From contig NZ_CP102798.1 of NCBI RefSeq assembly GCF_028356935.1, forward strand, positions 2,170,001 through 2,234,000: a DNA stretch of 64,000 bases. Reading direction: 5' to 3'. This DNA is from Lysinibacillus sp. OF-1. GTDB lineage: Bacteria > Bacillota > Bacilli > Bacillales_A > Planococcaceae. Shown in pieces: positions 1 to 64,000 of this stretch (its first letter is position 1; every line of letters begins with the position of its first letter). The notes beneath the pieces were generated by a model, which was not told where the DNA came from, did no database searches, and saw only the letters and a list, made by a program, of their open reading frames with translations. The position numbers and the translations under genes are program-made.

Positions 1-594
1 ATAGTGCCAGCCTTGATCTGAATACATGAGAAGCTGATGGCCTTCTGGTAGACGCTCCAAAGCTTTATCTAACATCTCTGAAACAAGTGAATAAGTTGGT
101 CTAGAGCCAATTGTGTACGTAATAATTTCACCATTAAATAAATCTAAAACAGGTGATAAATATAATTTTTCGCCGAATAATTTAAACTCCGTAATATCGG
201 TTACCCATTTTTCATTCGGTGGGTCCGCTGTAAATTGGCGGTCTAAATGATTAGGCGCAATTTTACCGACTGTTCCTTTATAGGATTTATATTTTTTCAT
301 ACGCACAAGGCACTTTAATCCAAGTTCTTTCATGATGCGTTGGATCTTCTTGTGATTCACGTTCTTACCACGATTAGCTAGCTCATCACGAATACGACGA
401 TAGCCATAACGTCCTTCATGTTCATCGTAAATTGAATTGATTTCTACTTTTAAATCGGCATCTGGATCTATTCGGTTCATTTTCTTTACTAAATCATAAT
501 ACGTGCTACGTGGAATACCAGCGAGTTTCACAAGCGCCTTCATCGAATATTTATGCCTTAACTCAAAGACTACTTTTGCTTTGTCTTGTTTCAT
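1..594 (-). CDS. IS150-type transposase OrfB (DDE integrase), partial at window edge
   Basis: This catalyses cut-and-copy transposition in IS3-family elements. The frame starts at an ATG at 594 that overlaps the stop of the shifted OrfA frame as ATGA, and stays open to position 1 (198 codons). Visible features are the HTH_21-like region (YGYRRIRDEL), then the rve core with WVTDITEF carrying the first catalytic Asp and YSDQGWHY carrying the second. The final Glu is outside the window. It could be made by re-initiation or by ribosomal frameshifting from OrfA; the sequence does not decide which. Confidence 0.9.
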   Translation of the reverse strand, partial: MKQDKAKVVFELRHKYSMKALVKLAGIPRSTYYDLVKKMNRIDPDADLKVEINSIYDEHEGRYGYRRIRDELANRGKNVNHKKIQRIMKELGLKCLVRMKKYKSYKGTVGKIAPNHLDRQFTADPPNEKWVTDITEFKLFGEKLYLSPVLDLFNGEIITYTIGSRPTYSLVSEMLDKALERLPEGHQLLMYSDQGWHY

Positions 595-673
595 GATTTT
601 TCCTTGTTTTGAAATAAGGCATTCAACTTTTTTAAATACTCGTTTTCCATTTCAAGTTGTTTAATACGTGCTT

Positions 674-1078
674 CTAGTGCCTCGACAGATCCTTCAGCCA
701 GGATTGTTTCGTCGATTGTTTTTTCATCGATGGACGCCCCTTTTGTCTTGATTCAAGGGCATCTAAACCGCCAACCTCCATTTGTTTTTGCCAAGTATAC
801 ACTATTGTATAACTTGAGATTTTAAAAAGAGCTGCGGTATCCATTAATGACGCACCAGATTGAACCATGTAATTTAATACGTCTAGTTTAAATGGTACAG
901 AATAATTTGTATAGGTATTCCTAAACCCTTCATCTCCATGTAATTCATATAACTTTAACCAATATTGAAATTGTGCTCTTGTTACTCCCATCTGTTTTGC
1001 ATACTCTTGTTGAGAAAAAATCTTTGAATTAAAGCCTTGAATAATCTTTAACTTTATCTCGCTCGTAAATTTAGTCAT
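674..1078 (-). CDS. IS150-type transposase OrfA (helix-turn-helix), apparently frameshifted
   Basis: This is the DNA-binding accessory protein of the IS. The start at ATG 1078 is preceded by GGAGGTG; the longer frame from TTG 1120 would begin inside the terminal repeat. Two HTH segments are visible (QQEYAKQMGVTRAQFQYWLK and a later segment near residues 75-100). After residue ~115 the frame leaves the expected path at a run of six A. A -1 shift there restores a leucine-zipper-like tail (LEARIKQLEMENEYLKK) that ends at ~591 and abuts OrfB. Either one base was lost or slippage on the A run is used. The 134-aa product shown lacks the zipper. Confidence 0.75.
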   Translation of the reverse strand: MTKFTSEIKLKIIQGFNSKIFSQQEYAKQMGVTRAQFQYWLKLYELHGDEGFRNTYTNYSVPFKLDVLNYMVQSGASLMDTAALFKISSYTIVYTWQKQMEVGGLDALESRQKGRPSMKKQSTKQSWLKDLSRH

Positions 1079-1135
1079 AAAAAAACTACACCTCCAATTG
1101 TTAAATGCTGTGTCTAACAATTGGGGTGCAGTTCA

Positions 1136-1422
1136 TTCCTTATCGGAGTAGCTGCTTTTTTATGGCAAAAAGTTCCAAAAACCCGACTTTACTTACAGGC
1201 ATTGGATAGAAAGGGTTGTGGAAGTATATGAAATGTTTTGGCGAAATGGCTCAACCAAATCAGAGCCCGTTGTTCGATTAGGACTATATTAAGAATTTGT
1301 TCAGAATTTGTAGAGATGTGCTTGGTAGAATTGGAAGGTTGTAAGATCATTACTCGATCAAGACCTAGGAGGTGGCGTTCGCAAAGGAGAAATACTATGT
1401 TGCCCTTTGACGAGATTCACTT
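1136..1422. other. Intergenic remnant between IS end and kinase; possible short leader ORF
   Basis: This is a stretch of about 290 bases with no convincing gene. A 62-codon frame (1238-1426) has no recognisable domain and reads like debris. Inside it, ATG 1397 sits behind a good AAAGGAG and encodes only nine codons (MLPFDEIHL) whose TGA overlaps the ATG of the kinase gene at 1423. The sequence therefore supports a small translated leader or the tail of a gene broken by the IS. I cannot name the lost gene. Confidence 0.4.
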
Positions 1423-4400
1423 ATGAAAAAGAAAAAAATAGCGATCATTATTCTCTTATTTTTTATTTTGTTAACGAGCACACGCATATTGTGGTTGCAT
1501 TTATTTACTCAGCCAGACCAACCCTACGCAGAAAAAGGACAAATCGATGTACGGGATTTTGATTTTCAACAGAATGCTTTGACGCTGGATGGTGAATGGG
1601 CATTTTATTCTTCTCACTGGTTGATGGATAGTAATCAACCACCTTTCCCCCGCACGTACATACAGGTTCCAGATGGTTGGGATCAAATTTTTCAAGAAGG
1701 TAAGCTGACGCCATATGGCTATGGCTCCTATCATTTGAAAATACAGGTTAATCCAGAAGAAACAAAAACATTTAGCATAAGGGTGCCTAGCATTCGTAGT
1801 GCAGCAGAAATATATGTAAATGATCGTTTAGTTGCGAAGGCTGGTGAGCTAGGTGAAAATCGAGCGCAAACGATGGCCAAAAATGTTCCATTTACAGCTT
1901 CTTTTGACACAAAGGGCCAAAGTGAAATCGACATTGTTGTGCAAGTGGCTAACTTTCAAGATCCTCGTAATGGGGGAATTGTGCGGTCTATAAAATTTGG
2001 ATATGAAGATGTTATCTATCGCGAAACACAATTGTCTATTACCATGCAGCTATTAGTGGCAGTCGTTTTACTTTTACATGCCCTTTACTCGATCATCCTA
2101 TATTTAGTTGGAAATAAGGAAAGACCTTTACTGTTCTTTTCACTCTTAACCGTCAGTATCATGTTTTATTATCTATTAGGGAGTGACGATAAGCTTCTTT
2201 CATTTTGGTTTCCAATCAATTATGATTGGGGGTTTATATTGGTTCACCTTTCGATGATTGGCATTGGCTATTCCCTGCTACAATGTATCGATCCATGGCT
2301 ACCGCGCCATTTTCACCGTTATCAGCAGGGATTTGCCCTTGTATGTGCCTGTGCAGCTGTGTTGGCTATTGTACTACCAACACGATATGTAGTGTCGATA
2401 CAAAGTGTTTATATTGTCATTTTAGGCGTTCCCATTGTGATCACCATGATGATGATGCTAGGAAAGGCGCTCAAAGATATCCGTCAGCATGTTTTTCTAC
2501 TTTTAGCAATCCTTGCATTTATTAATAGTATTCTTTGGGATATTTTGCTACTGATTTCAGGAATCAAGGTGATTTCATATCCCTTTGATTTGATAATGAC
2601 CATTGCTTGTTTAGCGACATTGTGGTTTAAAGATTACGCAAAAGTGCATGCGGATACAAAAGACCTTGCCCAAAAATTGCAAGAGACAGATAAACTAAAG
2701 GATGAATTTCTGGCAAGCACCTCCCATGAATTACGCAATCCGCTTCATAGTATTATCAATATGTCCAAGGCTGTTTTAGAGCGTGAGTCTCATGCACTTA
2801 GTCATAAAAGCGTCCATGATTTAGAAACGGTGCTGTCTGTTGGGCAACGAATGTCGCATTTATTGAACGATTTACTTGATGTGATGAGCCTAAAGGATAA
2901 TACTCAAAAATTGCATCTGACCACGGTTTCCATTCATACCATCGTGGCTGGCGTCTTCGATATGCTACGTTTTATGATTGAAGGAAAGCCAGTTCAGTTT
3001 GTTCAGCAAATTCCAGCAGACTTTCAAAAAGTATTGGCAGATGAAAATCGGGTAATCCAAATTATTTTTAATTTGGTACATAATGCCGTGAAATTTACTA
3101 ATGAAGGTACTATTACGATTTCGGGCTATACCGAGGCTAGCATGGCGAAGATTGTGGTGGCAGATACGGGCATTGGCATAGATGAGGAAACCATGCAGCG
3201 ATTATTTGAGCCATATGAGCAAGGTACTGTCAGTAAGACGATAGTAGAGGGCGGATTTGGGCTAGGGCTTAGTATTTGTAAGCGACTGGTTGAACTACAA
3301 AGGGGAACATTGGACGTACAATCAGTGGTGGGACAAGGCACCACCTTTACCTTCACATTACCACTATCTGACGAAGCGGAAGCTCAAGAGGTAACGCTTG
3401 CACAGCAGACTCATCAAAAACAGGAAAGCCCTGAGGTACAGCAAGATGGAATGAACGATGTAGGAGATGCGTGGAATCAACCACGAATTTTAGTAGTGGA
3501 TGATGAGCCCATCAATTTAAGAGTGGTGGAAACCCTCTTGGCGAATGAGCAGTATGATGTCGTCACGGTGACAAGTGGTTTGCAGGCACTTGAATATATA
3601 CGGTCCCAGGAATGGGATTTAGTGATTTCAGACGTAATGATGCCGAAAATGAATGGCTATGAATTAGTACGAATCATCCGTAAGCAATTCTTCATGACGG
3701 ATTTACCCGTACTATTACTAACTGCACGTAGTCAGCCACATGATATTGAAAATGGCTTTTCAGCGGGGGCCAATGATTATGTCGTCAAGCCTGTTGATGC
3801 CTTAGAGCTTCGATCTCGCGTTGAGGCATTAACAAAGGTGAAGCGATCTATTCAAGAACGACATCGTATGGAGGCAGCGTGGCTTCAGGCACAAATCGAG
3901 CCCCATTTTCTCTTTAATACATTAAATGCTATCTTAACGTTAAGTGAATTGGACAGTGAGCGGACAGCTAAATTAGTAGAGGCATTAAGTGATTTTTTAA
4001 GAGAATCCTATAATTTTCAAAACGTAGAAGCGCTTGTTCCATTAGAAAATGAACTTCGGTTAATTCAAGCCTACCTCTATATTCAGCAGGAACGTTTTGG
4101 TGAACGTATTCGCGTCGTATGGGACTTAGATACAGCGACGAATGTATTGATTCCATCGCTAACCATTCAACCGCTAGTTGAAAATGCATTAAAGCATGGT
4201 ATTTTAAAGCGTGTTGAAGGGGGAACCGTTCACATTCGTATCATTAATTGTGGTACTCATATCGAAATTAGTGTCTCAGATGATGGCGTTGGTATGGACG
4301 AAGAGCAATTGGCGAAGCTACTACAGCCGAACAAACGTCCATCCAGAAGTATTGGCTTATCGAATACCCATAGACGTCTGCAACAGCATTACGGTCAAGG

Positions 4401-4506
4401 CTTACACATAACAAGCAAGCTGCATGAAGGAACTGCTGTTTCATTTGTTGTATTACCAAAGAAAACAACTAATCAATTAGATGCCTTCTCCCTCAGCGAA
4501 TACTGA
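1423..4506 (+). CDS. Hybrid sensor histidine kinase/response regulator with two kinase modules
   Basis: This 1027-aa membrane protein probably senses an extracellular ligand and relays phosphate. In order: an N-terminal membrane helix, a jelly-roll-like extracytoplasmic region (~45-200), seven hydrophobic segments (~205-400, a 7TMR-DISM-like layout), a HisKA box (STSHELRNP, His ~436), HATPase motifs (N box ~552, DTGIGID, GFGLGLSICK), a receiver (VVDDEP, Asp ~737 in SDVMMP, Lys in VVKP), then a second LytS-type kinase (QIEPHFLFNTL ~830, VENALKHG ~920, DDGVGMD). No DNA-binding output is visible, so a separate regulator should exist; none is adjacent. The start overlaps the stop of a nine-codon leader by 4 bp, and no strong ribosome binding site lies directly before ATG 1423. 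Domain calls are firm; the ligand is unknown. Confidence 0.88.
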   Translation: MKKKKIAIIILLFFILLTSTRILWLHLFTQPDQPYAEKGQIDVRDFDFQQNALTLDGEWAFYSSHWLMDSNQPPFPRTYIQVPDGWDQIFQEGKLTPYGYGSYHLKIQVNPEETKTFSIRVPSIRSAAEIYVNDRLVAKAGELGENRAQTMAKNVPFTASFDTKGQSEIDIVVQVANFQDPRNGGIVRSIKFGYEDVIYRETQLSITMQLLVAVVLLLHALYSIILYLVGNKERPLLFFSLLTVSIMFYYLLGSDDKLLSFWFPINYDWGFILVHLSMIGIGYSLLQCIDPWLPRHFHRYQQGFALVCACAAVLAIVLPTRYVVSIQSVYIVILGVPIVITMMMMLGKALKDIRQHVFLLLAILAFINSILWDILLLISGIKVISYPFDLIMTIACLATLWFKDYAKVHADTKDLAQKLQETDKLKDEFLASTSHELRNPLHSIINMSKAVLERESHALSHKSVHDLETVLSVGQRMSHLLNDLLDVMSLKDNTQKLHLTTVSIHTIVAGVFDMLRFMIEGKPVQFVQQIPADFQKVLADENRVIQIIFNLVHNAVKFTNEGTITISGYTEASMAKIVVADTGIGIDEETMQRLFEPYEQGTVSKTIVEGGFGLGLSICKRLVELQRGTLDVQSVVGQGTTFTFTLPLSDEAEAQEVTLAQQTHQKQESPEVQQDGMNDVGDAWNQPRILVVDDEPINLRVVETLLANEQYDVVTVTSGLQALEYIRSQEWDLVISDVMMPKMNGYELVRIIRKQFFMTDLPVLLLTARSQPHDIENGFSAGANDYVVKPVDALELRSRVEALTKVKRSIQERHRMEAAWLQAQIEPHFLFNTLNAILTLSELDSERTAKLVEALSDFLRESYNFQNVEALVPLENELRLIQAYLYIQQERFGERIRVVWDLDTATNVLIPSLTIQPLVENALKHGILKRVEGGTVHIRIINCGTHIEISVSDDGVGMDEEQLAKLLQPNKRPSRSIGLSNTHRRLQQHYGQGLHITSKLHEGTAVSFVVLPKKTTNQLDAFSLSEY

Positions 4507-4521
4507 GAGGGGGAAGGCATC
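4480..4521. terminator. Hairpin between convergent kinase and exporter genes
   Basis: GATGCCTTCTCCCTC pairs with GAGAGGGGGAAGGCATC across a short loop that includes the kinase stop codon. The T-tract is weak on both sides, but the position between convergent genes suits a shared bidirectional terminator. Confidence 0.6.
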
Positions 4522-4533
4522 TTGCATCTTATG

Positions 4534-5430
4534 TTAATGACAAACTTGATTCTGTGGCATTTTGGTTTTAAAGTGCGTAAATAAATAACAGCCCATAATA
4601 ACGATCAGTCCTCCAATGCCTTGAAGCCAACTCAGCTTTTCTCCGATAAAGAAGAACGCGAGCAGGGCAGTGAAAATTGGATTGAAGTTTAGGAAAATGC
4701 CAGAGGTTGTGGCTCCTAATTGCTGTACGCCTATATTCCAAAAGACCATACAAACGACAGTAGAGATAATCCCTGTATACAGAAGAGAAAGGATGAAAGA
4801 TGGATTGATATTAGAGAAGGTGAATTCCGTACTGGTGAACGGGACAAGAGTAAGAACACCGAACACTCCCGCATACAATGTGGCCATTAATGGAGAGGTT
4901 GTTTTCATAGCCCACTTACTACAAACCGAGTAAAGTCCCCAGACACAAACCGCAGCTACCATCCATAAATCCCCTGTATTCAATTGAAAATCCAGTAACT
5001 GCTGCAAATCTCCTTTCGAAAGGACGAGAACCACCCCCATGAAAGAAAGAGTCATAGCCAAAAGCTGCAAGCCATTTATTTTTTCTTTGAGAAAAGCAAA
5101 TGAAAAAAGGGCTATGGACATCGTATTCATCGTTGAAATAAGCCCTGCATTCGTGGATGTTGTTCGCTCCAACGCTAAAAATTGAAAAATATTAAACAAG
5201 GCGACACCTGTAATACCCATGAACAATAACGGCACAAGAGCTGCTTTTGCAGGGACTAGCTTCTTTTCTTTCCACCAGACTAATGGTATAAGGACAATCA
5301 CCGCAATGAACCATCTTGCCATCGTTAAAGTCATCGGAGAGGCATGTGCCACAAGCGTCTTGGCCACAACAAAATTGCCTCCCCAAAGTAAGCTTGTGAC
5401 GAGCATTAAGCCCATATAAAATTTGACCAA
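4534..5430 (-). CDS. DMT-superfamily (EamA) transporter
   Basis: An inner-membrane exporter of amino acids or related metabolites, by family. The protein has ten hydrophobic segments and two EamA-like repeats, with a TSLLWGGNFVVAK signature in the first helix and a second repeat from about residue 155 (GDLWMVAAVCVWGLYSV). I place the start at TTG 5430 because AGGAGGG lies nine bases upstream; the longer frame from 5472 would contain that ribosome binding site. It is divergent from an Lrp/AsnC regulator, a frequent pairing for amino-acid exporters, so control by that regulator is likely. The substrate cannot be read from sequence. Confidence 0.85.
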   Translation of the reverse strand: MVKFYMGLMLVTSLLWGGNFVVAKTLVAHASPMTLTMARWFIAVIVLIPLVWWKEKKLVPAKAALVPLLFMGITGVALFNIFQFLALERTTSTNAGLISTMNTMSIALFSFAFLKEKINGLQLLAMTLSFMGVVLVLSKGDLQQLLDFQLNTGDLWMVAAVCVWGLYSVCSKWAMKTTSPLMATLYAGVFGVLTLVPFTSTEFTFSNINPSFILSLLYTGIISTVVCMVFWNIGVQQLGATTSGIFLNFNPIFTALLAFFFIGEKLSWLQGIGGLIVIMGCYLFTHFKTKMPQNQVCH

Positions 5431-5549
5431 GGTATGTAACCCTCCTATGATTTTATGTATATTAAGAATCATAGCATTATTGATATTTTGTCTGTATAAT
5501 ATTTTGTATAATTGTACTAATTTGAAATAATTAAAATAAATTTAATAAA

Positions 5550-5570
5550 TTTCAGAAGAATATTCTGAAA
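5550..5570. promoter_or_regulatory. Palindrome in divergent promoter region, candidate Lrp operator
   Basis: TTTCAGAA and TTCTGAAA flank a 5-base spacer between the divergent DMT and Lrp/AsnC genes. AT-rich dyads of this size are typical Lrp/AsnC binding sites, so it is a candidate operator for the adjacent regulator. Confidence 0.5.
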
Positions 5571-5619
5571 TAGAGTCTAATATGTACTTGCCGAATAACA
5601 ATCAAAAGGAGAGATAACA

Positions 5620-6114
5620 ATGGAGGAGATTAAAAATAAAGCATTAGACAGTGTGGATCTTCAAATTTTAGCGATTTTGCAGAGAGAGGTGCAACTCAGT
5701 AATGCAGAATTGGCTAGACGAGTAAACTTGTCTCCGCCAGCAACTCATACAAGGGTCAAACGCCTTGAAACAGAAGGATATATCGATCAGCAAGTGGCTA
5801 TTTTAAATCAAGAAAAGCTAGGATTTGATTTACTGTGCTATGTCTTTATGAGCACTAATATTCACCAAGCGAAGGAAATCGAGGAATTGGAGGACAGCTT
5901 AAAAACGATGACCGAAATCATGGAATGTCATTGTTTAACAGGTGCATATGATTATTTGTTAAAGGTTGTCATTCGAGATCGCAAAGAATTAGATCAATTC
6001 ATCCGCAAATTAAATAAGCTAGGGGTTTCTAGAATTCAAACGAACTTATCCTTGAGGGAAATTAAATATTCTACTGTGTTACCTATAGAAGAAAACAGCA
6101 AGTGTGAGTTTTAG
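5620..6114 (+). CDS. Lrp/AsnC-family transcriptional regulator
   Basis: A 164-aa feast/famine regulator. The N-terminal winged HTH (residues ~10-60, with LSNAELARRVNLSPPATHTR) is followed by a RAM/AsnC ligand-binding domain that contains MECHCLTGAYDYLLKVVIRD, the usual effector-site region. AAAGGAGAG is placed correctly before ATG 5620. It is divergently transcribed from a DMT exporter, with a dyad between them, so it probably senses an amino acid and controls the exporter and itself. The ligand is unknown. Confidence 0.9.
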   Translation: MEEIKNKALDSVDLQILAILQREVQLSNAELARRVNLSPPATHTRVKRLETEGYIDQQVAILNQEKLGFDLLCYVFMSTNIHQAKEIEELEDSLKTMTEIMECHCLTGAYDYLLKVVIRDRKELDQFIRKLNKLGVSRIQTNLSLREIKYSTVLPIEENSKCEF

Positions 6115-6136
6115 GCTCAAACTTGCTGTTTTTTTA
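6093..6136 (+). terminator. Rho-independent terminator after the Lrp gene
   Basis: AACAGCAAGT and ACTTGCTGTT form a long stem around a small loop containing the stop codon, followed by a run of T. Confidence 0.85.
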
Positions 6137-6248
6137 GTTTTCAGGATGACCTATTAAAGGTTTTCTACGATACTTGTGGCATACTTTTTCAGGTTAGACA
6201 ACGATAGAATTTTATAGAAGCGTGTTTGGATGCTCTCTACTTTTCTCG

Positions 6249-6422
6249 TTATTCATCCTTTGCTGGGAGTTGGTCATATCCCAAAGTATTCAGGTTTTCT
6301 TGTGGCTGCGCATTGACGGTTTGTTCTTTAGCTTCCGCTTCTTCGCTAGGCGGAGCTTCTTCCGCAGAACAGGCAGCTAAGAGGGAAAATAGCACGCAAC
6401 TTAATAACAGTAGCTTCTGCAT
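6249..6422 (-). CDS. Small lipoprotein, function unknown
   Basis: A 57-aa protein with a clear lipoprotein signal (MQKLLLLSCVLFSLLAAC; lipobox LAAC) followed by a short acidic Glu/Ala/Pro-rich tail. GGAGG seven bases before ATG 6422 sets the start; the longer frame from 6437 overlaps it. The mature peptide is under 40 residues, so it is probably an accessory or structural surface peptide. No family is recognised. It lies downstream of, and on the same strand as, the stalk-domain protein. Confidence 0.7.
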   Translation of the reverse strand: MQKLLLLSCVLFSLLAACSAEEAPPSEEAEAKEQTVNAQPQENLNTLGYDQLPAKDE

Positions 6423-6506
6423 GAGGCAAACCTCCATATATTCGATGTTGATATGAATATTTTGTCCATTTTCATGCAGAATATGTTGAACATCGCTTAC
6501 AAAAAA

Positions 6507-7349
6507 TTATGCTACTGTATTACTAATAATGGTACTAAAGCCATTAGTGGCAGCATTGTTTATAAGCTGTTTTATAGATTGAACTGCTTGATCTGTGAAA
6601 ATATACCAGCTATCTTCAAACACATCATGCAGTAGATGATGGGGATGACCTTGTAATAGTTCATCAGGGAATGCAGTATTTAATGAATAAATATCAAATT
6701 GTTTGACTGTGTTCGTATCATCGCTCATAAAACGATATTGCCCACGTTTAGAATAGGAACCAGGTATGTCTAAATTAATTTGCCATGAATATTCTTTAGG
6801 TGCCTCTACTTTGTTTCCTTTTTGCTGGAAAACTTGATAAAGCGCTTTATGATAAGCATTGCCTTTAATGTCTTGAATAACACCACCCATTGTCATTTGA
6901 TATTCATAGCGGAGGGCTTTTATTTTTTTATTGTCAAGTAGTAGTGGTTCAGAAGTGATACTGACTGTACCTTGATTGTATTGGACCTGACTGCCAAATG
7001 TTTCCGCAATAAAGCGAATCGGTACATAGGTACGATTATTTTTCATGTATGGCTGTACATCCAATTGCTCTGTTTTGTCATTTTTCATGACAGTCTTGTT
7101 GTTGAGATTTAATACAATCAATGTTTTATTCATGGCAAGGGTAATTTGTGAATCCTTCCAATGCACTTGCGCACCTAGATTTTCACTGATCACACGCAAT
7201 GGCACCATGATTCGATTGCTTCTTTGCTCGGGTGCTGTATCAGATTTTACTATTACGTCATCTATTTTAATTTGTGTAGTGGCAGCATCAGCCGGAAAAG
7301 CCACAAAAAACATAGATGTTAACAATAGTCCAGTGAAGACTTTTTTCAT
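6507..7349 (-). CDS. Secreted copper-amine-oxidase N-terminal-like (stalk) domain protein
   Basis: A 280-aa exported protein. A signal peptide (residues 1-25, ending ADAA) precedes two stalk-domain motifs, RIMVPLRVISENLGAQVHW and RTYVPIRFIAETFGSQV (residues ~50-135), which are the Cu_amine_oxidN1 signature used by Firmicutes as a surface module, not as an oxidase. The C-terminal half has no recognised domain. AGGAGG nine bases before ATG 7349 fixes the start. It probably acts at the cell wall; no enzymatic role can be assigned. Confidence 0.82.
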   Translation of the reverse strand: MKKVFTGLLLTSMFFVAFPADAATTQIKIDDVIVKSDTAPEQRSNRIMVPLRVISENLGAQVHWKDSQITLAMNKTLIVLNLNNKTVMKNDKTEQLDVQPYMKNNRTYVPIRFIAETFGSQVQYNQGTVSITSEPLLLDNKKIKALRYEYQMTMGGVIQDIKGNAYHKALYQVFQQKGNKVEAPKEYSWQINLDIPGSYSKRGQYRFMSDDTNTVKQFDIYSLNTAFPDELLQGHPHHLLHDVFEDSWYIFTDQAVQSIKQLINNAATNGFSTIISNTVA

Positions 7350-7483
7350 GGTAGTCAACCTCCTATATTCGAGTTTTTAGCATCTTCAATATTTTACCAT
7401 AGTTATTGGCTATTGGTCGCTAATTTTTTACAGCTATATTCCGTAATTGTTCTCGAATACTAACGGTGAAGGGAGGTTTTTAA

Positions 7484-7648
7484 ATGAAATTATTGACCTG
7501 GGGTATTGTTGGTGCAGCACTGTTTGCTGCCATGAAAGGTTATGGGAAATCAAATCAAGGACAGAAGGATAGCTCTCAACAAACGACGACGCCTGTACAA
7601 TTAGTCGCCAATGCGAATCCACTGACAGCCAATACACCGAAACAGTAA
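7484..7648 (+). CDS. Small hypothetical protein with N-terminal hydrophobic helix
   Basis: A 54-codon frame with a strong GGGAGG before ATG 7484. It encodes a hydrophobic start (MKLLTWGIVGAALFAAMKG) and a polar Gln/Thr/Asn-rich tail. The layout suggests a single-pass membrane microprotein. No homologue is recognised; the call rests on the ribosome binding site and protein-like composition. A weak dyad follows at 7658-7689. Confidence 0.55.
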   Translation: MKLLTWGIVGAALFAAMKGYGKSNQGQKDSSQQTTTPVQLVANANPLTANTPKQ

Positions 7649-7657
7649 AACGAAGAG

Positions 7658-7689
7658 AAGCTTATAGATTACTTTGATCTATAGGCTTT
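7658..7689 (+). terminator. Weak terminator-like hairpin
   Basis: AAGCTTATAGAT pairs imperfectly with ATCTATAGGCTTT. The T-tract is short, so termination may be leaky. Confidence 0.4.
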
Positions 7690-7751
7690 CTATAATTTTA
7701 CATAAATATCATATCATTGGTATAATAGATTGGGAGAAAAGGGGTGTATAG

Positions 7752-8062
7752 ATGCTTGATTTTACAAACTATCATGACGATTTAGAAGAAATTCTGCAAT
7801 TATTTAACGAAACCGTACATACTTTTATGTCCATAAGGATTTTCAAAGACAGGGGATTGCAGCAGCCTTAGTAGATTTACTAGAAGCGGACGCAAAAAAG
7901 CTTGGTCTTACCCATATCTACACAGATGCTAGTCTTACAGCGAGACCCTTCTTTGAACGAAAAGGAGACCAAATCATTCAAAGACAAACTGTCGAGCGTC
8001 AAGGCATATTGTTCATGAATGTTAGCATGGGTAAATTATTTATTGATGAAAAGGACGGATGA
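7752..8062 (+). pseudogene. GNAT acetyltransferase remnant with internal deletion
   Basis: An ATG behind AAGGGGTG starts a GNAT-like N-terminus (LDFTNYHDDLEEILQLFNE). The frame then jumps into the acetyl-CoA-binding region in another phase: YVHKDFQRQGIAAALVDLL, then an intact-looking C-terminus ending at 8062. Roughly 60-80 residues between the two parts are missing relative to family length, and the join is out of frame. It therefore reads as a deletion-derived pseudogene. Its TGA overlaps the ATG of the next gene, suggesting the two were once translationally coupled. Confidence 0.8.
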
Positions 8063-9006
8063 AAAAGATGCATTATGTAAAGGGTTTTGTCGTATTAATG
8101 ATGCTATGCTTCGTGTTTAGTGCCTGTGCACAAACAGAAAAGCCTTCCCATAAAAAACCAGATATTGAAAGTATCACGGTTTCATTCGAACATCCAGAAA
8201 CGAAGCAACCATTTAAAATAGTTCATGCTTTTGAGCTTTTTCAAAACTATACGGAAAAGGTAGAAAGTAATCCAGATCGTTCACCATTGGACATCTATCG
8301 AGAAGAGGTCATTGATCCCGTTTATAGTGCATGTTTTGAGAATGGTGAATATATAAACATGGCTGAGACGGTGTTGAATAGCACGACCAAACAATTGAAA
8401 GAAAATCAATTATTAAGCGAAAAAATTGATAGGGAAGCAACAGAAAAGAGTATTAAGGAAGGTCTGTTCAAATCTTCTGAACTCCTTCCCACTAAAAATG
8501 AAACGACGGTATGTGTTTTTCCAGCCACAGATGTAAACGCGAATATGGTAACGATTGGTGCAGGTAAAATAACAGCCCTCTATAATAAATATTATACAAA
8601 TGAATTTATTAGGGCTGTAATTGCCCATGAATATCATCATAGTGTTGCAACTGAAAAACGCCCGCGTAGTGAAGGGACAGTGCTAGATCATCTCATATTT
8701 GAAGGAAGGGCAGTGATGTTTGAAAAATTAGTTTATCCTGATTTAAATTTTACGCGAATAGATTTGGATTACAACAAAGTTTATTGGTCTGATGTTGCAG
8801 CGGATTTGGAAAAGCATAACTTGATTCGTGCCCTAGAAATAATTAGAGGTGGAAATGGTCTTCCCTTTAGTTATGGCTACAGCGAAGGCTATAAAATGGT
8901 TAAATCTTATCTCGATTTGCATCCCAATGTATCGATAGAGGAGTGGACTGCCTTAAGTCCGAAAGAAATTTTTGAAAAAGGAAAGTATCTCGAAAATTAT
9001 CAATAA
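8059..9006 (+). CDS. Lipoprotein with DUF2268-like zinc peptidase motif
   Basis: A 315-aa lipoprotein (signal residues 1-22, lipobox SAC). Residues ~185-230 carry HEYHH followed about 24 residues later by EGRA, an HExxH-plus-Glu arrangement seen in DUF2268-type predicted zinc proteases. It could therefore cleave an extracytoplasmic peptide; no substrate is known. Its start overlaps the decayed GNAT gene by 4 bp, so translation may have depended on that gene. The family name is my recognition from the motif and size. Confidence 0.75.
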   Translation: MKKMHYVKGFVVLMMLCFVFSACAQTEKPSHKKPDIESITVSFEHPETKQPFKIVHAFELFQNYTEKVESNPDRSPLDIYREEVIDPVYSACFENGEYINMAETVLNSTTKQLKENQLLSEKIDREATEKSIKEGLFKSSELLPTKNETTVCVFPATDVNANMVTIGAGKITALYNKYYTNEFIRAVIAHEYHHSVATEKRPRSEGTVLDHLIFEGRAVMFEKLVYPDLNFTRIDLDYNKVYWSDVAADLEKHNLIRALEIIRGGNGLPFSYGYSEGYKMVKSYLDLHPNVSIEEWTALSPKEIFEKGKYLENYQ

Positions 9007-9012
9007 ACAAAT

Positions 9013-9048
9013 AAGCAACAGACCCTGTATTAAACTCGGTCTGTTACT
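9013..9048. terminator. Bidirectional hairpin between convergent genes
   Basis: AGCAACAGACC pairs with GGTCTGTTACTT around a loop of about 13 bases, between the plus-strand lipoprotein gene and the minus-strand DinB gene. Confidence 0.6.
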
Positions 9049-9509
9049 TCGTTTAGGCATCGATGAATGGTGACAATTGCTTGTAAATGCATACCTTCAT
9101 GAAAGATGGTACGTAGGAGTACTTGTTCAATGGTCTGCATACCCGTGTCGATAGGTGGGAATTCCTCAGCCAATCGATGACCGTATCGTTCCTTTATCTG
9201 TGAAGGCTGCTGAGCCAAGCACTTTTTTAACTCCTCGAATGTGGGCGTTTTTTCGTCAAAATGCTTAGGCGACGTACCAAAGCTAAACCATTTCATGAGA
9301 GCTACTAATGCTGTATCCTTTTCTTTTGTTAACGCCTCTAGCCATAAATATTGATCGAGATAAAGATGGCCCATATTCCATCGAATATTATTATGAAAAC
9401 CAGCTGGAATGATATTTGCCTTTTCTTCTGACACATGCTCTAGCAAATGGAGTAACTCGCTACGGTAATGTGCTAACTGCTGAAATAAATTTTCTTGACG
9501 TTCATTCAA
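9030..9509 (-). CDS. DinB-superfamily protein
   Basis: A 159-aa four-helix-bundle protein of the DinB/YfiT type. These usually bind a metal through three His and some are thiol S-transferases. Candidate ligands are the His in NMGHLYLDQY and the two in FHEGMHLQAI. The start TTG 9509 is preferred because GGAGG lies seven bases upstream; GTG 9515 would sit against it. Despite the name there is no evidence here for a DNA-damage role. The gene is monocistronic. Confidence 0.8.
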   Translation of the reverse strand: MNERQENLFQQLAHYRSELLHLLEHVSEEKANIIPAGFHNNIRWNMGHLYLDQYLWLEALTKEKDTALVALMKWFSFGTSPKHFDEKTPTFEELKKCLAQQPSQIKERYGHRLAEEFPPIDTGMQTIEQVLLRTIFHEGMHLQAIVTIHRCLNEVTDRV

Positions 9510-9560
9510 GTTCACCCCTCCTTTTTAGTATGTATTGGCTAAAATTCTCCATTTTCCTGC

Positions 9561-9590
9561 AAAAAAAAGAAGAACACTCTTTTGTGTTCC
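9561..9590 (-). terminator. Terminator of the LysE gene
   Basis: On the minus strand GAACACAAAAGAGTGTTC forms a hairpin followed by a run of T at 9561-9568. Confidence 0.8.
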
Positions 9591-9598
9591 TCTCCAGA

Positions 9599-10216
9599 TT
9601 ATCTACTTTGTGTCTGTAGTGCTAAACGGACACCGAGACCGATATAGACAAAGCCGACAGTTTTTTCAAGCCAACGTGAGCTACCACTTGTTTTCGTAAA
9701 GATTTTTTCACCAATGAAGCTTGTAATAATTGCTAGTAGTATTGTATACAAAGCACTCATCACAACAAAGGTGATGCCTAGTGTTAGCAATTGGCTTGTG
9801 ACAGATTGCTCGTTGTGCTGTACAAATTGTGGTAAGAAAGCAAGGAAAAATAAAGCTGTCTTGGGATTTAAAATTTCTGCTAAAAAGCCTTGGCGGAATG
9901 ATGTACTAGCAGGGCTTTGTTCCACAGTTGGTTGTTCAATTTTTTTTGGTTTTGTGAGGAGCATCTGAATACCTAAATAAACAAGGTAGGCCACCCCAAT
10001 ATATTTCACTACCTCAAAGGCTGTGGCTGATTTCATCAAAATAGCAGAAAGACCTAAAACAGCCGCTAACGTATGAACTAAATCTCCAAGACCGATGCCT
10101 AAAGCGGTATAAATACCATTCTTTTTGCCACTTTTTAATGTTTGTGTAATCGTGATAATAACAGCAGGACCTGGGATTAAAAATAATAAAAGTACTATTG
10201 CGATAAAAGATAACAT
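9599..10216 (-). CDS. LysE/RhtB-family amino-acid exporter
   Basis: A 205-aa inner-membrane protein with six hydrophobic segments and the family signature near the N-terminus (LFLIPGPAVIITITQTLKSG, then GLGDLVHTLAAVLGLSA). Such proteins export amino acids or homoserine lactones. AGGAAGG precedes ATG 10216. It is single-gene with its own terminator. A 17-bp palindrome at 10264-10280 lies just upstream and may be an operator. The substrate is unknown. Confidence 0.87.
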   Translation of the reverse strand: MLSFIAIVLLLFLIPGPAVIITITQTLKSGKKNGIYTALGIGLGDLVHTLAAVLGLSAILMKSATAFEVVKYIGVAYLVYLGIQMLLTKPKKIEQPTVEQSPASTSFRQGFLAEILNPKTALFFLAFLPQFVQHNEQSVTSQLLTLGITFVVMSALYTILLAIITSFIGEKIFTKTSGSSRWLEKTVGFVYIGLGVRLALQTQSR

Positions 10217-10263
10217 GCGAAACCTTCCTATTCTAATAAACTAATCAATCTAAGGTGAATGCA

Positions 10264-10280
10264 TGGAATATTATATTCCA
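10264..10280. promoter_or_regulatory. Perfect 17-bp palindrome, candidate operator
   Basis: TGGAATAT and ATATTCCA flank one central base in the divergent space between the LysE gene and a small membrane protein gene. No regulator gene is adjacent. Confidence 0.45.
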
Positions 10281-10364
10281 GCGACTATAGGGCTGTCGAT
10301 AAAGAAATATTGAAAAAGGAATGAAAAAAAATTCAGAAAATAATTTAGTGAGGAGATGATCGGC

Positions 10365-10604
10365 ATGAAATGGTCCTATTGTCTACAACTATTCATATTT
10401 ATCCCAATTGTGGTGACGAGTATGTATGGTCTTATTACAAAAGATTTTTCGTTCTTACCAGTTACTTTCATGTTATTAGGTTGTACATTTTTACTCATTG
10501 GTATGAGAGAGTGGCAAAGAGCCAAACGATCTACCATTAGTATTCTTTCTTTTGGTACGGCCATTTTTCTATTTGTCATTGTCGGACAGTCATTTTTTGA
10601 CTAA
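10365..10604 (+). CDS. DUF3953/YczI-like small membrane protein
   Basis: A 79-aa protein with three hydrophobic segments and a short basic loop (REWQRAKRS) between the second and third. This layout fits the DUF3953 family of Bacillaceae. GAGGAG nine bases before ATG 10365 selects this start over ATG 10356, which overlaps it. Function is unknown. Confidence 0.65.
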   Translation: MKWSYCLQLFIFIPIVVTSMYGLITKDFSFLPVTFMLLGCTFLLIGMREWQRAKRSTISILSFGTAIFLFVIVGQSFFD

Positions 10605-10676
10605 CTTCATTTTTATTACTAAGTACTAATATTTAGTGTTAGAATAAGGTTATAAAAATGCTGTGGAGGAATCAAT

Positions 10677-11102
10677 ATGTTAACAAGTCAACAATTGCAA
10701 GGAATATTACCACATCGCTATCCGTTTCTTTTAGTAGATCGTATTTTGGAATTAGAGGAGGGGAAGCGTGCAGTCGGATTGAAAAATGTGACAATCCATG
10801 AGGAGTTCTTTCAGGGACATTTTCCACATTATCCTGTCATGCCAGGTGTGCTCATTGTGGAAGCGTTAGCGCAAGTCAGTGCAGTCATTATGCTGACAAA
10901 GGCAGGGAATGAGGGGCGGTTAGGCTTGCTTGCGGGCATTGATCATTGTCGCTTTAAAAAACAAGTAAAGCCTGGTGATCAGCTACGGCTTGAGGTAGTA
11001 ATCAACCGTGTGAAAGGGACAGTCGGTAAAGGAAGTGGGGTTGCCACAGTGAATGGAGAAATCGTTTGTGAAACAAACCTTGTTTTTGCTTTTGGCCAGT
11101 AA
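10677..11102 (+). CDS. fabZ: 3-hydroxyacyl-ACP dehydratase FabZ
   Basis: This cytosolic enzyme dehydrates (3R)-hydroxyacyl-ACP to trans-2-enoyl-ACP in fatty-acid elongation. The 141-aa length is typical. [12 protein letters not shown] and [20 protein letters not shown] contain the hot-dog-fold catalytic His and Glu. TGGAGG precedes ATG 10677. Firmicute genomes often keep fabZ away from the main fab cluster, as here. Confidence 0.95.
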
Positions 11103-11490
11103 AAGGAGGTCCTTTTATAAATGATAGTTTCATGCATAGTGTTTTTGTCTTGACTTTGCTTGATGACGTACTACATACCCATCTTATCCTCATGATTCAA
11201 CTGAAGACTCCCTTCTCTATAGGGGCAATGAATACTTTTTGGCGGGTGAGCGCCACGTGGTAATAATGGTGAAAGCATGTCACAGGATGTAACGATCGGC
11301 AAAAGTGAAGCGTCTGCGACAAATACACCATGGTGTGATTGAATGTTGTGGACAAGCTTCAACAAAAAAATTATAGGAGCCTGGAAAACATACGTCATGA
11401 TAAATTTTAATGAAATAAAGCTAAACATAAGCATTTTTTTATGAAATCCACAAATAATAAAGTACGAAAATTATTTGGGGACGTGAAAAT
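11103..11490. other. Gene-poor stretch with possible oxidoreductase-like remnant
   Basis: A perfect AAAGGAGGTCC at 11102-11113 precedes only a ten-codon frame (ATG 11121). On the minus strand an 87-codon frame (11171-11434) has no ribosome binding site. Part of it (GVFVADASLLP) resembles the C-terminal VxDASxxP segment of GMC oxidoreductases, but the flanks do not continue the match. I read the stretch as non-coding or as gene debris, with low confidence. Confidence 0.3.
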
Positions 11491-12234
11491 GTGAAAAAAT
11501 TTTTACTGTTTTTACTACCACTTTGTTTGATCACGGTGTCGTTTTTTTATGTCAAAGTAAGTTCTTCTGAAAATAAAGGGAGAAAGTATTATGAAGAAGC
11601 AGGACAAATTCTTTGGGAAATCCAAACAGAGGAAAAAATCATTGCCTTAACGTTTGATGATGGTCCACATCGTACCTATACAGCGGATGTTCTTGATGTA
11701 TTAGAGAAATACAATGCGAAAGCTACTTTTTTTATTGTTGGTCAAAATGCAGAAAAAAATCCTGAATTGATAGCAAGAATGTATGAAGAAGGGCATGAAT
11801 TGGCCAATCATACCTTTACACACCCTTTAAAAACAAATGTACCTAATTTAATGAAGGAAATTCAACAAACAGATGAGGTAATTGCAGGAATTACGGGCTA
11901 TCAGCCAACCTTATTTCGCCCCGTTGAAGGGCAATATACCGATGCCATGATAGAGGCGATTGCCAAAAAAGGCTATAAAGTCGTTATGTGGTCTTGGCAT
12001 TTGGATACGCTCGATTGGAAGAATCCTGGGGTCAATCGCATCGTTAATACGGTTTTAAAAGGCGTAAAGGCTGGCAATATCGTGCTGTTTCATGATGGTG
12101 GCGGAAACCGAGCCCAAACCGTCAAAGCATTGGAGCAAATCTTGCCAGAGCTTGAAAAGCAGGGCTACCAGTTTGTGACGGTTTCTGAATTGATGGAACT
12201 ACAAAGGACTCATCAGAAGATAAAAAAACAGTAG
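11491..12234 (+). CDS. Polysaccharide deacetylase (NodB domain), membrane-anchored
   Basis: A 247-aa protein with one N-terminal membrane helix and a NodB domain (~45-235). The motifs are TFDDGP (catalytic and metal Asp), NHTFTHP (metal His pair), RPVEG in place of the usual RPPxG, a DxxDW motif (LDTLDW), and VLFHDGGG (final His). It probably deacetylates peptidoglycan or a spore or wall glycan. The start is GTG 11491 behind a modest GGGG. The altered third motif may change substrate fit, since that loop lines the active groove. It is monocistronic with a terminator. Confidence 0.87.
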   Translation: MKKFLLFLLPLCLITVSFFYVKVSSSENKGRKYYEEAGQILWEIQTEEKIIALTFDDGPHRTYTADVLDVLEKYNAKATFFIVGQNAEKNPELIARMYEEGHELANHTFTHPLKTNVPNLMKEIQQTDEVIAGITGYQPTLFRPVEGQYTDAMIEAIAKKGYKVVMWSWHLDTLDWKNPGVNRIVNTVLKGVKAGNIVLFHDGGGNRAQTVKALEQILPELEKQGYQFVTVSELMELQRTHQKIKKQ

Positions 12235-12263
12235 TGTGGTAGGTATTTGGCTTCCACACTACT
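12230..12263 (+). terminator. Hairpin overlapping deacetylase stop codon
   Basis: AGTAGTGTGG pairs perfectly with CCACACTACT around a 14-base loop, followed by CTTTATG. It sits between convergent genes. Confidence 0.6.
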
Positions 12264-12276
12264 CTTTATGTAAAGG

Positions 12277-12543
12277 TTATTTTAACATTTTTTTGATTTG
12301 CTTTAGTTCAGCAATTAAATAATCGATTTGTTTCTGCATGTTATCGACTTTGGCTGTTTGATCACCATTATTTGTTGGAGAAGAATCGTTCTTCGCATTT
12401 TGTAGTGCCTCTAGGGCTAGACCAGCTGCGATGGTCTGAATGCCATCCCCTAAAGTTGAAATGGCTGTGCCGATATAGGCTAACTTTGCAATATAAATAT
12501 CCATTGAATCATTGTTCTGGTTCTGTTTATTATTTCTTCCCAT
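12277..12543 (-). CDS. Hypothetical protein with C-terminal coiled coil
   Basis: An 88-aa protein behind a good AAGGAGG. The N-terminus is Asn/Gln-rich, the middle (IYIAKLAYIGTAISTLGDGI and onward) is moderately hydrophobic and helical, and the C-terminus (MQKQIDYLIAELKQIKKMLK) looks like a coiled coil. No family is recognised. The strong ribosome binding site and codon use support a real gene. Confidence 0.6.
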   Translation of the reverse strand: MGRNNKQNQNNDSMDIYIAKLAYIGTAISTLGDGIQTIAAGLALEALQNAKNDSSPTNNGDQTAKVDNMQKQIDYLIAELKQIKKMLK

Positions 12544-12674
12544 TTTCCTGCCTCCTTACAATTGTCATTACTTGCATCATATGCGACAACAATGGAAAAG
12601 GCGATTCACGAGGCATTTGAATGATTCGCTAAAATGGTAATGTTAGCTCAGCAAAATTATTGGAGGAAAATAGC

Positions 12675-12959
12675 ATGGCAAATGTAGAGCTTGTTGAAAT
12701 GGATAGTGCGTTGCTAGAGAGAATGGGCAGGAGCGATTAGCAAACTTTCAATCTTCCTATGTAGACGTTGCGACGGAAACATTCAAATGGCTGCACGAAA
12801 GTTAGGATTGTAGCCTAAGTTGATCGAGCTTCAAGAGATGAGCTAATGGAAAAAGCGCCTACACTGTATGGTAATTTTTCAGTCGTATATAAAGGGCAAC
12901 TGCTTTCCTTCCGTCGATTAACTGTTCATATGGTCTATAAAAAAGGTGAAAAAGAATGA
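12675..12959 (+). pseudogene. Decayed gene, possibly a YoaP-like acetyltransferase
   Basis: GGAGG before ATG 12675 starts a 21-codon frame that ends in TAG. The following 220 bases hold broken frames and then a protein-like C-terminus (KAPTLYGNFSVVYKGQLLSF) ending in TGA at 12957. The tail resembles the C-terminal segment of YoaP/GNAT-like proteins, but I am not sure. Several stops and frame changes make a working product unlikely. Confidence 0.45.
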
Positions 12960-12961
12960 AT

Positions 12962-12987
12962 AGTTGCTAAGGAGCTGCAACTTTTTT
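12962..12987 (+). terminator. Short terminator
   Basis: AGTTGC and GCAACT form a stem followed by a T-run. Confidence 0.65.
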
Positions 12988-13270
12988 CGTCACTTGTACG
13001 TTATATTCTTATAGCATTTCTATGATTCTTTGAGTTTTTGGTTGACTGCAACTAGGAAATGAGTAAAATTAAAAGGCAGTACCATTATATACCTAAACTT
13101 AACAGTATGATGAGTAAATAGGTGCTAGGATGCTAGATAGGATGAAGCATGATAGGTTAAGGTTTGTCATGAAGTTTTGGCAGTCTTTTTCTTTTCGTCT
13201 TCTGGATAACCTGTTAAGATGGTAGTAGTGTGACAACAAGTTAGTGTATATGAGAGTGGTGACAATCAAG
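12988..13270. other. Intergenic, no gene seen
   Basis: The frames here are short or antisense to the protease start. No clear promoter or RNA fold was recognised. Confidence 0.5.
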
Positions 13271-14785
13271 ATGGATGAACAGAAAAATGAAAGTACAGAA
13301 CAGCAGCAGGAGCCGACTCCAGCAGAAGTAAAGCCGGCAGGACAATTTATACAACTGAAACCGTTTAAATTTATCATGCTAATGTTCTTTACAATCCTTA
13401 TTACGGCAGGGTTAACGATTTTTGCGTTAACGTTTGGTGATAAGAAAGTAGTAGAAGTGAAAGTTCCGACTGAACGTGAGGAATTTACAAAATTATATGA
13501 AGCATTTGATTTACTGAAAAATAACTATTACCAAGATATTGATGATGAAAAAGTAGTCGATGGTGCTATTAATGGTATGTTCGATGCATTAGGCGATCCT
13601 TATTCTGACTTCATGGTAAAGGAAGAAGCAGATCAATTTAATTCTGGTTTATCTTCTAGCTTCCAAGGAATTGGAGCGGAAATCCAAGAGCGTAATGGTT
13701 ATATTACAGTTGTGTCACCTATCAAAAATTCTCCTGCAGAAAAGGCAGGCTTATTACCAAAAGATATCATCTTAACGGTTGATGGGAAAAGCATTCAAGG
13801 CTTGAGTGCAACAGAAGCGGTTGCTTTAATTCGCGGTGAGAAAGGAACACCAGTGAAATTAACGGTGAAACGCGGCGAAAACACAGAGGCTATTCACATG
13901 ACCATTGTTCGTGATGAAATCCCAGTAGAAACAGTTTATGGGGAAATGCTTGATGGCAATATTGCCCATATTCAAATTACATCATTTAGTGAACAAACAA
14001 CGAAAGAGCTTGAAAAAATCCTTGCTGAGTATGAAGGCAAAGGAATGAAAGGCATTGTTTTAGATTTACGTCAAAATCCTGGTGGCTATTTAACGGCTGC
14101 TGTCGATATTTCTAATTTCTTTGTACCAGAAGGAAAAGCGATTGTTCAGGTACAAGAAAAAGATGCAGAGCCTCAGATTACTAATGCCATTGCAGGTAAA
14201 AAATATAACCTACCAATTACAGTACTTGTCGATAGTGGTAGTGCCTCTGCCTCTGAGATTTTAGCAGGTGCATTAAAAGAATCTGTAGGTGCCAAAGTTG
14301 TAGGTGAAACATCCTTCGGTAAAGGGACTGTCCAAAATGTAACACCATTAAAAGACGGCTCTAATCTGAAATTTACAACAGGTAAATGGTTAACACCGAA
14401 TGGGAACTGGATTAACGAAAAAGGCATTGAACCTGATGTCAAAGTTGGTTATCCATCGTATGCTACTTTACCTTACTTGAATGCCTCTTTAGAAATGAAG
14501 ACAGGCTTACAGTCGGACTCTGTAAAAGCAGCGGAGGAGATGCTTCAAGTGCTAGGGTATGAGCCTGGTGAAATAGATGGTATTTTCGATGACAATACTG
14601 CACGTGCTGTAGAAAAACTACAAGCAGCGAATAACCTTGAAGAAACAGGTATTTTAACAGGCAATACAACGTATGCGTTAATGGATGCTTTACGTGCAAA
14701 AATGAAAGCCGATGATCCTCAGTTATTAAAAGCGAAAGAGCTTCTTTCAGGAACAGCCGAAAAAACAGAGGACACAACAAACTAA
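13271..14785 (+). CDS. S41-family C-terminal processing peptidase (CtpA/CtpB type)
   Basis: A 504-aa membrane-anchored serine protease. In order: a cytosolic polar N-terminus, one membrane helix (~30-60), a PDZ domain (~130-210, with GIGAEIQERNGYITVVSPI), the S41 domain with the nucleophile Ser in VDSGSASASEIL and the Lys in SFGKGTVQ, and a C-terminal peptidoglycan-binding domain (~420-480, LGYEPGEIDGIFDDNTARAV). In Bacillus, CtpB-type proteases act in intercompartmental sporulation signalling, while others act in wall processing; which applies here is not shown. The start is uncertain: ATG 13271 lacks a strong ribosome binding site and GTG 13244 or 13259 are in frame. Confidence 0.92.
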   Translation: MDEQKNESTEQQQEPTPAEVKPAGQFIQLKPFKFIMLMFFTILITAGLTIFALTFGDKKVVEVKVPTEREEFTKLYEAFDLLKNNYYQDIDDEKVVDGAINGMFDALGDPYSDFMVKEEADQFNSGLSSSFQGIGAEIQERNGYITVVSPIKNSPAEKAGLLPKDIILTVDGKSIQGLSATEAVALIRGEKGTPVKLTVKRGENTEAIHMTIVRDEIPVETVYGEMLDGNIAHIQITSFSEQTTKELEKILAEYEGKGMKGIVLDLRQNPGGYLTAAVDISNFFVPEGKAIVQVQEKDAEPQITNAIAGKKYNLPITVLVDSGSASASEILAGALKESVGAKVVGETSFGKGTVQNVTPLKDGSNLKFTTGKWLTPNGNWINEKGIEPDVKVGYPSYATLPYLNASLEMKTGLQSDSVKAAEEMLQVLGYEPGEIDGIFDDNTARAVEKLQAANNLEETGILTGNTTYALMDALRAKMKADDPQLLKAKELLSGTAEKTEDTTN

Positions 14786-14791
14786 CAATGT

Positions 14792-14839
14792 AGCTGTCGC
14801 AACGGTCGTCTTTCACGGCATTTGCGACAGCTTTTTTTA
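14792..14839 (+). terminator. Strong rho-independent terminator
   Basis: AGCTGTCGCAA pairs with TTTGCGACAGCT, followed by a T-run. It separates the protease from the GTPase gene. Confidence 0.9.
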
Positions 14840-14850
14840 TAGGAGGAAAA

Positions 14851-15756
14851 ATGATGAAAGATGTATACCTATTTAGTGGCTTTTTAGGGAGTGGCAAAAC
14901 ATCCATGCTTACGGATGTCATTCGCCAATTAAAAGAAAAGAATCTAAAGCCTGCAGTTATTATGAATGAGCTAGGAAAGCTGCCATTTGACTCACAGGCA
15001 GTGGAGAAAGATATCCCGCTCAAGGAGATGCTAGAGGGCTGTATTTGCTGTTCAGGTGCTGAAAAAACGGAGGCACAAATTCAATCTCTTCTATTAGATA
15101 GTGATTTTGATGTATTAATTATTGAAACAACGGGAGCTGCTCATCCTGTGGAAGCATTAGATGCTGTGTATTCACCACTTTTTGCAGATCAGTTAAATGT
15201 CAAAGGCATTATCACAGTGGCTGATTCCAAGCTCTGGCTGCACCGTGATACGTTAACACCGCAAGTACGCTCTTTATTTATGGAGCAAATTCGACATGCG
15301 CACTTATTATTAGCAAATAAAACAGATTTATTAACAGAGGCAGAGCAAGGACAAGTGGTCTACGAACTCCAAGGCTTAAATCCACATGCCTTTATTTTGC
15401 AAACAACGAATGGGCGAGTCCCACTTCACTTACTTGAAGGCTTAAAGGCAACGGCACAGGTTGATAAAGCTGACATTGTCAAAGCGCCAATAGCCTCCAT
15501 GCAGCTTGGCTCACGCTTAGTGGAATTCACAGATAGCGAATTTACACAGGAGCAATTTGAAGATTGGATTCGTACATTACCAGAAACGATTTATCGTATG
15601 AAGGGCTATGTGCCGATTGAGGGCATTAAAAATCCGATGCTGTTTCAATATGCTTATGGAATGGTCCAATGGCTCCCGGAGTATATCAAAATGCCAGCAA
15701 AACTTGTCATTATTGGAGAAAATGTCAGTTCTTTACCTATCATTGGGGGACAATGA
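14851..15756 (+). CDS. CobW/COG0523-family GTPase, putative metal chaperone
   Basis: A 301-aa G3E-family GTPase. The P-loop SGFLGSGKTSML (~9-20), the metal-binding CxCC motif (GCICC, ~65), a Walker-B-like ETTGAAHP and the NKTD guanine motif (~155) are all present. The family delivers zinc or other metals to client enzymes. The C-terminal domain is short. AGGAGG precedes two tandem ATG codons at 14851. No Zur-box was identified upstream; a terminator sits right before it, so it has its own promoter or relies on read-through. Confidence 0.88.
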   Translation: MMKDVYLFSGFLGSGKTSMLTDVIRQLKEKNLKPAVIMNELGKLPFDSQAVEKDIPLKEMLEGCICCSGAEKTEAQIQSLLLDSDFDVLIIETTGAAHPVEALDAVYSPLFADQLNVKGIITVADSKLWLHRDTLTPQVRSLFMEQIRHAHLLLANKTDLLTEAEQGQVVYELQGLNPHAFILQTTNGRVPLHLLEGLKATAQVDKADIVKAPIASMQLGSRLVEFTDSEFTQEQFEDWIRTLPETIYRMKGYVPIEGIKNPMLFQYAYGMVQWLPEYIKMPAKLVIIGENVSSLPIIGGQ

Positions 15757-16200
15757 ATAAATTTGATAATCTGCGAAATGTTGCATATGTACGTCATATG
15801 TAGCTTTACGCAGGTTATTTTATTTTTATGTAAATGAATTGTAATGCCTTTGTAACACAACTGTAATATTGAATAGCAATAAACACGCGACACTAGCTAT
15901 CTCTAGGTCTATTCCATAATTGAAGGTAAGAAAATAGGCTGAGAATCTAGTGCATAAAACCATCATTTTTTATTCATTTTAGATGCGTATTTTCGAAAAT
16001 AGTAACGAGTTTAAGAGGGGTGTCAACCCTCTTTCAAACGTAAGTATTTCATAGATTGGCGAAAACTAGTAAAAAATAGTGCAAAAAAAACGCGATTTTT
16101 CGCGCATTTCTTTCTTCGTTGGAGACGTTAGCAAATGTTGGTAAGATTTTTATGAAAATCATCCTTTACGATTAGTTGCAGAGAAGGAGGAATTGCAAAC
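15757..16200. other. Long intergenic region with terminator and small hairpins
   Basis: The first part holds a dyad (15766-15775 with 15809-15818) followed by T-rich sequence, a likely terminator for the GTPase gene. A small hairpin AAGAGGG/CCCTCTT lies at 16013-16033. The rest is AT-rich leader before the CAP-domain gene. I compared it mentally with the c-di-GMP and c-di-AMP riboswitch cores and found no match. Confidence 0.5.
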
Positions 16201-16887
16201 ATGAAAAAAACACTCACTGCAATTTGTGCAACAATTCTTTTAGCAGCTCCAATTCAAATAGCTTCAGCTGCTGCTAATACAACAGAAGGGGATTCTGTAC
16301 AGCAATCAACGAACTGTAAAGTTTATTATTATAAATGGTCAAACAATCATAAGTGGAATATCAAATTACCACAGGCATCTACACCATCTAAAGAGGTGCC
16401 AACAACAAATAATAATACACAACCAACGCCAAATAATAATCAATCATCACAAAACGAAAAACCAGCAACACCACCAGCTACTTCAACACCATCAACAACA
16501 ACTTCAGATGTGAACGCATTTGAACAGGAAGTAGTAAAATTAACAAACGCTGAGCGTACAAAAGCTGGTTTATCACCACTTCAAACAGATGCGAAATTAA
16601 TGGCTGCAGCTCGTGAAAAATCACAAGATATGCAAACAAACAAGTATTTCTCACATACAAGTCCAACATTCGGTTCACCATTTGATCGTATGAAAGCTTT
16701 AGGCATCACTTATAAAGGTGCTGGAGAAAACATTGCTCAAGGTCAACGTTCACCACAAGAAGTAGTACAAGCGTGGATGGACTCACCAGGTCACCGTGCG
16801 AACATTTTAAATGGTAAATTTACGCACATCGGTGTAGGTTACGTGAAATCAGGTAACTACTGGACACAACAATTTATTCAAAAATAA
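16201..16887 (+). CDS. Secreted CAP-domain (SCP/PR1, YkwD-like) protein
   Basis: A 228-aa exported protein. A signal peptide (1-24, ending ASA), a short Tyr/Trp-rich segment (KVYYYKWSNNHKW), a Pro/Thr/Asn-rich linker (~60-105) and a C-terminal CAP domain (~108-228) are visible. CAP motifs include LTNAERTKAGLSPL, the YFSHTSP segment, GENIAQGQ, WMDSPGHRANIL and HIGVGYV. Bacterial CAP proteins act at the cell surface or spore coat; the catalytic activity is unsettled. GAAGGAGG precedes ATG 16201. A strong terminator follows. Confidence 0.92.
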   Translation: MKKTLTAICATILLAAPIQIASAAANTTEGDSVQQSTNCKVYYYKWSNNHKWNIKLPQASTPSKEVPTTNNNTQPTPNNNQSSQNEKPATPPATSTPSTTTSDVNAFEQEVVKLTNAERTKAGLSPLQTDAKLMAAAREKSQDMQTNKYFSHTSPTFGSPFDRMKALGITYKGAGENIAQGQRSPQEVVQAWMDSPGHRANILNGKFTHIGVGYVKSGNYWTQQFIQK

Positions 16888-16902
16888 TCACTGCTTACAC
16901 AA

Positions 16903-16947
16903 AAGATACCCGATAAGTCTCTAATGGCTTATCGGGTATCTTTTTTT
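16903..16947 (+). terminator. Strong rho-independent terminator
   Basis: AAGATACCCGATAAG and CTTATCGGGTATCTT form a 15-bp perfect stem followed by T residues. Confidence 0.92.
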
Positions 16948-17138
16948 ATTTGCAAAAGTTAAATGCTAATGGACTGTTTAATTATTGAGCAAATCACAGG
17001 CTTCATCACTCATACATCAACCTTTATCGTCCAACTTTTAAATTTTATCGTCTAACCATCAAAATGATAGTTTTTAAACTATGTTTTTGGGGAATTACTA
17101 AATTAGTAGTAGGTAAAAAGTAGGGAAGGGTGAGGTTG

Positions 17139-20093
17139 ATGAAAAAGCCGAATTTATTAAAGCAATTTTTTGCAAGAGAAGAAAGTACACAGGCGATAGC
17201 GCTGGCTACAGTTCAAGATCATCGTTTATTCTCATATGCCATGTCCTTTGCGAAGTATCACCCTGATATGATGATTGTCTTTGCAGCGGATGGAGAAATT
17301 ATTTATGTAAATCAAGAGGCACTCTATCAACTATTACACTATCGACCAAGCCATGCAGAGGATTTTAAGCGAATTTTGACGGTCCCTGATTATAAGCGGC
17401 TAAAAAGAGCATTCAACCAAACATTGCGGGGGAAATCGGTCAAAATTGATATAGAAAGGCTACAGCATCAAGGTCAACAGCTAAGCCTTGTACTAACATT
17501 TATACCGATTAAAAATGGTGAGGATCAGGCAGAGGGGCTTTATTTAATTATTGAAGATATGTCTACCTATTCTGCGATGAAGCATCAATTATTGCTTCAT
17601 GAAAAGCATTTAAATTATGCTCAGCATATTGCCGCAGTAGGGAGCTGGGAATACTTTATTCAGCATGACAAGCTGTATTGCTCCGATAATTTTTATCAAA
17701 TTTTTGGCTTTAGCCGTTCAGAAAACGACGGTATTGATCGAGCTTTCCAATTCATCCATCCAGATGACCATGAAAAGACCTACGATGCATTTAACAATGC
17801 CCGAAAAGGCATCAACTTGAATAGTGAATTTCGAATATACCATGGTGAAACTCATGATTTACGTTATGTACAAGCAGCGGCAGAAGTAACTTGGAAGGAT
17901 AATAAGCCCTTTAAGATGGTTGGGGTTGTAAAGGATCAGACAGCTTTTAAACTGCTTGAGCAGGCATTAAATGATACACTCGCCAACTATCATTATATTT
18001 TTAATCATTTAGATGCGGGGATTTGGATGCGAGATTCCATTCGGGGAACAATGCTTTTTGCCTCAAAAGGGCTAGAGGGGATTTTAGGCATTCCACTAGC
18101 GAAGCTTTACGAAGACGCCGAAGTATGGATTAACATGATTCACCCTGCACATCGCGAGGAGGTACTAGCGTACACCGATTATCTTGCTATCGGCAAGAGC
18201 TACCAAGTGATTTATCGTATTTTTACAGGTGAAAACCAAACAAAATGGTTGCTTGAGCAAATTGTACCGAGACTCGATGAGAAGGGAAAAGTAAATCAAA
18301 TTTTTGGCTTAGTAACGGATATTACAAAGGAGGTTGAACGAGAAAAGAAGCTCAATTATTTAGTGTACTATGATGAATTGACAGGCTTACCAAATCAATT
18401 GAGCTTGCATGATAAAGTGGACACGCTCTGTTCGGCAGGCGAGCCATTTGCCCTTCTCTATATTTCCATTAATCGTTTTCATGTGCTAAATAATGCATTA
18501 GGTTCACAAATCGGTGATGAGCTTCTTCGAGTGGTGACCCAGCATTTTGCCAAGCTTCTCGATGATACTAGTTACTTGGCACGCCTAGACCATCAGCATT
18601 TTATTTTGGTCATGAAAAAATATGTGAGTAAACAGCATATTTACGCATTGGCTAATCGTTTACTGAAAATCTTTGATACCGCTCTGACGATTAAAGACTA
18701 TCAATTGCATCTCTCTGCTAGCATTGGCATTGTTTTTTATCCTGAGGAAGGTAGAAAGAGAAATATCTTATTAGAAAATGCTTACTCTGCTTTGTGCTAT
18801 GCGAAGCAACAAGGGCGCAATCGCTTTCATATTTATGCCTTTACAGAAGATATTACTTCCTATAAGCAATATGTGCTAGATCGTGATATGCGTCAAGCGA
18901 TGTTAAATGAAGAATTTGAGCTATATTTTCAGCCATTGGTAGAGCCACAAAAAGGCAATATTTATGGGGCAGAGGCGTTAATTCGTTGGCATCATAAAGA
19001 ATGGGGGCTTGTGTCACCTGGTGAATTTATCCCTTTAGCGGAAGAAAATCATATGATCCATATTATTACAGATTGGGTCATTAAAAAAGCATGTGCTTTC
19101 TTGCGGAAATGGAAGCAAGATGGGCATGTACTGCGTACGATTAACATCAAAATTTCACCTATTCGTTTGATGAAAAGGGGCTTTGTCCCATTTCTTCAAG
19201 AGCAATTGCAGCTCAATGAAATCCCTGCTCACTATTTACAATTAGAAATTACAGAAAGGACCATTTTAAAAAATAGCGCAAGTGTTATGACGGTATTAAA
19301 GGAATTGCAAGAACTTGGTGTCAAAATTGCTATTGGTGATTTTGGAACAGGCTATTCATCGTTAGAATCATTGCGCACGTTTCAGCCAACAACGCTTCAT
19401 ATCTATGAGGCGTTTATTCGGCAAATTCGCCATGATCATCCTATTGAAAATGGGCTTATCTCAACAACGATCTATTTAGCAAAAATGCTAGGTATTCAAG
19501 TAGTGGCAAAAGGGGTCGAAAGCTATGATCAATATATTTTTTTAAAGCAGCATGAATGTCATTATCTACAAGGAAGCATCTATTCAAAAGCAGTTCCTGC
19601 GAAGGCTTTTGAAAAAATGCTAGCTAAAGGCTTCTTAGAACCGCCGAAAGCAATTGTCCATCACAAGCCAGCTGTGGAGCGTCGCAAGTATTTTCGCTTT
19701 CATTTCCCAGCCTATGTGAAGGGCTCTATGACCATTATTGAAATGAACCAGCAAAAGCTTGCTATCGGTCATACGCCAATCGTGATTGAAAATATTAGCT
19801 TAGGGGGAATGAAGATTCGCTCTACACTGAAGCTACCAATCAATCAAACGATGAAGTTTCAATTTAACTTTGTGTTGATGAACCAGTCATTTACTATAGA
19901 AGGTACATTTAGATGGACATTAGAGGAAAAGTATCAAATTTATTCATACGGAGTAGCCTTCAATCTAACGCAGGAAAATGAGGGGAAATTAGCGCCTATC
20001 ATCAATCGTATGACAGCTTTGCATAATCAGCATGAAAAAATAGAGGGGACGCCCTTTATCTATGAAGATATTGAAGCTTATTTTAAAAAATAA
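17139..20093 (+). CDS. PAS-GGDEF-EAL-PilZ protein with degenerate GGDEF and EAL sites
   Basis: A 984-aa cytosolic protein. Three PAS-like domains (~25-150, 160-275, 285-400) lead to a GGDEF domain (~405-570) whose signature reads DHQHF, then an EAL domain (~590-840), then PilZ (~845-960). The EAL motif itself is present (EALIRW), but the DDFGTGYSS motif reads GDFGTGYSS, the LKIDRSF motif reads LHIYEAF, and VAEGVE reads VAKGVE, so catalytic and metal residues are lost. PilZ keeps RRKYFRF and NISLGGM, the c-di-GMP binding signature. I infer a c-di-GMP receptor rather than an enzyme. ATG 17139 is chosen over GTG 17130 by the position of GGGAAGG. Confidence 0.9.
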   Translation: MKKPNLLKQFFAREESTQAIALATVQDHRLFSYAMSFAKYHPDMMIVFAADGEIIYVNQEALYQLLHYRPSHAEDFKRILTVPDYKRLKRAFNQTLRGKSVKIDIERLQHQGQQLSLVLTFIPIKNGEDQAEGLYLIIEDMSTYSAMKHQLLLHEKHLNYAQHIAAVGSWEYFIQHDKLYCSDNFYQIFGFSRSENDGIDRAFQFIHPDDHEKTYDAFNNARKGINLNSEFRIYHGETHDLRYVQAAAEVTWKDNKPFKMVGVVKDQTAFKLLEQALNDTLANYHYIFNHLDAGIWMRDSIRGTMLFASKGLEGILGIPLAKLYEDAEVWINMIHPAHREEVLAYTDYLAIGKSYQVIYRIFTGENQTKWLLEQIVPRLDEKGKVNQIFGLVTDITKEVEREKKLNYLVYYDELTGLPNQLSLHDKVDTLCSAGEPFALLYISINRFHVLNNALGSQIGDELLRVVTQHFAKLLDDTSYLARLDHQHFILVMKKYVSKQHIYALANRLLKIFDTALTIKDYQLHLSASIGIVFYPEEGRKRNILLENAYSALCYAKQQGRNRFHIYAFTEDITSYKQYVLDRDMRQAMLNEEFELYFQPLVEPQKGNIYGAEALIRWHHKEWGLVSPGEFIPLAEENHMIHIITDWVIKKACAFLRKWKQDGHVLRTINIKISPIRLMKRGFVPFLQEQLQLNEIPAHYLQLEITERTILKNSASVMTVLKELQELGVKIAIGDFGTGYSSLESLRTFQPTTLHIYEAFIRQIRHDHPIENGLISTTIYLAKMLGIQVVAKGVESYDQYIFLKQHECHYLQGSIYSKAVPAKAFEKMLAKGFLEPPKAIVHHKPAVERRKYFRFHFPAYVKGSMTIIEMNQQKLAIGHTPIVIENISLGGMKIRSTLKLPINQTMKFQFNFVLMNQSFTIEGTFRWTLEEKYQIYSYGVAFNLTQENEGKLAPIINRMTALHNQHEKIEGTPFIYEDIEAYFKK

Positions 20094-20100
20094 TCCATTT

Positions 20101-20135
20101 AAAGATGCCCCTCTGTTTTAACGGGCATCTTTTTT
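20101..20135 (+). terminator. Rho-independent terminator
   Basis: AAAGATGCCC pairs with GGGCATCTTT around a 12-base loop, followed by T. Confidence 0.9.
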
Positions 20136-20212
20136 ATGGCTATGAATCCCACTATGCAAGCGTTTGAAAATGGCGAAAAATGTTTATACTCTCCAATAGA
20201 GGGGGGCGTTTT

Positions 20213-21646
20213 ATGGATAAAGTGGAGTATATGATGAAAAGCCTACAAAAAGCATTCTACCATTCCTCGGATTTGACAGTCAGACAAGTAGATTGGCATG
20301 AAGGGGATACGGCTATTTTATGATTTTACGCTTCTCTAGTTGATGCGAAGGAAGTACAAAAAGTACTGGATACCATTTATGCCCGTTTAGATACAGATAA
20401 ACCTTTTTGGAGTGAAACGTTAATTACGACATTGCAAGATTTTTCCTTACCGCAAGCGATTGAAAGAGTCTGTCAAGGGGAAACGATCGTGATATTGCCT
20501 GAAAGGGGAGAGATGCTGACACTTAGCATCATAAATGAGGTGCGTCGAAATCTCGAAGAGCCGATCAACGAACATATTCTTCGAGGTTCGCATGAGGGCT
20601 TGATTGAGCGTGCAGACACCAATTTAGCTTTGATACGAAAGCGAGTGAATAATCCCGCACTTGTCGTAAAATCTTTTTCGATTGGCCATCAAACGAAAAC
20701 AAAGGCCTATTATCTGTATATGGATGGGGTCATACAGCCTGAGACCTTACAGGAGGTTGAAAAGCGGATTGCAGCGATTCAGATCGACTATTTTTATAGT
20801 ATTGGTCAATTAAGCGATGCGTTAGAGGATTCGGTGTTATCGCCCTTTCCACAATTGTTAAATACAGAGCATCCAGATCGTGTAGTAGCCAATTTAGTGG
20901 AGGGCAAGGTCGTGGTCATGACAAATATTTCACCATCTGCCTTAATTGGTCCCGTGACCTTTTTCTCTTTCTATCAAACACCCGATGATTATAATGGTCG
21001 GGTTGTTGTTGGCTCCTTTTATAAAATCGTCCGCTTACTGTCGTTTATAACCGCGGTTTTTTTACCAGCTTTTTATATTGCAGTAGTTAGCTTTCATTTT
21101 GAGGTACTGCCACTAGAACTGAGTAATCAAGTGAAAAACGATGTGAATGAAATCCCTTATCGACCACTAATCGAAGCGCTCATTCTTGAAATCATTATGG
21201 AGCTTATTCGAGAATCGAGTATACGTTTGCCGCAATCTGTAGGGCAAACAATTGGAATCGTTGGGGGGCTAGTAATAGGAGATGCCATCGTTAATGCAGG
21301 GTTAGTGTCTAATTTAATGGTCATTGTCGTTGCCTTAACGGCTATTTCAAGCTATGTCGTTCCATCCGTTGAATTGAATAGTACCATACGTATGTTACGC
21401 TTTCCGTTTATGGTCCTAGCCTCATTGTTTGGGTTTTTAGGGATTGTCATAGGGGTTGTTATTTTACTCATTCATCTAATCAGTTTAACTTCTATTAAAC
21501 AGCCGTATTTTTCACCCATCGTACCTTTTCAGCCAAAAGCGGTGTATAAAATTTTTTTACGCTGGCCATTCATTAAACCGACTGTGCAAGTTACTTCCTT
21601 TGACCCACCAGAGGATGAACAGCTAAAAAATGAGGATACGCCATGA
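20213..21646 (+). pseudogene. GerA-family germinant receptor subunit A with in-frame TGA
   Basis: GerA-type subunits form the spore inner-membrane nutrient receptor with GerB and GerC. The frame from ATG 20213 (behind GAGGGGGG) runs into TGA at 20321-20323 (codon 37) and is then open without shift to 21646. Residues on both sides of the stop read as continuous GerA N-terminal sequence (VDWHEGDTAIL, stop, FYASLVDAKEVQ). The downstream part contains the full receptor body and about five membrane helices. A shortened protein could start at TTG 20432, though no good ribosome binding site is seen. A single nonsense change is the simplest reading; read-through is possible. The end overlaps gerB by ATGA. 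Confidence 0.8.
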
Positions 21647-22671
21647 AGTTTTCGCTATCTAAGGCTCAATTTTTTTTAGTACTATTTATTATTCAAACAG
21701 GTGTCGTCTATATTGCCTTCCAAACCCCTTTAATCATTTACAGTCAACATAATGCTTGGCTCGTTTTTATTTTAGCAAGTGTCATTCATTATGGTCTGTT
21801 GCTCCTGTTTGAACGCTATTATGCCTACTTTTATTTAAATCGATTTTTTCGCTGGGTCTATCAGCTTTATTGGATTTTATTAGCGGCTGTACTGATTGCC
21901 TATATGGGATATGTTTTGGCCACATGGGTATTACCACAAACCCCTGAATGGCTCGTTGTTGTACTGATTGTCGCACTATCCTTGTATGCCAACCTAGTAA
22001 GACCAGAAACGGTCATTAACATCGGTGTCATGCTCATACCAATCATTTTCCTTTTTGTGCTTTTTTTAATGCTGGCGATTCCCGATTTAACATGGAGTAA
22101 TCTATTTCCTATTGAATGGAATCATATGAGACAAATCATGGGGGGCTTGATTCATAGTACCTATGCTTTTTTTGGCATTGAAATGTACCTTCTTTATCGA
22201 CCATTTCTAAAACAAGATACACAGGTGAAAGGGCGGCCTTTATTCATCTACCAACTGGTCATTTTTGTATTTTATTTGATTTCCGTGCTTTTTACGCAAA
22301 TGTTCTTTGCCTTAGATGAAATCAAGTTGATCCCAGAGCCGATTATGTATATTTTAAAATCACAGGAAGTGACATTTGTTAAACGACTTGATATTTTCTT
22401 CGTCTATATTTGGCTATCATGGTCTATTGTCACGGTCATGATTTTTGGTCTGTCCTTTCGAGTGCTGTATCTTTCAAAAAAAAGGAAGCATCCGCAATGG
22501 AGTATTATTATCTACCATCTTTTACTGGCAATACTACCGCTCTTTATGATGCAATTTCAGCGCATTGAGTTTATTAAAAATTCTTTGCACTATGTATTAT
22601 TCTTTTTTACTTTTCTACTACCGCTCATCATTATCTGTTGGAATAAATGGAGGGGAAAACGTGTATCGTAA
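21643..22671 (+). CDS. GerB-family spore germination permease (endospore amino-acid permease)
   Basis: A 342-aa membrane protein with about ten hydrophobic segments, in the APC-superfamily spore permease family. Together with GerA and GerC proteins it builds the nutrient germinant receptor of the spore inner membrane and is thought to bind the germinant. The ATG overlaps the stop of gerA by 4 bp and the 3' end overlaps gerC by 11 bp, so the three are translationally coupled. Ligand specificity cannot be read. Expression is presumably forespore-specific (sigma-G in Bacillus); I could not identify a clean sigma-G promoter. Confidence 0.92.
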   Translation: MKFSLSKAQFFLVLFIIQTGVVYIAFQTPLIIYSQHNAWLVFILASVIHYGLLLLFERYYAYFYLNRFFRWVYQLYWILLAAVLIAYMGYVLATWVLPQTPEWLVVVLIVALSLYANLVRPETVINIGVMLIPIIFLFVLFLMLAIPDLTWSNLFPIEWNHMRQIMGGLIHSTYAFFGIEMYLLYRPFLKQDTQVKGRPLFIYQLVIFVFYLISVLFTQMFFALDEIKLIPEPIMYILKSQEVTFVKRLDIFFVYIWLSWSIVTVMIFGLSFRVLYLSKKRKHPQWSIIIYHLLLAILPLFMMQFQRIEFIKNSLHYVLFFFTFLLPLIIICWNKWRGKRVS

Positions 22672-23737
22672 AGGGAGTATAATCATCTTATCTATAGTGC
22701 TTTTAGCGGGATGTTGGGATGAACGTCTTTATAAAAATGCGTCTGTCGTAACACTCGTTGGTGTGGAAGGCTATGTTGGGGAGTACAAAGGCTATTATGC
22801 TTATCCGAATACAACAGCACAGCAAAATGAAGTGATTGAAGCGGAAGGGATTTCACCGAAAGATGTACGCAATAACGCCAATTTGAAAGTCGAGCAAACG
22901 CTTGATCTATCGGAGCTATCAACGCTCCTAATAGCGGATCAAACAGTGAGAGAGCCCATTTATGATATCTTGGATATTTATTTTCGCGATCCTCAAAATC
23001 CGATATCCATCAAAGTGGCGATAACAGAAGGGGATGTCAAACCATACGTCGACTTAACGAAGGATTTAGCTGGAAGCGCAGGCGTTTATTATGAACGCTT
23101 TATCGAAAGTACAGAGGAAAATACCTTTTTTCCGAAATTAGATTTACAAACGATTGGCTCGATGTTATTTGAACAAACAATCGATATCACGCTACCGTAT
23201 ATTCGGCTAGGTGAGGATAAAAAGCACGTTGTTGCGGCTGGTTTAGCTTTATTTTCAGGTCAAACCTTTACGGGCACAGTATTAACGCCAAAACAATCCC
23301 TCATCATGCTAATTTTAATGAATCAAACTAATAAGCAAGCACGTATGAGTTATATGTGGAAGCATGACGGGAAAGAAATGCCGATTACGGCAGATGTTAT
23401 CCATGTGAAGCGTAAATGGATAGTGGATGAGGAACTGAGACGAATAACGATGGATTACCAACTCGAGGTCGGAATTGAAGAATTCGCCCAAGATCATTTG
23501 TATAAAGAAACCATTTTTAAGGATGTTCAACAATTGATTCAAAAGCATTTGCAGGCGGAGTTTGAGGAGGTCTTACGTATACTTCAAAATCAAAAGTCTG
23601 ATACATTAGGAATTGGTCGCTATATTCGTGCCTATCACCCGAAGATGTTTAAGGACGACTGGCATACGGAATATACATCCTTACAGCTCGTGCCGTCTGT
23701 TCAAGTGAAAATCATTCGTACAGGTGTATTACGCTAA
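22661..23737 (+). CDS. GerC-family (Ger(x)C) germination lipoprotein
   Basis: A 358-aa lipoprotein subunit of the germinant receptor. GTG 22661 behind GGAGGGG gives a signal peptide with lipobox LAGC and the typical Trp-Asp right after Cys (CWDERLYKNASVV). The longer in-frame start at 22565 lies inside gerB and is rejected. The mature body resembles the three-domain GerC fold in length. It is coupled to gerB by overlap; a strong terminator follows. Confidence 0.92.
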   Translation: MYRKGSIIILSIVLLAGCWDERLYKNASVVTLVGVEGYVGEYKGYYAYPNTTAQQNEVIEAEGISPKDVRNNANLKVEQTLDLSELSTLLIADQTVREPIYDILDIYFRDPQNPISIKVAITEGDVKPYVDLTKDLAGSAGVYYERFIESTEENTFFPKLDLQTIGSMLFEQTIDITLPYIRLGEDKKHVVAAGLALFSGQTFTGTVLTPKQSLIMLILMNQTNKQARMSYMWKHDGKEMPITADVIHVKRKWIVDEELRRITMDYQLEVGIEEFAQDHLYKETIFKDVQQLIQKHLQAEFEEVLRILQNQKSDTLGIGRYIRAYHPKMFKDDWHTEYTSLQLVPSVQVKIIRTGVLR

Positions 23738-23775
23738 AAAATCGCCTTTCTCAAGAGGGAGAAAAGCGATTTTTT
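23737..23775. terminator. Bidirectional terminator, ger operon and MATE gene
   Basis: AAAAATCGCCTTTCTC pairs with GGGAGAAAAGCGATTTTTT. Both strands end in T-rich sequence, and the genes converge here. Confidence 0.88.
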
Positions 23776-23779
23776 GTCG

Positions 23780-25126
23780 TTAGACGGTAACTCTTTTTTG
23801 AACAATTAGCAGACGGATAAGCAGGGTGATTGCGCCCATTGTTAAACCAGCAACAAGTCCAATCCAATATCCAAATGGACCAAAATCAGTATGCGTAGCA
23901 AGGATATAGCCCACGGGCAAGCCAATGATCCAATACGAGATAATTGCCATCATAAATGTGATCATAACATCCTTATAGCCACGTAATGCCCCTTGTACGG
24001 GTGCTTGAATCGCATCCGAGAGCTGAAAAATGGCTGCATAAACTAAAAATTGTACAGCATACTCAAGTACTATAGGATCTGTTGAATACATATGAGCTAC
24101 AGGCTCACGTAAAATAAATAAGATACAAGCAGAAATAAAACTAAATAAAATGGCTGTGCCGACACATAGATAACTATAAATACGAGCATCCCGCATGCGA
24201 CCAGCACCAATTTCAAAGCCTACTAATATGGTAACACCCATGGAAATACTAAGCGGCACCATATAGAGCAGGGAGGTGAAATTTAAGGCAATTTGATGAG
24301 CAGCAATAATTTCTGTACTAAAATTACTCATCATCATGGTAACGGCAGAAAAAATGCTTGTTTCTGCAAATAAGGAGATGCCAATTGGCACACCAATCAG
24401 TAAAATTTCCTTCCATCGAAGCCATTCCAGCTTCGGCCAATGGTGGAACAAACGGAAACGTTCGAACGGTACTCGTTTGGCGATAATCCATACAGTAATC
24501 AAGAAAATGAGCCAGTACGTAATTGCTGTTGCGACACCTGCACCAATCCCGCCAAGCTCTGGTGCGCCGAATTTACCGAAAATAAAAATGTAGTTAAGGA
24601 CGATATTAATCGGCGTTGTCAATAATGTAATAATCATTGTGACACGTGTCTGCCCAAGGGCATCAATGAAACAACGCATGACAAAAAATAAGAATAAAGG
24701 TAAAAGACCAGCACACATCGCATAGATGTAGCCTTTTGCAATGCTATGTACAGCAGATTCTAAATTCATCTTGCTAAGTATCCAATCGATGCCAAAAAAG
24801 AGCCCTGTGAAGATGATGATTGCCAGCAAAATGGCTACATAAATACCTTGCTGAACGGCCTTTTTGGCATCCATCTCTTGTTTCGCTCCGACTAGCTGTG
24901 AGACAATCGGTGTAATGGCAAGGAGAATACCCGACAGTCCTGTATAAATCGGCATCCAAATGGAGGAGCCGATTGAGACACCTGCTAAATCGGCCGTCCC
25001 ATAGCGACTGGACATTAAAATATCAAAAAATGAAATAAGATAAATGGCTACTTGTGTTACTAAGATGGGAACAATCATTTTTAAAAGTAGTGCATATTTT
25101 TCCTTAATTGTGGATGTTTGGTACAT
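23780..25126 (-). CDS. MATE-family (NorM-like) multidrug efflux transporter
   Basis: A 448-aa inner-membrane antiporter of the MATE family with twelve hydrophobic segments in two homologous halves. Family-like segments are QVAIYLISFFDILMSSRYG near the N-terminus and LRGYKDVMITFMMAIISYW in the second half. It exports cationic drugs using Na+ or H+ gradients, by family. AAGGAAG is well placed before ATG 25126; the in-frame start at 25168 lacks a ribosome binding site. It is monocistronic. Confidence 0.9.
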   Translation of the reverse strand: MYQTSTIKEKYALLLKMIVPILVTQVAIYLISFFDILMSSRYGTADLAGVSIGSSIWMPIYTGLSGILLAITPIVSQLVGAKQEMDAKKAVQQGIYVAILLAIIIFTGLFFGIDWILSKMNLESAVHSIAKGYIYAMCAGLLPLFLFFVMRCFIDALGQTRVTMIITLLTTPINIVLNYIFIFGKFGAPELGGIGAGVATAITYWLIFLITVWIIAKRVPFERFRLFHHWPKLEWLRWKEILLIGVPIGISLFAETSIFSAVTMMMSNFSTEIIAAHQIALNFTSLLYMVPLSISMGVTILVGFEIGAGRMRDARIYSYLCVGTAILFSFISACILFILREPVAHMYSTDPIVLEYAVQFLVYAAIFQLSDAIQAPVQGALRGYKDVMITFMMAIISYWIIGLPVGYILATHTDFGPFGYWIGLVAGLTMGAITLLIRLLIVQKRVTV

Positions 25127-25298
25127 ATTTGATACTTCCTTCGTGAACATAATGAACAAGTATAGCATATGTAAAGAGAGAAAAGCTTGAAATTTTCGTG
25201 CTTCATCTATATCTTTTCTTCAGCATATAGTAAAATAGAACACTGTAAACAAAAAGTAGTGCGGACTACAATGGTTTTTAAGGAATAGGAGAATTAAT

Positions 25299-26375
25299 GT
25301 GAAACAACAAACTATCATTTTAACCGGTGGTGGGACAGCTGGCCATGTATCGTTAAATCAAGCGATACTCCCGTCTTTACTTGAACTTGGTTATGATGTC
25401 CACTATATTGGTTCAGAACAAGGTATTGAAAAAGAATTAATAGGCGAGGCCTTCCCCGATGTTCCGTTTTATGGCATTGCGAGTGGTAAATTGCGTCGTT
25501 ATTTCTCAGTGAAAAATTTTACAGACCCATTTAAAGTGCTTGCTGGAATGATGCAGGCTTTTCGTATTATTAAAAAAGTAAAGCCACAGGTTGTCTTTTC
25601 AAAGGGTGGCTTTGTTTCAGTACCTGTTGTTATGGCAGCAAAACTGGCAGGTGTGCCTGTTGTTATACATGAATCTGATGTGACACCTGGTCTTGCCAAT
25701 AAAATTGCCCTGCCTTTTGCCTCTCATGTGTTCACGATTTTTGAAGAAACACTAAAGCATTTACCACAAGAAAAGGCAACTTGCACAGGCTCCATTATTC
25801 GTCCGGAGTTGTTTGAGGGCGAACGGGCAAAAGGGTTATCATTCTGTGGCTTTTCAACATTAAAGCCTGTTTTACTAGTGATGGGCGGAAGTTTAGGCTC
25901 TGTTGTTCTAAATGAGGCATTGCGTCAAAACTTACCAGAGCTTTTAAAGCAATTTCATATTATTCATTTGTGTGGGAAAGGGAACTATGACCAAGCACTA
26001 GAGACAATGCCTGGCTACAAGCAATTTGAGTATGTGACAACAGAGTTACCTGATCTATTGCATGCAGCAGATTTTATCGTGTCACGAGCAGGCTCTAACT
26101 CCATTTTCGAATTTTTGGCACTACACAAGCCGATGCTATTAGTGCCGCTATCCGCACAAAAAAGTCGTGGGGATCAAATTTTAAATGCCAACTTGTTTAA
26201 AAAACAGGGCTATGCGGAAGTGCTGCAGGAAGAAGAATTAACAAAGGAATCTTTTATGAAGTCGGTTCATACATTAACAGAGTGTAAGGCAGAAATGGTA
26301 GAGAAGATGTCAAAAACGCAAAAACCAAAAACACCAGACGAAATGGCAACATTAATTTTGCACTACAAAAAATAA
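25299..26375 (+). CDS. murG: MurG, lipid II synthase (GlcNAc transferase)
   Basis: This transfers GlcNAc from UDP-GlcNAc to lipid I at the inner face of the membrane, the last cytosolic step of peptidoglycan precursor synthesis. The 358-aa GT-B protein shows the glycine-rich loop LTGGGTAGHVSLNQAI, HESDVTPGLANKIA, VMGGSLGS and the nucleotide-binding SRAGSNSIFEFLAL. The start is GTG 25299 behind AGGAG. It stands alone rather than in a dcw cluster, so the genome may have another murG copy. Confidence 0.92.
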   Translation: MKQQTIILTGGGTAGHVSLNQAILPSLLELGYDVHYIGSEQGIEKELIGEAFPDVPFYGIASGKLRRYFSVKNFTDPFKVLAGMMQAFRIIKKVKPQVVFSKGGFVSVPVVMAAKLAGVPVVIHESDVTPGLANKIALPFASHVFTIFEETLKHLPQEKATCTGSIIRPELFEGERAKGLSFCGFSTLKPVLLVMGGSLGSVVLNEALRQNLPELLKQFHIIHLCGKGNYDQALETMPGYKQFEYVTTELPDLLHAADFIVSRAGSNSIFEFLALHKPMLLVPLSAQKSRGDQILNANLFKKQGYAEVLQEEELTKESFMKSVHTLTECKAEMVEKMSKTQKPKTPDEMATLILHYKK

Positions 26376-26392
26376 AGGCTCTTTGAAAAAAG

Positions 26393-26440
26393 AAAAGAAG
26401 CTATGAGGCAGGTCAAAGATGACAAAACCTTATAGCTTCT
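26393..26440. terminator. Imperfect hairpin between murG and GNAT gene
   Basis: AAGAAGCTAT pairs with ATAGCTTCTT across a 28-base loop. It is placed between convergent genes. Confidence 0.55.
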
Positions 26441-26456
26441 TATTATATATGACACA

Positions 26457-27005
26457 TTACATGGCTTGCTCTTCGCCTTCTTGCATTTGATGTGCTGTTA
26501 TTAAGTAGAATAAATCTTTTTGAATTTTGAATAAATTAAATTGAGCTTCACCGCTATTGACCTGTTCTAATAAAGTCGGATGACTTTCATTGGCACTCAC
26601 CACATAAGGTAGCTTTAATGCGGCACGCTGTGATTTTAAATTTTCAACTCGTATACGGAGAAATACCGTATGGAAATTATAATCAAAAAATAACTCATTC
26701 AAAAATAGCATTTTTGCCTTTTGATTATAGCCTTTACCCTGGTAAGGGAGTCCAATCCACGTTCCTAAAAAGCCTGCACCGTCCTCCACATCGTGAATAC
26801 TAATGGTGCCGATTGGTTGACCCCAATCATCAGTAATGGTCCTCGAGATAGCGAGTCCTCTCGCTTCCTCTTCAATCAGTTGTTTTGTCATAAACCAATA
26901 CTCATCAGCGGATGTGGCTTTCTGACGGACAAAAGGGAATACAGAAGGGTGTGATAATAGCTCATAAAGCTCTGTACATTCATGCAGGTCTCGATGTTTA
27001 AGCAT
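26457..27005 (-). CDS. GNAT-family N-acetyltransferase (RimJ/RimL-like)
   Basis: A 182-aa protein with the GNAT core: a beta segment LGTWIGLPYQGKGYNQKAKM carrying the QGKGYN acetyl-CoA loop, then FHTVFLRIRVENLKSQRAALK, the N-x-x-S-x-R-A pattern typical of RimJ/RimL-type enzymes. The acceptor is unknown. GGAGG precedes ATG 27005. It is monocistronic. Confidence 0.85.
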   Translation of the reverse strand: MLKHRDLHECTELYELLSHPSVFPFVRQKATSADEYWFMTKQLIEEEARGLAISRTITDDWGQPIGTISIHDVEDGAGFLGTWIGLPYQGKGYNQKAKMLFLNELFFDYNFHTVFLRIRVENLKSQRAALKLPYVVSANESHPTLLEQVNSGEAQFNLFKIQKDLFYLITAHQMQEGEEQAM

Positions 27006-27546
27006 ACGAAACGCCTCCTTTACTAGGGTAGTTAAAACAATTCCGTTGAAGCATAAAGAAGAAAACTAAAATTCGTACTGGAATTAAAACCCAAAGAACT
27101 AGACGTTATAACTATGATATTCCATAATCTCCCGCTGTCTTACTGATTTCGACCATACCGAAAAAAGGCTAGTTTTTTAAATATAATATAACACGAAAGC
27201 TGTTTGATGCAATCATTTTGCTCGAAAAAAACAAAATTTGAGTTTAGTAGTCAGTAAATTCTGACAAAAGAAGAGGCGTTGGCGAAAATATTGTTGTTTT
27301 TTAGCATTAAGTCTATCCTATCAATTTTATCTAATATTAATCATTTATACACTTCTTTAGTAGGATTTAAATGTTTCTACAATAGGTAATATATCAAAAA
27401 ATATCCTAAAAAGGATATAATTTATCTTATTCTGTAAGGGTAATTTTTGATTTTTATGTTATAATAGTAGTATTATATAAAATCGAACAAAACATACATA
27501 CTAGCATTTTTATCATGATTGCAATGGCTTTTCTGGAGGTGACAGC
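27006..27546. other. 540-base AT-rich intergenic region
   Basis: No coding frame of note. A TATAAT at 27460-27465 may be the -10 box for the downstream cyclase gene; no good -35 was found. I saw no riboswitch core. Confidence 0.45.
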
Positions 27547-29574
27547 ATGGAGTATCTTTTAAGCGAAGATTTTTTTAATTCATTATTTATTGGCAAAGAT
27601 TTTGCTTTTCTCATGAAAAAAGTAGAGGATGATTATCAATATATTCGCTTAAACCAAGCAGCTCGTGACCTGTTATCAAATGAGGCGATTGGAAAAATGA
27701 TTTCAAGCGTTACCTCAGAGCGCATTTTTTCGATCATTCAGAAAAACTACGATCAAGCGATTAGGGAGCATAATCAGGTTGACTATGTAGATTATGCGTA
27801 TTTTCAGTCGGAGGTTCATAAATACGAAACGTCTGTCAGACCGTTGAAATATAATAATGAAGACTATATATTAGCCATCACAAAGGAAATCCTCTATGAC
27901 CGCAATATTGAGGATAAATTTTTATTTATGCGGTCCATGTTTGACCATGCCTTTTTCTCCACGGTCATTTTATCGGCCGAAGGTATGGTATACGAAGTGA
28001 ATTCTTGCTTTATGGAAGATTTCCAATTAGATAATGAAACTGTCAAGCAAAAATTGTTTGTTGATTTACCGATTATCCCGAAAGAAGAGGTTGAACACAT
28101 TGAAGCTTGTTTACAAAAAGCAGCGAGAGGGGAAAACCTTGATAAAAAGCTGATCAAGCTGTTTACGTCAGAAGGTCAGGAGCGCATGTATTTAATGTCC
28201 CTATCGCCTGTAATGCAGGATGATAATTCGTTTGCTATCTTTCTAATCATGCAGGATTTTACTCAATTTACTTTACAAAAAGCAGAATTACGTTCGAAGT
28301 CTCATGGTTTAGAAGTGTTTAAGTCTGCCTTAAATTCAGCTACAGCCATTGCTGTATTGGACCATAAAGGCTATATTACGGAAGCAAGCGATATGTTTTT
28401 ACAGGCTTCTGGCTACACTGCGGAGGAATTAATAGGTCAGCCCTATTCATTAATGGAGCCAAGGTTCAATGCGCAAAACTTTTTACAATTAATCGAAGGC
28501 AAGCTGGATACAATGGAGATTTGGCGAGGAGAACTGTGCTATCGCACAAAATATCATGCCGATTATTGGGTGGAGGCAACCATTGTGCCGTTAAAAAATG
28601 AGTTCGGTAAAATCGAACAAATTTTAACCATTAACTATAATATTACAGATAAGAAAAAAATGTTCACAGAATTAAAAAATATTGAACGTACTTTCCGACT
28701 CATTACGGAAAATACAAATGATTTAATCGTGATTACGAATGAAGATGGCATTATTCTTTATGCGTCTCCATCCTATGGGATTTATTTAGGGTATGAAAAT
28801 GAAGAGCTACTTGGGCAGTTTTACAGTGATATTTTAGATCAAGAAAGTAAAAACGAATGGCAAACATTTTTAAACAATTTTACAGGTCAGCCAGAAACAC
28901 AGTTTGAGCTTTTACTAAAGGCGAAGGACGGTACACCGATTTGGACAGAGGGCAATGTCACGGTTGTACATGACCCTGAACGTGAAAAGGTTTCACAAAT
29001 TATGATGGTGTCTCGAGAAATTACTCATCGTAAAGAAAGAGAAAATGATTTGCTCTATTTAGCCTATCATGATGCGTTAACACAGCTACCTAATCGACGT
29101 TATTTACAAAAAGAGTTTCCGAAAATACTGGCTAAAGCAGCTGAAAATCAAACCTGTGTCGCCATGCTCTATCTAGATGGTGATGATTTTAAAGAAGTCA
29201 ACGATCGTTTTGGTCATGACACAGGGGATGCGTTTATTCAGCGCTTTGGTAATGCCTTAAATCAAACGGTTCGAAGTCATGACATGGTCATTCGAATTGG
29301 TGGCGATGAATTTATCGTCATCCTAACAGGTTTAACAAGAGAAGCTGATAAAAGGCATGACCAAATTATGCATATTATTCGTCGAATCCGCGATGAACTA
29401 GCAGAAGGCTGGATGATTGAAGACCATCATTTTACTCCTACAGCCTCAATCGGTATTGCCTATTATCCAGATCATGCACAAACTTTGGATGAGTTAATGG
29501 ATTTAGCCGACCGAGCTTTATATCGATCAAAAGAGTTGGGAAAAAATAATCTTTCCATTTCGGGAATACAATAA
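27547..29574 (+). CDS. Diguanylate cyclase with multiple PAS domains
   Basis: A 675-aa cytosolic sensor enzyme that makes c-di-GMP from two GTP. It has about four PAS-like domains: ~1-115, ~130-245, ~255-375 (TAIAVLDHKGYITEAS) and ~380-500 (LIVITNEDGIILYASPSYG). These are followed by a GGDEF domain (~510-675) with an intact RIGGDEF active site and the inhibitory-site RxxD (RSHD) five residues before it. TGGAGG precedes ATG 27547. It is monocistronic with a terminator. The PAS ligands are unknown. This is the likely local c-di-GMP producer, in contrast to the degenerate protein at 17 kb. Confidence 0.93.
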   Translation: MEYLLSEDFFNSLFIGKDFAFLMKKVEDDYQYIRLNQAARDLLSNEAIGKMISSVTSERIFSIIQKNYDQAIREHNQVDYVDYAYFQSEVHKYETSVRPLKYNNEDYILAITKEILYDRNIEDKFLFMRSMFDHAFFSTVILSAEGMVYEVNSCFMEDFQLDNETVKQKLFVDLPIIPKEEVEHIEACLQKAARGENLDKKLIKLFTSEGQERMYLMSLSPVMQDDNSFAIFLIMQDFTQFTLQKAELRSKSHGLEVFKSALNSATAIAVLDHKGYITEASDMFLQASGYTAEELIGQPYSLMEPRFNAQNFLQLIEGKLDTMEIWRGELCYRTKYHADYWVEATIVPLKNEFGKIEQILTINYNITDKKKMFTELKNIERTFRLITENTNDLIVITNEDGIILYASPSYGIYLGYENEELLGQFYSDILDQESKNEWQTFLNNFTGQPETQFELLLKAKDGTPIWTEGNVTVVHDPEREKVSQIMMVSREITHRKERENDLLYLAYHDALTQLPNRRYLQKEFPKILAKAAENQTCVAMLYLDGDDFKEVNDRFGHDTGDAFIQRFGNALNQTVRSHDMVIRIGGDEFIVILTGLTREADKRHDQIMHIIRRIRDELAEGWMIEDHHFTPTASIGIAYYPDHAQTLDELMDLADRALYRSKELGKNNLSISGIQ

Positions 29575-29616
29575 AAAAGTCTGTCCACAAGGTTTCCCTT
29601 GTGAAACAGACTTTTT
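29574..29616 (+). terminator. Rho-independent terminator
   Basis: AAAAAGTCTGT with ACAGACTTTTT, and an inner ACAAGG/CCTTGT stem, then T. Confidence 0.88.
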
Positions 29617-29687
29617 GTTTGATGTTATGCTAGAACGTGAGAGGGATAAATATCCTATATCGTTATTTTAGAATAGAAGGTGATACA

Positions 29688-30362
29688 ATGCCTAAGAAGA
29701 TATTGTTGGTAGAAGATGAGAAGCATATTGCGCGTTTTGTTGAACTAGAATTACAGCATGAGGGCTATGAGGTGAAAACAGCCTTTGATGGACGGGATGG
29801 ACTGGCTTTGGCCACTACGGAAAATTTTGATGTTCTCTTATTGGATGTGATGCTGCCAGGCATTAATGGCATTGAAATTTGCCGCCGTATCCGAACGCAG
29901 TCACAGGTACCAATTATTTTATTAACGGCGAGAGATGCTGTAATGGACCGTGTAGCGGGCTTAGATGCAGGAGCCGATGACTATATCGTCAAGCCTTTTG
30001 CTATTGAAGAGCTGCTTGCTAGAATACGGACGATTTTACGTCGTGTCACACCAGAGCCTACTAGCAGTGAATCTTTATGTTTACGAGATATTGAAATAGA
30101 TGTGGCAGCCTATGAAGTTTTTGTTCAAGGGAATAAACTTGACCTAACAAAGACAGAATATGATTTACTAAAACTATTAATCGAGCACAAAAATAGAGTG
30201 TGTACGAGGGAGCATATTTTAACGTCAGTTTGGGGCTATGATACGGATATCGAGACCAATGTAGTAGACGTTTATATCAGACATTTACGCACAAAGCTCC
30301 CTGGTGATATGAACGCTTATATCGAAACTGTTCGTGGTGTTGGGTATGTGATGCGTGAATGA
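29688..30362 (+). CDS. OmpR/PhoB-type response regulator (ArlR-like)
   Basis: A 224-aa transcription factor with a receiver domain (VEDEKH acidic pocket, phospho-Asp in LLLDVMLPG ~52, Lys in YIVKPF ~102) and a C-terminal winged helix (~130-224, with [21 protein letters not shown]). Start ATG 29688 follows AGAAGG; the frame from 29637 lacks support. The kinase gene overlaps its stop by ATGA. By similarity of the partner kinase I place the pair near ArlRS/YkoGH, which govern surface and autolysis genes in relatives. Confidence 0.92.
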
Positions 30363-31744
30363 ATAAATTAAAAAATTATGTACGTCACCAATCTTTACAG
30401 AAAAAATGGATGCTGACATCAAGTAGTGTCATCTTTATTAGCTTTACAATTATTTGTATAGTCGTTTATCTTTCGCTTCATACATGGCTCTTAAACGATG
30501 AGGAAGGTAAGGTCAAACGTACAAGTGACGATATTATCTCCTTTTTAGAATCACAAGGTCCTAATGTTACCATTCAGCAAATACAACAAAATACAGGTTT
30601 GCTCAAATCCATTGCCGATCGCGATGAAACGGTCAGAATATTTAATAGAGATGGAGTGGATATTTTACGTATCAATGATACTTCAGCTGCTGCACCGCTA
30701 CAATCGATGCAAGAAGTTCTGGAAATGACCATCGATAAGAAGGATGTACTCGTCATCAATGAACCGATACGGATCGGCTTTTTTCAAGGCTATATCCAAG
30801 TTATTCATCCTTTGACTAGCTTTCAATCCCTTATGCATTACCTTCTGACAGCGATGCTAATAGCGGGGATAGGGGCATTGATACTATCAGGCTCCATTGG
30901 CTATTATTTGGCCAATTATTTAATGAAGCCATTACATGAATTGCGTGCATCCATGAAGACGGTGGTAGACCAAGGATTTAATCAGCCTATCCAGCTAACC
31001 TATACATCACAGGATGAGATTGGTGATCTGTTAAAAATGTACAATGCGATGATGAATGAGCTGCAAATTTCCTTTACCCAGCAGCAACAATTTGTCGCAG
31101 ATGCTTCCCATGAACTGCGAACACCGATTCAAGCCATTGAAGGGCATCTCTCCCTGTTAAAAAGATGGGGCAAAGATGATCCAGCCATTTTAGAAGAATC
31201 CATTGATACTTCCCTAACGGAGATTGCTCGGATGCGCAAAATGATTGAGGAATTATTAGAGCTTGCACGACGTGAGGAAAAAGATGAGGCAAGTGAGGCA
31301 AATGCACTAGTAGTAATAGAAGCCGTCATGGAGGAGCTACAGCTTGTCCATCCACAAGCACGAATATCGCTGTCGAAAAATGGCGAAATCGGTCCGTTAT
31401 TTATTACCGAAAATGCACTAAGTCAAATCGTTCGTAATATAATAGAGAATGCAATTCGTTATTGTGAAAAAATTCCTGAGATTGAAATTTCTCTTACAAC
31501 TGCTGGAAAAATTGCATGTTTAGAAATTGCTGATAATGGTATAGGAATAGCAGAAGAGAATATGCCGTTTATCTTTGATCGATTTTATCGAGTGGATGAA
31601 GCAAGAAATCGTCAAATTGGTGGAACTGGCTTAGGACTTAGCATTTCGAAGATGTTACTTGAAAAATACAATGCGACAGTAGAAGTCAAGAGTGAGGTTA
31701 ATATTGGAACCGTTTTCTCGCTAAGAATACCGCTAAAATATTAA
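30359..31744 (+). CDS. Sensor histidine kinase (ArlS-like)
   Basis: A 461-aa membrane kinase with two membrane helices (~20-40 and ~160-185) flanking an extracytoplasmic loop, a HAMP segment, and HisKA with [20 protein letters not shown] (His ~246). The following [16 protein letters not shown] is characteristic of ArlS-type kinases. HATPase motifs [15 protein letters not shown] and [10 protein letters not shown] complete it. It overlaps the regulator gene by 4 bp, so the pair is co-translated. The signal is unknown. Confidence 0.92.
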
Positions 31745-31854
31745 GAAAAATTCACGCTTTATTTCATTATTCTATCCTTTGCGAAAAAAATTGCTTAATT
31801 TGCTAAAAAGAGTTGTATTTTTTGTGAAGAGTAGTAAGATTGAGATGGAAAAAA

Positions 31855-31903
31855 CGTTCTTTAAAATATGGAAAAGTAGTGTGAAACTTTCTTTTAAAGA
31901 ACG
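31855..31903. promoter_or_regulatory. 12-bp perfect inverted repeat upstream of odhA
   Basis: CGTTCTTTAAAA (31855-31866) and TTTTAAAGAACG (31892-31903) are separated by 25 bases. A TATAAT lies at 31915-31920, so the right arm covers the expected -35 position. It is a candidate operator for a TCA-cycle regulator, or a looped mRNA leader if transcription starts earlier. Confidence 0.5.
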
Positions 31904-31976
31904 GCTAAATATTATATAATTAATTGTAATTTAATTAATGGAACTGCCGAAAGGCAAAATTTGGAGGTCATTTTTC

Positions 31977-34802
31977 ATGTCGAACAACGTTACAACTGTA
32001 AGTTCTCCATGGTCAGCTTTCTCTGGTCCTAACCTAGGATATGTGATGGAGCAATACGACTTATTCTTACAGTCTCCTGAAGAAGTAGAACCGGAGTTAG
32101 TTTCTTTATTCCAACAATTTGGTGCACCAGTAGTAGTAGAAGGTGAAGTAGCTGTAGTTAGTCATACAGCAGCGGCTCCTGCTGGCGATTACAAAAAAGT
32201 GTTAGCCGCTGTGAAATTAGCAGACGCAATCCGTTCACACGGTCATTTAGCGGCAGATATTTATCCTCTGAAAAACCGTGAACTACAAACAGCTCAAATT
32301 GAAGAAAGCGCGTTCAACTTAAGCGCTGCGGATTTAGCTGAAATTCCTGCAGCAATCTTCTTCAAAGATGTGCCAGCAAACGTGAAAAATGGTAAGGATG
32401 CAATCGACTATCTAAAAGCTGTTTATACAGATAAAGTGGCATTTGAATACGGTCACGTAGTAGCTACAGAAGAACGTGATTGGATTCAAGCGCAAATTGA
32501 ATCAGGCTTATTTAAACAAGCATTATCTTCTGAAGAGAAGAAAGCCTTATTAGATCGTTTAACTCGCGTTGAAAATTTCGAAAAATTTATTCATAAAACT
32601 TTTGTAGGGCAAAAGCGTTTCTCTGGTGAGGGCTTAGATACGCAAATCGTTCTATTTGATGAAATCGTTAAAACAGCAGAAGCCAAAAATGTAGAAAATG
32701 TACGTATTGGTATGGCACACCGTGGTCGTTTAAATGTTTTAACACACATCTTAAACAAACCTTATGACATGATGTTCTCTGACTTTGCACATGTTTCAAA
32801 TGAGTTATTTATGCCTGAGCATGGCCGCCTTGAAATTACAAAAGGTTGGACAGGTGATGTGAAATACCATATGGGTGCTTCTTACAACCGTGAATCGGGT
32901 ATGAATGTTAAATTGGCTTACAACCCATCTCACTTAGAAGTTGGCAATCCAGTTGTACTTGGAGCTACTCGTGCAACACAAGATGATACGTCTAAACCAG
33001 GCCAAGCGGTACACGACCGTACTAAAGGCTTAGGTATTTTAGTGCACGGTGATGCTGCATTCCCAGGTCAAGGGATTGTGACTGAGGTTTTAAACTTTGC
33101 TAAAACAGAAGGCTTTACAACAGGTGGTACAATCCACATTATCGCGAACAATATGATCGGTTTCACAACTGAGCATTATGATTCTCGTTCTTCTGTGTAC
33201 TCTTCTGACCCAGCAAAAGGTTACGAGGTACCAGTAATCCATGTCAACGCAGATAGCCCAGAGGCAGTAGCGCAAGTGGGTCGTTTTGCTGCTAACTACC
33301 GTCAAAAATTCGGCAAAGATATTATTGTAGACTTAGTTGGTTACCGTCGCCATGGTCATAATGAAACAGATGACCCAACTGTGACAAACCCAGAAACATA
33401 CAAATTGGTTTCTAAACATGAAACAGTGCGTGCTTTATATGGAGCACAATTAGTGGCTGAAGGTCTTCTATCTGCTGAAGATGTAGCTGCCTTAGATACA
33501 GCAATCTATGCAGAAATGCAAGCAGCCTATGACCATGTAAGAGAAATGGCAGATAAAGATGATCATCAGCATTTAGAAATGCCAGCAGAATTAAAAGTAG
33601 AGTTCCCACAAATTGATACAGCAGTTGGTGCGGAACGTTTAGAAAAAATCAATGAAGAGCTTTTAGTGTTTGAAGAAAACTTCGAGCCACAGAAAAAGCT
33701 TGGCAAAATTTTAGAAAAACGTCGTGATGCCTATGCATCAGCAAAAATTGACTGGGGCCATGCAGAAACGTTAGCATATGCGACAATTATCCAAGACGGC
33801 ACACCAGTACGTTTTACAGGTCAAGATGCTCAACGTGGTACATTCTCTCAACGTCACTTAGTACTTCACGATAAAAACAATGGGAATGTCTTCACACCGC
33901 TTCATCATATTTCTGGTGCGAGTGCATCCTTCTCAGTACACAACTCTCCACTGACTGAAGCGGGAGTAGTAGGCTTTGAGTATGGTTACAACCTAGAAAA
34001 TAGTCATGTTTTAACAGTGTGGGAAGCACAATTCGGTGACTTTGCGAACATGGCACAAGTGATGTTTGATAACTTTATTTCAGGGGCACGCTCTAAATGG
34101 GGCCAAAAATCTGGATTAGTGATCCTTTTACCACATGGTTATGAAGGTCAAGGTCCAGAGCACTCTTCAAGCCGTATGGAACGCTATTTACAAATGTCAG
34201 CTGAAAACAACTGGTTTGTAGCGAACTGTTCAAACGCAGGTAACTACTATCATTTATTACGCCGTCAAGCAGCGTTATTAGGTACAGAAGGGGTACGTCC
34301 ACTTGTAGTCGTATCACCAAAATCACTATTACGTCACCCATTAGCTGCGGCGAATGCTGAACAATTAGCAAATGGTTCATTCCAAGAAGTGATTGAACAA
34401 CCAGGTTTAGGCGCTAAACCAGAAGCTGTAGAGCGTATCGTTTTAGGAACTGGTAAAGTGATGATCGACTTAGCGGATCGCGTAAAAGACGGAGAAGGCT
34501 TCGATCATTTACACATTATTCGTGTAGAACAACTTTACCCATTCCCAAAAGAGCAAGTTGCTGGTATTATTGCTAAGTATCCAAATGTGAAAGAAATTGT
34601 TTGGGTACAAGAAGAACCTAAAAACCAAGGCTCATGGAATTATGCATTAGAAACATTATATGAACTTTCAGAAGGTAAAAAACTTCGCTATGTAGGTCGT
34701 CCTGCAATGAGCTCAACTTCTGAAGGGGATGCAGATTCTCATAAAGCAGCACAAGCAGCATTAATTGAAGCGGCAGTTGCTGAGCCAGTGAAGGTTAAAT
34801 AA
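31977..34802 (+). CDS. odhA: 2-oxoglutarate dehydrogenase E1 component OdhA
   Basis: This thiamine-diphosphate-dependent E1 decarboxylates 2-oxoglutarate in the TCA cycle and reductively succinylates the lipoyl group of OdhB. The 941-aa length is typical of the Bacillus type. Visible motifs are GMAHRGRLNVL, VHGDAAFPGQGIV (ThDP-Mg region), the GYRRHGHNETDDP segment, and the C-terminal domain SGLVILLPHGYEGQGPEHSS. GGAGGTC precedes ATG 31977; the longer frame from 31938 lacks a ribosome binding site. It is the first gene of the odhAB operon. Confidence 0.97.
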   Translation: MSNNVTTVSSPWSAFSGPNLGYVMEQYDLFLQSPEEVEPELVSLFQQFGAPVVVEGEVAVVSHTAAAPAGDYKKVLAAVKLADAIRSHGHLAADIYPLKNRELQTAQIEESAFNLSAADLAEIPAAIFFKDVPANVKNGKDAIDYLKAVYTDKVAFEYGHVVATEERDWIQAQIESGLFKQALSSEEKKALLDRLTRVENFEKFIHKTFVGQKRFSGEGLDTQIVLFDEIVKTAEAKNVENVRIGMAHRGRLNVLTHILNKPYDMMFSDFAHVSNELFMPEHGRLEITKGWTGDVKYHMGASYNRESGMNVKLAYNPSHLEVGNPVVLGATRATQDDTSKPGQAVHDRTKGLGILVHGDAAFPGQGIVTEVLNFAKTEGFTTGGTIHIIANNMIGFTTEHYDSRSSVYSSDPAKGYEVPVIHVNADSPEAVAQVGRFAANYRQKFGKDIIVDLVGYRRHGHNETDDPTVTNPETYKLVSKHETVRALYGAQLVAEGLLSAEDVAALDTAIYAEMQAAYDHVREMADKDDHQHLEMPAELKVEFPQIDTAVGAERLEKINEELLVFEENFEPQKKLGKILEKRRDAYASAKIDWGHAETLAYATIIQDGTPVRFTGQDAQRGTFSQRHLVLHDKNNGNVFTPLHHISGASASFSVHNSPLTEAGVVGFEYGYNLENSHVLTVWEAQFGDFANMAQVMFDNFISGARSKWGQKSGLVILLPHGYEGQGPEHSSSRMERYLQMSAENNWFVANCSNAGNYYHLLRRQAALLGTEGVRPLVVVSPKSLLRHPLAAANAEQLANGSFQEVIEQPGLGAKPEAVERIVLGTGKVMIDLADRVKDGEGFDHLHIIRVEQLYPFPKEQVAGIIAKYPNVKEIVWVQEEPKNQGSWNYALETLYELSEGKKLRYVGRPAMSSTSEGDADSHKAAQAALIEAAVAEPVKVK

Positions 34803-34827
34803 TCACATATAAATTTTTGAAAAAACC

Positions 34828-34858
34828 GGGCTACTTGCCCTCAAGCAGTAGCCCTTTT
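34828..34858 (+). terminator. Intercistronic hairpin between odhA and odhB
   Basis: GGGCTACT pairs with AGTAGCCC followed by TTTT. Inside the operon it could be a leaky terminator or an mRNA-stabilising 3' end. Confidence 0.65.
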
Positions 34859-34896
34859 ATGTGCGTCATGCACGTTAATCAAAGGAGGAAATGAAA

Positions 34897-36156
34897 GTGG
34901 CTGAAATTAAAGTCCCTGAATTAGCAGAATCGATTACAGAAGGTAGTATCGCACAGTGGGTAAAAAAAGTGGGCGATCGCGTTGAAAAAGGTGAATTCAT
35001 CGTTGAACTTGAAACAGATAAAGTAAACGCTGAAATCATTTCTGAAGAAGCAGGTGTATTAACACAAATTTTAGCTGAAGAAGGCGATACTGTACTAGTT
35101 GGTCAAGTTATCGCAGTAGTAGAAGCAGGCGAAGGCGCAGCACCTGCACCTGCAGCGGCTCCAGCTGAAGCAGCTCCGGCTCCAGCAGCGCCACAAGCAG
35201 CATCTGCACCAGTAGCAGCGGCTCCAGTTGTAGAAGAAACTTCTGGTGAGCGAGTAATCGCCTCTCCAGCAGCACGTCGTCTTGCTCGTGAAAAAGGTAT
35301 CAACCTTGCAGCAGTATCTCCAGTAGATCCACAAGGACGTGTACGTGTACAAGATGTAGCAGCTCATGGTACAGCTCCAGCTGTAGCACCAGTAGCAGCA
35401 CCTACATCAGTAGCAACTTCAGGTGGCCCAGTAGTATTTACACCAGCAGCTAATTCTGACCGTGTAACAGTTGAAAAAATGAGCCGTCGTCGCCAAACAA
35501 TTGCTAAACGTTTATTAGAAGTGAAACAATCAACAGCAATGTTAACAACATTTAACGAAATTGACATGACAAATATCATGGCACTTCGTAAACGTAAACA
35601 AGAAGAGTTTGTAAAAGCAAACGACATCAAACTTGGTTTCATGTCATTCTTCACAAAAGCTGTTGTTGCGGCACTAAAAAAATACCCATACGTAAACGCT
35701 CAAATCTCTGGCGATGAAATTCATTTAAATAACTTCTTTGATATCGGTATTGCTGTATCAACTGAAGAAGGTTTAGTTGTACCAGTTGTACGCGATGCAA
35801 ACAGCAAAAACTTTGCAGAAATCGAAAAAGATATCGCTAACTTAGCGACAAAAGCTCGTGATAAAAAATTAGGCTTAAATGACATGGCTGGTGGATCATT
35901 CACAATCACAAATGGTGGTGTATTCGGTTCATTAATGTCAACTCCAATCATGAATGGTACGCAAGCTGGTATTTTAGGTATGCACTCAATTGTTAACCGT
36001 CCAGTTGCAGTAAATGGTGAAGTTCAAATCCGTCCAATGATGTATGTAGCACTTTCTTACGATCACCGTATCATCGATGGAAAAGATTCTGTAGGATTCT
36101 TAAAAACAGTTAAAGAATTAATCGAAAATCCTGAAGATTTACTATTAAATTCATAA
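34897..36156 (+). CDS. odhB: 2-oxoglutarate dehydrogenase E2 (dihydrolipoyl succinyltransferase) OdhB
   Basis: The core acyltransferase of the 2-oxoglutarate dehydrogenase complex. In the 419-aa protein, an N-terminal lipoyl domain carries the lipoylated Lys in [10 protein letters not shown] (~43). Next come an Ala/Pro-rich linker (~85-120), an E3-binding domain ([16 protein letters not shown], ~125-160), a second Ala/Pro linker, and the catalytic domain ending in [17 protein letters not shown] with the active His and Asp. GTG 34897 is preferred over ATG 34891 because AGGAGG is eight bases away and it yields the standard [12 protein letters not shown] start. It is in an operon with odhA. Confidence 0.97.
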
Positions 36157-36164
36157 TGCCATTC

Positions 36165-36197
36165 AACCCTGCGAACAATGTTCAGCAGGGTTTTTTT
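36165..36197 (+). terminator. Terminator of the odhAB operon
   Basis: AACCCTGC pairs with GCAGGGTT, followed by a run of T. Confidence 0.9.
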
Positions 36198-36428
36198 ATG
36201 CATGACGAAAGATTTTGATCGATTCTATGTTTGAAAGAGTACTAATGTTATATCGTTTAGAGGAGCAAAAAAGACATAAACACAACTTTTCTCACATAGA
36301 GCACATACTCTATAATAAAAATTTGTTTTAATTTTCAGAAATATCGATAGAAGCTTAACGATTTAAAATGAATAGAGAACGAACAATATCCTAATATTGT
36401 CATTAGTCAGAAAAATGTTAAAACTGTC

Positions 36429-36458
36429 TTGACGAGTGTACTAGTTTTATAGTAGTAT
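36429..36458 (+). promoter_or_regulatory. Putative vegetative promoter of the lysine riboswitch
   Basis: TTGACG and TAGTAT are separated by 18 bases, just upstream of the L-box fold. Confidence 0.6.
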
Positions 36459-36479
36459 CTAAATATCAATTAAATAAAC

Positions 36480-36765
36480 AAACCTCACTAACGTTTACCA
36501 GTGAGGTAGAGGCGCGGTATTTATTAGTTCATTGTTGAGTTCAAGCAAGCGAAGACGCAATGAAGAAGGAAATATCGCCGAAGTATAAAAGGAGCTCGTA
36601 CTTTTATGCTGGGTCTGCAGTGAATAAGTGCAGGACTGTCCTAGTAAATGGATTTCCAGATTTACTAGGTTGTGCTATCTCGGAAAATGGAAATTATAGT
36701 GAGGATTTGGGCAACTGTCATACAAGGTAAGACCTAAGTTCAATATACTTAGGTCTTTTTTATTA
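36480..36765 (+). ncRNA. Lysine riboswitch (L box) with terminator
   Basis: The leader shows L-box landmarks in order: a basal stem CCTCACT/AGTGAGG region leading to GTAGAGGCGCGG, then ATATCGCCGAAG, the paired arm CTGGGTCTGCA with GTGCAGGACTGTC, another arm around CTAGTAAA/TTTACTAG, and GCTATCTC at the end. The terminator AAGACCTAAG with CTTAGGTCTTTTTT follows at 36729-36762. Lysine binding should favour termination and switch off the transporter genes downstream. Recognition is by comparison with the known lysC-type leader. Confidence 0.9.
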
Positions 36766-36803
36766 CAGTTGTCTTATTTTTTTACAGAAAAGGGGAGTTT
36801 TTT

Positions 36804-37661
36804 ATGAAAAGAAAATGGTTGTTAGTAATGATCTCTATCATGACAGCAATTGTGCTAGCTGGATGTGGCACTAGCGACAAAAAGGATGGCGGTTCAGGTG
36901 ATGCTGGTGCTGACAAGGAAGCAAGTGGCGGTGAATTCCGAATCGGAATGGAGGCTGGCTATCCACCATTTAACTGGACACAGCAAGGTGATGCTAATGG
37001 TGCAGTGAAAATTGCTGATAATGCAGAGTATGCAGGCGGCTACGATGTCCAAATGGCAAAAAAAATTGCTGAAGGCTTAGGCAAAGAGCTAGTCATTGTC
37101 AAAATGGAATGGGACGGATTAGTACCAGCGCTACAATCTAACAAAATTGATGCGATTATCGCGGGTATGTCACCAACTGAAGAGCGTAAGAAAACGATTG
37201 ATTTTACAGAAAACTACTATACTTCTGATTTCGTTATGGTTATTAAGAAAGGTAGCAAGTATGAAAATGCAAAATCGATTCAAGATTTCTCTGGTGCTAA
37301 AATTACTTCACAATTAAATACATCGAACTACAACGTTATTGATCAAATTAACGGTGTAGAAAAACAAACAGCAATGGAAAGCTTCCCCGCAATGCGTGTC
37401 GCTTTAGAGGCTGGCAAAATTGATGGCTATGTAGCAGAACGTCCAGAAGGTATTTCCGCTGCTGCTGCCAACGATAAGTTCACATATGTCGCATTTGAAG
37501 AAGGCTTTGATACGGATCTTTCCAATACTTCGATTGCTGTAGGCTTACGTAAAGACGATGCAAACCGTGAAAAAATCAACGAAATCCTAAAAGGTATTTC
37601 GGAAGACGATCGTCAAGCGATTATGGAAGAAGCGATTTCTCAACAACCAGCAGCACAATAA
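36804..37661 (+). CDS. ABC transporter substrate-binding lipoprotein, probably lysine
   Basis: A 285-aa lipoprotein of the SBP_bac_3 family (lipobox LAGC, then a Gly/Asp/Lys-rich linker). Core motifs are FRIGMEAGYPPFNW, GYDVQMAKKIAEGL, DAIIAGMSPTEERKKTIDFT and the later DGYVAERPEG. It captures a polar amino acid outside the membrane. The lysine riboswitch directly upstream points to lysine. AAAGGGGAG precedes ATG 36804. It is the first of three genes that form one importer. Confidence 0.93.
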   Translation: MKRKWLLVMISIMTAIVLAGCGTSDKKDGGSGDAGADKEASGGEFRIGMEAGYPPFNWTQQGDANGAVKIADNAEYAGGYDVQMAKKIAEGLGKELVIVKMEWDGLVPALQSNKIDAIIAGMSPTEERKKTIDFTENYYTSDFVMVIKKGSKYENAKSIQDFSGAKITSQLNTSNYNVIDQINGVEKQTAMESFPAMRVALEAGKIDGYVAERPEGISAAAANDKFTYVAFEEGFDTDLSNTSIAVGLRKDDANREKINEILKGISEDDRQAIMEEAISQQPAAQ

Positions 37662-37742
37662 TGACAAGGCACGGGCTAGTTGCTGGTCCGTGCATGATCA
37701 TTTCATCATTATCAAAATGAGAACCTCTCTACATAATGATAA

Positions 37743-37787
37743 TGTCCTAGCGTAACAAATCATAGAATAGTAGAAATAGCTAGGACA
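37743..37787 (+). promoter_or_regulatory. Intercistronic stem-loops between binding protein and permease genes
   Basis: TGTCCTAGC pairs with GCTAGGACA (37743-37751 and 37779-37787); an earlier stem GCACGG/CCGTGC lies near 37667-37692. Neither has a T-tract, so they are more likely mRNA-stabilising or expression-balancing structures than terminators. Confidence 0.5.
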
Positions 37788-37831
37788 CGAAGGAAATAAG
37801 CAAGCAACATGACATTGTTAGGAGGAACATC

Positions 37832-38557
37832 ATGAGTCTTGAATGGATACTTTCAATTATTGAAAACAACTGGCAAATGTTTTTACGAGGTGCGTATTAT
37901 ACGTTACTGATTTCGATTATTAGTACAATTATTGGTGCATTCATCGGATTTTTCATTGGAATTATGCATACGATTCCAGTTCGTAAAAAAGGTTTAAAAT
38001 TTTATAGCTTAAAGCTTATTAATTTTATCCTGACATGCTATGTTGAATTTTTCCGTGGTACACCAATGATTGTACAGGCTATGGTAGTCTACTACGGACT
38101 AGATATTGCATTTGGTATCGATATGCATTTTATTACAGCAGGTATTTTAGTCGTTTCCCTTAACACAGGGGCCTATATGGCAGAAATTGTTCGAGGTGGT
38201 ATTGTCTCGATTGATAATGGTCAATACGAGGCAGCGTCGGCAATTGGTATGAATCACTTCCAAATCATGCTGCATGTTGTTTTACCACAAGTAGCACGCA
38301 ATGTCTTGCCAGCGACAGGTAACCAATTAATTATGAATATTAAGGATACAGCCGTATTAAATGTCATTGGGGTAACGGAATTATTCTTCCAAACAAAATC
38401 AATTTCAGGTAACAACTTCCGTTATTTTGAATCATTCTTTGTTGCATGTATTCTTTATTTTATCATGACATTTACCGCATCTCGCATCCTTCTCTATGTT
38501 GAAAAACGTCTAGATGGACCTGATGCCTATCAAAAAGAACAAAAAGAAGCTGTATAG
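37832..38557 (+). CDS. Amino-acid ABC transporter permease (HisM/GlnP type)
   Basis: A 241-aa membrane permease with about five hydrophobic segments. EFFRGTPMIVQAMVVYYG and the EAA loop GQYEAASAIGMNHFQIMLHV are diagnostic of polar-amino-acid importers; the EAA loop contacts the ATPase encoded next. AGGAGG precedes ATG 37832. It is 170 bp from the binding-protein gene, 12 bp from the ATPase gene, and all three are under the lysine riboswitch. Confidence 0.95.
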   Translation: MSLEWILSIIENNWQMFLRGAYYTLLISIISTIIGAFIGFFIGIMHTIPVRKKGLKFYSLKLINFILTCYVEFFRGTPMIVQAMVVYYGLDIAFGIDMHFITAGILVVSLNTGAYMAEIVRGGIVSIDNGQYEAASAIGMNHFQIMLHVVLPQVARNVLPATGNQLIMNIKDTAVLNVIGVTELFFQTKSISGNNFRYFESFFVACILYFIMTFTASRILLYVEKRLDGPDAYQKEQKEAV

Positions 38558-38569
38558 GGGGACGCACAA

Positions 38570-39301
38570 ATGGCAGTGATTAAGATTGAACATTTAAGTA
38601 AATCATTTGGACGTAACCAAGTGTTAAAAGATGTAAATTTCCAAGTAGAAAAAGGCGAAGTCGTTTGTTTAATTGGCTCTTCTGGTTCTGGTAAATCAAC
38701 ATTACTTCGTTGCATCAATTTATTAGAAACGCCAAGTGGTGGTCAAATTATTTATAAAGGGGAAGACATTTTAGATGATAAGCACAATATTCAAGAATAT
38801 CGTACACATCTAGGAATGGTATTCCAGCAATTCAATTTATTTAACAATCACAATGTGTTAAACAATTGCACAGTGGGCCAAATCAAAGTATTGAAGCGAT
38901 CAAAGAAAGAAGCAGAAGAAACGGCGCTTAAATATTTGAATATCGTTGGTATGGATCAATATGTGAACGCCAAGCCTCGTCAGCTTTCAGGGGGGCAAAA
39001 GCAGCGTGTGGCTATCGCTCGAGCATTGTCAATGAATCCAGATGTCATGCTATTTGATGAACCGACTTCGGCATTAGACCCAGAAATGGTCGGTGAGGTA
39101 TTAAAGGTGATGCGACAGTTAGCCACTGAGGGGAATACAATGTTAATCGTGACACATGAGATGGAGTTTGCCAAAGAGGTGGCAGATCGTGTCGTCTTTA
39201 TGGATAAAGGCATCATTGTCGAGGAAGGCCCGCCATCACAAGTATTAGTAAACCCTCAGCATGAACGGACAAAAGAATTTTTAAAGCGGACATTAAAATA
39301 A
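38570..39301 (+). CDS. Amino-acid ABC transporter ATP-binding protein
   Basis: A 243-aa ATPase that drives the importer. The motifs are Walker [14 protein letters not shown], a Q-loop (VFQQFNLF), signature [15 protein letters not shown], Walker [13 protein letters not shown] and the H-loop VTHEME. Spacing of 12 bp to the permease gene indicates co-translation. With the upstream lysine riboswitch, the likely substrate is lysine or a lysine-like amino acid. Confidence 0.95.
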
Positions 39302-39309
39302 GCATAGAA

Positions 39310-39342
39310 AAAGTGAGTCCGATTTATTGGACTCACTTATTT
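39310..39342 (+). terminator. Terminator of the ABC operon
   Basis: AAGTGAGTCC pairs with GGACTCACTT, then TATTTT. It overlaps the last codons of a minus-strand microprotein gene. Confidence 0.85.
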
Positions 39343-39432
39343 TCTAGAATTCCATTCTGCATAAAGAACAAAGCAGATTGCAAATGCTACAGCAATAATA
39401 AAAAACCATTGCGGTACACCACCAAAACTCAT
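39337..39432 (-). CDS. 31-aa single-pass membrane microprotein
   Basis: A very short frame with GAGGTG six bases before ATG 39432. The peptide starts MSFGGVPQWF, continues with a hydrophobic helix (FIIAVAFAICFVLYA), and ends EWNSRK. The composition is a textbook small membrane protein, and its stop sits inside the terminator of the convergent ABC operon. No family is recognised. It is too short for usual gene-calling cut-offs. Confidence 0.55.
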   Translation of the reverse strand: MSFGGVPQWFFIIAVAFAICFVLYAEWNSRK

Positions 39433-39565
39433 CATAACACCTCAAATAGTCATTTTTTTTGGATAGAATAGCTATAGTCTTTCTTTTTTCTCCACAAAAG
39501 CCCAAAAATATTATAAAATAAGCAATAGACATTAGCTTCGGCTAGTAAAGAGAGGTAGAGAGAAT

Positions 39566-39763
39566 ATGTTACATTTAAAATGGAAAGATGCGCCAACACT
39601 ACGAACGATAACTTGCAAACATACAAATGCATCAAAATACTTAGTGTCCAATGTATTAACAGTAGGGAAAGAATATGAAGTAAAAAATGAAACAGAAGAG
39701 TTCATTTTTATCATCGATAATACAGGTAATGTCGGTGGCTACTATAAAGATTATTTTGAATAA
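39566..39763 (+). CDS. DUF6501-like small protein
   Basis: A 65-aa beta-rich cytosolic protein with the pattern LKWKDAPTLRTITCKHT, VGKEYEVKNETEEFIFIIDN and GGYYKDYF, which I recognise as the DUF6501 type of Bacillales. Function is unknown. GAGAGG precedes ATG 39566, and a strong terminator follows. Confidence 0.75.
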   Translation: MLHLKWKDAPTLRTITCKHTNASKYLVSNVLTVGKEYEVKNETEEFIFIIDNTGNVGGYYKDYFE

Positions 39764-39772
39764 CATAAAACA

Positions 39773-39809
39773 GGGTGGTTCAGATTATATGCTGAGCCAC
39801 CCCTTTTTT
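39773..39809. terminator. Strong bidirectional terminator
   Basis: GGGTGGTTCAG pairs with CTGAGCCACCC, then T residues; the TelA-like gene converges here. Confidence 0.88.
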
Positions 39810-39810
39810 G

Positions 39811-40878
39811 TTAATCGCGCTGATAGCCTCTGGCACCTGCCACATCTTGTAGCTGTTGTTTTTCTTGTTCAGTTGCTGTATGCAGGGCAAACACATCTTT
39901 AATCGCGGTTTGCAGTTCTCGCTGCGTTTCTTTAAATTTCGAAACCTGTTGTTCAAACGATGGACTAGAGAAGCGATCATGTGCCTGAGCTAATCGTTCT
40001 TCTAGCTGTGCATAGTGATGATCCATATGCATAGAAAGCATCATCGCCAGCTGATTTTTCCAAAGAGGAATCAAAGTGACAATCGAAAATTCAATTTTTT
40101 CCGCTAACGTTTGATTCGCCTGTTGAATCATGCGTATTTGAGGAGCCGTTTGCAGCGCTACTTGCTGTGATACTTGTAAATCATAAATACGTTGATCCAA
40201 CCTTTCAATTTGTGCGGCAAAGTCATTGAGCTGCTGAATAGCAAGCGGTTGTTTCGTTGCTTGAACACTCGTTATTTGTGTGGGTAACTCAACCTCAATG
40301 GCTTGCTGTTTTTTCATTTGACCTGCTGCAATAGCAGTAGCCAGCTCCTCAAAAAATCCACGATTATGAGCATAAAGCGCTTCTAAGTTTTCGACATCCT
40401 TGATCAACTGAAGCTGTGCACGCTCTAGCTGAACGCCAATACGTTCCACCTGAATACTAATACGCTCAAATTCTGTTAATGTTTGCTTCACAGTCGGCTC
40501 TGTTTTTCCAAAGATTTTTTTGAAAAAGGTTTGTTTCTTTGGTTCTAAAGCCGTCGGGTCTATTCGATCTAACGTGTGCATTAAGGAATCAAGCATTTGA
40601 CCGATTTTTGAGACGTCCTTTTGCTTCACTTGCGCAAGCATGCGATCAGCAAATTGAGACAGAGCTCGCTGTGAATCTTGCCCAAGGGACAGCAATGATT
40701 CAAAATCTGTCAAATCAATTTGACTAGCATAAAGTAAGGCACGACTTTGTGCAAGAGGCGATAGCGTTTCATAAGTCGCCATCGCCTCATTTTGTGGAGT
40801 TGTTTCTAAATAGGATTGGACCAGTGGAGAAAGCCCTGGTATGGTATTCAGTTGAAATGCGTGTTCATTTGCTGTCAT
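39811..40878 (-). CDS. TelA/YaaN-family toxic-anion resistance protein
   Basis: A 355-aa helical cytosolic protein of the TelA family, linked to tellurite and other stress resistance; its biochemical role is not settled. Typical features are repeated long helices rich in Gln and Leu and a central ALEPKKQTFFKKIFGKTEP segment that starts the TelA domain. It overlaps the upstream XpaC-like gene by 4 bp, the usual pairing in Bacillaceae, so the two act together. Confidence 0.85.
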   Translation of the reverse strand: MTANEHAFQLNTIPGLSPLVQSYLETTPQNEAMATYETLSPLAQSRALLYASQIDLTDFESLLSLGQDSQRALSQFADRMLAQVKQKDVSKIGQMLDSLMHTLDRIDPTALEPKKQTFFKKIFGKTEPTVKQTLTEFERISIQVERIGVQLERAQLQLIKDVENLEALYAHNRGFFEELATAIAAGQMKKQQAIEVELPTQITSVQATKQPLAIQQLNDFAAQIERLDQRIYDLQVSQQVALQTAPQIRMIQQANQTLAEKIEFSIVTLIPLWKNQLAMMLSMHMDHHYAQLEERLAQAHDRFSSPSFEQQVSKFKETQRELQTAIKDVFALHTATEQEKQQLQDVAGARGYQRD

Positions 40879-41525
40879 TTATCGTCCCCTCGCCAATCCA
40901 ATTGTTCTCTACGTCTAAGATTGGAACGATTTGCAAATTCAATCTCCATTTGTAGGGTATCAATATCATTAGCAAGCGCGTCCTTTAAATCAATTTGAAT
41001 CGTATCATTTAAATCAGTTAGCGTTTCACGTGTTTTTGATAATGTTAATTGAATTTCTTTATCCTTCACAGGCTGCTTCGAAAGCATTGTATACTTATCC
41101 GTTAATTCCACAGCAGAAGGTAAGTGTGCATAGAAAAAGGGCTCTACATTATAAAATTTTCGTGGGTCTGTCTTCACAATTTTGACGATATTTTTAGAAA
41201 TACGCGTCATTTCAAGTAATTGTTTAAACGCAGATACAGAACGTACGCGTAAATAGTTTTGACTTAATGTTTGAATATGCTTATTAGCTGCTGATAATTG
41301 TGTTTCAATATGCTTGAATTCTTCTTTTGTAATACCTGCTATTTGCATGACTTTCTTTTTTTGTCTATGTTTCAGCAACGCTGTACTCGTCGCATAGGAA
41401 CCCGCAAACAGTAAACCACCAAGGAAGAATCCAGGATTTGCCGCAATTGCTGCGATAGAAACGGTCGTAAGCGAAATAAGAAAGCTGGCAGAATGTCTAG
41501 AAAAAAACTGTCCGACACTAAGCAT
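40875..41525 (-). CDS. XpaC-like (5-bromo-4-chloroindolyl phosphate hydrolysis) family protein
   Basis: A 216-aa protein with two adjacent N-terminal membrane helices (SASFLISLTTVSIAAIAANP and FFLGGLLFAGSYATSTALL) and a long helical cytosolic tail. The family takes its name from a Bacillus XpaC phenotype, not a proven phosphatase. AAGGAGG precedes ATG 41525. It is co-translated with the TelA-like gene, with a 4-bp overlap. Confidence 0.8.
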   Translation of the reverse strand: MLSVGQFFSRHSASFLISLTTVSIAAIAANPGFFLGGLLFAGSYATSTALLKHRQKKKVMQIAGITKEEFKHIETQLSAANKHIQTLSQNYLRVRSVSAFKQLLEMTRISKNIVKIVKTDPRKFYNVEPFFYAHLPSAVELTDKYTMLSKQPVKDKEIQLTLSKTRETLTDLNDTIQIDLKDALANDIDTLQMEIEFANRSNLRRREQLDWRGDDK

Positions 41526-41932
41526 TGTTTCATCCTCCTTGCTTTTCAATATGTCTATCTTCTTATACGAAATAATCGACATAAAGTTTCATTGAAAAAT
41601 GATCCCTTACATAAATTTTACTGCTATTTGTTAACTTTCTCAATGATAATACATAGAATAAGTGAATTGTTTCTCCAAATGCGTCGATTTTGTCCTCCTA
41701 ATGAACGATTGTGGCATTGGCATGAGCGATTCAACGGTCATCTCCCCATATCAGTACTAATAACCATTCAAGCGTTAACTAAAACAGTAGCATCCATTCA
41801 TAAATAGGATGACCCAACCCCAAAAACATTATGAATGGGAACAAAATGATAGGTCTTAGCTCAAGGGCACGTCTTTTTTTAATTGAAACTTTACCCAAAT
41901 AAATTCGTAAAATAGTTAAAGGGGGAAAGAGC
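41526..41932. other. Intergenic region, no assigned gene
   Basis: A plus-strand frame ending at 41807 has no ribosome binding site and looks incidental. No riboswitch or strong dyad was found. Confidence 0.4.
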
Positions 41933-42142
41933 ATGACAAAAATTTATATGATGTCGATTACTAAAAATATAGATGAACAAGTATGGGAGCAAAAGGTGAT
42001 AGAAAAGATCTTTGAGAAAAAATCAAAGCTAAAAGCGTATTTATGCAAAGAGGGATATTTGAAGGAATCCAAAAATCAATATGTGAAAATCAATGAAGCA
42101 TCTATCTATGTTGCGACGATTCAAAAAATAAAAATTAAATAA
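41933..42142 (+). CDS. Hypothetical small basic protein
   Basis: A 69-aa Lys-rich protein with AAAGGGGG before ATG 41933. It is helical in the N-terminal half (QVWEQKVIEKIFEKKSKLKAY) and ends in a short beta-like segment. No family is recognised. AT-rich codon use resembles the next gene, and both could be recent arrivals. It is supported by ribosome binding site and composition only. Confidence 0.55.
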   Translation: MTKIYMMSITKNIDEQVWEQKVIEKIFEKKSKLKAYLCKEGYLKESKNQYVKINEASIYVATIQKIKIK

Positions 42143-42249
42143 TCGTCAGAAGTCTGAACGTGGCTTTTTGTTGCCTTTTATAGTTCTTACAATAATGCGG
42201 TGTAGTATTAATTTAATAGAAGTAGGAAGAAAGGTATGGAGATTATTTG

Positions 42250-42771
42250 ATGAAGAAAGATATTCAAGAGTTGCTTGATGATCACAATTTATTTGCGAGA
42301 CAAATTGCTAATGTAAGGTTATCGAATTTATCATTTGATGTATATGAATTTAGAGATAACTATGTTATGCAAGTCGATGTAATATTTGCAGAAAAAAGTC
42401 AATTTGATACTATTCAAGAGGCATTTTCAGCGATCTTTAAAAAGGAATTGTTTGATGGAGAGGAGTGGGAAGTTAATGATGACCCAGACCCTTCAGATGA
42501 ACAATGGATAACGGCGTTAGAAATGGGCTGGATTAATGAGTATTACCCCAAAAAATACAGTTATATGGAGTTAGTGAACAAAGATGATTTTATCAGTAGA
42601 TTTAAAAATGAGTTAGCATACCTTAATGCTCAAGAGGCCATTGTAAAAGAACTTTTAACTAGATTGAATAATGTCGAAATTATTCAAATAAAAAAGGGAC
42701 ATACATATGATTATATATTTGGAAAATCTGATAGTCATTATTTTTTATTTGAATGGGGAATATATGATTAG
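42250..42771 (+). CDS. Hypothetical acidic protein
   Basis: A 173-aa Asp/Glu- and aromatic-rich cytosolic protein. The early part (LSFDVYEFRDNYVMQVDVIF) suggests beta strands; the end (THTYDYIF style, then YFLFEWGIYD) is also strand-like. Size, acidity and isolated position resemble orphan immunity proteins of contact-toxin systems, but no toxin gene is adjacent and this is only a suggestion. GGAG lies eight bases before ATG 42250; TTG 42247 is an alternative. Confidence 0.6.
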   Translation: MKKDIQELLDDHNLFARQIANVRLSNLSFDVYEFRDNYVMQVDVIFAEKSQFDTIQEAFSAIFKKELFDGEEWEVNDDPDPSDEQWITALEMGWINEYYPKKYSYMELVNKDDFISRFKNELAYLNAQEAIVKELLTRLNNVEIIQIKKGHTYDYIFGKSDSHYFLFEWGIYD

Positions 42772-42910
42772 TATGTTGTTGACTATTACGAACATTAAAT
42801 AACGCTCAAATGAAAAGATGTTCCTAGTTTTGGGGAATGTTTCATATCAATGTATGGCGAAAAGGGAATGCTTTCTTTACTCTTTTTGACGTCCCGTATA
42901 ACAGTACAAA

Positions 42911-42942
42911 AAAAAGAGCCAGACTAAACAATGTCTGACTCC
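42911..42942 (-). terminator. Terminator of the acylphosphatase-like gene
   Basis: On the minus strand AGTCAGAC pairs with GTCTGGCT, followed by a long T-run. Confidence 0.8.
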
Positions 42943-43205
42943 ATACGTACGTATCCTTTTAACTCATCGTACAATTCTAATGAAAATGAATTGGAATCAG
43001 CTTGAGGGCTGACGCCTTTTTGGACAAAAAGGAGGAATTCATTAAGCGCTTTTTCAGAGCCTTCTACTTCCACTTCAATTTGCTCTGCGTCATTCAATCG
43101 GCAGTAGCCTTTTAACCCTAATTCAATAGCTTTTTGTTTGATGAAAAAACGGTAGCCTGTGCCGTAAACATCACCAAAAAATTTGATACTTGCTCGTTTG
43201 TTCAA
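42924..43205 (-). CDS. Acylphosphatase-like protein, catalytic Asn apparently missing
   Basis: A 93-aa acylphosphatase-fold protein; family members hydrolyse acyl phosphates. The phosphate-cradle loop with catalytic Arg is seen as GDVYGTGYRFF (family GRVQGVGFRYF). The next conserved motif, normally GWVxN, reads GYCRLND, so the catalytic Asn position holds Leu with an Asn one residue later. Activity is therefore doubtful unless the loop shifts. AGGAGG precedes ATG 43205. It is downstream of, and on the same strand as, the chemoreceptor gene. Confidence 0.75.
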   Translation of the reverse strand: MNKRASIKFFGDVYGTGYRFFIKQKAIELGLKGYCRLNDAEQIEVEVEGSEKALNEFLLFVQKGVSPQADSNSFSLELYDELKGYVRMESDIV

Positions 43206-43250
43206 GGGAATACCTCCTAGCTAATGGGGGAGAGGGATGAGCCTCTCCGT

Positions 43251-44978
43251 TTATTGCATGACACGTTCTTTTTCTAAATAAGCAATTAAGTTATTAATAT
43301 AATAAAGAACATGCTTAGATGCCTCATCTACTTCCTTTAAATGGACATCGGCTTGCTCGATATGGCCAGCTTTATGGGCTTCTGCAGCAAGCTTCGCTGA
43401 TTCATGGACACGTAAATGATAGCCATCCAACTCATGATAGTCCTGTAAATGGCCGAAACGTTCTACTGTCCGTGGCGCTGTGTACCATTTGCCAAGTCGG
43501 CAATCTCGATGAGAAGAAACATCGCTTGGTTCCACTTTTTCTAGGCCAAGGAACATATTATAAATGCGCCATTTCCATAAAATATGATCAGCCTTCGATA
43601 ATTGTAAAAGAGCAATAGATGAAAGCTGCACATTATTGTTGGCAATAATATCATTACGGAAACGGTTAATTTCTTTCCCTAATAAATGAATGTCACTGGA
43701 TGTATTATGGCTATAATCACGAATATCTTCCTGCAAACTTGAAATTTCAATCATTCTCGCAGAGACTTCATCAATTGCAGCTGCTTGTTGTTGTGAAATG
43801 GCTGCTGTATTTGTAACATCTAAATTAATGCCTTCAATCGCATGCACAATGGCATTTAATAATGGTAATGAATCTTTTGCCTCGACAGTAGCTTCTTTAA
43901 TGATGGCTGTCGTTTCTGTAATGGAATGAGACACATCATTGGAATAACTCTTTAAATGATGAACATTCGCAGATACTTCGCTTAGAGCAGAGACCGTGTT
44001 TTCAGCTAGCTTTCGTACTTCTTGTGCTACGACCGCAAAGCCTTTTCCATGTTCACCTGCACGTGCGGCTTCGATGGAGGCATTGAGAGCAAGTAAATTC
44101 GTCTGATCTGCAATTTGGTTGATTAACGTGACAACCTGCTCAATATCATTTACCCGCTTTTGCAATTCTGAAAATGATTCTACGATAGAAGTAAACGTTT
44201 CTTCCGTTTTAAAAATTTCTGATAAGGCATGCTCAATCGCATTTTTCCCTTGCGTTGCATGGTCAACAGATTCAGTCGTTTTCTCAGATATATGAGAAGA
44301 CATACGCGCTACCTCATTAATAGAAGCGGCAATCTGTTCTGTTGCAGCAGTGGAGGATTGAATTTCCTCATTTTGTTTATCTAAGCTAAAGATCAAATCT
44401 TTCATGTACATAATTTTGGCATTAACATCCATTAAAGAGGATACTTCGCCCACTACATTTTCAATAATGCGTTCCGTCAAGACTTCCACTAATAATTCTT
44501 GATCGACATTGACAGCGGATTGGAATGATTTCATAAATTGAAATGCCTTATTCGGCTTGATACCAAAATTGTGTAAAATATATGTCGTAATATAGAATGC
44601 GAATTGATTAAATACGACAATTAGTTTACCAGGCTCATATTGATGCTTGCGAAATAGATTGAAAAATTTGACAGTTTCGTCTACATAATTATCATCACGT
44701 GTTGCTAAGAAAAATTGTGTTAAGTATTGATTGATATTTTCTTCACTAATGGTTAATTGAGAGGTAGGGGATATCTCGCTTAAATAATGATGAAAAATGG
44801 CATTCATGGAGGGGGTAATATCTTTTAGCTTTTGATAGAGTGTCCTCAAATGCTCCTCATCCTGTGAATGAAAATGGTTGAATGCCAGTGTTTGATGGAA
44901 TCGGCCTGTTGCATGCAAATCCGTACCACGTTTTAGAAGCTCTTCTAACTCTGCTTTAGGTCGAATACTTGAAAACAT
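43251..44978 (-). CDS. Soluble globin-coupled-type chemoreceptor with C-terminal zinc-binding (CZB-like) domain
   Basis: A 575-aa methyl-accepting chemotaxis protein without membrane helices. The N-terminus (~20-175) resembles the globin-coupled sensor domain of HemAT (residues 1-20 as in family; [20 protein letters not shown]), though the proximal His could not be located with confidence. The signalling region (~230-445) contains the hairpin tip [22 protein letters not shown]-type motif. The C-terminus (~470-570) has HILWKWR, CRLGKWY, and later HxxVH-like residues, the CZB zinc signature. GGGAGG precedes ATG 44978. It likely senses oxygen, redox or zinc in the cytosol. Confidence 0.85.
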
Positions 44979-45102
44979 AAAAATTCCTCCCAAAAAGTAT
45001 GTATAATAAGGTAATAATAGCATAATTCAGGTGGTTTTAATAGACATTTCAGATGTGTTTGCTAAAATGAAATTATCTAATGACAGCAAGGAATGGGCAA
45101 AT

Positions 45103-45387
45103 ATGTATACAATTATTTACATGAAAGCGGACTACGAGCCTTGGTGGAAATTTGAAGGCTGGGAAGCTTTTATTCAAACACAAGATACATTTGAAACGAA
45201 GGAGCTTTTTGAAAGTGCATTACAGCAAAAATTAGCACACTTTCGTTCCTCTTATGACAATGAAATGACGAAAGAAGGGCAGTATTGGGCTTTTTGGTCT
45301 GATGACGAAAGCTTCTATTGTGAGGCTTGTGATGACGATGCACAAGTTTATCATGGCATTATTGCTTGTAAAATCGGAGAGTTGTAA
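45103..45387 (+). CDS. DUF1033-family protein
   Basis: A 94-aa protein with the family pattern MYTIIYMKADYEPWWKFEGW and, near the end, YWAFWSDDESFYCEACDDD. Function is unknown. AAGGAAT before ATG 45103 supports this start rather than the in-frame 45031. It is divergent from the chemoreceptor gene and upstream of the cold-shock gene. Confidence 0.82.
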   Translation: MYTIIYMKADYEPWWKFEGWEAFIQTQDTFETKELFESALQQKLAHFRSSYDNEMTKEGQYWAFWSDDESFYCEACDDDAQVYHGIIACKIGEL

Positions 45388-45425
45388 AAAGATTTTGAAA
45401 TAAAGTAAAAAAACAATTTCTTTAT

Positions 45426-45454
45426 TTGACAAAATTATGAATGGCGGTTATACT
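45426..45454 (+). promoter_or_regulatory. Sigma-A promoter of the cold-shock gene
   Basis: TTGACA and TATACT with an exact 17-base spacer. Transcription would begin near 45461, giving a leader of about 148 bases. Confidence 0.85.
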
Positions 45455-45489
45455 TAGGTTAACAATTTAATTGCTTCACCGGAAACATG

Positions 45490-45553
45490 AATTCACATAT
45501 TACAAAAAGTGATCGCGTTAGTTCGGTACTCTTTGTAATATGTGAATTTTTTT
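45490..45553 (+). promoter_or_regulatory. 17-bp perfect hairpin with T-tract in the csp leader (attenuator-like)
   Basis: AATTCACATATTACAAA (45490-45506) and TTTGTAATATGTGAATT (45532-45548) pair perfectly, followed by T to 45553. It begins about 30 bases after the predicted transcript start and ends 55 bases before the csp start codon. It has the form of an intrinsic terminator inside the leader. Confidence 0.8.
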
Positions 45554-45608
45554 CATTCCTTGAAGAAATTACATATTGTTCACTTTTATTTTTTGGAGGT
45601 TTTCTTAA

Positions 45609-45809
45609 ATGAAACAAGGTACAGTAAAATGGTTTAACTCAGAAAAAGGTTTTGGATTCATCGAAGTTGAAGGTGAAAACGACGTATTCGTACACTTCTC
45701 AGCTATCCAAGGCGAAGGTTTCAAAACACTTGACGAAGGTCAAAAAGTGGAATTCGAAGTTGTAGATGGCAACCGCGGACCACAAGCTGCTAACGTAACT
45801 AAACTTTAA
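45609..45809 (+). CDS. Cold-shock protein (CspA/CspB family)
   Basis: A 66-aa single OB-fold RNA chaperone. RNP1 (KGFGFIEVE) and RNP2 (VFVHFSAI) are intact and the length is standard. It melts RNA structure at low temperature and in growth transitions. TTGGAGG precedes ATG 45609. The long leader with a terminator-like hairpin between a consensus promoter and the gene implies post-initiation control. A terminator follows at 45845. Confidence 0.97.
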
Positions 45810-45844
45810 TTCTCAGTAATTAAAAAATACTTTCGTTAAACCCA

Positions 45845-45875
45845 GACATCCTATGCAAATAGGGTGTCTTTTTTT
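45845..45875 (+). terminator. Terminator of the cold-shock gene
   Basis: GACATCCTAT pairs with ATAGGGTGTC around GCAA, followed by T. Confidence 0.88.
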
Positions 45876-45933
45876 GTAGCATTTAAAAGTTTAAGGGATT
45901 ACAAATCATTATTTAGGTTATATATAGAGTAGT

Positions 45934-46475
45934 GGATAGAATGAGCAAAGTGAAGGATAGCCCGCAAAATTGGAGAGCATCTGAGCAAAGCGGTGGATAG
46001 GATAGCAAAAGTAGCGGATAGACTGCGTAAAGCGAAGGATAGCTTTATGAAAGTAGTGGATAGAATGAGCAAAGCGAAGGATAGCTGCAAAAATGGAGAG
46101 CATCCGAGCAAAGCGGTGGATAGAATAGCAAAAGTAGCGGATAGACTGCGTAAAGCGAAGGATAGCTTTATGAAAGTAGTGGATAGAATCTGTAAAATGA
46201 AGGATAGCCCGCAAAATTGGAGTGCAACTGAGCAAAGCGGTGGATAGGATAGCAAAAGTAGCGGATAGACTGCGTAAAGCGAAGGATAGCTTTATGAAAG
46301 TAGTGGATAGAATCTTCAAAGTAAAGGATAGCTCGCAAAATTGGAGGGCAACTGAGCAAAGCGGTGGATAGAATAGCAAAAGTAGCGGATAGACTGCGTA
46401 AAGCGAAGGATAGCTTTATGAAAGTAGCGGATAGACCACACAAAGCGAAGGATAGCCTGCAAAATTGAAGGGCAA
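45934..46475. repeat. Phased GGATAG array: 22 boxes in ~124-bp super-repeats
   Basis: GGATAG occurs at 45934, 45955, 45995, 46016, 46037, 46058, 46079, 46118, 46139, 46160, 46181, 46202, 46242, 46263, 46284, 46305, 46326, 46366, 46387, 46408, 46429 and 46450. Seventeen of the 21 steps are exactly 21 bp; the other four are 39-40 bp. Blocks of five boxes plus one linker make a unit of 123-124 bp, present four times after a partial copy. The linker contains GCAAAATTGGAG and GAGCAAAGCGG. Because 21 is a multiple of 3, frames stay open within a unit on both strands (plus-strand heptads of the type D-R/S-x-x-K-x-x), but 124 is not, so frame changes between units and no ribosome binding site leads in. 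I treat it as non-coding. Confidence 0.9.
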
Positions 46476-46562
46476 CCGTGCTAAGTAGAGAAAAGACTGC
46501 ACTTAATAGTAGCGAATACCATGGAAAAAATTCTAGATTGTTTGTAATAATGAAGGAGGTAG

Positions 46563-47054
46563 ATGGATTTGCAGAATGTAGAAAAATTGCCTGAGGAACA
46601 GGAGCAGCAAGATTTTTATCAGAAGTTGCGTATGAAATTAGTAGCTTTTCTTGGATCGAAGAAGGGGAAAAAGAATAAATTTACGCCTTATTTAATGTTT
46701 GTGCCTGATTTATTTCATTTATTAATTAAAACAGTAACCGATGCGGGTGTAGATAAGAAAAGTCGAGCTTTAATAGGGGCTTCTATTGCGTATTTTGTGC
46801 TGCCGATTGATCTGATGCCAGAGGGATTATTAGGCTTTGGTGGCTACTTAGATGATGTGGTGCTGGCGACTTTTGTGATCAATACGATCATTAATAAATT
46901 GGGGCCGGAAGTAGTGGAAAAGCATTGGACAGGGGACGATAAGCTGTTACATGTGCTACAAAAAGTTGCAGAAGTGAGTGATGAGGTAGTCAGTAAGATC
47001 CCTGTGAAATCACCAATCGCTCAGTTTGTGAAGCAAGAAAGTAAGGATAAATAA
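46563..47054 (+). CDS. YkvA/DUF1232-family membrane protein
   Basis: A 163-aa protein with a polar N-terminus and the DUF1232 core ASIAYFVLPIDLMPEGLLG followed by GGYLDDVVLATFVIN, a short helical hairpin that sits in the membrane. Function is unknown. GGAGG lies three bases before ATG 46563 and eight before TTG 46569; the latter may be the true start. It follows the GGATAG array directly. Confidence 0.85.
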   Translation: MDLQNVEKLPEEQEQQDFYQKLRMKLVAFLGSKKGKKNKFTPYLMFVPDLFHLLIKTVTDAGVDKKSRALIGASIAYFVLPIDLMPEGLLGFGGYLDDVVLATFVINTIINKLGPEVVEKHWTGDDKLLHVLQKVAEVSDEVVSKIPVKSPIAQFVKQESKDK

Positions 47055-47080
47055 TAATATTATGTAAACTCTATTCCCCC

Positions 47081-47116
47081 AAAAAATGAACCTGCTTACC
47101 ACAGGTTCATTTTTTA
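47081..47116. terminator. Bidirectional terminator
   Basis: AAAAAATGAACCTG pairs with CAGGTTCATTTTTT around a 7-base loop, between the convergent YkvA-like and protease genes. Confidence 0.9.
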
Positions 47117-47931
47117 TGTTGCGCTTCTAATAAATGATGGAGCTGTTGAACGGGTACGAACAGGCCGACACGACCAATCGGCTCATGTTTCATCGTCGCA
47201 AAGATAATGCCAATGACCTTCCCCTGTTGGTCGATTACAGGGCTACCACTATTCCCCCGATAAACCGGGGCTTTCAGCATCATAACGGGCTCCTGCCAAT
47301 CCTCTAATTGAATGGATTCTAGTAGTGTCCCTTCATTCGCAATACCTGTAAAGGCGAGAGGGTTACCAATAAAATAAATATGTTCATCCGCAGAAAAAGG
47401 TGGATCTTCTGCTAGTGGGAGATAGGGGAGTTGCTCGGCCTCCACTTGTACTAGAGCTAAATCTACTGCTGGATAACTTTCGATTAACGTTGCCTCCATC
47501 AATCCCTCGTCTGGAAATACAACAGATAATGAAGTGGCATCTTCTACTACGTGGGCATTGGTGACAATAAGCCCGTCAGGAGAAATGGCAAAACCAGTGC
47601 CTTTGCTAGAGCCAGTCGAGATTTCAACGACTGCCTTTTTATAGGTTTGTATATCCTCTTGTGCCGAGAGTCGGGTTGAAACTTTGATGAATTCAATCGC
47701 TGGAATGGAATAAATTTGAAAAACTAAGGCGAATGTATTGAAAAATAGGACCATTGCCATGCCCCACACCATCCAACGCACAAGAGGTTTTTGTTTTTTG
47801 GGCTTTTTTCCATGAAGCCGTTCTTCTCGTTCTCGTGCTAATGCTTTTTGTTGTTCTTCGAGTACGAGCTCAATGAATTCTTCTTCCGTCAATTCTTCTT
47901 GCTTGGATGTTGCATTATGTATGTCACTCAT
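47107..47931 (-). CDS. HtrA-like (S1C) membrane-anchored serine protease, no PDZ
   Basis: A 274-aa protein with a charged cytosolic N-terminus (Glu/Lys-rich helix), one membrane helix (~52-72) and a trypsin-like domain outside. The triad is intact: His in TNAHVV, Asp in AVDLALVQV and Ser in YRGNSGSPV. The PDZ domain of classical HtrA is absent. It probably handles misfolded or signalling proteins at the cell surface. GGGGG precedes ATG 47931. A lipoprotein gene lies upstream on the same strand, separated by a hairpin. Confidence 0.88.
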   Translation of the reverse strand: MSDIHNATSKQEELTEEEFIELVLEEQQKALAREREERLHGKKPKKQKPLVRWMVWGMAMVLFFNTFALVFQIYSIPAIEFIKVSTRLSAQEDIQTYKKAVVEISTGSSKGTGFAISPDGLIVTNAHVVEDATSLSVVFPDEGLMEATLIESYPAVDLALVQVEAEQLPYLPLAEDPPFSADEHIYFIGNPLAFTGIANEGTLLESIQLEDWQEPVMMLKAPVYRGNSGSPVIDQQGKVIGIIFATMKHEPIGRVGLFVPVQQLHHLLEAQHKK

Positions 47932-47949
47932 ATAAGACCCCCTAAGCTA

Positions 47950-47984
47950 AAATAACAGGTGCCCAAGCTGGACGCCTGTTATCA
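47950..47984 (-). terminator. Terminator-like hairpin after the lipoprotein gene
   Basis: On the minus strand ATAACAGG pairs with CCTGTTAT, then TTTAGCTT. Confidence 0.65.
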
Positions 47985-47989
47985 TCAAA

Positions 47990-48616
47990 CTATTCTATTT
48001 TTTGCAAGGTGGATGTTACAACAAATGGTTCATCTTGATCTGTCTCCATCGTATCCTCTATGCGAATTAGGCCTATATCTTTCACAAAATATTTGGTCGT
48101 CGTCATTTGATCTTTAGAGCGGGTTAGCTGGATCACATCTTGATAAATGTTTGTTCCTGTATCAACAGTGGCGGTCGTTGATTGAATGGTCCAGCCTTGA
48201 AAACTTGTCCCAACTTGTAATGGCTTTTGAAGAATTGTTTCCAGTACAGGATAAGAAGCTGCCTCTGCTGCACTTGGCAAACTTGGATTGCTGTCAACTG
48301 GTTCCCGATAGACAAGATCAATATTTGTATCCGTTATGCGATAGATTTTTAAGAGAGTCACACCACCATTATCCTCTATTTGTGCAATATGCTGTGGATC
48401 GAGATAGGTTGTACGCAGTGTGAAGCTAGCAAACTCATTTCCTTCTCCTTGAAAATAGGCCGTAGACCCATCAGCTGGAAAATAGGAGAGAAGCGATGTT
48501 TGTTTCTGCTCAACAGGCTGTTTGTCCTCCGCAGTTGGCGTGGGCTCTACTTTTCCTTCTTCATTACAACCAGTGAGTAAAAATGCAAGAGAAAATACTA
48601 GGACAAAGTGTCTCAT
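47990..48616 (-). CDS. Hypothetical lipoprotein
   Basis: A 208-aa lipoprotein (MRHFVLVFSLAFLLTGC; lipobox LTGC), followed by a Glu/Pro/Thr linker and a beta-rich domain (LLSYFPADGSTAYFQGEGNE and later KYFVKDIGLIRIEDT) whose strand pattern resembles secreted lipocalin-like or YcdA-like domains. No firm family. AAGGAG seven bases upstream selects ATG 48616 over 48622. Confidence 0.7.
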   Translation of the reverse strand: MRHFVLVFSLAFLLTGCNEEGKVEPTPTAEDKQPVEQKQTSLLSYFPADGSTAYFQGEGNEFASFTLRTTYLDPQHIAQIEDNGGVTLLKIYRITDTNIDLVYREPVDSNPSLPSAAEAASYPVLETILQKPLQVGTSFQGWTIQSTTATVDTGTNIYQDVIQLTRSKDQMTTTKYFVKDIGLIRIEDTMETDQDEPFVVTSTLQKIE

Positions 48617-48724
48617 AGGCATACTCCTTCGCTATTTTCTTTCATTATACGTGAATGCGAGACGTTATACGAGTGATATGAGGTTAATATAAATAATTAT
48701 ATTATGTAAACTATAAACAGAAAC

Positions 48725-48753
48725 TTGTCTCCCATGGGAAAATTAACTATGAT
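48725..48753 (+). promoter_or_regulatory. Putative promoter of the DinB-like gene, with upstream AT motif
   Basis: TTGTCT and TATGAT with a 17-base spacer. A 20-base AT-rich motif (48693-48712) lies just upstream and recurs near 47051 and 61058. Confidence 0.55.
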
Positions 48754-48785
48754 AGAAATGAAGTTGAAGAGTGGGGGGCAAAGAT

Positions 48786-49256
48786 ATGTATAGACAAATT
48801 GATGATTTTTTACAGGAATGGTCGAATGCATCTAAAGGAACACTGCAAGTATTACAGGCTCTAACAGATGATAAGCTAAATCAAAATATTGTGGAGGGCC
48901 ACAGTACACTTGGCTGGCTAGGCTGGCATTTAGTTGGGGCTGCAGGCTATTTTAGTTATCTGGCAGGCTTAAAGGTGCCAACGATTCGACAAGAAGATCC
49001 CGTACCAACGACAGCTGCTGACATTGTGACAGCCTATGAAAATATTGCCAACGGTATTAAAGAGGAAGTGGCAAAGCTTTCTAACGAAGATTTACTAGAG
49101 GTAGTCAATGGCTTTACAGCGCCAATGCCAAAAGGGGCTTTATTACGTGTATTGATCGACCATCAAACACATCATCGTGGACAAATGACGGTTCTGCTAC
49201 GTCAAGCTGGTTTACCAGTACCTGGTGTGATGGGACCAACAAAAGAAATGCAATAA
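48786..49256 (+). CDS. DinB-family protein (DUF664-like)
   Basis: A 156-aa four-helix-bundle protein. Candidate metal ligands are His in GWLGWHLVGAAGYF and the pair in IDHQTHHRGQMTVLLRQ, the strongest DinB signature. Relatives include thiol transferases and stress-induced proteins. A run of six G lies seven bases before ATG 48786, which is chosen over the in-frame GTG 48771. It is monocistronic with a hairpin at 49268-49288. Confidence 0.88.
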   Translation: MYRQIDDFLQEWSNASKGTLQVLQALTDDKLNQNIVEGHSTLGWLGWHLVGAAGYFSYLAGLKVPTIRQEDPVPTTAADIVTAYENIANGIKEEVAKLSNEDLLEVVNGFTAPMPKGALLRVLIDHQTHHRGQMTVLLRQAGLPVPGVMGPTKEMQ

Positions 49257-49267
49257 TTATTCAAGCG

Positions 49268-49288
49268 GCAGATAAATCATTTATCTGC
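49268..49288 (+). terminator. Small terminator-like hairpin
   Basis: GCAGATAAA pairs with TTTATCTGC over a 3-base loop, then TGTATTT. Confidence 0.65.
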
Positions 49289-49302
49289 TGTATTTCTAAA
49301 AA

Positions 49303-49331
49303 TTGACACTTACCTACTAGTAAGTTAGTAT
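49303..49331 (+). promoter_or_regulatory. Promoter with embedded TetR-type operator
   Basis: TTGACA (49303-49308) and TAGTAT (49326-49331) with 17-base spacing. The dyad ACTTAC-N6-GTAAGT (49308-49325) fills the spacer, so a bound repressor would block polymerase. The start codon follows only seven bases after the -10 box. Confidence 0.8.
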
Positions 49332-49337
49332 AAAACC

Positions 49338-49895
49338 ATGACAAATAGAAAAACGCAAATTATAGAATTATCATTGAAGCATATTCAGGAAAAAGGTTTC
49401 ACATCATTTAGTTATGACCATTTAGCTAAAGAGCTTGGCGTTACGAAGGCAAGTATTCATTATCATTTTGAAAAGAAAGGAGACTTAGGGGTTGCGGTTT
49501 GCGAAAGGATTCAACAAGGGCTAGAAGGGACGTATAAAACGATTCAAGATTCCGCTATACCAGTGGAGGAAAAACCTTTTGCTTTTATTTTGCAACGAGT
49601 AAAATGCCTAGAAAAAGAGGGTGTTTGTCCTATTTCAGCTTTACAGGCAGATTATCAAGAATTACCACAACGGATGCAAGACAAGCTACAACAGCTTAGT
49701 CAAATGGAAATCGATGTTTTTATAGCCCTATTGAAGGAAGCCAAACAACAGGGTGCACTCCAAGCGACGGATGATTTAGAGTCTCTAGCCATATTGCTTA
49801 TTTCTAGTACAAAGGGTGCGTTACAATATAAACGCGTTTTAGGAGAAGCGTTTTTTGTAAAAATGCTGGAGCAATTAAAGGCGTTATTAAAATAA
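49338..49895 (+). CDS. TetR-family transcriptional repressor
   Basis: A 185-aa regulator with an N-terminal TetR HTH (~5-52; FSYDHLAKELGVTKASIHYHF) and a helical ligand-binding domain, similar in outline to NemR/YxaF-type proteins. No ribosome binding site precedes ATG 49338, and the -10 box ends seven bases before it, so the mRNA is probably leaderless. The operator in the promoter suggests autoregulation. The fabF-like gene starts 27 bp downstream and should be under the same control. The ligand is unknown; electrophiles or fatty acids are possible. Confidence 0.9.
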   Translation: MTNRKTQIIELSLKHIQEKGFTSFSYDHLAKELGVTKASIHYHFEKKGDLGVAVCERIQQGLEGTYKTIQDSAIPVEEKPFAFILQRVKCLEKEGVCPISALQADYQELPQRMQDKLQQLSQMEIDVFIALLKEAKQQGALQATDDLESLAILLISSTKGALQYKRVLGEAFFVKMLEQLKALLK

Positions 49896-49922
49896 TTTTC
49901 TAAATAAGAAGGAGAGATGTGC

Positions 49923-51158
49923 ATGGTACGAAGAGTCGTTGTGACTGGATATGGTGTTATATCTCCATTAGGGAATACAGTTTCAGCCCTATGGGAGAAT
50001 ATAAAAACTGGGAAATCAGGAATTCAAAAAATTCAAGGAGAGCAATTCAGCGGTATTAATACGCAAATTGCAGGGACGATTACGGATTTTGACGCAACAC
50101 AGTATATGGATAAAAAAGAAATCAGTAAGTATGATTTATTTGTGCAATATGCAGTTGCCGCTTCTCAACAAGCTTTAGAGCAAGCCAATTTAAATATGGA
50201 GCAGATCGATAAGGAGCGTCTAGGTGTTTATGTTGGCTCAGGCATTGGTGGTATTGAGACGATTTTAGAGAATCATCAGGCAATGCTCGATAATGGGCCT
50301 AGAAGGGTGTCCCCATTCATGGTGCCAATGATGATTAGCAATATGGCCGCGGGAATACTAGCGATACAAACAGGCTTTAAAGGGCCAAGCTTTTCACCTG
50401 TCTCAGCCTGTGCAACAGGAAACCAAGCGATTGGAGAAGCCTTCTTAGCTATACGACATGGCTATGCGGATGGCATTTTAGCAGGTGGAGCAGAGGCGCC
50501 CATCAATCCACTTAGCTTTGCAGGTTTCTCACGAATGAAAGCAATGTCTACCAGAAATGATGAGCCAGCAAAAGCAAGCCGTCCCTTCGACAGTGAGCGA
50601 GATGGCTTTGTCATGTCAGAAGGAGCTGGCATCGTATTCTTAGAGGAATATGAACATGCCAAACAAAGGGGCGCAACGATTCTTGGTGAGATTGTAGGCT
50701 ATGGTGTCACAACAGATGCTTACCACATTACAGCACCTGATTATACGGGCGCTGCCAATGCGATGAAATTAGCCTTAAAAATGGGCGATATAGATGTATC
50801 GACTGTCGATTACATTAATGCGCATGGTACTAGTACACCAGAGGGCGATAAATCCGAAACAAAGGCAATTAAAAGTGTCTTTGGCGAACATGCCTATCAC
50901 TTAAAGGTGAGCTCTACAAAATCGATGACAGGGCATCTCTTTGGAGCGGCTGGGGGCATCGAAGCCATTGTTACATTGAAAAGTATAATGGAAGGCATCA
51001 TTCCGCCAACCATTAATTACGAAACACCAGATCCAGAGTGTGATTTAAACTATGTGCCGAACAAGGCACTGCAACAACCTGTCAATATTGCGTTATCCAA
51101 TGGTTTTGGCTTTGGAGGTCATAATGCCGTACTAGCGTTTAAAAAGGTGGAGGAATAA
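49923..51158 (+). CDS. fabF: Beta-ketoacyl-ACP synthase II (FabF-like)
   Basis: A 411-aa thiolase-fold condensing enzyme that elongates acyl-ACP with malonyl-ACP. The Cys-His-His triad is visible: Cys in SACATGNQAI, His in NAHGTSTPEGDKSE and His in SMTGHLFGAAG. The N-terminus RRVVVTGYGVISPLG is typical. AAGGAGAG six bases before ATG 49923 decides the start. Its place behind a TetR gene, away from other fab genes, suggests a specialised or second FabF; I cannot tell which acyl chain it prefers. Confidence 0.9.
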   Translation: MVRRVVVTGYGVISPLGNTVSALWENIKTGKSGIQKIQGEQFSGINTQIAGTITDFDATQYMDKKEISKYDLFVQYAVAASQQALEQANLNMEQIDKERLGVYVGSGIGGIETILENHQAMLDNGPRRVSPFMVPMMISNMAAGILAIQTGFKGPSFSPVSACATGNQAIGEAFLAIRHGYADGILAGGAEAPINPLSFAGFSRMKAMSTRNDEPAKASRPFDSERDGFVMSEGAGIVFLEEYEHAKQRGATILGEIVGYGVTTDAYHITAPDYTGAANAMKLALKMGDIDVSTVDYINAHGTSTPEGDKSETKAIKSVFGEHAYHLKVSSTKSMTGHLFGAAGGIEAIVTLKSIMEGIIPPTINYETPDPECDLNYVPNKALQQPVNIALSNGFGFGGHNAVLAFKKVEE

Positions 51159-51179
51159 AAATCGAGTAATCGTGGATGA

Positions 51180-51224
51180 AAAGAATGGTAGGAGCATCCA
51201 GCTTCTTACCATTCTTTTATTTTT
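51180..51224 (+). terminator. Rho-independent terminator
   Basis: AAGAATGGTA pairs with TACCATTCTT, followed by TTATTTTT. Confidence 0.88.
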
Positions 51225-51613
51225 GCCCCTCCTAAGAAATCGTTTCAATAAGCCTTTCTTATAATAAATAAATCAATCAAAAGCTATATTATGGTAATTG
51301 GAAAAGGTAGAGAATTATCAGCAGGACAAGCAAATCTCTATGTCGTGGGGGAGTGGTTGTATCAGGGCTTTTCAAGGTTTCGATCAAAACTAGTTATTAT
51401 CATCTAGACAAAAAATTCTTTCAATCTTTCTTAATCAAATGTCCTTTACCACTGCCTCTAATGCTGTTTTATTTCCGTGGACATCCGAAATAATTGCAAT
51501 TTTGCCCCTCCTAAATCATCTTTTGTATCTTAATAGCATTCTATAAATTATGACAGCATCCGCTACACAAAAAAATCCTCTACCTAATGCTGGTAGAGGA
51601 TTTTTGGTGGAAA
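51221..51613. other. Intergenic region with a 15-bp direct repeat
   Basis: TTTTGCCCCTCCTAA occurs at 51221-51235 and again at 51500-51514. Between them a 39-codon frame (ATG 51292) has no ribosome binding site. The minus-strand terminator of the ABC-F gene lies at 51568-51606. Confidence 0.5.
51568..51606 (-). terminator. Terminator of the ABC-F gene
   Basis: AAAAATCCTCTACC pairs with GGTAGAGGATTTTT, with T-runs on both strands. Confidence 0.9.
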
Positions 51614-53848
<2,235 letters not shown>

Positions 53849-55735
53849 ATGGGTAAGGGCTTATTATGGACAGCCACTTGTGTAATAGTAGTTTTACTTG
53901 GGTTTGGAAGCTACTATTTTATAAAAGAAATGACGAACTCTATGGCATACAATAAATTAGTGGATGAGTATAAAAAGCCAGAGCCAATCAAAAATATAGA
54001 GACAGAGTATGATGTCATTGTTATTGGTGGTGAACCTGAGGGAGTAGCTGCGGCAGTGGCTGCGGCACGAAATGGTGCTAAAACTTTATTGGTAGAAAAA
54101 CGACAAGAGTTAGGTGGATTATTTACATACGGAATGTTGAATTTCCTTGATATTCCGCGTGATGGTCGTAACAACTCAATTAGTGAAGGTATTTTTAAGG
54201 AATGGCATGAGCTGGTGACAGGGAAAGATGCGTTTGGCATTGTTGGTGCTAAGGCTGCCTTTAAAAAACTGATCGATGAAGAACCTAATTTAACCTTGTC
54301 GGTGCAAACCGAGGTCGTGAAAGCGAATGTTCATCAACAACAATTAACGTCAGTGGAATTAAAAAATGAGTACGGTACATATGTAGTGACAGGGAAATCA
54401 TTTATAGATGCCACGCAGGATGCTGATTTTGCGGCCATGTCCAACGTTCCTTTCTTTGTGGGAGGAGAAGATATTGGCATAAAAGATAAACGCATGGCTG
54501 TGACATTAATGTTGCATTTGAAAAATGTCGATTGGGATGAAGTAAAAAAAGCGGCTAAATCCGATGTGTTTGGCGGTGCTAATTTGAATCATACCGTGAT
54601 GTGGGGCTTTACAAAGCTCCATGATGAATACAAGCCTTTGCAAGAGGGTACACGATTAAGAGGGTTAAACTTAGCTCGTGTAGATGATGAATATTTTATT
54701 AATGCATTACAGATTTTTGGTATTGATGGCTTAAATGACAATTCGAAACAAGCTGCTATTGTCGCAGGAAAGAAAGAAACGTTACACATTCTAGAATATT
54801 TACAAGCGAATTTTCCAGGGTTTGAAAAGGCTGAAATTATTAGCTATCCAGAGGAACTTTATGTAAGAGAAACGAGACATATTTGGGCGGAATATCAATT
54901 AACGATGGCTGACCTGTGGAAAAATAGTGACCAATGGGATAGCATTGGGATTGCTTCTTATCCAGTCGATGTGCAAGCACAAACGCCGCATGATTATGGG
55001 TATGTCATTGCAGCGCCAAAGCAGTATGCTATTCCTTTCCGTTCATTAGTACCGAAGGACATTGATGGCTTATTGGTGGTTGGACGCTCTGCAGGGTATT
55101 CATCACTGGCGGCAGGTAGTGCGCGCATTGTTCCGACAGGGATGGTGACAGGTGAAGCGGCTGGGACTGCGGCTGCACTAGTCATGAAAGAGGATGTAAC
55201 CTTTAGAGATATGAGCAAGGATAAACAGTTAATTGCTACGTTAAGAAAACAGCTCGACAAACAGGGAGCATATGTTGATTCATTTTCTATGGAGTACCCA
55301 TATCAAGGGAAATGGTATGATGAAGCTATTCAAACACTCATTAACTATGGCCTAGTGGTGGGTGGTTATGATAATGATTTAAAAGTGGACAGCCAGGCGA
55401 CAAAAATAAAGTTTGCTAAAATGTTAAAAGAGAGTATGCTACGAGCTGGTGGAGAAAGTGCAGCAGGTATGAGTGATCAGCTCGAAATTGTCATCAATAA
55501 AGTTTATAATAATGGCGAAGAAGCCATTGAACGTGATGAGATGGCTCAATATTTGGCTGACGTCCTCATTGGTGAATCCAATGCGACTAGCTGGGATACA
55601 TTAAAGGAAAAAGGAATTGTCACTGAAAAAGTAGCAAAGAAAATTTCAGACAATAAGAAATTAAAATTAAAAGAGATGTACGCCATCATGGCTGATGTCA
55701 TTCATTATGTAGAAAAGAAGCATTCCTCTTCTTGA
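53849..55735 (+). CDS. Membrane-anchored FAD-dependent oxidoreductase with SLH-like tail
   Basis: A 628-aa protein with an uncleaved N-terminal anchor (1-28), then a FAD-binding Rossmann fold (~55-85; YDVIVIGGEPEGVAAAVAAA and LLVEKRQELGG) and a second FAD contact (GLLVVGRSAGYSSLAAGSAR, ~410), which match the FAD_oxidored family. The C-terminus (~475-625) contains WYDEAIQTLINYGLVVGGYD followed by a K-F-A-K-M-L segment, resembling S-layer-homology repeats. It would act outside the membrane, possibly attached to cell-wall polymer. The substrate is unknown. CGGAGG precedes ATG 53849. Confidence 0.8.
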   Translation: MGKGLLWTATCVIVVLLGFGSYYFIKEMTNSMAYNKLVDEYKKPEPIKNIETEYDVIVIGGEPEGVAAAVAAARNGAKTLLVEKRQELGGLFTYGMLNFLDIPRDGRNNSISEGIFKEWHELVTGKDAFGIVGAKAAFKKLIDEEPNLTLSVQTEVVKANVHQQQLTSVELKNEYGTYVVTGKSFIDATQDADFAAMSNVPFFVGGEDIGIKDKRMAVTLMLHLKNVDWDEVKKAAKSDVFGGANLNHTVMWGFTKLHDEYKPLQEGTRLRGLNLARVDDEYFINALQIFGIDGLNDNSKQAAIVAGKKETLHILEYLQANFPGFEKAEIISYPEELYVRETRHIWAEYQLTMADLWKNSDQWDSIGIASYPVDVQAQTPHDYGYVIAAPKQYAIPFRSLVPKDIDGLLVVGRSAGYSSLAAGSARIVPTGMVTGEAAGTAAALVMKEDVTFRDMSKDKQLIATLRKQLDKQGAYVDSFSMEYPYQGKWYDEAIQTLINYGLVVGGYDNDLKVDSQATKIKFAKMLKESMLRAGGESAAGMSDQLEIVINKVYNNGEEAIERDEMAQYLADVLIGESNATSWDTLKEKGIVTEKVAKKISDNKKLKLKEMYAIMADVIHYVEKKHSSS

Positions 55736-55747
55736 GGAATGTTTCAG

Positions 55748-55797
55748 ACTGTAGACAAGCTCGAAAAATTTGAGCGTTTGCCTACAGTTTTTTTATT
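55748..55797 (+). terminator. Rho-independent terminator
   Basis: ACTGTAG and CTACAGT with an inner CTCGAAAAATTTGAG-type pairing, followed by T. A second small hairpin GCATTCCTC/GAGGAATG spans the stop codon. Confidence 0.85.
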
Positions 55798-55901
55798 TTA
55801 CAATAATATAAAGCCGTTGATTTCCACTATGGGCAGCCTCACTCAGTCAGAGATCTCCTTTTGTTTCAAGCAACCTTTACATATAGTGTTAAACGGAAGT
55901 A

Positions 55902-57098
55902 TTAAATTTGATCCTTTTGATTTAATCTATAGCTCATGAATGTTAACACTGAGGCTATGAGCGCTAAGATTCCACCAGCCCACGAAAGTTTGTCTAGACT
56001 GCCAGAAGCTACGACAAATCCTCCTATTGCAGAACCTAATGCAATCCCCACATTAACAGCAACAGGGGTTAATGAGGATGCAAAGTCTTTTGCAGAGGGA
56101 GAATATCTTTCAGCTAAATCCATGAAGTAGAGTTGGACAGTTGCATTAACAGCATATAGCATGACAGCCATTAACATAATAGTCAGTAGCCCTAACCACA
56201 TAGAGGACATCGTAAAATACAGAGTAAATAAGATAATGGCCTGAATAATGAACGTATAGCGCAATCTACCTAAACCGTTATGCTGAGCAATCTTGCCAGC
56301 TAAAAGATTACTAAAGATTGAAAAGAAGCCATAGATTAAGAGAACAATACCTATGTATTTCGTTTCAATACCAAGTTTTTGTTGTAAAATGGGCGTAATA
56401 AAAGTATAGATTGTGTATGTTCCAGCAATCGTAAAAACAGGAATGAAGAATGCTAGAATGATTTTAGGTTGCTTAAATAAACTTAATTGCTCTGATAGTG
56501 AACTTTTTGTTGCTTTGATATTTCGAGGTAGCACAAACATGCTGATGATAAAGGCAATCCCGCCTAAAGCTGCCGTTAACCAAAATGTCATGTGCCAATT
56601 ACTCCATTGTCCAACCATTGTTCCTAGAGGTACACCCATGACGTTGGCAATGGTAAAGCCCGCAAATATGAAAGCAATGATAGAGGATCTTTTTTCTTTT
56701 GGCATACTATCATTCGCTATGGACATGGCTAATGCTGTAAGTACGCCGCTGACAACAGCCGTAACAACTCTGGAAGTTATTAAAATACCATAGGAACTAG
56801 AGAGGGCACTTACAATATTTCCAAGTATAAAGAGGGAAATCAATACTAACATGAGTGGATATTTTGCAAATCTACTAACAAAACCGGTTAAGATGGGTGT
56901 ACCAATCGCATAGGCGATAGCAAATCCAGAAATCAAGGAACCAGCTGTGGCAATTGGTATACTTAAATCTGTAGAGACCTCCGTTAATAATCCTACAATA
57001 ACAAATTCACTTGTTCCCATGACAAACGTTAATAAGGTTAATGTGAAGGCTAAAATTTTATGTTTATTGCTAAATGCATTTTCTTTATTCATAATCAA
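55902..57098 (-). CDS. MFS transporter (DHA1/AraJ-like)
   Basis: A 398-aa inner-membrane exporter with twelve hydrophobic segments. TFVMGTSEFVIVGLLTEVS in the first helix and SGVLTALAMSIANDSMPKEKR in helix 4-5 are typical of drug/metabolite efflux proteins of the AraJ/YdhP type. Start TTG 57098 is supported by AAGGAG eight bases upstream; ATG 57092 would be too far. An ArsR-type regulator gene lies upstream on the same strand, with two of its probable operators directly in front of this gene. The substrate is unknown. Confidence 0.88.
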   Translation of the reverse strand: MIMNKENAFSNKHKILAFTLTLLTFVMGTSEFVIVGLLTEVSTDLSIPIATAGSLISGFAIAYAIGTPILTGFVSRFAKYPLMLVLISLFILGNIVSALSSSYGILITSRVVTAVVSGVLTALAMSIANDSMPKEKRSSIIAFIFAGFTIANVMGVPLGTMVGQWSNWHMTFWLTAALGGIAFIISMFVLPRNIKATKSSLSEQLSLFKQPKIILAFFIPVFTIAGTYTIYTFITPILQQKLGIETKYIGIVLLIYGFFSIFSNLLAGKIAQHNGLGRLRYTFIIQAIILFTLYFTMSSMWLGLLTIMLMAVMLYAVNATVQLYFMDLAERYSPSAKDFASSLTPVAVNVGIALGSAIGGFVVASGSLDKLSWAGGILALIASVLTFMSYRLNQKDQI

Positions 57099-57122
57099 AA
57101 AACATCACTCCTTTATATCAAT

Positions 57123-57190
57123 ATATCGAGAAATTTCGATGTATTGTGCAAATGTCTATAGCGTATCTATTTATCGTGAATAATCGATAT
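57123..57190. promoter_or_regulatory. Two ArsR-type operators upstream of the MFS gene
   Basis: ATATCGA-N6-TCGATGT at 57123-57142 and TTATCGT-N6-TCGATAT at 57171-57190 match the dyad found at the arsR promoter. Confidence 0.75.
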
Positions 57191-57214
57191 GGCATTTTAA
57201 ACAGAAACCCAATT

Positions 57215-57514
57215 TTAATCATTTTGGGTATCTGATACAAGAAACGAGGCAATTTGATGAATCGTTTCTTCTTTTAATTTATAATATGTCCATTGACCAT
57301 GACGAAAAGATTCGAGAAGTCCAGCCTTTTGCATCATATTTAAGTAGTGAGAAACGGTTGATTGAGAAGTTTGAGCTTTCTCCTGAATATCACCAACACA
57401 TACGCCTCCTTCGATACTCACTTTTGGGAAATGTTTCTCAGGTTCCTTCAGCCACTGTAAGATGTTTAGCCTAGTCTCGTTTGATAACGCTTTGAAAATT
57501 TCAATTGGTTCCAT
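57215..57514 (-). CDS. ArsR-family winged-helix repressor
   Basis: A 99-aa regulator (ALSNETRLNILQWLKE, then SQSTVSHYLNMMQKAGLLE and HGQWTYYKL, the wing). The helix-3 region reads GGVCVGDI, so the CxC pair of metal-sensing ArsR proteins is incomplete; it may sense something other than arsenite. ATG 57514 is chosen as the family start although its ribosome binding site is weak. A matching operator covers its upstream region, which implies autorepression and co-control of the MFS exporter. Confidence 0.88.
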   Translation of the reverse strand: MEPIEIFKALSNETRLNILQWLKEPEKHFPKVSIEGGVCVGDIQEKAQTSQSTVSHYLNMMQKAGLLESFRHGQWTYYKLKEETIHQIASFLVSDTQND

Positions 57515-57525
57515 ACCGCAATAAT

Positions 57526-57545
57526 ATATCGAATTATCTCGATAT
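57526..57545. promoter_or_regulatory. Operator at the arsR promoter
   Basis: ATATCGA-N6-TCGATAT is a perfect dyad just upstream of the arsR start, and the best copy of the three. Confidence 0.75.
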
Positions 57546-57583
57546 GTCAATTGCTAAGTACCAACATTATATTTAAAAAATGG

Positions 57584-57612
57584 TTGACGCCAATAAGGAA
57601 GTCCTGTAATAT
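57584..57612 (+). promoter_or_regulatory. Sigma-A promoter of the T-box/argS unit
   Basis: TTGACG and TAATAT with an exact 17-base spacer; transcription should start near 57619. Confidence 0.8.
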
Positions 57613-57618
57613 ATGTCA

Positions 57619-57867
57619 AAATCATAGAAAAATTCGATGAAGAAGAGAGTAATTGATGGACAACTGGCAAGCGAGTTAGGGTTGGTGTGAGCCTAATGCA
57701 GAACCCATGAATGAAGCGCACTTTGGAGAAGATTCTCGAACAAGTAGTAGAGAATAGCGGGGCGTCACCTCGTTAACAATGGAAAGTGGTCATATTAAAT
57801 GGCAACTAGAGTGGTACCACGGGATTATAATGCTCTCGTCTCTAATTTTAGAGACGGGGGCTTTTTT
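57619..57867 (+). ncRNA. T-box leader of argS
   Basis: The leader begins with a stem I carrying AGAGAGTAATTGATGG, continues through GAAGCGCACTTTGGAG in which CGC (57717-57719) is the candidate arginine specifier, and reaches the T-box sequence AACTAGAGTGGTACCACGGG at 57804-57823. The terminator GCTCTCGTCTC with GAGACGGGGGC plus T follows at 57832-57867. Uncharged tRNA-Arg should favour the antiterminator and raise argS expression. Specifier placement is my inference. Confidence 0.92.
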
Positions 57868-57890
57868 ATTTGGACAGGAGGAGGATCAAG

Positions 57891-59564
57891 ATGAATAAAC
57901 AAATCGCTGAAAGTATGGCAGAAGTAGTAAATCATCAATTAACAGCAGATGATATTGCGTCATTATTAGAAAAACCAAAAAGCTCGGAGCTAGGGGACGT
58001 GGCATTTCCTTGTTTTACCTTAGCAAAAAGATGGAAAAAGTCACCACAAACTATTGCAGCGGATATAGCAAGTCAATTAAACAATGACAATATCCAGCGT
58101 GTGCAAGCTGTTGGAGGCTATGTCAATATTTTTCTAGATCAACAAAAAGTGACGCAACAAGTGCTAAGCAACATCATGCAAGCAAAACAATCATATGGAA
58201 CTAATCAAACGGGGATGGGAGCTGTCGTCCTAGATTTTTCATCTCCTAATATTGCGAAGCCATTCTCGATGGGGCATTTACGTTCAACAGTCATTGGGAA
58301 TGCTTTAGCCAATATGGCAGAAAAAAATGGTTATCAAGCGATTCGCATCAATCATTTAGGGGACTGGGGTACACAGTTCGGTAAGCTTATTGTGGCTTAT
58401 CAATATTGGGGTGATAAGCAAGCCATTACAGCGTCACCAATTGAGGAGCTATTAAAGATTTATGTGCAGTTTCATGAAGAGGCAGAGCAAGACCCAGCAC
58501 TGATTGAACAGGCACGTGCCGCCTTTAAAGCGTTGGAGGATGGCGATGCAGAGGCACTGGCATTATGGCAATGGTTCCGAGATGTATCATTAGTAGAATT
58601 TCAATCAATATACGAGTTGCTAGGAATTCACTTTGATGCTTTTACAGGAGAAGCCTTTTACAATGACAAAATGATGCCTGTTGTGACAGAACTACAAGAA
58701 AAAGGGCTCCTAGTGGAATCAGATGGGGCGTATGTTGTGGAGATGGAGGAAATGCCCCCATGCTTAATGACGAAAACAGATGGAGCCACGCTTTATGCGA
58801 CACGCGATTTAGCTGCTGCCCTGTATCGCCAACAGCATTACCAGCCAGAAAAGATTTTCTACGTTGTTGGCAATGAGCAATCCCTCCATTTTAAACAACT
58901 TTTTCAAGTCATCGAAAAAATGGGCTATGCTTGGGCCAAAAATCTACAGCACGTCCCATTTGGGATGATGCTCAAGGATGGCAAAAAAATGTCGACCCGT
59001 AAAGGCAAAGTGGTGTTATTAGCAGATGTGCTAGCAGAGGCCATTGCGACGGCGAAGCGTAATATCGAAGAGAAAAATCCCCATCTTCCTAACAAGGAGC
59101 GAGTAGCCCAGCAAGTTGGGGTTGGCGCAGTTATATTTAATGATTTGAAATACCATCGCCTCAATGATATTGAATTTTCGATCGAGCAAATGATGAATTT
59201 TGAAGGTGAAACAGGTCCTTATGTACAGTATACGTATGCCCGTCTTTGCTCCATTTTAGAAAAAGCAAACGCCCCAGCTGAAGTGATGACCTTCCAGCCA
59301 TTAGGAGAGCAGGCTTGGCCAATTGTTTTATTACTGGAGCAGTTTCCGAAAGTGGTAGCTACGTCTTTTGATCAGGCTGACCCGTCCCAAATAGCGAAAT
59401 ATGCCTTACAATTGGCCCGTTTATTGAATAAATATTATGCCCAACAGAAAATATTAGCGGATGATGAATATCAAGCGTCACGTCTAGCACTTTGTTCATG
59501 TGTTGCGATTGTCTTAAAAGAATCATTCGCCTTATTGGGCATTGAATTACCTGAAAATATGTGA
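57891..59564 (+). CDS. argS: Arginyl-tRNA synthetase
   Basis: A class I synthetase of 557 aa that charges tRNA-Arg. The N-terminal add-on domain (KPKSSELGDVAFPCF), the HIGH-equivalent MGHLRST within SSPNIAKPFSMGHLRS, the KMSKS-equivalent KKMSTRKGK and the C-terminal DALR anticodon-binding domain (YVQYTYARLCSIL) are all present. AGGAGGAGG before ATG 57891 fixes the start; the frame from 57870 includes that site. It is controlled by the T-box directly upstream. Confidence 0.97.
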   Translation: MNKQIAESMAEVVNHQLTADDIASLLEKPKSSELGDVAFPCFTLAKRWKKSPQTIAADIASQLNNDNIQRVQAVGGYVNIFLDQQKVTQQVLSNIMQAKQSYGTNQTGMGAVVLDFSSPNIAKPFSMGHLRSTVIGNALANMAEKNGYQAIRINHLGDWGTQFGKLIVAYQYWGDKQAITASPIEELLKIYVQFHEEAEQDPALIEQARAAFKALEDGDAEALALWQWFRDVSLVEFQSIYELLGIHFDAFTGEAFYNDKMMPVVTELQEKGLLVESDGAYVVEMEEMPPCLMTKTDGATLYATRDLAAALYRQQHYQPEKIFYVVGNEQSLHFKQLFQVIEKMGYAWAKNLQHVPFGMMLKDGKKMSTRKGKVVLLADVLAEAIATAKRNIEEKNPHLPNKERVAQQVGVGAVIFNDLKYHRLNDIEFSIEQMMNFEGETGPYVQYTYARLCSILEKANAPAEVMTFQPLGEQAWPIVLLLEQFPKVVATSFDQADPSQIAKYALQLARLLNKYYAQQKILADDEYQASRLALCSCVAIVLKESFALLGIELPENM

Positions 59565-59715
59565 CATCTACTGAATCAAGATAAAAAATAGCCATTTTCA
59601 AGAAACTGTCCCAAGATTGACCGTCTATCGAAAACATGGTAAAAGGAGAGAGGAATAAATAAACAAACTCTTTCAGCAATGAATGTTGAGTGGCAGTAGA
59701 GAGGATATTGAACAA
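59565..59715. other. Short intergenic, no terminator recognised
   Basis: No clear T-tailed hairpin separates argS from the MFS gene, so some read-through is possible. Confidence 0.35.
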
Positions 59716-60891
59716 ATGGCAAAAAAACAATGGACCCTTTCACTTATACTAGTGGTCATCAGTATATTTTTTGTTGCACTCAATATGAGACCTGCAGTAA
59801 CAGGGATTGGCCCACTTTATAATGTACTGATGACATCCTTACATGTCTCCAATACAAGTATGAGTTTTCTGACATCCATCCCCGTTTTTTGTATGGGTTT
59901 ATTTGCACCTTTGGCTGTACCGCTTCAGCGAAAGGTTGGCACGAAATCCGCCATAACATTTTTAGTGGCTATTCTCGTCTTTGCCAATGGACTACGCCTT
60001 TTACAAGAAAGCTACGCTTTGCTCATTGTGACAAGCTTTGCAGCAGGCTTAGCTATTGCGATGATTGGTCCTATTTTAAATGCCTTTATTAAGAAAAAGT
60101 TTCCACAGCGTTTTACGACCGTGATTGGCATTTATTCCTTCGGCATTGGCGTAGGTGCTACATTAAGTGCGGCCTTAACGGTGACATTTTATCAAATTTT
60201 CGGCAATAGCTGGACCGTCGCTCTGGGGATATGGGCTCTACTTGCATTAGGGACGCTAGTTATTTGGTTATGGGCCATACCATCACAGCAAAATGAACAA
60301 GTTCTAAAGATAACGACGACTGAATATGCTCGTAATCCTTGGACATCTGGACGTGCTTGGGCGATCTTACTGTACTTTGGCTTACAAACCTCGCTGTTTT
60401 TTTCGATGATGGCGTGGCTTACACCGCTGTTGCAGGATAAAGGCTTATCACTAGAGACAGCAAGTGCTATGCTGACGTTTATGTCTATTGTGCAAATGAT
60501 CGGCAATATTGCAGTGCCGATGCTCATGGAAAAATGGTCAAGTCGAATGGTATGGATACTGGCACTAGGCTTTGTAGGATTAATTGGTTTCACGCTATTA
60601 TGGCTTACGTCAGGCGTCTATTTATGGCTTGCTGTTTTATTAATCGGCATTGTTCTAAGTGGTCTATTTCCGATTGGCTTATTGTTACCGCTGGATGAAG
60701 CCAAAAATGATCTGGAGGCTAATAGCTGGTCATCCATGGTGCTATCAGGTGGCTTTATGCTGAGTGCAATTATTCCCATTATGATCGGGGTTTGCTATGA
60801 TATCACAGGCAATCATACATGGACTTATAGCATCTTTTTACTGTTGATGGTGGGCATTATCGTATCGACAAGACTGTTAAGAAAAAAATAA
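59716..60891 (+). CDS. MFS transporter, CynX/NimT (cyanate permease-like) family
   Basis: A 391-aa protein with twelve hydrophobic segments. ALNMRPAVTGIGPLYNVL in helix 1 and the MGLFAPLAVPLQRKVGTKSA loop are typical of the CynX/YeaN/NimT group, which move cyanate, nitroimidazoles or related small solutes; assignment beyond the group is not possible. ATG 59716 behind AGAGAGG is preferred; ATG 59683 in the same frame lacks a ribosome binding site. Confidence 0.88.
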   Translation: MAKKQWTLSLILVVISIFFVALNMRPAVTGIGPLYNVLMTSLHVSNTSMSFLTSIPVFCMGLFAPLAVPLQRKVGTKSAITFLVAILVFANGLRLLQESYALLIVTSFAAGLAIAMIGPILNAFIKKKFPQRFTTVIGIYSFGIGVGATLSAALTVTFYQIFGNSWTVALGIWALLALGTLVIWLWAIPSQQNEQVLKITTTEYARNPWTSGRAWAILLYFGLQTSLFFSMMAWLTPLLQDKGLSLETASAMLTFMSIVQMIGNIAVPMLMEKWSSRMVWILALGFVGLIGFTLLWLTSGVYLWLAVLLIGIVLSGLFPIGLLLPLDEAKNDLEANSWSSMVLSGGFMLSAIIPIMIGVCYDITGNHTWTYSIFLLLMVGIIVSTRLLRKK

Positions 60892-60897
60892 TCGAAG

Positions 60898-60929
60898 AAG
60901 ACATGTGAAGCAATGCGCATGTCTTTTTT
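60898..60929 (+). terminator. Rho-independent terminator
   Basis: AAGACATG pairs with CATGTCTT, followed by T residues. Confidence 0.82.
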
Positions 60930-61057
60930 AATGAAAATTATTTTTAGGTCCAGTTATCCTCCAATCCTCATAGCAAATTTCGTATTTCATAAATAATAAT
61001 AGGTAGAATGAAATATATTTAGCGGTGTTGTCGCATTTCCCTAACATTATTATATAA

Positions 61058-61105
61058 ATAATAATATTATGTAAACTTGAAACATCACAAATCCTTGATT
61101 ATGAT
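61058..61105 (+). promoter_or_regulatory. Promoter of the lipoprotein-recQ unit with upstream AT motif
   Basis: TTGAAA (61077-61082) and TATGAT (61100-61105) with a 17-base spacer. The 20-base motif ATAATAATATTATGTAAACT (61058-61077) abuts the -35 box and is identical to 47051-47070. Confidence 0.65.
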
Positions 61106-61145
61106 AGATAATAGAGAATGATGAATAGAAAGTTTTGGTGAAGGT

Positions 61146-62249
61146 ATGTATAAAAAAATGCTCGTGTTAGGAGCGACAGCTTTCCTCGTTACAGGCTGTG
61201 ACAGTCAAATAGGCACAGGCTGGTTTCAAAGTAAAAATGCGGAGGTTCAAACAGAGGGGGCAGTGACCAAGCAAGAGGAAAAAATTGTCCCAGAGGTCAA
61301 AGTCATCGGAGAGTATGGTGTTGGGGCAGGCATTATTATAAAGCAGCAGGATAATCAGCTGTATATTTTAACAAATGGTGCATTAGTTGCTTCCAAACCG
61401 ACGGCCCTTGTTCAATTTGGTCAAGACAAGCTAATGGCAGCAAATGTACATGTCATGTCAACAGCTCATAATCTAGCACTTCTACAAGTAACGTATAAAG
61501 CGAATGTGCATGTGCCAAAAACGTATGAAGGTGAGCTGAATCAGCTAGCCGTTTATGTGAATGGCTTGCCCTACACGATTCAGAAATATCAAGATAAGGT
61601 AGCGGCCTATTATATAGATGTGAAACAAGCTATGCCTTTAGGAAGTCCTGTGATGGAGGCTGAAAATGGAGCCATTGTTGGACTATATTTTAATCGTCAA
61701 CAGCAAGGAGAGTCCCAGCCATACATATTGCCGATGAAGGAAATCCAATCATTCGTGGATAAATGGATTGAGGATGGCATGAAAGCCAGTGTACGATTGT
61801 CCCAATCCAAAAATTTATATCCCTATATAGAACAAGGTGACAAAGAAGCTGTACAGCAAGCAATTGAGCAATATGGTGAGAATGTGTTTGCGTATAATAC
61901 AGATGAAATCAAGCTGTTTTTAGATACGTTCCATAAGCATTTAAAGGCGGCTGTGGCCATTCAGGATGCGAGTGTCATGAAACCAATTGTCGGAACAGAG
62001 GATTTACAAGAGACCTTGAATAGCATGGTTGCTTATTATGCTTCCAAACAAGCAAAGATCCATTTCTCTAATACCGATATTCAAGCTATTCGTATAGAAG
62101 GCCAGCATCTTATTCTACGTGCTAAAACGGAATATGTTTTGACGAATGCTGCAGGGCAGGAGGCACTTGCCCATTCCATCATACTGTATGAAATCGAAAA
62201 AAATGAACAGGGCGAGTACATGCTACTTCGTCTAACAAACGAGGAGTGA
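61146..62249 (+). CDS. Lipoprotein with degenerate trypsin-like fold and TcaA-like C-terminal domain
   Basis: A 367-aa lipoprotein (lipobox VTGC). Residues ~55-215 follow the strand order of HtrA-type proteases: [21 protein letters not shown] where TNAHVV is expected, HNLALLQV where the Asp of DLALL is expected, and [17 protein letters not shown] where GNSGGP is expected. All three catalytic residues are missing, so it is probably a pseudoprotease. Residues ~220-367 resemble the NTF2-like domain of TcaA. The ATG at 61146 follows GTGAAGG. recQ begins seven bases after its stop. Confidence 0.75.
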
Positions 62250-62256
62250 ACTTTGC

Positions 62257-64000
62257 ATGGAGCAAGCAAGACAAATGCTACAGCATCATTTTGGCTATGA
62301 AGCCTTTCGCCAAGGACAAGCCCAAATTATAGAACAAACATTACGAGGGCAGTCGAGCCTGTGTGTCATGCCAACTGGTGGCGGGAAATCCATTTGCTAT
62401 CAAATTCCTGCATTAATGCTAGATGGGTTAACTATTGTCATTTCCCCCCTTATATCTCTGATGCAAGATCAGGTGGAGGCTTTACGTGCGGCGAACATTC
62501 CTGCCGCCTATATTAACAGTACGTTGTCGGCACAGGAAGTAGATGAAACGATGCAACTAGCGAGCGCAGGTTATTTAAAACTTCTCTATATTGCGCCTGA
62601 GCGATTGGAAAGTGTATCCTTTCTGCAAGCACTATCCTATTTACCTGTGCCGTTAATAGCGGTAGATGAGGCACACTGTATCTCGCAATGGGGGCATGAC
62701 TTTAGACCAAGCTATCGCTCCATTCAAAAGCTGTTTACACTATGGTCACAAAAGCCCACGGTTTTAGCGCTGACAGCCACTGCGACACCAGCTGTCTGTG
62801 ATGATATCCGCCAATTACTAACAATTGATGAGCAAGCGACAGTCATGACAGGCTTTTCACGTGAAAATTTGGCGCTGTCCGTACTAATTGGTGAAAATAA
62901 AGAACGTTATGTAAAAAATTATGTACAACAAAATAAACAGGAAGTCGGCATTATTTACGCGGCCACTCGAAAAGCAGTAGACGCGATTTATGACATGCTG
63001 AGTCGCTCTGGTGAAGCGGTTGCGAAATATCATGCGGGTCTGTCAGAGGACTTGCGAATAGCTGAGCAGGAGCGGTTTTTAAAAGATGAAGCACGTATTA
63101 TGGTAGCAACGAATGCTTTTGGTATGGGGATTGATAAAAGTAATGTGCGCTTTGTGTTGCATTATCAAATGCCTCGTAATATGGAGAGTTATTACCAAGA
63201 AGCGGGTCGTGCAGGACGTGATGGTCTGCCGAGTGCCTGTATTTTATTATATGCTTCTGGGGACGTCCAAACACAGCGTTTTCTAATTGAACAAACACAG
63301 GATGAAGCACGTATAGCCCAAGAATTAGCCAAGCTCCAAACGATGGTCGATTATTGCCATACAGAGGGCTGCTTACAAAATGCGATTTTATCCTATTTTG
63401 CTGAAGAGCCAGAGGAGCCTTGTGGGCGTTGTAGTAATTGCAATGATGGGCGAGCAGTGACAGACGTGACTGAGGATGCACAAAAGGTGTTAGCCTGTGT
63501 GGTACGCATGGGACAAAAATTCGGCAAGACCATGGTGGCTCAGGTGTTGATTGGCTCCAAAAATCAAAAAATAACGGAATTTGGCTTTGCACGTTTATCG
63601 ACCTATGGCATCTTAAAAGGAAAATATGCCTCAAAGGATGTTTCGAACTTTATTGAATTTTTAATTGCGGAAGGTTTACTTGCTGTGAAGCATGGGACAT
63701 TCCCAACCATATATGTATCAGCGAATGGCAAGGAAGTACTGCTTGGCAATCGACAGGTTATGCGCAAGGAAGCTGTAGCAGTGAAGAAGCTGGTGGACAA
63801 CGATCCTTTATTCGAACATTTACGCGTATTGCGCAAAGATATTGCAGATGAAGAAAAGGTGCCACCATTTGTAGTGTTCTCTGACAAAACATTGCGTGAT
63901 TTATGTGATAAGAAGCCAGCCGTACTGGAGGATTTACGACAGGTGAGCGGTATTGGTGAGGTGAAATTTGACAAGTACGGTAAGCGATTCTTTGACGCAT
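62257..64000 (+). CDS. recQ: ATP-dependent DNA helicase RecQ, cut by window edge
   Basis: A 3'-5' DNA helicase for recombination repair and fork restart. The frame is open from ATG 62257 to the window end (581 codons). In order: Walker [21 protein letters not shown] box [18 protein letters not shown], motif [19 protein letters not shown], the zinc-binding Cys cluster (CHTEGC and CGRCSNC), a winged helix, and the start of an HRDC domain ([15 protein letters not shown] near the end). GAGGAG lies upstream, within the previous gene. A 7-bp gap to the lipoprotein gene indicates one operon. Confidence 0.95.

What the first reader, a model, noticed from the sequence alone, without database searches (positions are those of the whole stretch)
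45934..46475. GGATAG boxes repeated 22 times at exact two-helical-turn spacing
Seventeen of 21 intervals are exactly 21 bp and the rest are 39-40 bp, so nearly all boxes lie on one face of the helix. Super-repeats of 123-124 bp occur four times. The variable bases between boxes alternate (AAAGTAGY and AAAGCGAA). It is neither CRISPR-like (no unique spacers) nor a convincing gene. Possible roles: a binding array for a nucleoid or partition-like protein, a decoy array, a bent DNA scaffold, or a fast-evolving satellite derived from a heptad-coding gene.
Basis: seen in the sequence. Interest (0 to 1): 0.75.

Follow-up and report, generated by a model that had tools for sequence, protein, structure and literature searches.

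The report
Replication-oriented, helically phased intergenic repeat arrays
The repeated GGATAG boxes are real and belong to a family of non-coding arrays spread along the chromosomes of most Lysinibacillus species examined, nearly all pointing in the direction of DNA replication and stepping about two helical turns at a time, which suggests an undiscovered DNA-reading system.

Summary
Confirmed: 22 phased GGATAG boxes, 17 of 21 steps exactly 21 bp. It is one of many. The genome holds 134 GGATAG-N15-GGATAG pairs against 2 for the reversed control; 26 of 32 genomes of the genus hold 23 or more. The unit is a ~17-bp core (AAAGYGRHGGATAGAAY) plus ~4 nearly free bases. Arrays lie mostly between genes, often just after an intrinsic terminator (39 of 86), and are not coding. 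In 8 genomes with mapped ori/dif, 82 of 86 arrays have GGATAG on the leading strand, 56 of 58 site groups. Orientation follows replication rather than transcription: 25 of 27 groups where gene direction does not predict it. GGATAG outside arrays is barely skewed. Three sampled genomes of a clade lacking GGATAG arrays carry 21-bp arrays with other words, leading-oriented in 9 of 9. A period scan of 1.75 Mb found 12 intergenic arrays at 21 bp and 3 at 18 other periods together; a looser setting gave 13 and 15. Best reading: binding arrays for an unidentified dsDNA-binding protein acting with replication polarity. Reader and function are inferred, not shown.

The parts
45928..46480 (+). Array of 22 phased boxes, core AAAGYGRHGGATAGAAY plus about 4 variable bases; GGATAG on the leading strand
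   Evidence: genome position C1:2215928-2216480, dif-like site at C1:2322014
45934..46057 (+). super-repeat copy 1 (124 bp)
46058..46180 (+). super-repeat copy 2 (123 bp)
46181..46304 (+). super-repeat copy 3 (124 bp)
46305..46428 (+). super-repeat copy 4 (124 bp)
46429..46480 (+). partial fifth copy, last two boxes at 46429 and 46450
45844..45875 (+). intrinsic-terminator-like hairpin and T-run of the cold-shock gene, about 50 bp before the array
   Evidence: read by eye; seen by eye in all 9 orthologous loci printed
45609..45809 (+). upstream gene, cold-shock protein (PF00313)
46563..47054 (+). downstream gene, DUF1232 protein (PF06803)

Best explanation
The array is one member of a chromosome-wide family of non-coding arrays that most likely bind a protein. 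SHOWN by sequence: a conserved ~17-bp core, mostly every 21 bp (two helical turns), with nearly free spacers; position mostly between genes and often just after an intrinsic terminator; orientation tied to the replication fork whatever the neighbouring genes do; sharing of sites between species with changing unit number; and, in one clade, near absence of this word and presence of 21-bp arrays with other words. INFERRED: an unidentified sequence-specific double-stranded DNA-binding protein binds each core non-palindromically and multimerises along the helix, giving a polar nucleoprotein filament in untranscribed gaps. INFERRED and least certain: the filament is a polar element of the replicating chromosome. 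I favour a barrier or insulator that forks pass in the ori-to-ter direction but that hinders machinery coming the other way, such as head-on transcription.
For: Core/spacer split over 648 units. 82 of 86 arrays leading, with 22/24 convergent, 10/11 divergent and 3/3 lagging-lagging contexts (recheck: 87 clusters, the one dropped is leading); 56 of 58 site groups, 25 of 27 where transcription does not predict it, p=6e-6. dnaA and dif-like sites mapped; GC skew changes sign between 2.318 and 2.340 Mb. Same-strand terminator-like signal within ~140 bp upstream in 39 of 86 arrays, against 10 on the opposite strand. At the csp-DUF1232 site 7 of 9 named genomes have an array, one a 2-box remnant, one none; spacers differ, the core stays. 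Period scan: 12 arrays at 21 bp, 3 in total at 18 other periods. Five of six array-poor genomes form one clade, 100/100 (the sixth, G005, is not in the tree), and the three of these sampled use other words, leading-oriented in 9 of 9 arrays seen. No RNA fold beyond shuffles on either strand of this array.
Against: No reader protein was found or tested; no expression, ChIP or phenotype data. The 78 steps of 19 bp show that the phase is not absolute. At 7 of 8 orthologous sites checked in the other-word clade no array is seen, apart from two CCGCGAAG words 21 bp apart at one of them, so single arrays are dispensable. In recent duplicates box positions 1, 2, 3, 5 and 6 changed least, but position 4 changed 36 times and spacer position 11 only 12 times, and that test is biased because units were detected by their core. 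With a looser setting the period scan gives 13 places at 21 bp and 15 at other periods together. An ORF of 80 aa or more spans 10 of the 86 arrays, so 'intergenic' is not certain for each.
Confidence: 0.5

Rival explanations
1. Selfish or neutral minisatellite. The unit was dispersed long ago by an insertion process acting on single-stranded DNA at the fork (which gives replication polarity and a taste for terminator hairpins) and is kept by slippage, with no host function.
For: Copy number changes fast: in shared site groups 7 against 52 or 26 against 52 boxes, and a strain whose DUF1232 protein is 99% identical has 20 boxes here against 22. Polarity and terminator preference are what lagging-strand-targeted insertion would give (recalled for group IIC introns; start of the abstract of PMC6006769, for IS608). 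A clade nearly lacks the word.
Against: A slipping satellite should homogenise spacers with the core, yet positions 10-12 carry 0.01-0.11 bits and box positions 1-3 carry 1.75-1.90 (the core is also what the detection selects). In the stricter period scan nearly only 21 is found. Sites are shared between species, not recent insertions. Distance from the terminator is not fixed (read).
Confidence: 0.3
2. Rho-loading arrays. Read from the lagging direction the RNA is C-rich, G-poor and rich in YC dinucleotides, so any transcript running head-on to the fork would be terminated by Rho.
For: Antisense strand of the 86 arrays 30% C and 14% G, 17 YC per 78 nt against 8.1 in the upstream flanks; no structure in this array; Rho in 32 of 32 genomes; explains polarity and the depletion between lagging-lagging gene pairs, 3 of 86 against 43 of 402 array-free gaps, p=0.04.
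Against: Rho needs no exact hexamer and no 21-nt step (recalled); a word shared by many loci and its change in one clade are not explained.
Confidence: 0.13
3. Transcribed GGA-repeat RNA (CsrA-type sponge) or another RNA element in 3' untranslated regions.
For: GGAUAG recurs as GGA motifs recur in CsrB-type RNAs (recalled); in G000 the upstream gene is on the same strand in 18 of 23 arrays.
Against: 39 of 86 arrays begin after a terminator-like signal; no fold beyond shuffles for this array; leading orientation also where both neighbours run the other way (3 of 3).
Confidence: 0.04
4. Degenerate coding repeat (heptads such as VDRIxKV).
For: 21 bp is seven codons; an 84-aa open frame exists here on the + strand and longer ones on the - strand.
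Against: 19, 20 and 40 bp steps; 9 of 35 long arrays with any open frame; the most variable bases, 10-12, are three neighbouring positions and so cover all codon positions.
Confidence: 0.02

Closest known systems
KOPS / SRS (FtsK, SpoIIIE and SftA orienting sequences), AIMS
   Same: Leading-strand polarity reversing at dif; G-rich or purine-rich
   Different: KOPS and SRS are 8-base motifs scattered along the leading strand, KOPS denser towards dif (passages of PMC5357621). Here polarity belongs to phased arrays; GGATAG outside arrays is 175:127.
REP / BIME elements
   Same: Extragenic, dispersed, arrays of a short motif proposed as binding sites
   Different: REPs are palindromic and alternate in orientation within BIMEs (starts of abstracts); this core is not palindromic, runs head to tail and is replication-polar.
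Plasmid iterons (recalled)
   Same: Non-palindromic core, 21-22 bp helical step, spacers between cores
   Different: Chromosomal, many loci, no replication gene among the five neighbours scanned; no match in plasmid or phage records at E 1e-5 to 0.01.
Minisatellites / VNTRs
   Same: Tandem array with variable copy number and super-repeats
   Different: Word shared over many loci, nearly free spacers, one dominant period, fixed polarity.

Membership tests
KOPS / SRS | leading-strand skew reversing at dif | tested here: met
   82 of 86 arrays
KOPS / SRS | scattered single motifs carry the skew | tested here: not met
   GGATAG outside arrays 175:127, rank 978 of 4055 hexamers by skew, in 1.13 Mb of held sequence; single core-like sites are mildly skewed, 16:7 at score 14 or more
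REP / BIME | palindromic unit able to form a hairpin | tested here: not met
   consensus AAAGYGRHGGATAGAAY is not palindromic; no fold beyond shuffles for this array
CRISPR | identical repeats of 20 or more bp with unique spacers, cas genes | tested here: not met
   6-17 bp core and ~4 bp spacers; none of the five neighbouring proteins scanned is a Cas protein
Plasmid iterons | cognate Rep protein and replication origin | tested here: not met
   no replication gene among the five neighbours scanned; no plasmid match at E 1e-5 or 0.01
Rho utilisation (rut) sites | C-rich, G-poor, YC-rich unstructured RNA | tested here: met
   antisense strand only; composition over 86 arrays, structure for this array only
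Rho utilisation (rut) sites | Rho-dependent termination in vivo or in vitro | not testable with these tools
   needs experiment
Coding repeat | one conserved frame | tested here: not met
   steps of 19, 20 and 40 bp; 9 of 35 long arrays with an open frame
Minisatellite / VNTR | tandem units with variable copy number | tested here: met
   20 against 22 boxes in a close strain; 7 against 52 in a shared site group
Phased protein-binding array | a protein that binds the core | not testable with these tools
   no candidate identified

The most novel reading that the evidence does not exclude
Lysinibacillus chromosomes carry an undescribed polarity-marking system: many 21-bp-phased arrays, nearly all oriented with the replication fork, bound by a multimerising protein whose DNA word has drifted together with its arrays. 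One clade has almost no GGATAG arrays and uses CGCCGATA or CGCGGGTAAA words instead, with step and polarity unchanged.
Probability: 0.4. Interest if true: 0.9.

Novelty: categorically new. Interest (0 to 1): 0.8.

Why it matters
Bacterial chromosomes are known to carry scattered polar motifs, but I know of no dispersed, helically phased arrays whose orientation follows the fork rather than the genes. If a reader exists, its arrays mark fork direction physically at many places and evolve like a lock and key. That would give a natural experiment (different words inside one genus) for finding the protein and for asking how cells keep leading-strand polarity or limit head-on transcription.

Tried and rejected
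Coding origin: frames broken. RNA structure of this array: z -0.12 and 0.12. Intrinsic curvature: no general excess over shuffles. Rfam on 45300-47200: only the cspA thermoregulator of the neighbouring gene passes its gathering score. Plasmid or phage origin: no match at E 1e-5 or 0.01; at E up to 10 four short hits in unrelated genera. Of 83 viral contigs with the triple pattern, the core matrix flags L181 (scores 12.8-22.9) and L179 (10.1-10.5; a G-rich repeat, probably unrelated); L165, read by eye, starts with the array sequence of G000:C1:1471799. I printed only six of the 83 and did not check whether L165 or L181 is phage or host flank. DnaA boxes (recalled TGTGGATAA resembles GTGGATAG): the last G is conserved here, so not pursued. 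B. subtilis Chi (AGCGG, recalled) is five times denser in arrays than elsewhere on the leading strand, but many units, such as AAAGCGACGGATAG in G001, lack it. Rho as the factor lost in the array-poor clade: Rho is in all 32 genomes. Literature searches on such arrays gave nothing (listings only, open-access library only); one search gave the review whose passages I saw; I saw listing and starts of abstracts.

Full report
WHAT IS THERE. The window lies at C1:2170001-2234000 of a single-contig 4.71-Mb genome. By its DUF1232 protein it is closest to Lysinibacillus fusiformis Juneja 3 (99%) among the nine named loci returned (very near records may be left out by the tool). Between a cold-shock gene with its terminator and a DUF1232 gene lies the array of 22 boxes, 17 of 21 steps exactly 21 bp, made of four 123-124 bp super-repeats and a part.

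DISPERSAL. A search with one super-repeat gave 22 matches, 17 of them outside this array. The pattern GGATAG-N15-GGATAG occurs 134 times in the genome against 2 for the reversed control. In the genus 30 of 32 genomes have at least one match; the useful split is 26 genomes with 23-443 pairs and 6 with 0-2. In the order search (261 genomes, all of one family) the triple pattern with one mismatch allowed is found in 60: 29 of the 32 of this genus and 31 others, 25 of which have 1-6 matches and six 7-39, the highest being G100 (the pair search over the family is).

THE UNIT. From 648 units of exactly 21 bp in 86 arrays the consensus is AAAGYGRHGGATAGAAY followed by about 4 nearly unconstrained bases. 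The matrix was built from G000 units and arrays were defined as 3 or more matches, so other words are missed by it. In recent duplicates (146 window pairs, 417 substitutions) box positions 1, 2, 3, 5 and 6 changed 5, 8, 1, 9 and 10 times, position 4 changed 36 times, position 16 only 3 times, and spacer positions 10-13 changed 39, 12, 21 and 23 times. That leans towards purifying selection on the box but is not clean.

POLARITY. dnaA is at 337. A dif-like site, found with a pattern from recall, occurs once, at 2322014, and in all 32 genomes, twice in G025. GC skew is positive in every sampled stretch up to 2.318 Mb and negative in every one from 2.340 Mb. In G000 22 of 23 arrays lie on the leading strand, or 23 of 25 at a looser threshold. 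Over 8 genomes 82 of 86 do. The regions were mostly chosen from pattern hits, and some hit lists were cut off by the tool. A recheck found 87 clusters in 109 loci; the one left out lacked a neighbouring gene and is leading; 28 loci have no cluster of 3, 15 of them G000 stretches taken for other reasons. By gene context, leading arrays are 47/48 between two leading genes, 22/24 convergent, 10/11 divergent and 3/3 between two lagging genes. Since relatives share sites, I grouped arrays by flanking proteins (one flank at 60% identity suffices, so some groups may lump different sites): 58 groups, 56 leading by majority; 25 of 27 where gene direction does not predict it. One shared group is leading in G008 and G009 but lagging in G001. 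With a narrower pattern, counted by hand over six genomes, 36 of 38 loci are leading; the exceptions are in G010 and G025. Genes of 120 aa or more in the same stretches are 77% leading (760 of 991), so gene bias alone does not account for this. The hexamer outside arrays is only weakly skewed, 175:127. The polarity is therefore mainly a property of arrays, unlike KOPS or SRS.

PLACE. Median distances to the neighbouring genes are 60 and 84 bp; an ORF of 80 aa or more spans 10 of 86 arrays. A terminator-like hairpin with T-run, by my own simple scan, lies upstream on the same strand in 39 of 86, median 27 bp away, against 10 on the other strand and 9 beyond the downstream end. Convergent gaps are preferred over divergent ones compared with 402 array-free gaps (odds 3.6, p=0.001), and lagging-lagging gaps are depleted (3 of 86 against 43 of 402, p=0.04).

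EVOLUTION. The csp-DUF1232 site was found in nine named genomes. Seven have arrays of 5 to 20 boxes, L. sphaericus 2362 has 2 boxes in decayed repeats, L. xylanilyticus none. Eighteen groups span more than one genome, with box numbers from 3 to 52 over all of them. In a tree of the rho gene (30 genomes; G005 and G011 had no locus, and G005 is array-poor too) the five array-poor genomes form one group with 100/100 support, beside array-bearing G008, G028 and G014.

OTHER WORDS. A scan of seven sets (1,747 kb in all; the G026 and G029 stretches were taken nearer dif) for self-similarity outside ORFs at periods 14-32 gave 12 places at period 21 and 3 at all other periods together; at a looser setting 13 against 15. 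In the three genomes sampled from the array-poor clade the words are AATCGCCGATARAA (G020, G026), CGCGGAATAA (one G020 site) and TCGCGGGTAAA (G029). All 9 arrays seen have that strand leading by local GC skew; single CGCCGATA words in G020, arrays included, are 23 leading to 6 lagging. G000 also has one array with a different word (L074), and G008 one (L303). Two genomes of other genera showed none at period 21 in 140 kb each. The CGCGGAATAA array of G020 lies next to the same transporter-like gene (named by eye) as a GGATAG array of G000, with the same second gene beyond it; in G000 a 219-aa ORF lies between the array and that second gene. At seven other sites with both flanks found, no array is seen; one has two CCGCGAAG words 21 bp apart, two carry a GACTCCTGCGGG-type repeat and a third what looks like a fragment of it (read by eye). 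So the change of word is mostly turnover of sites, not conversion in place.

READING. A step of two turns shared by drifting words, conserved cores beside nearly free spacers, and orientation set by the fork point to a dsDNA-binding reader. The main rival is a polar satellite without function; a Rho-based barrier is next, because the antisense strand is strongly rut-like.

Noticed in passing
window 45485-45560: Long hairpin followed by a T-run (read by eye) in the 5' leader of the cold-shock gene, partly inside a region matching the cspA thermoregulator family (RF01766, 84.2 bits).
   Followed up: no
L074 8828-8935 (G000:C1, about 4008829): A 21-bp array with another word, ATACTYGCGGARTGAAGAGRA, in the same genome, leading-oriented.
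   Followed up: partly
L288, L291, L326: A GGCGACTCCTGCGGGAA-type repeat (a fragment in L326) sits at sites where relatives carry GGATAG arrays (by eye); the same gaps attract different repeat families.
   Followed up: partly
G025:C1: Nine extra DnaA-domain hits beside dnaA, six with the same score, as expected of a multicopy insertion-sequence helper ATPase (interpretation recalled).
   Followed up: no
G001:C1:4046376 versus G008 and G009 relatives: The same site group carries an array in opposite orientation relative to replication in one species.
   Followed up: no
G030, G031: The reversed control pattern also gives hits (46 and 14 on the reverse strand), so these genomes may hold an unrelated 21-bp repeat.
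   Followed up: no
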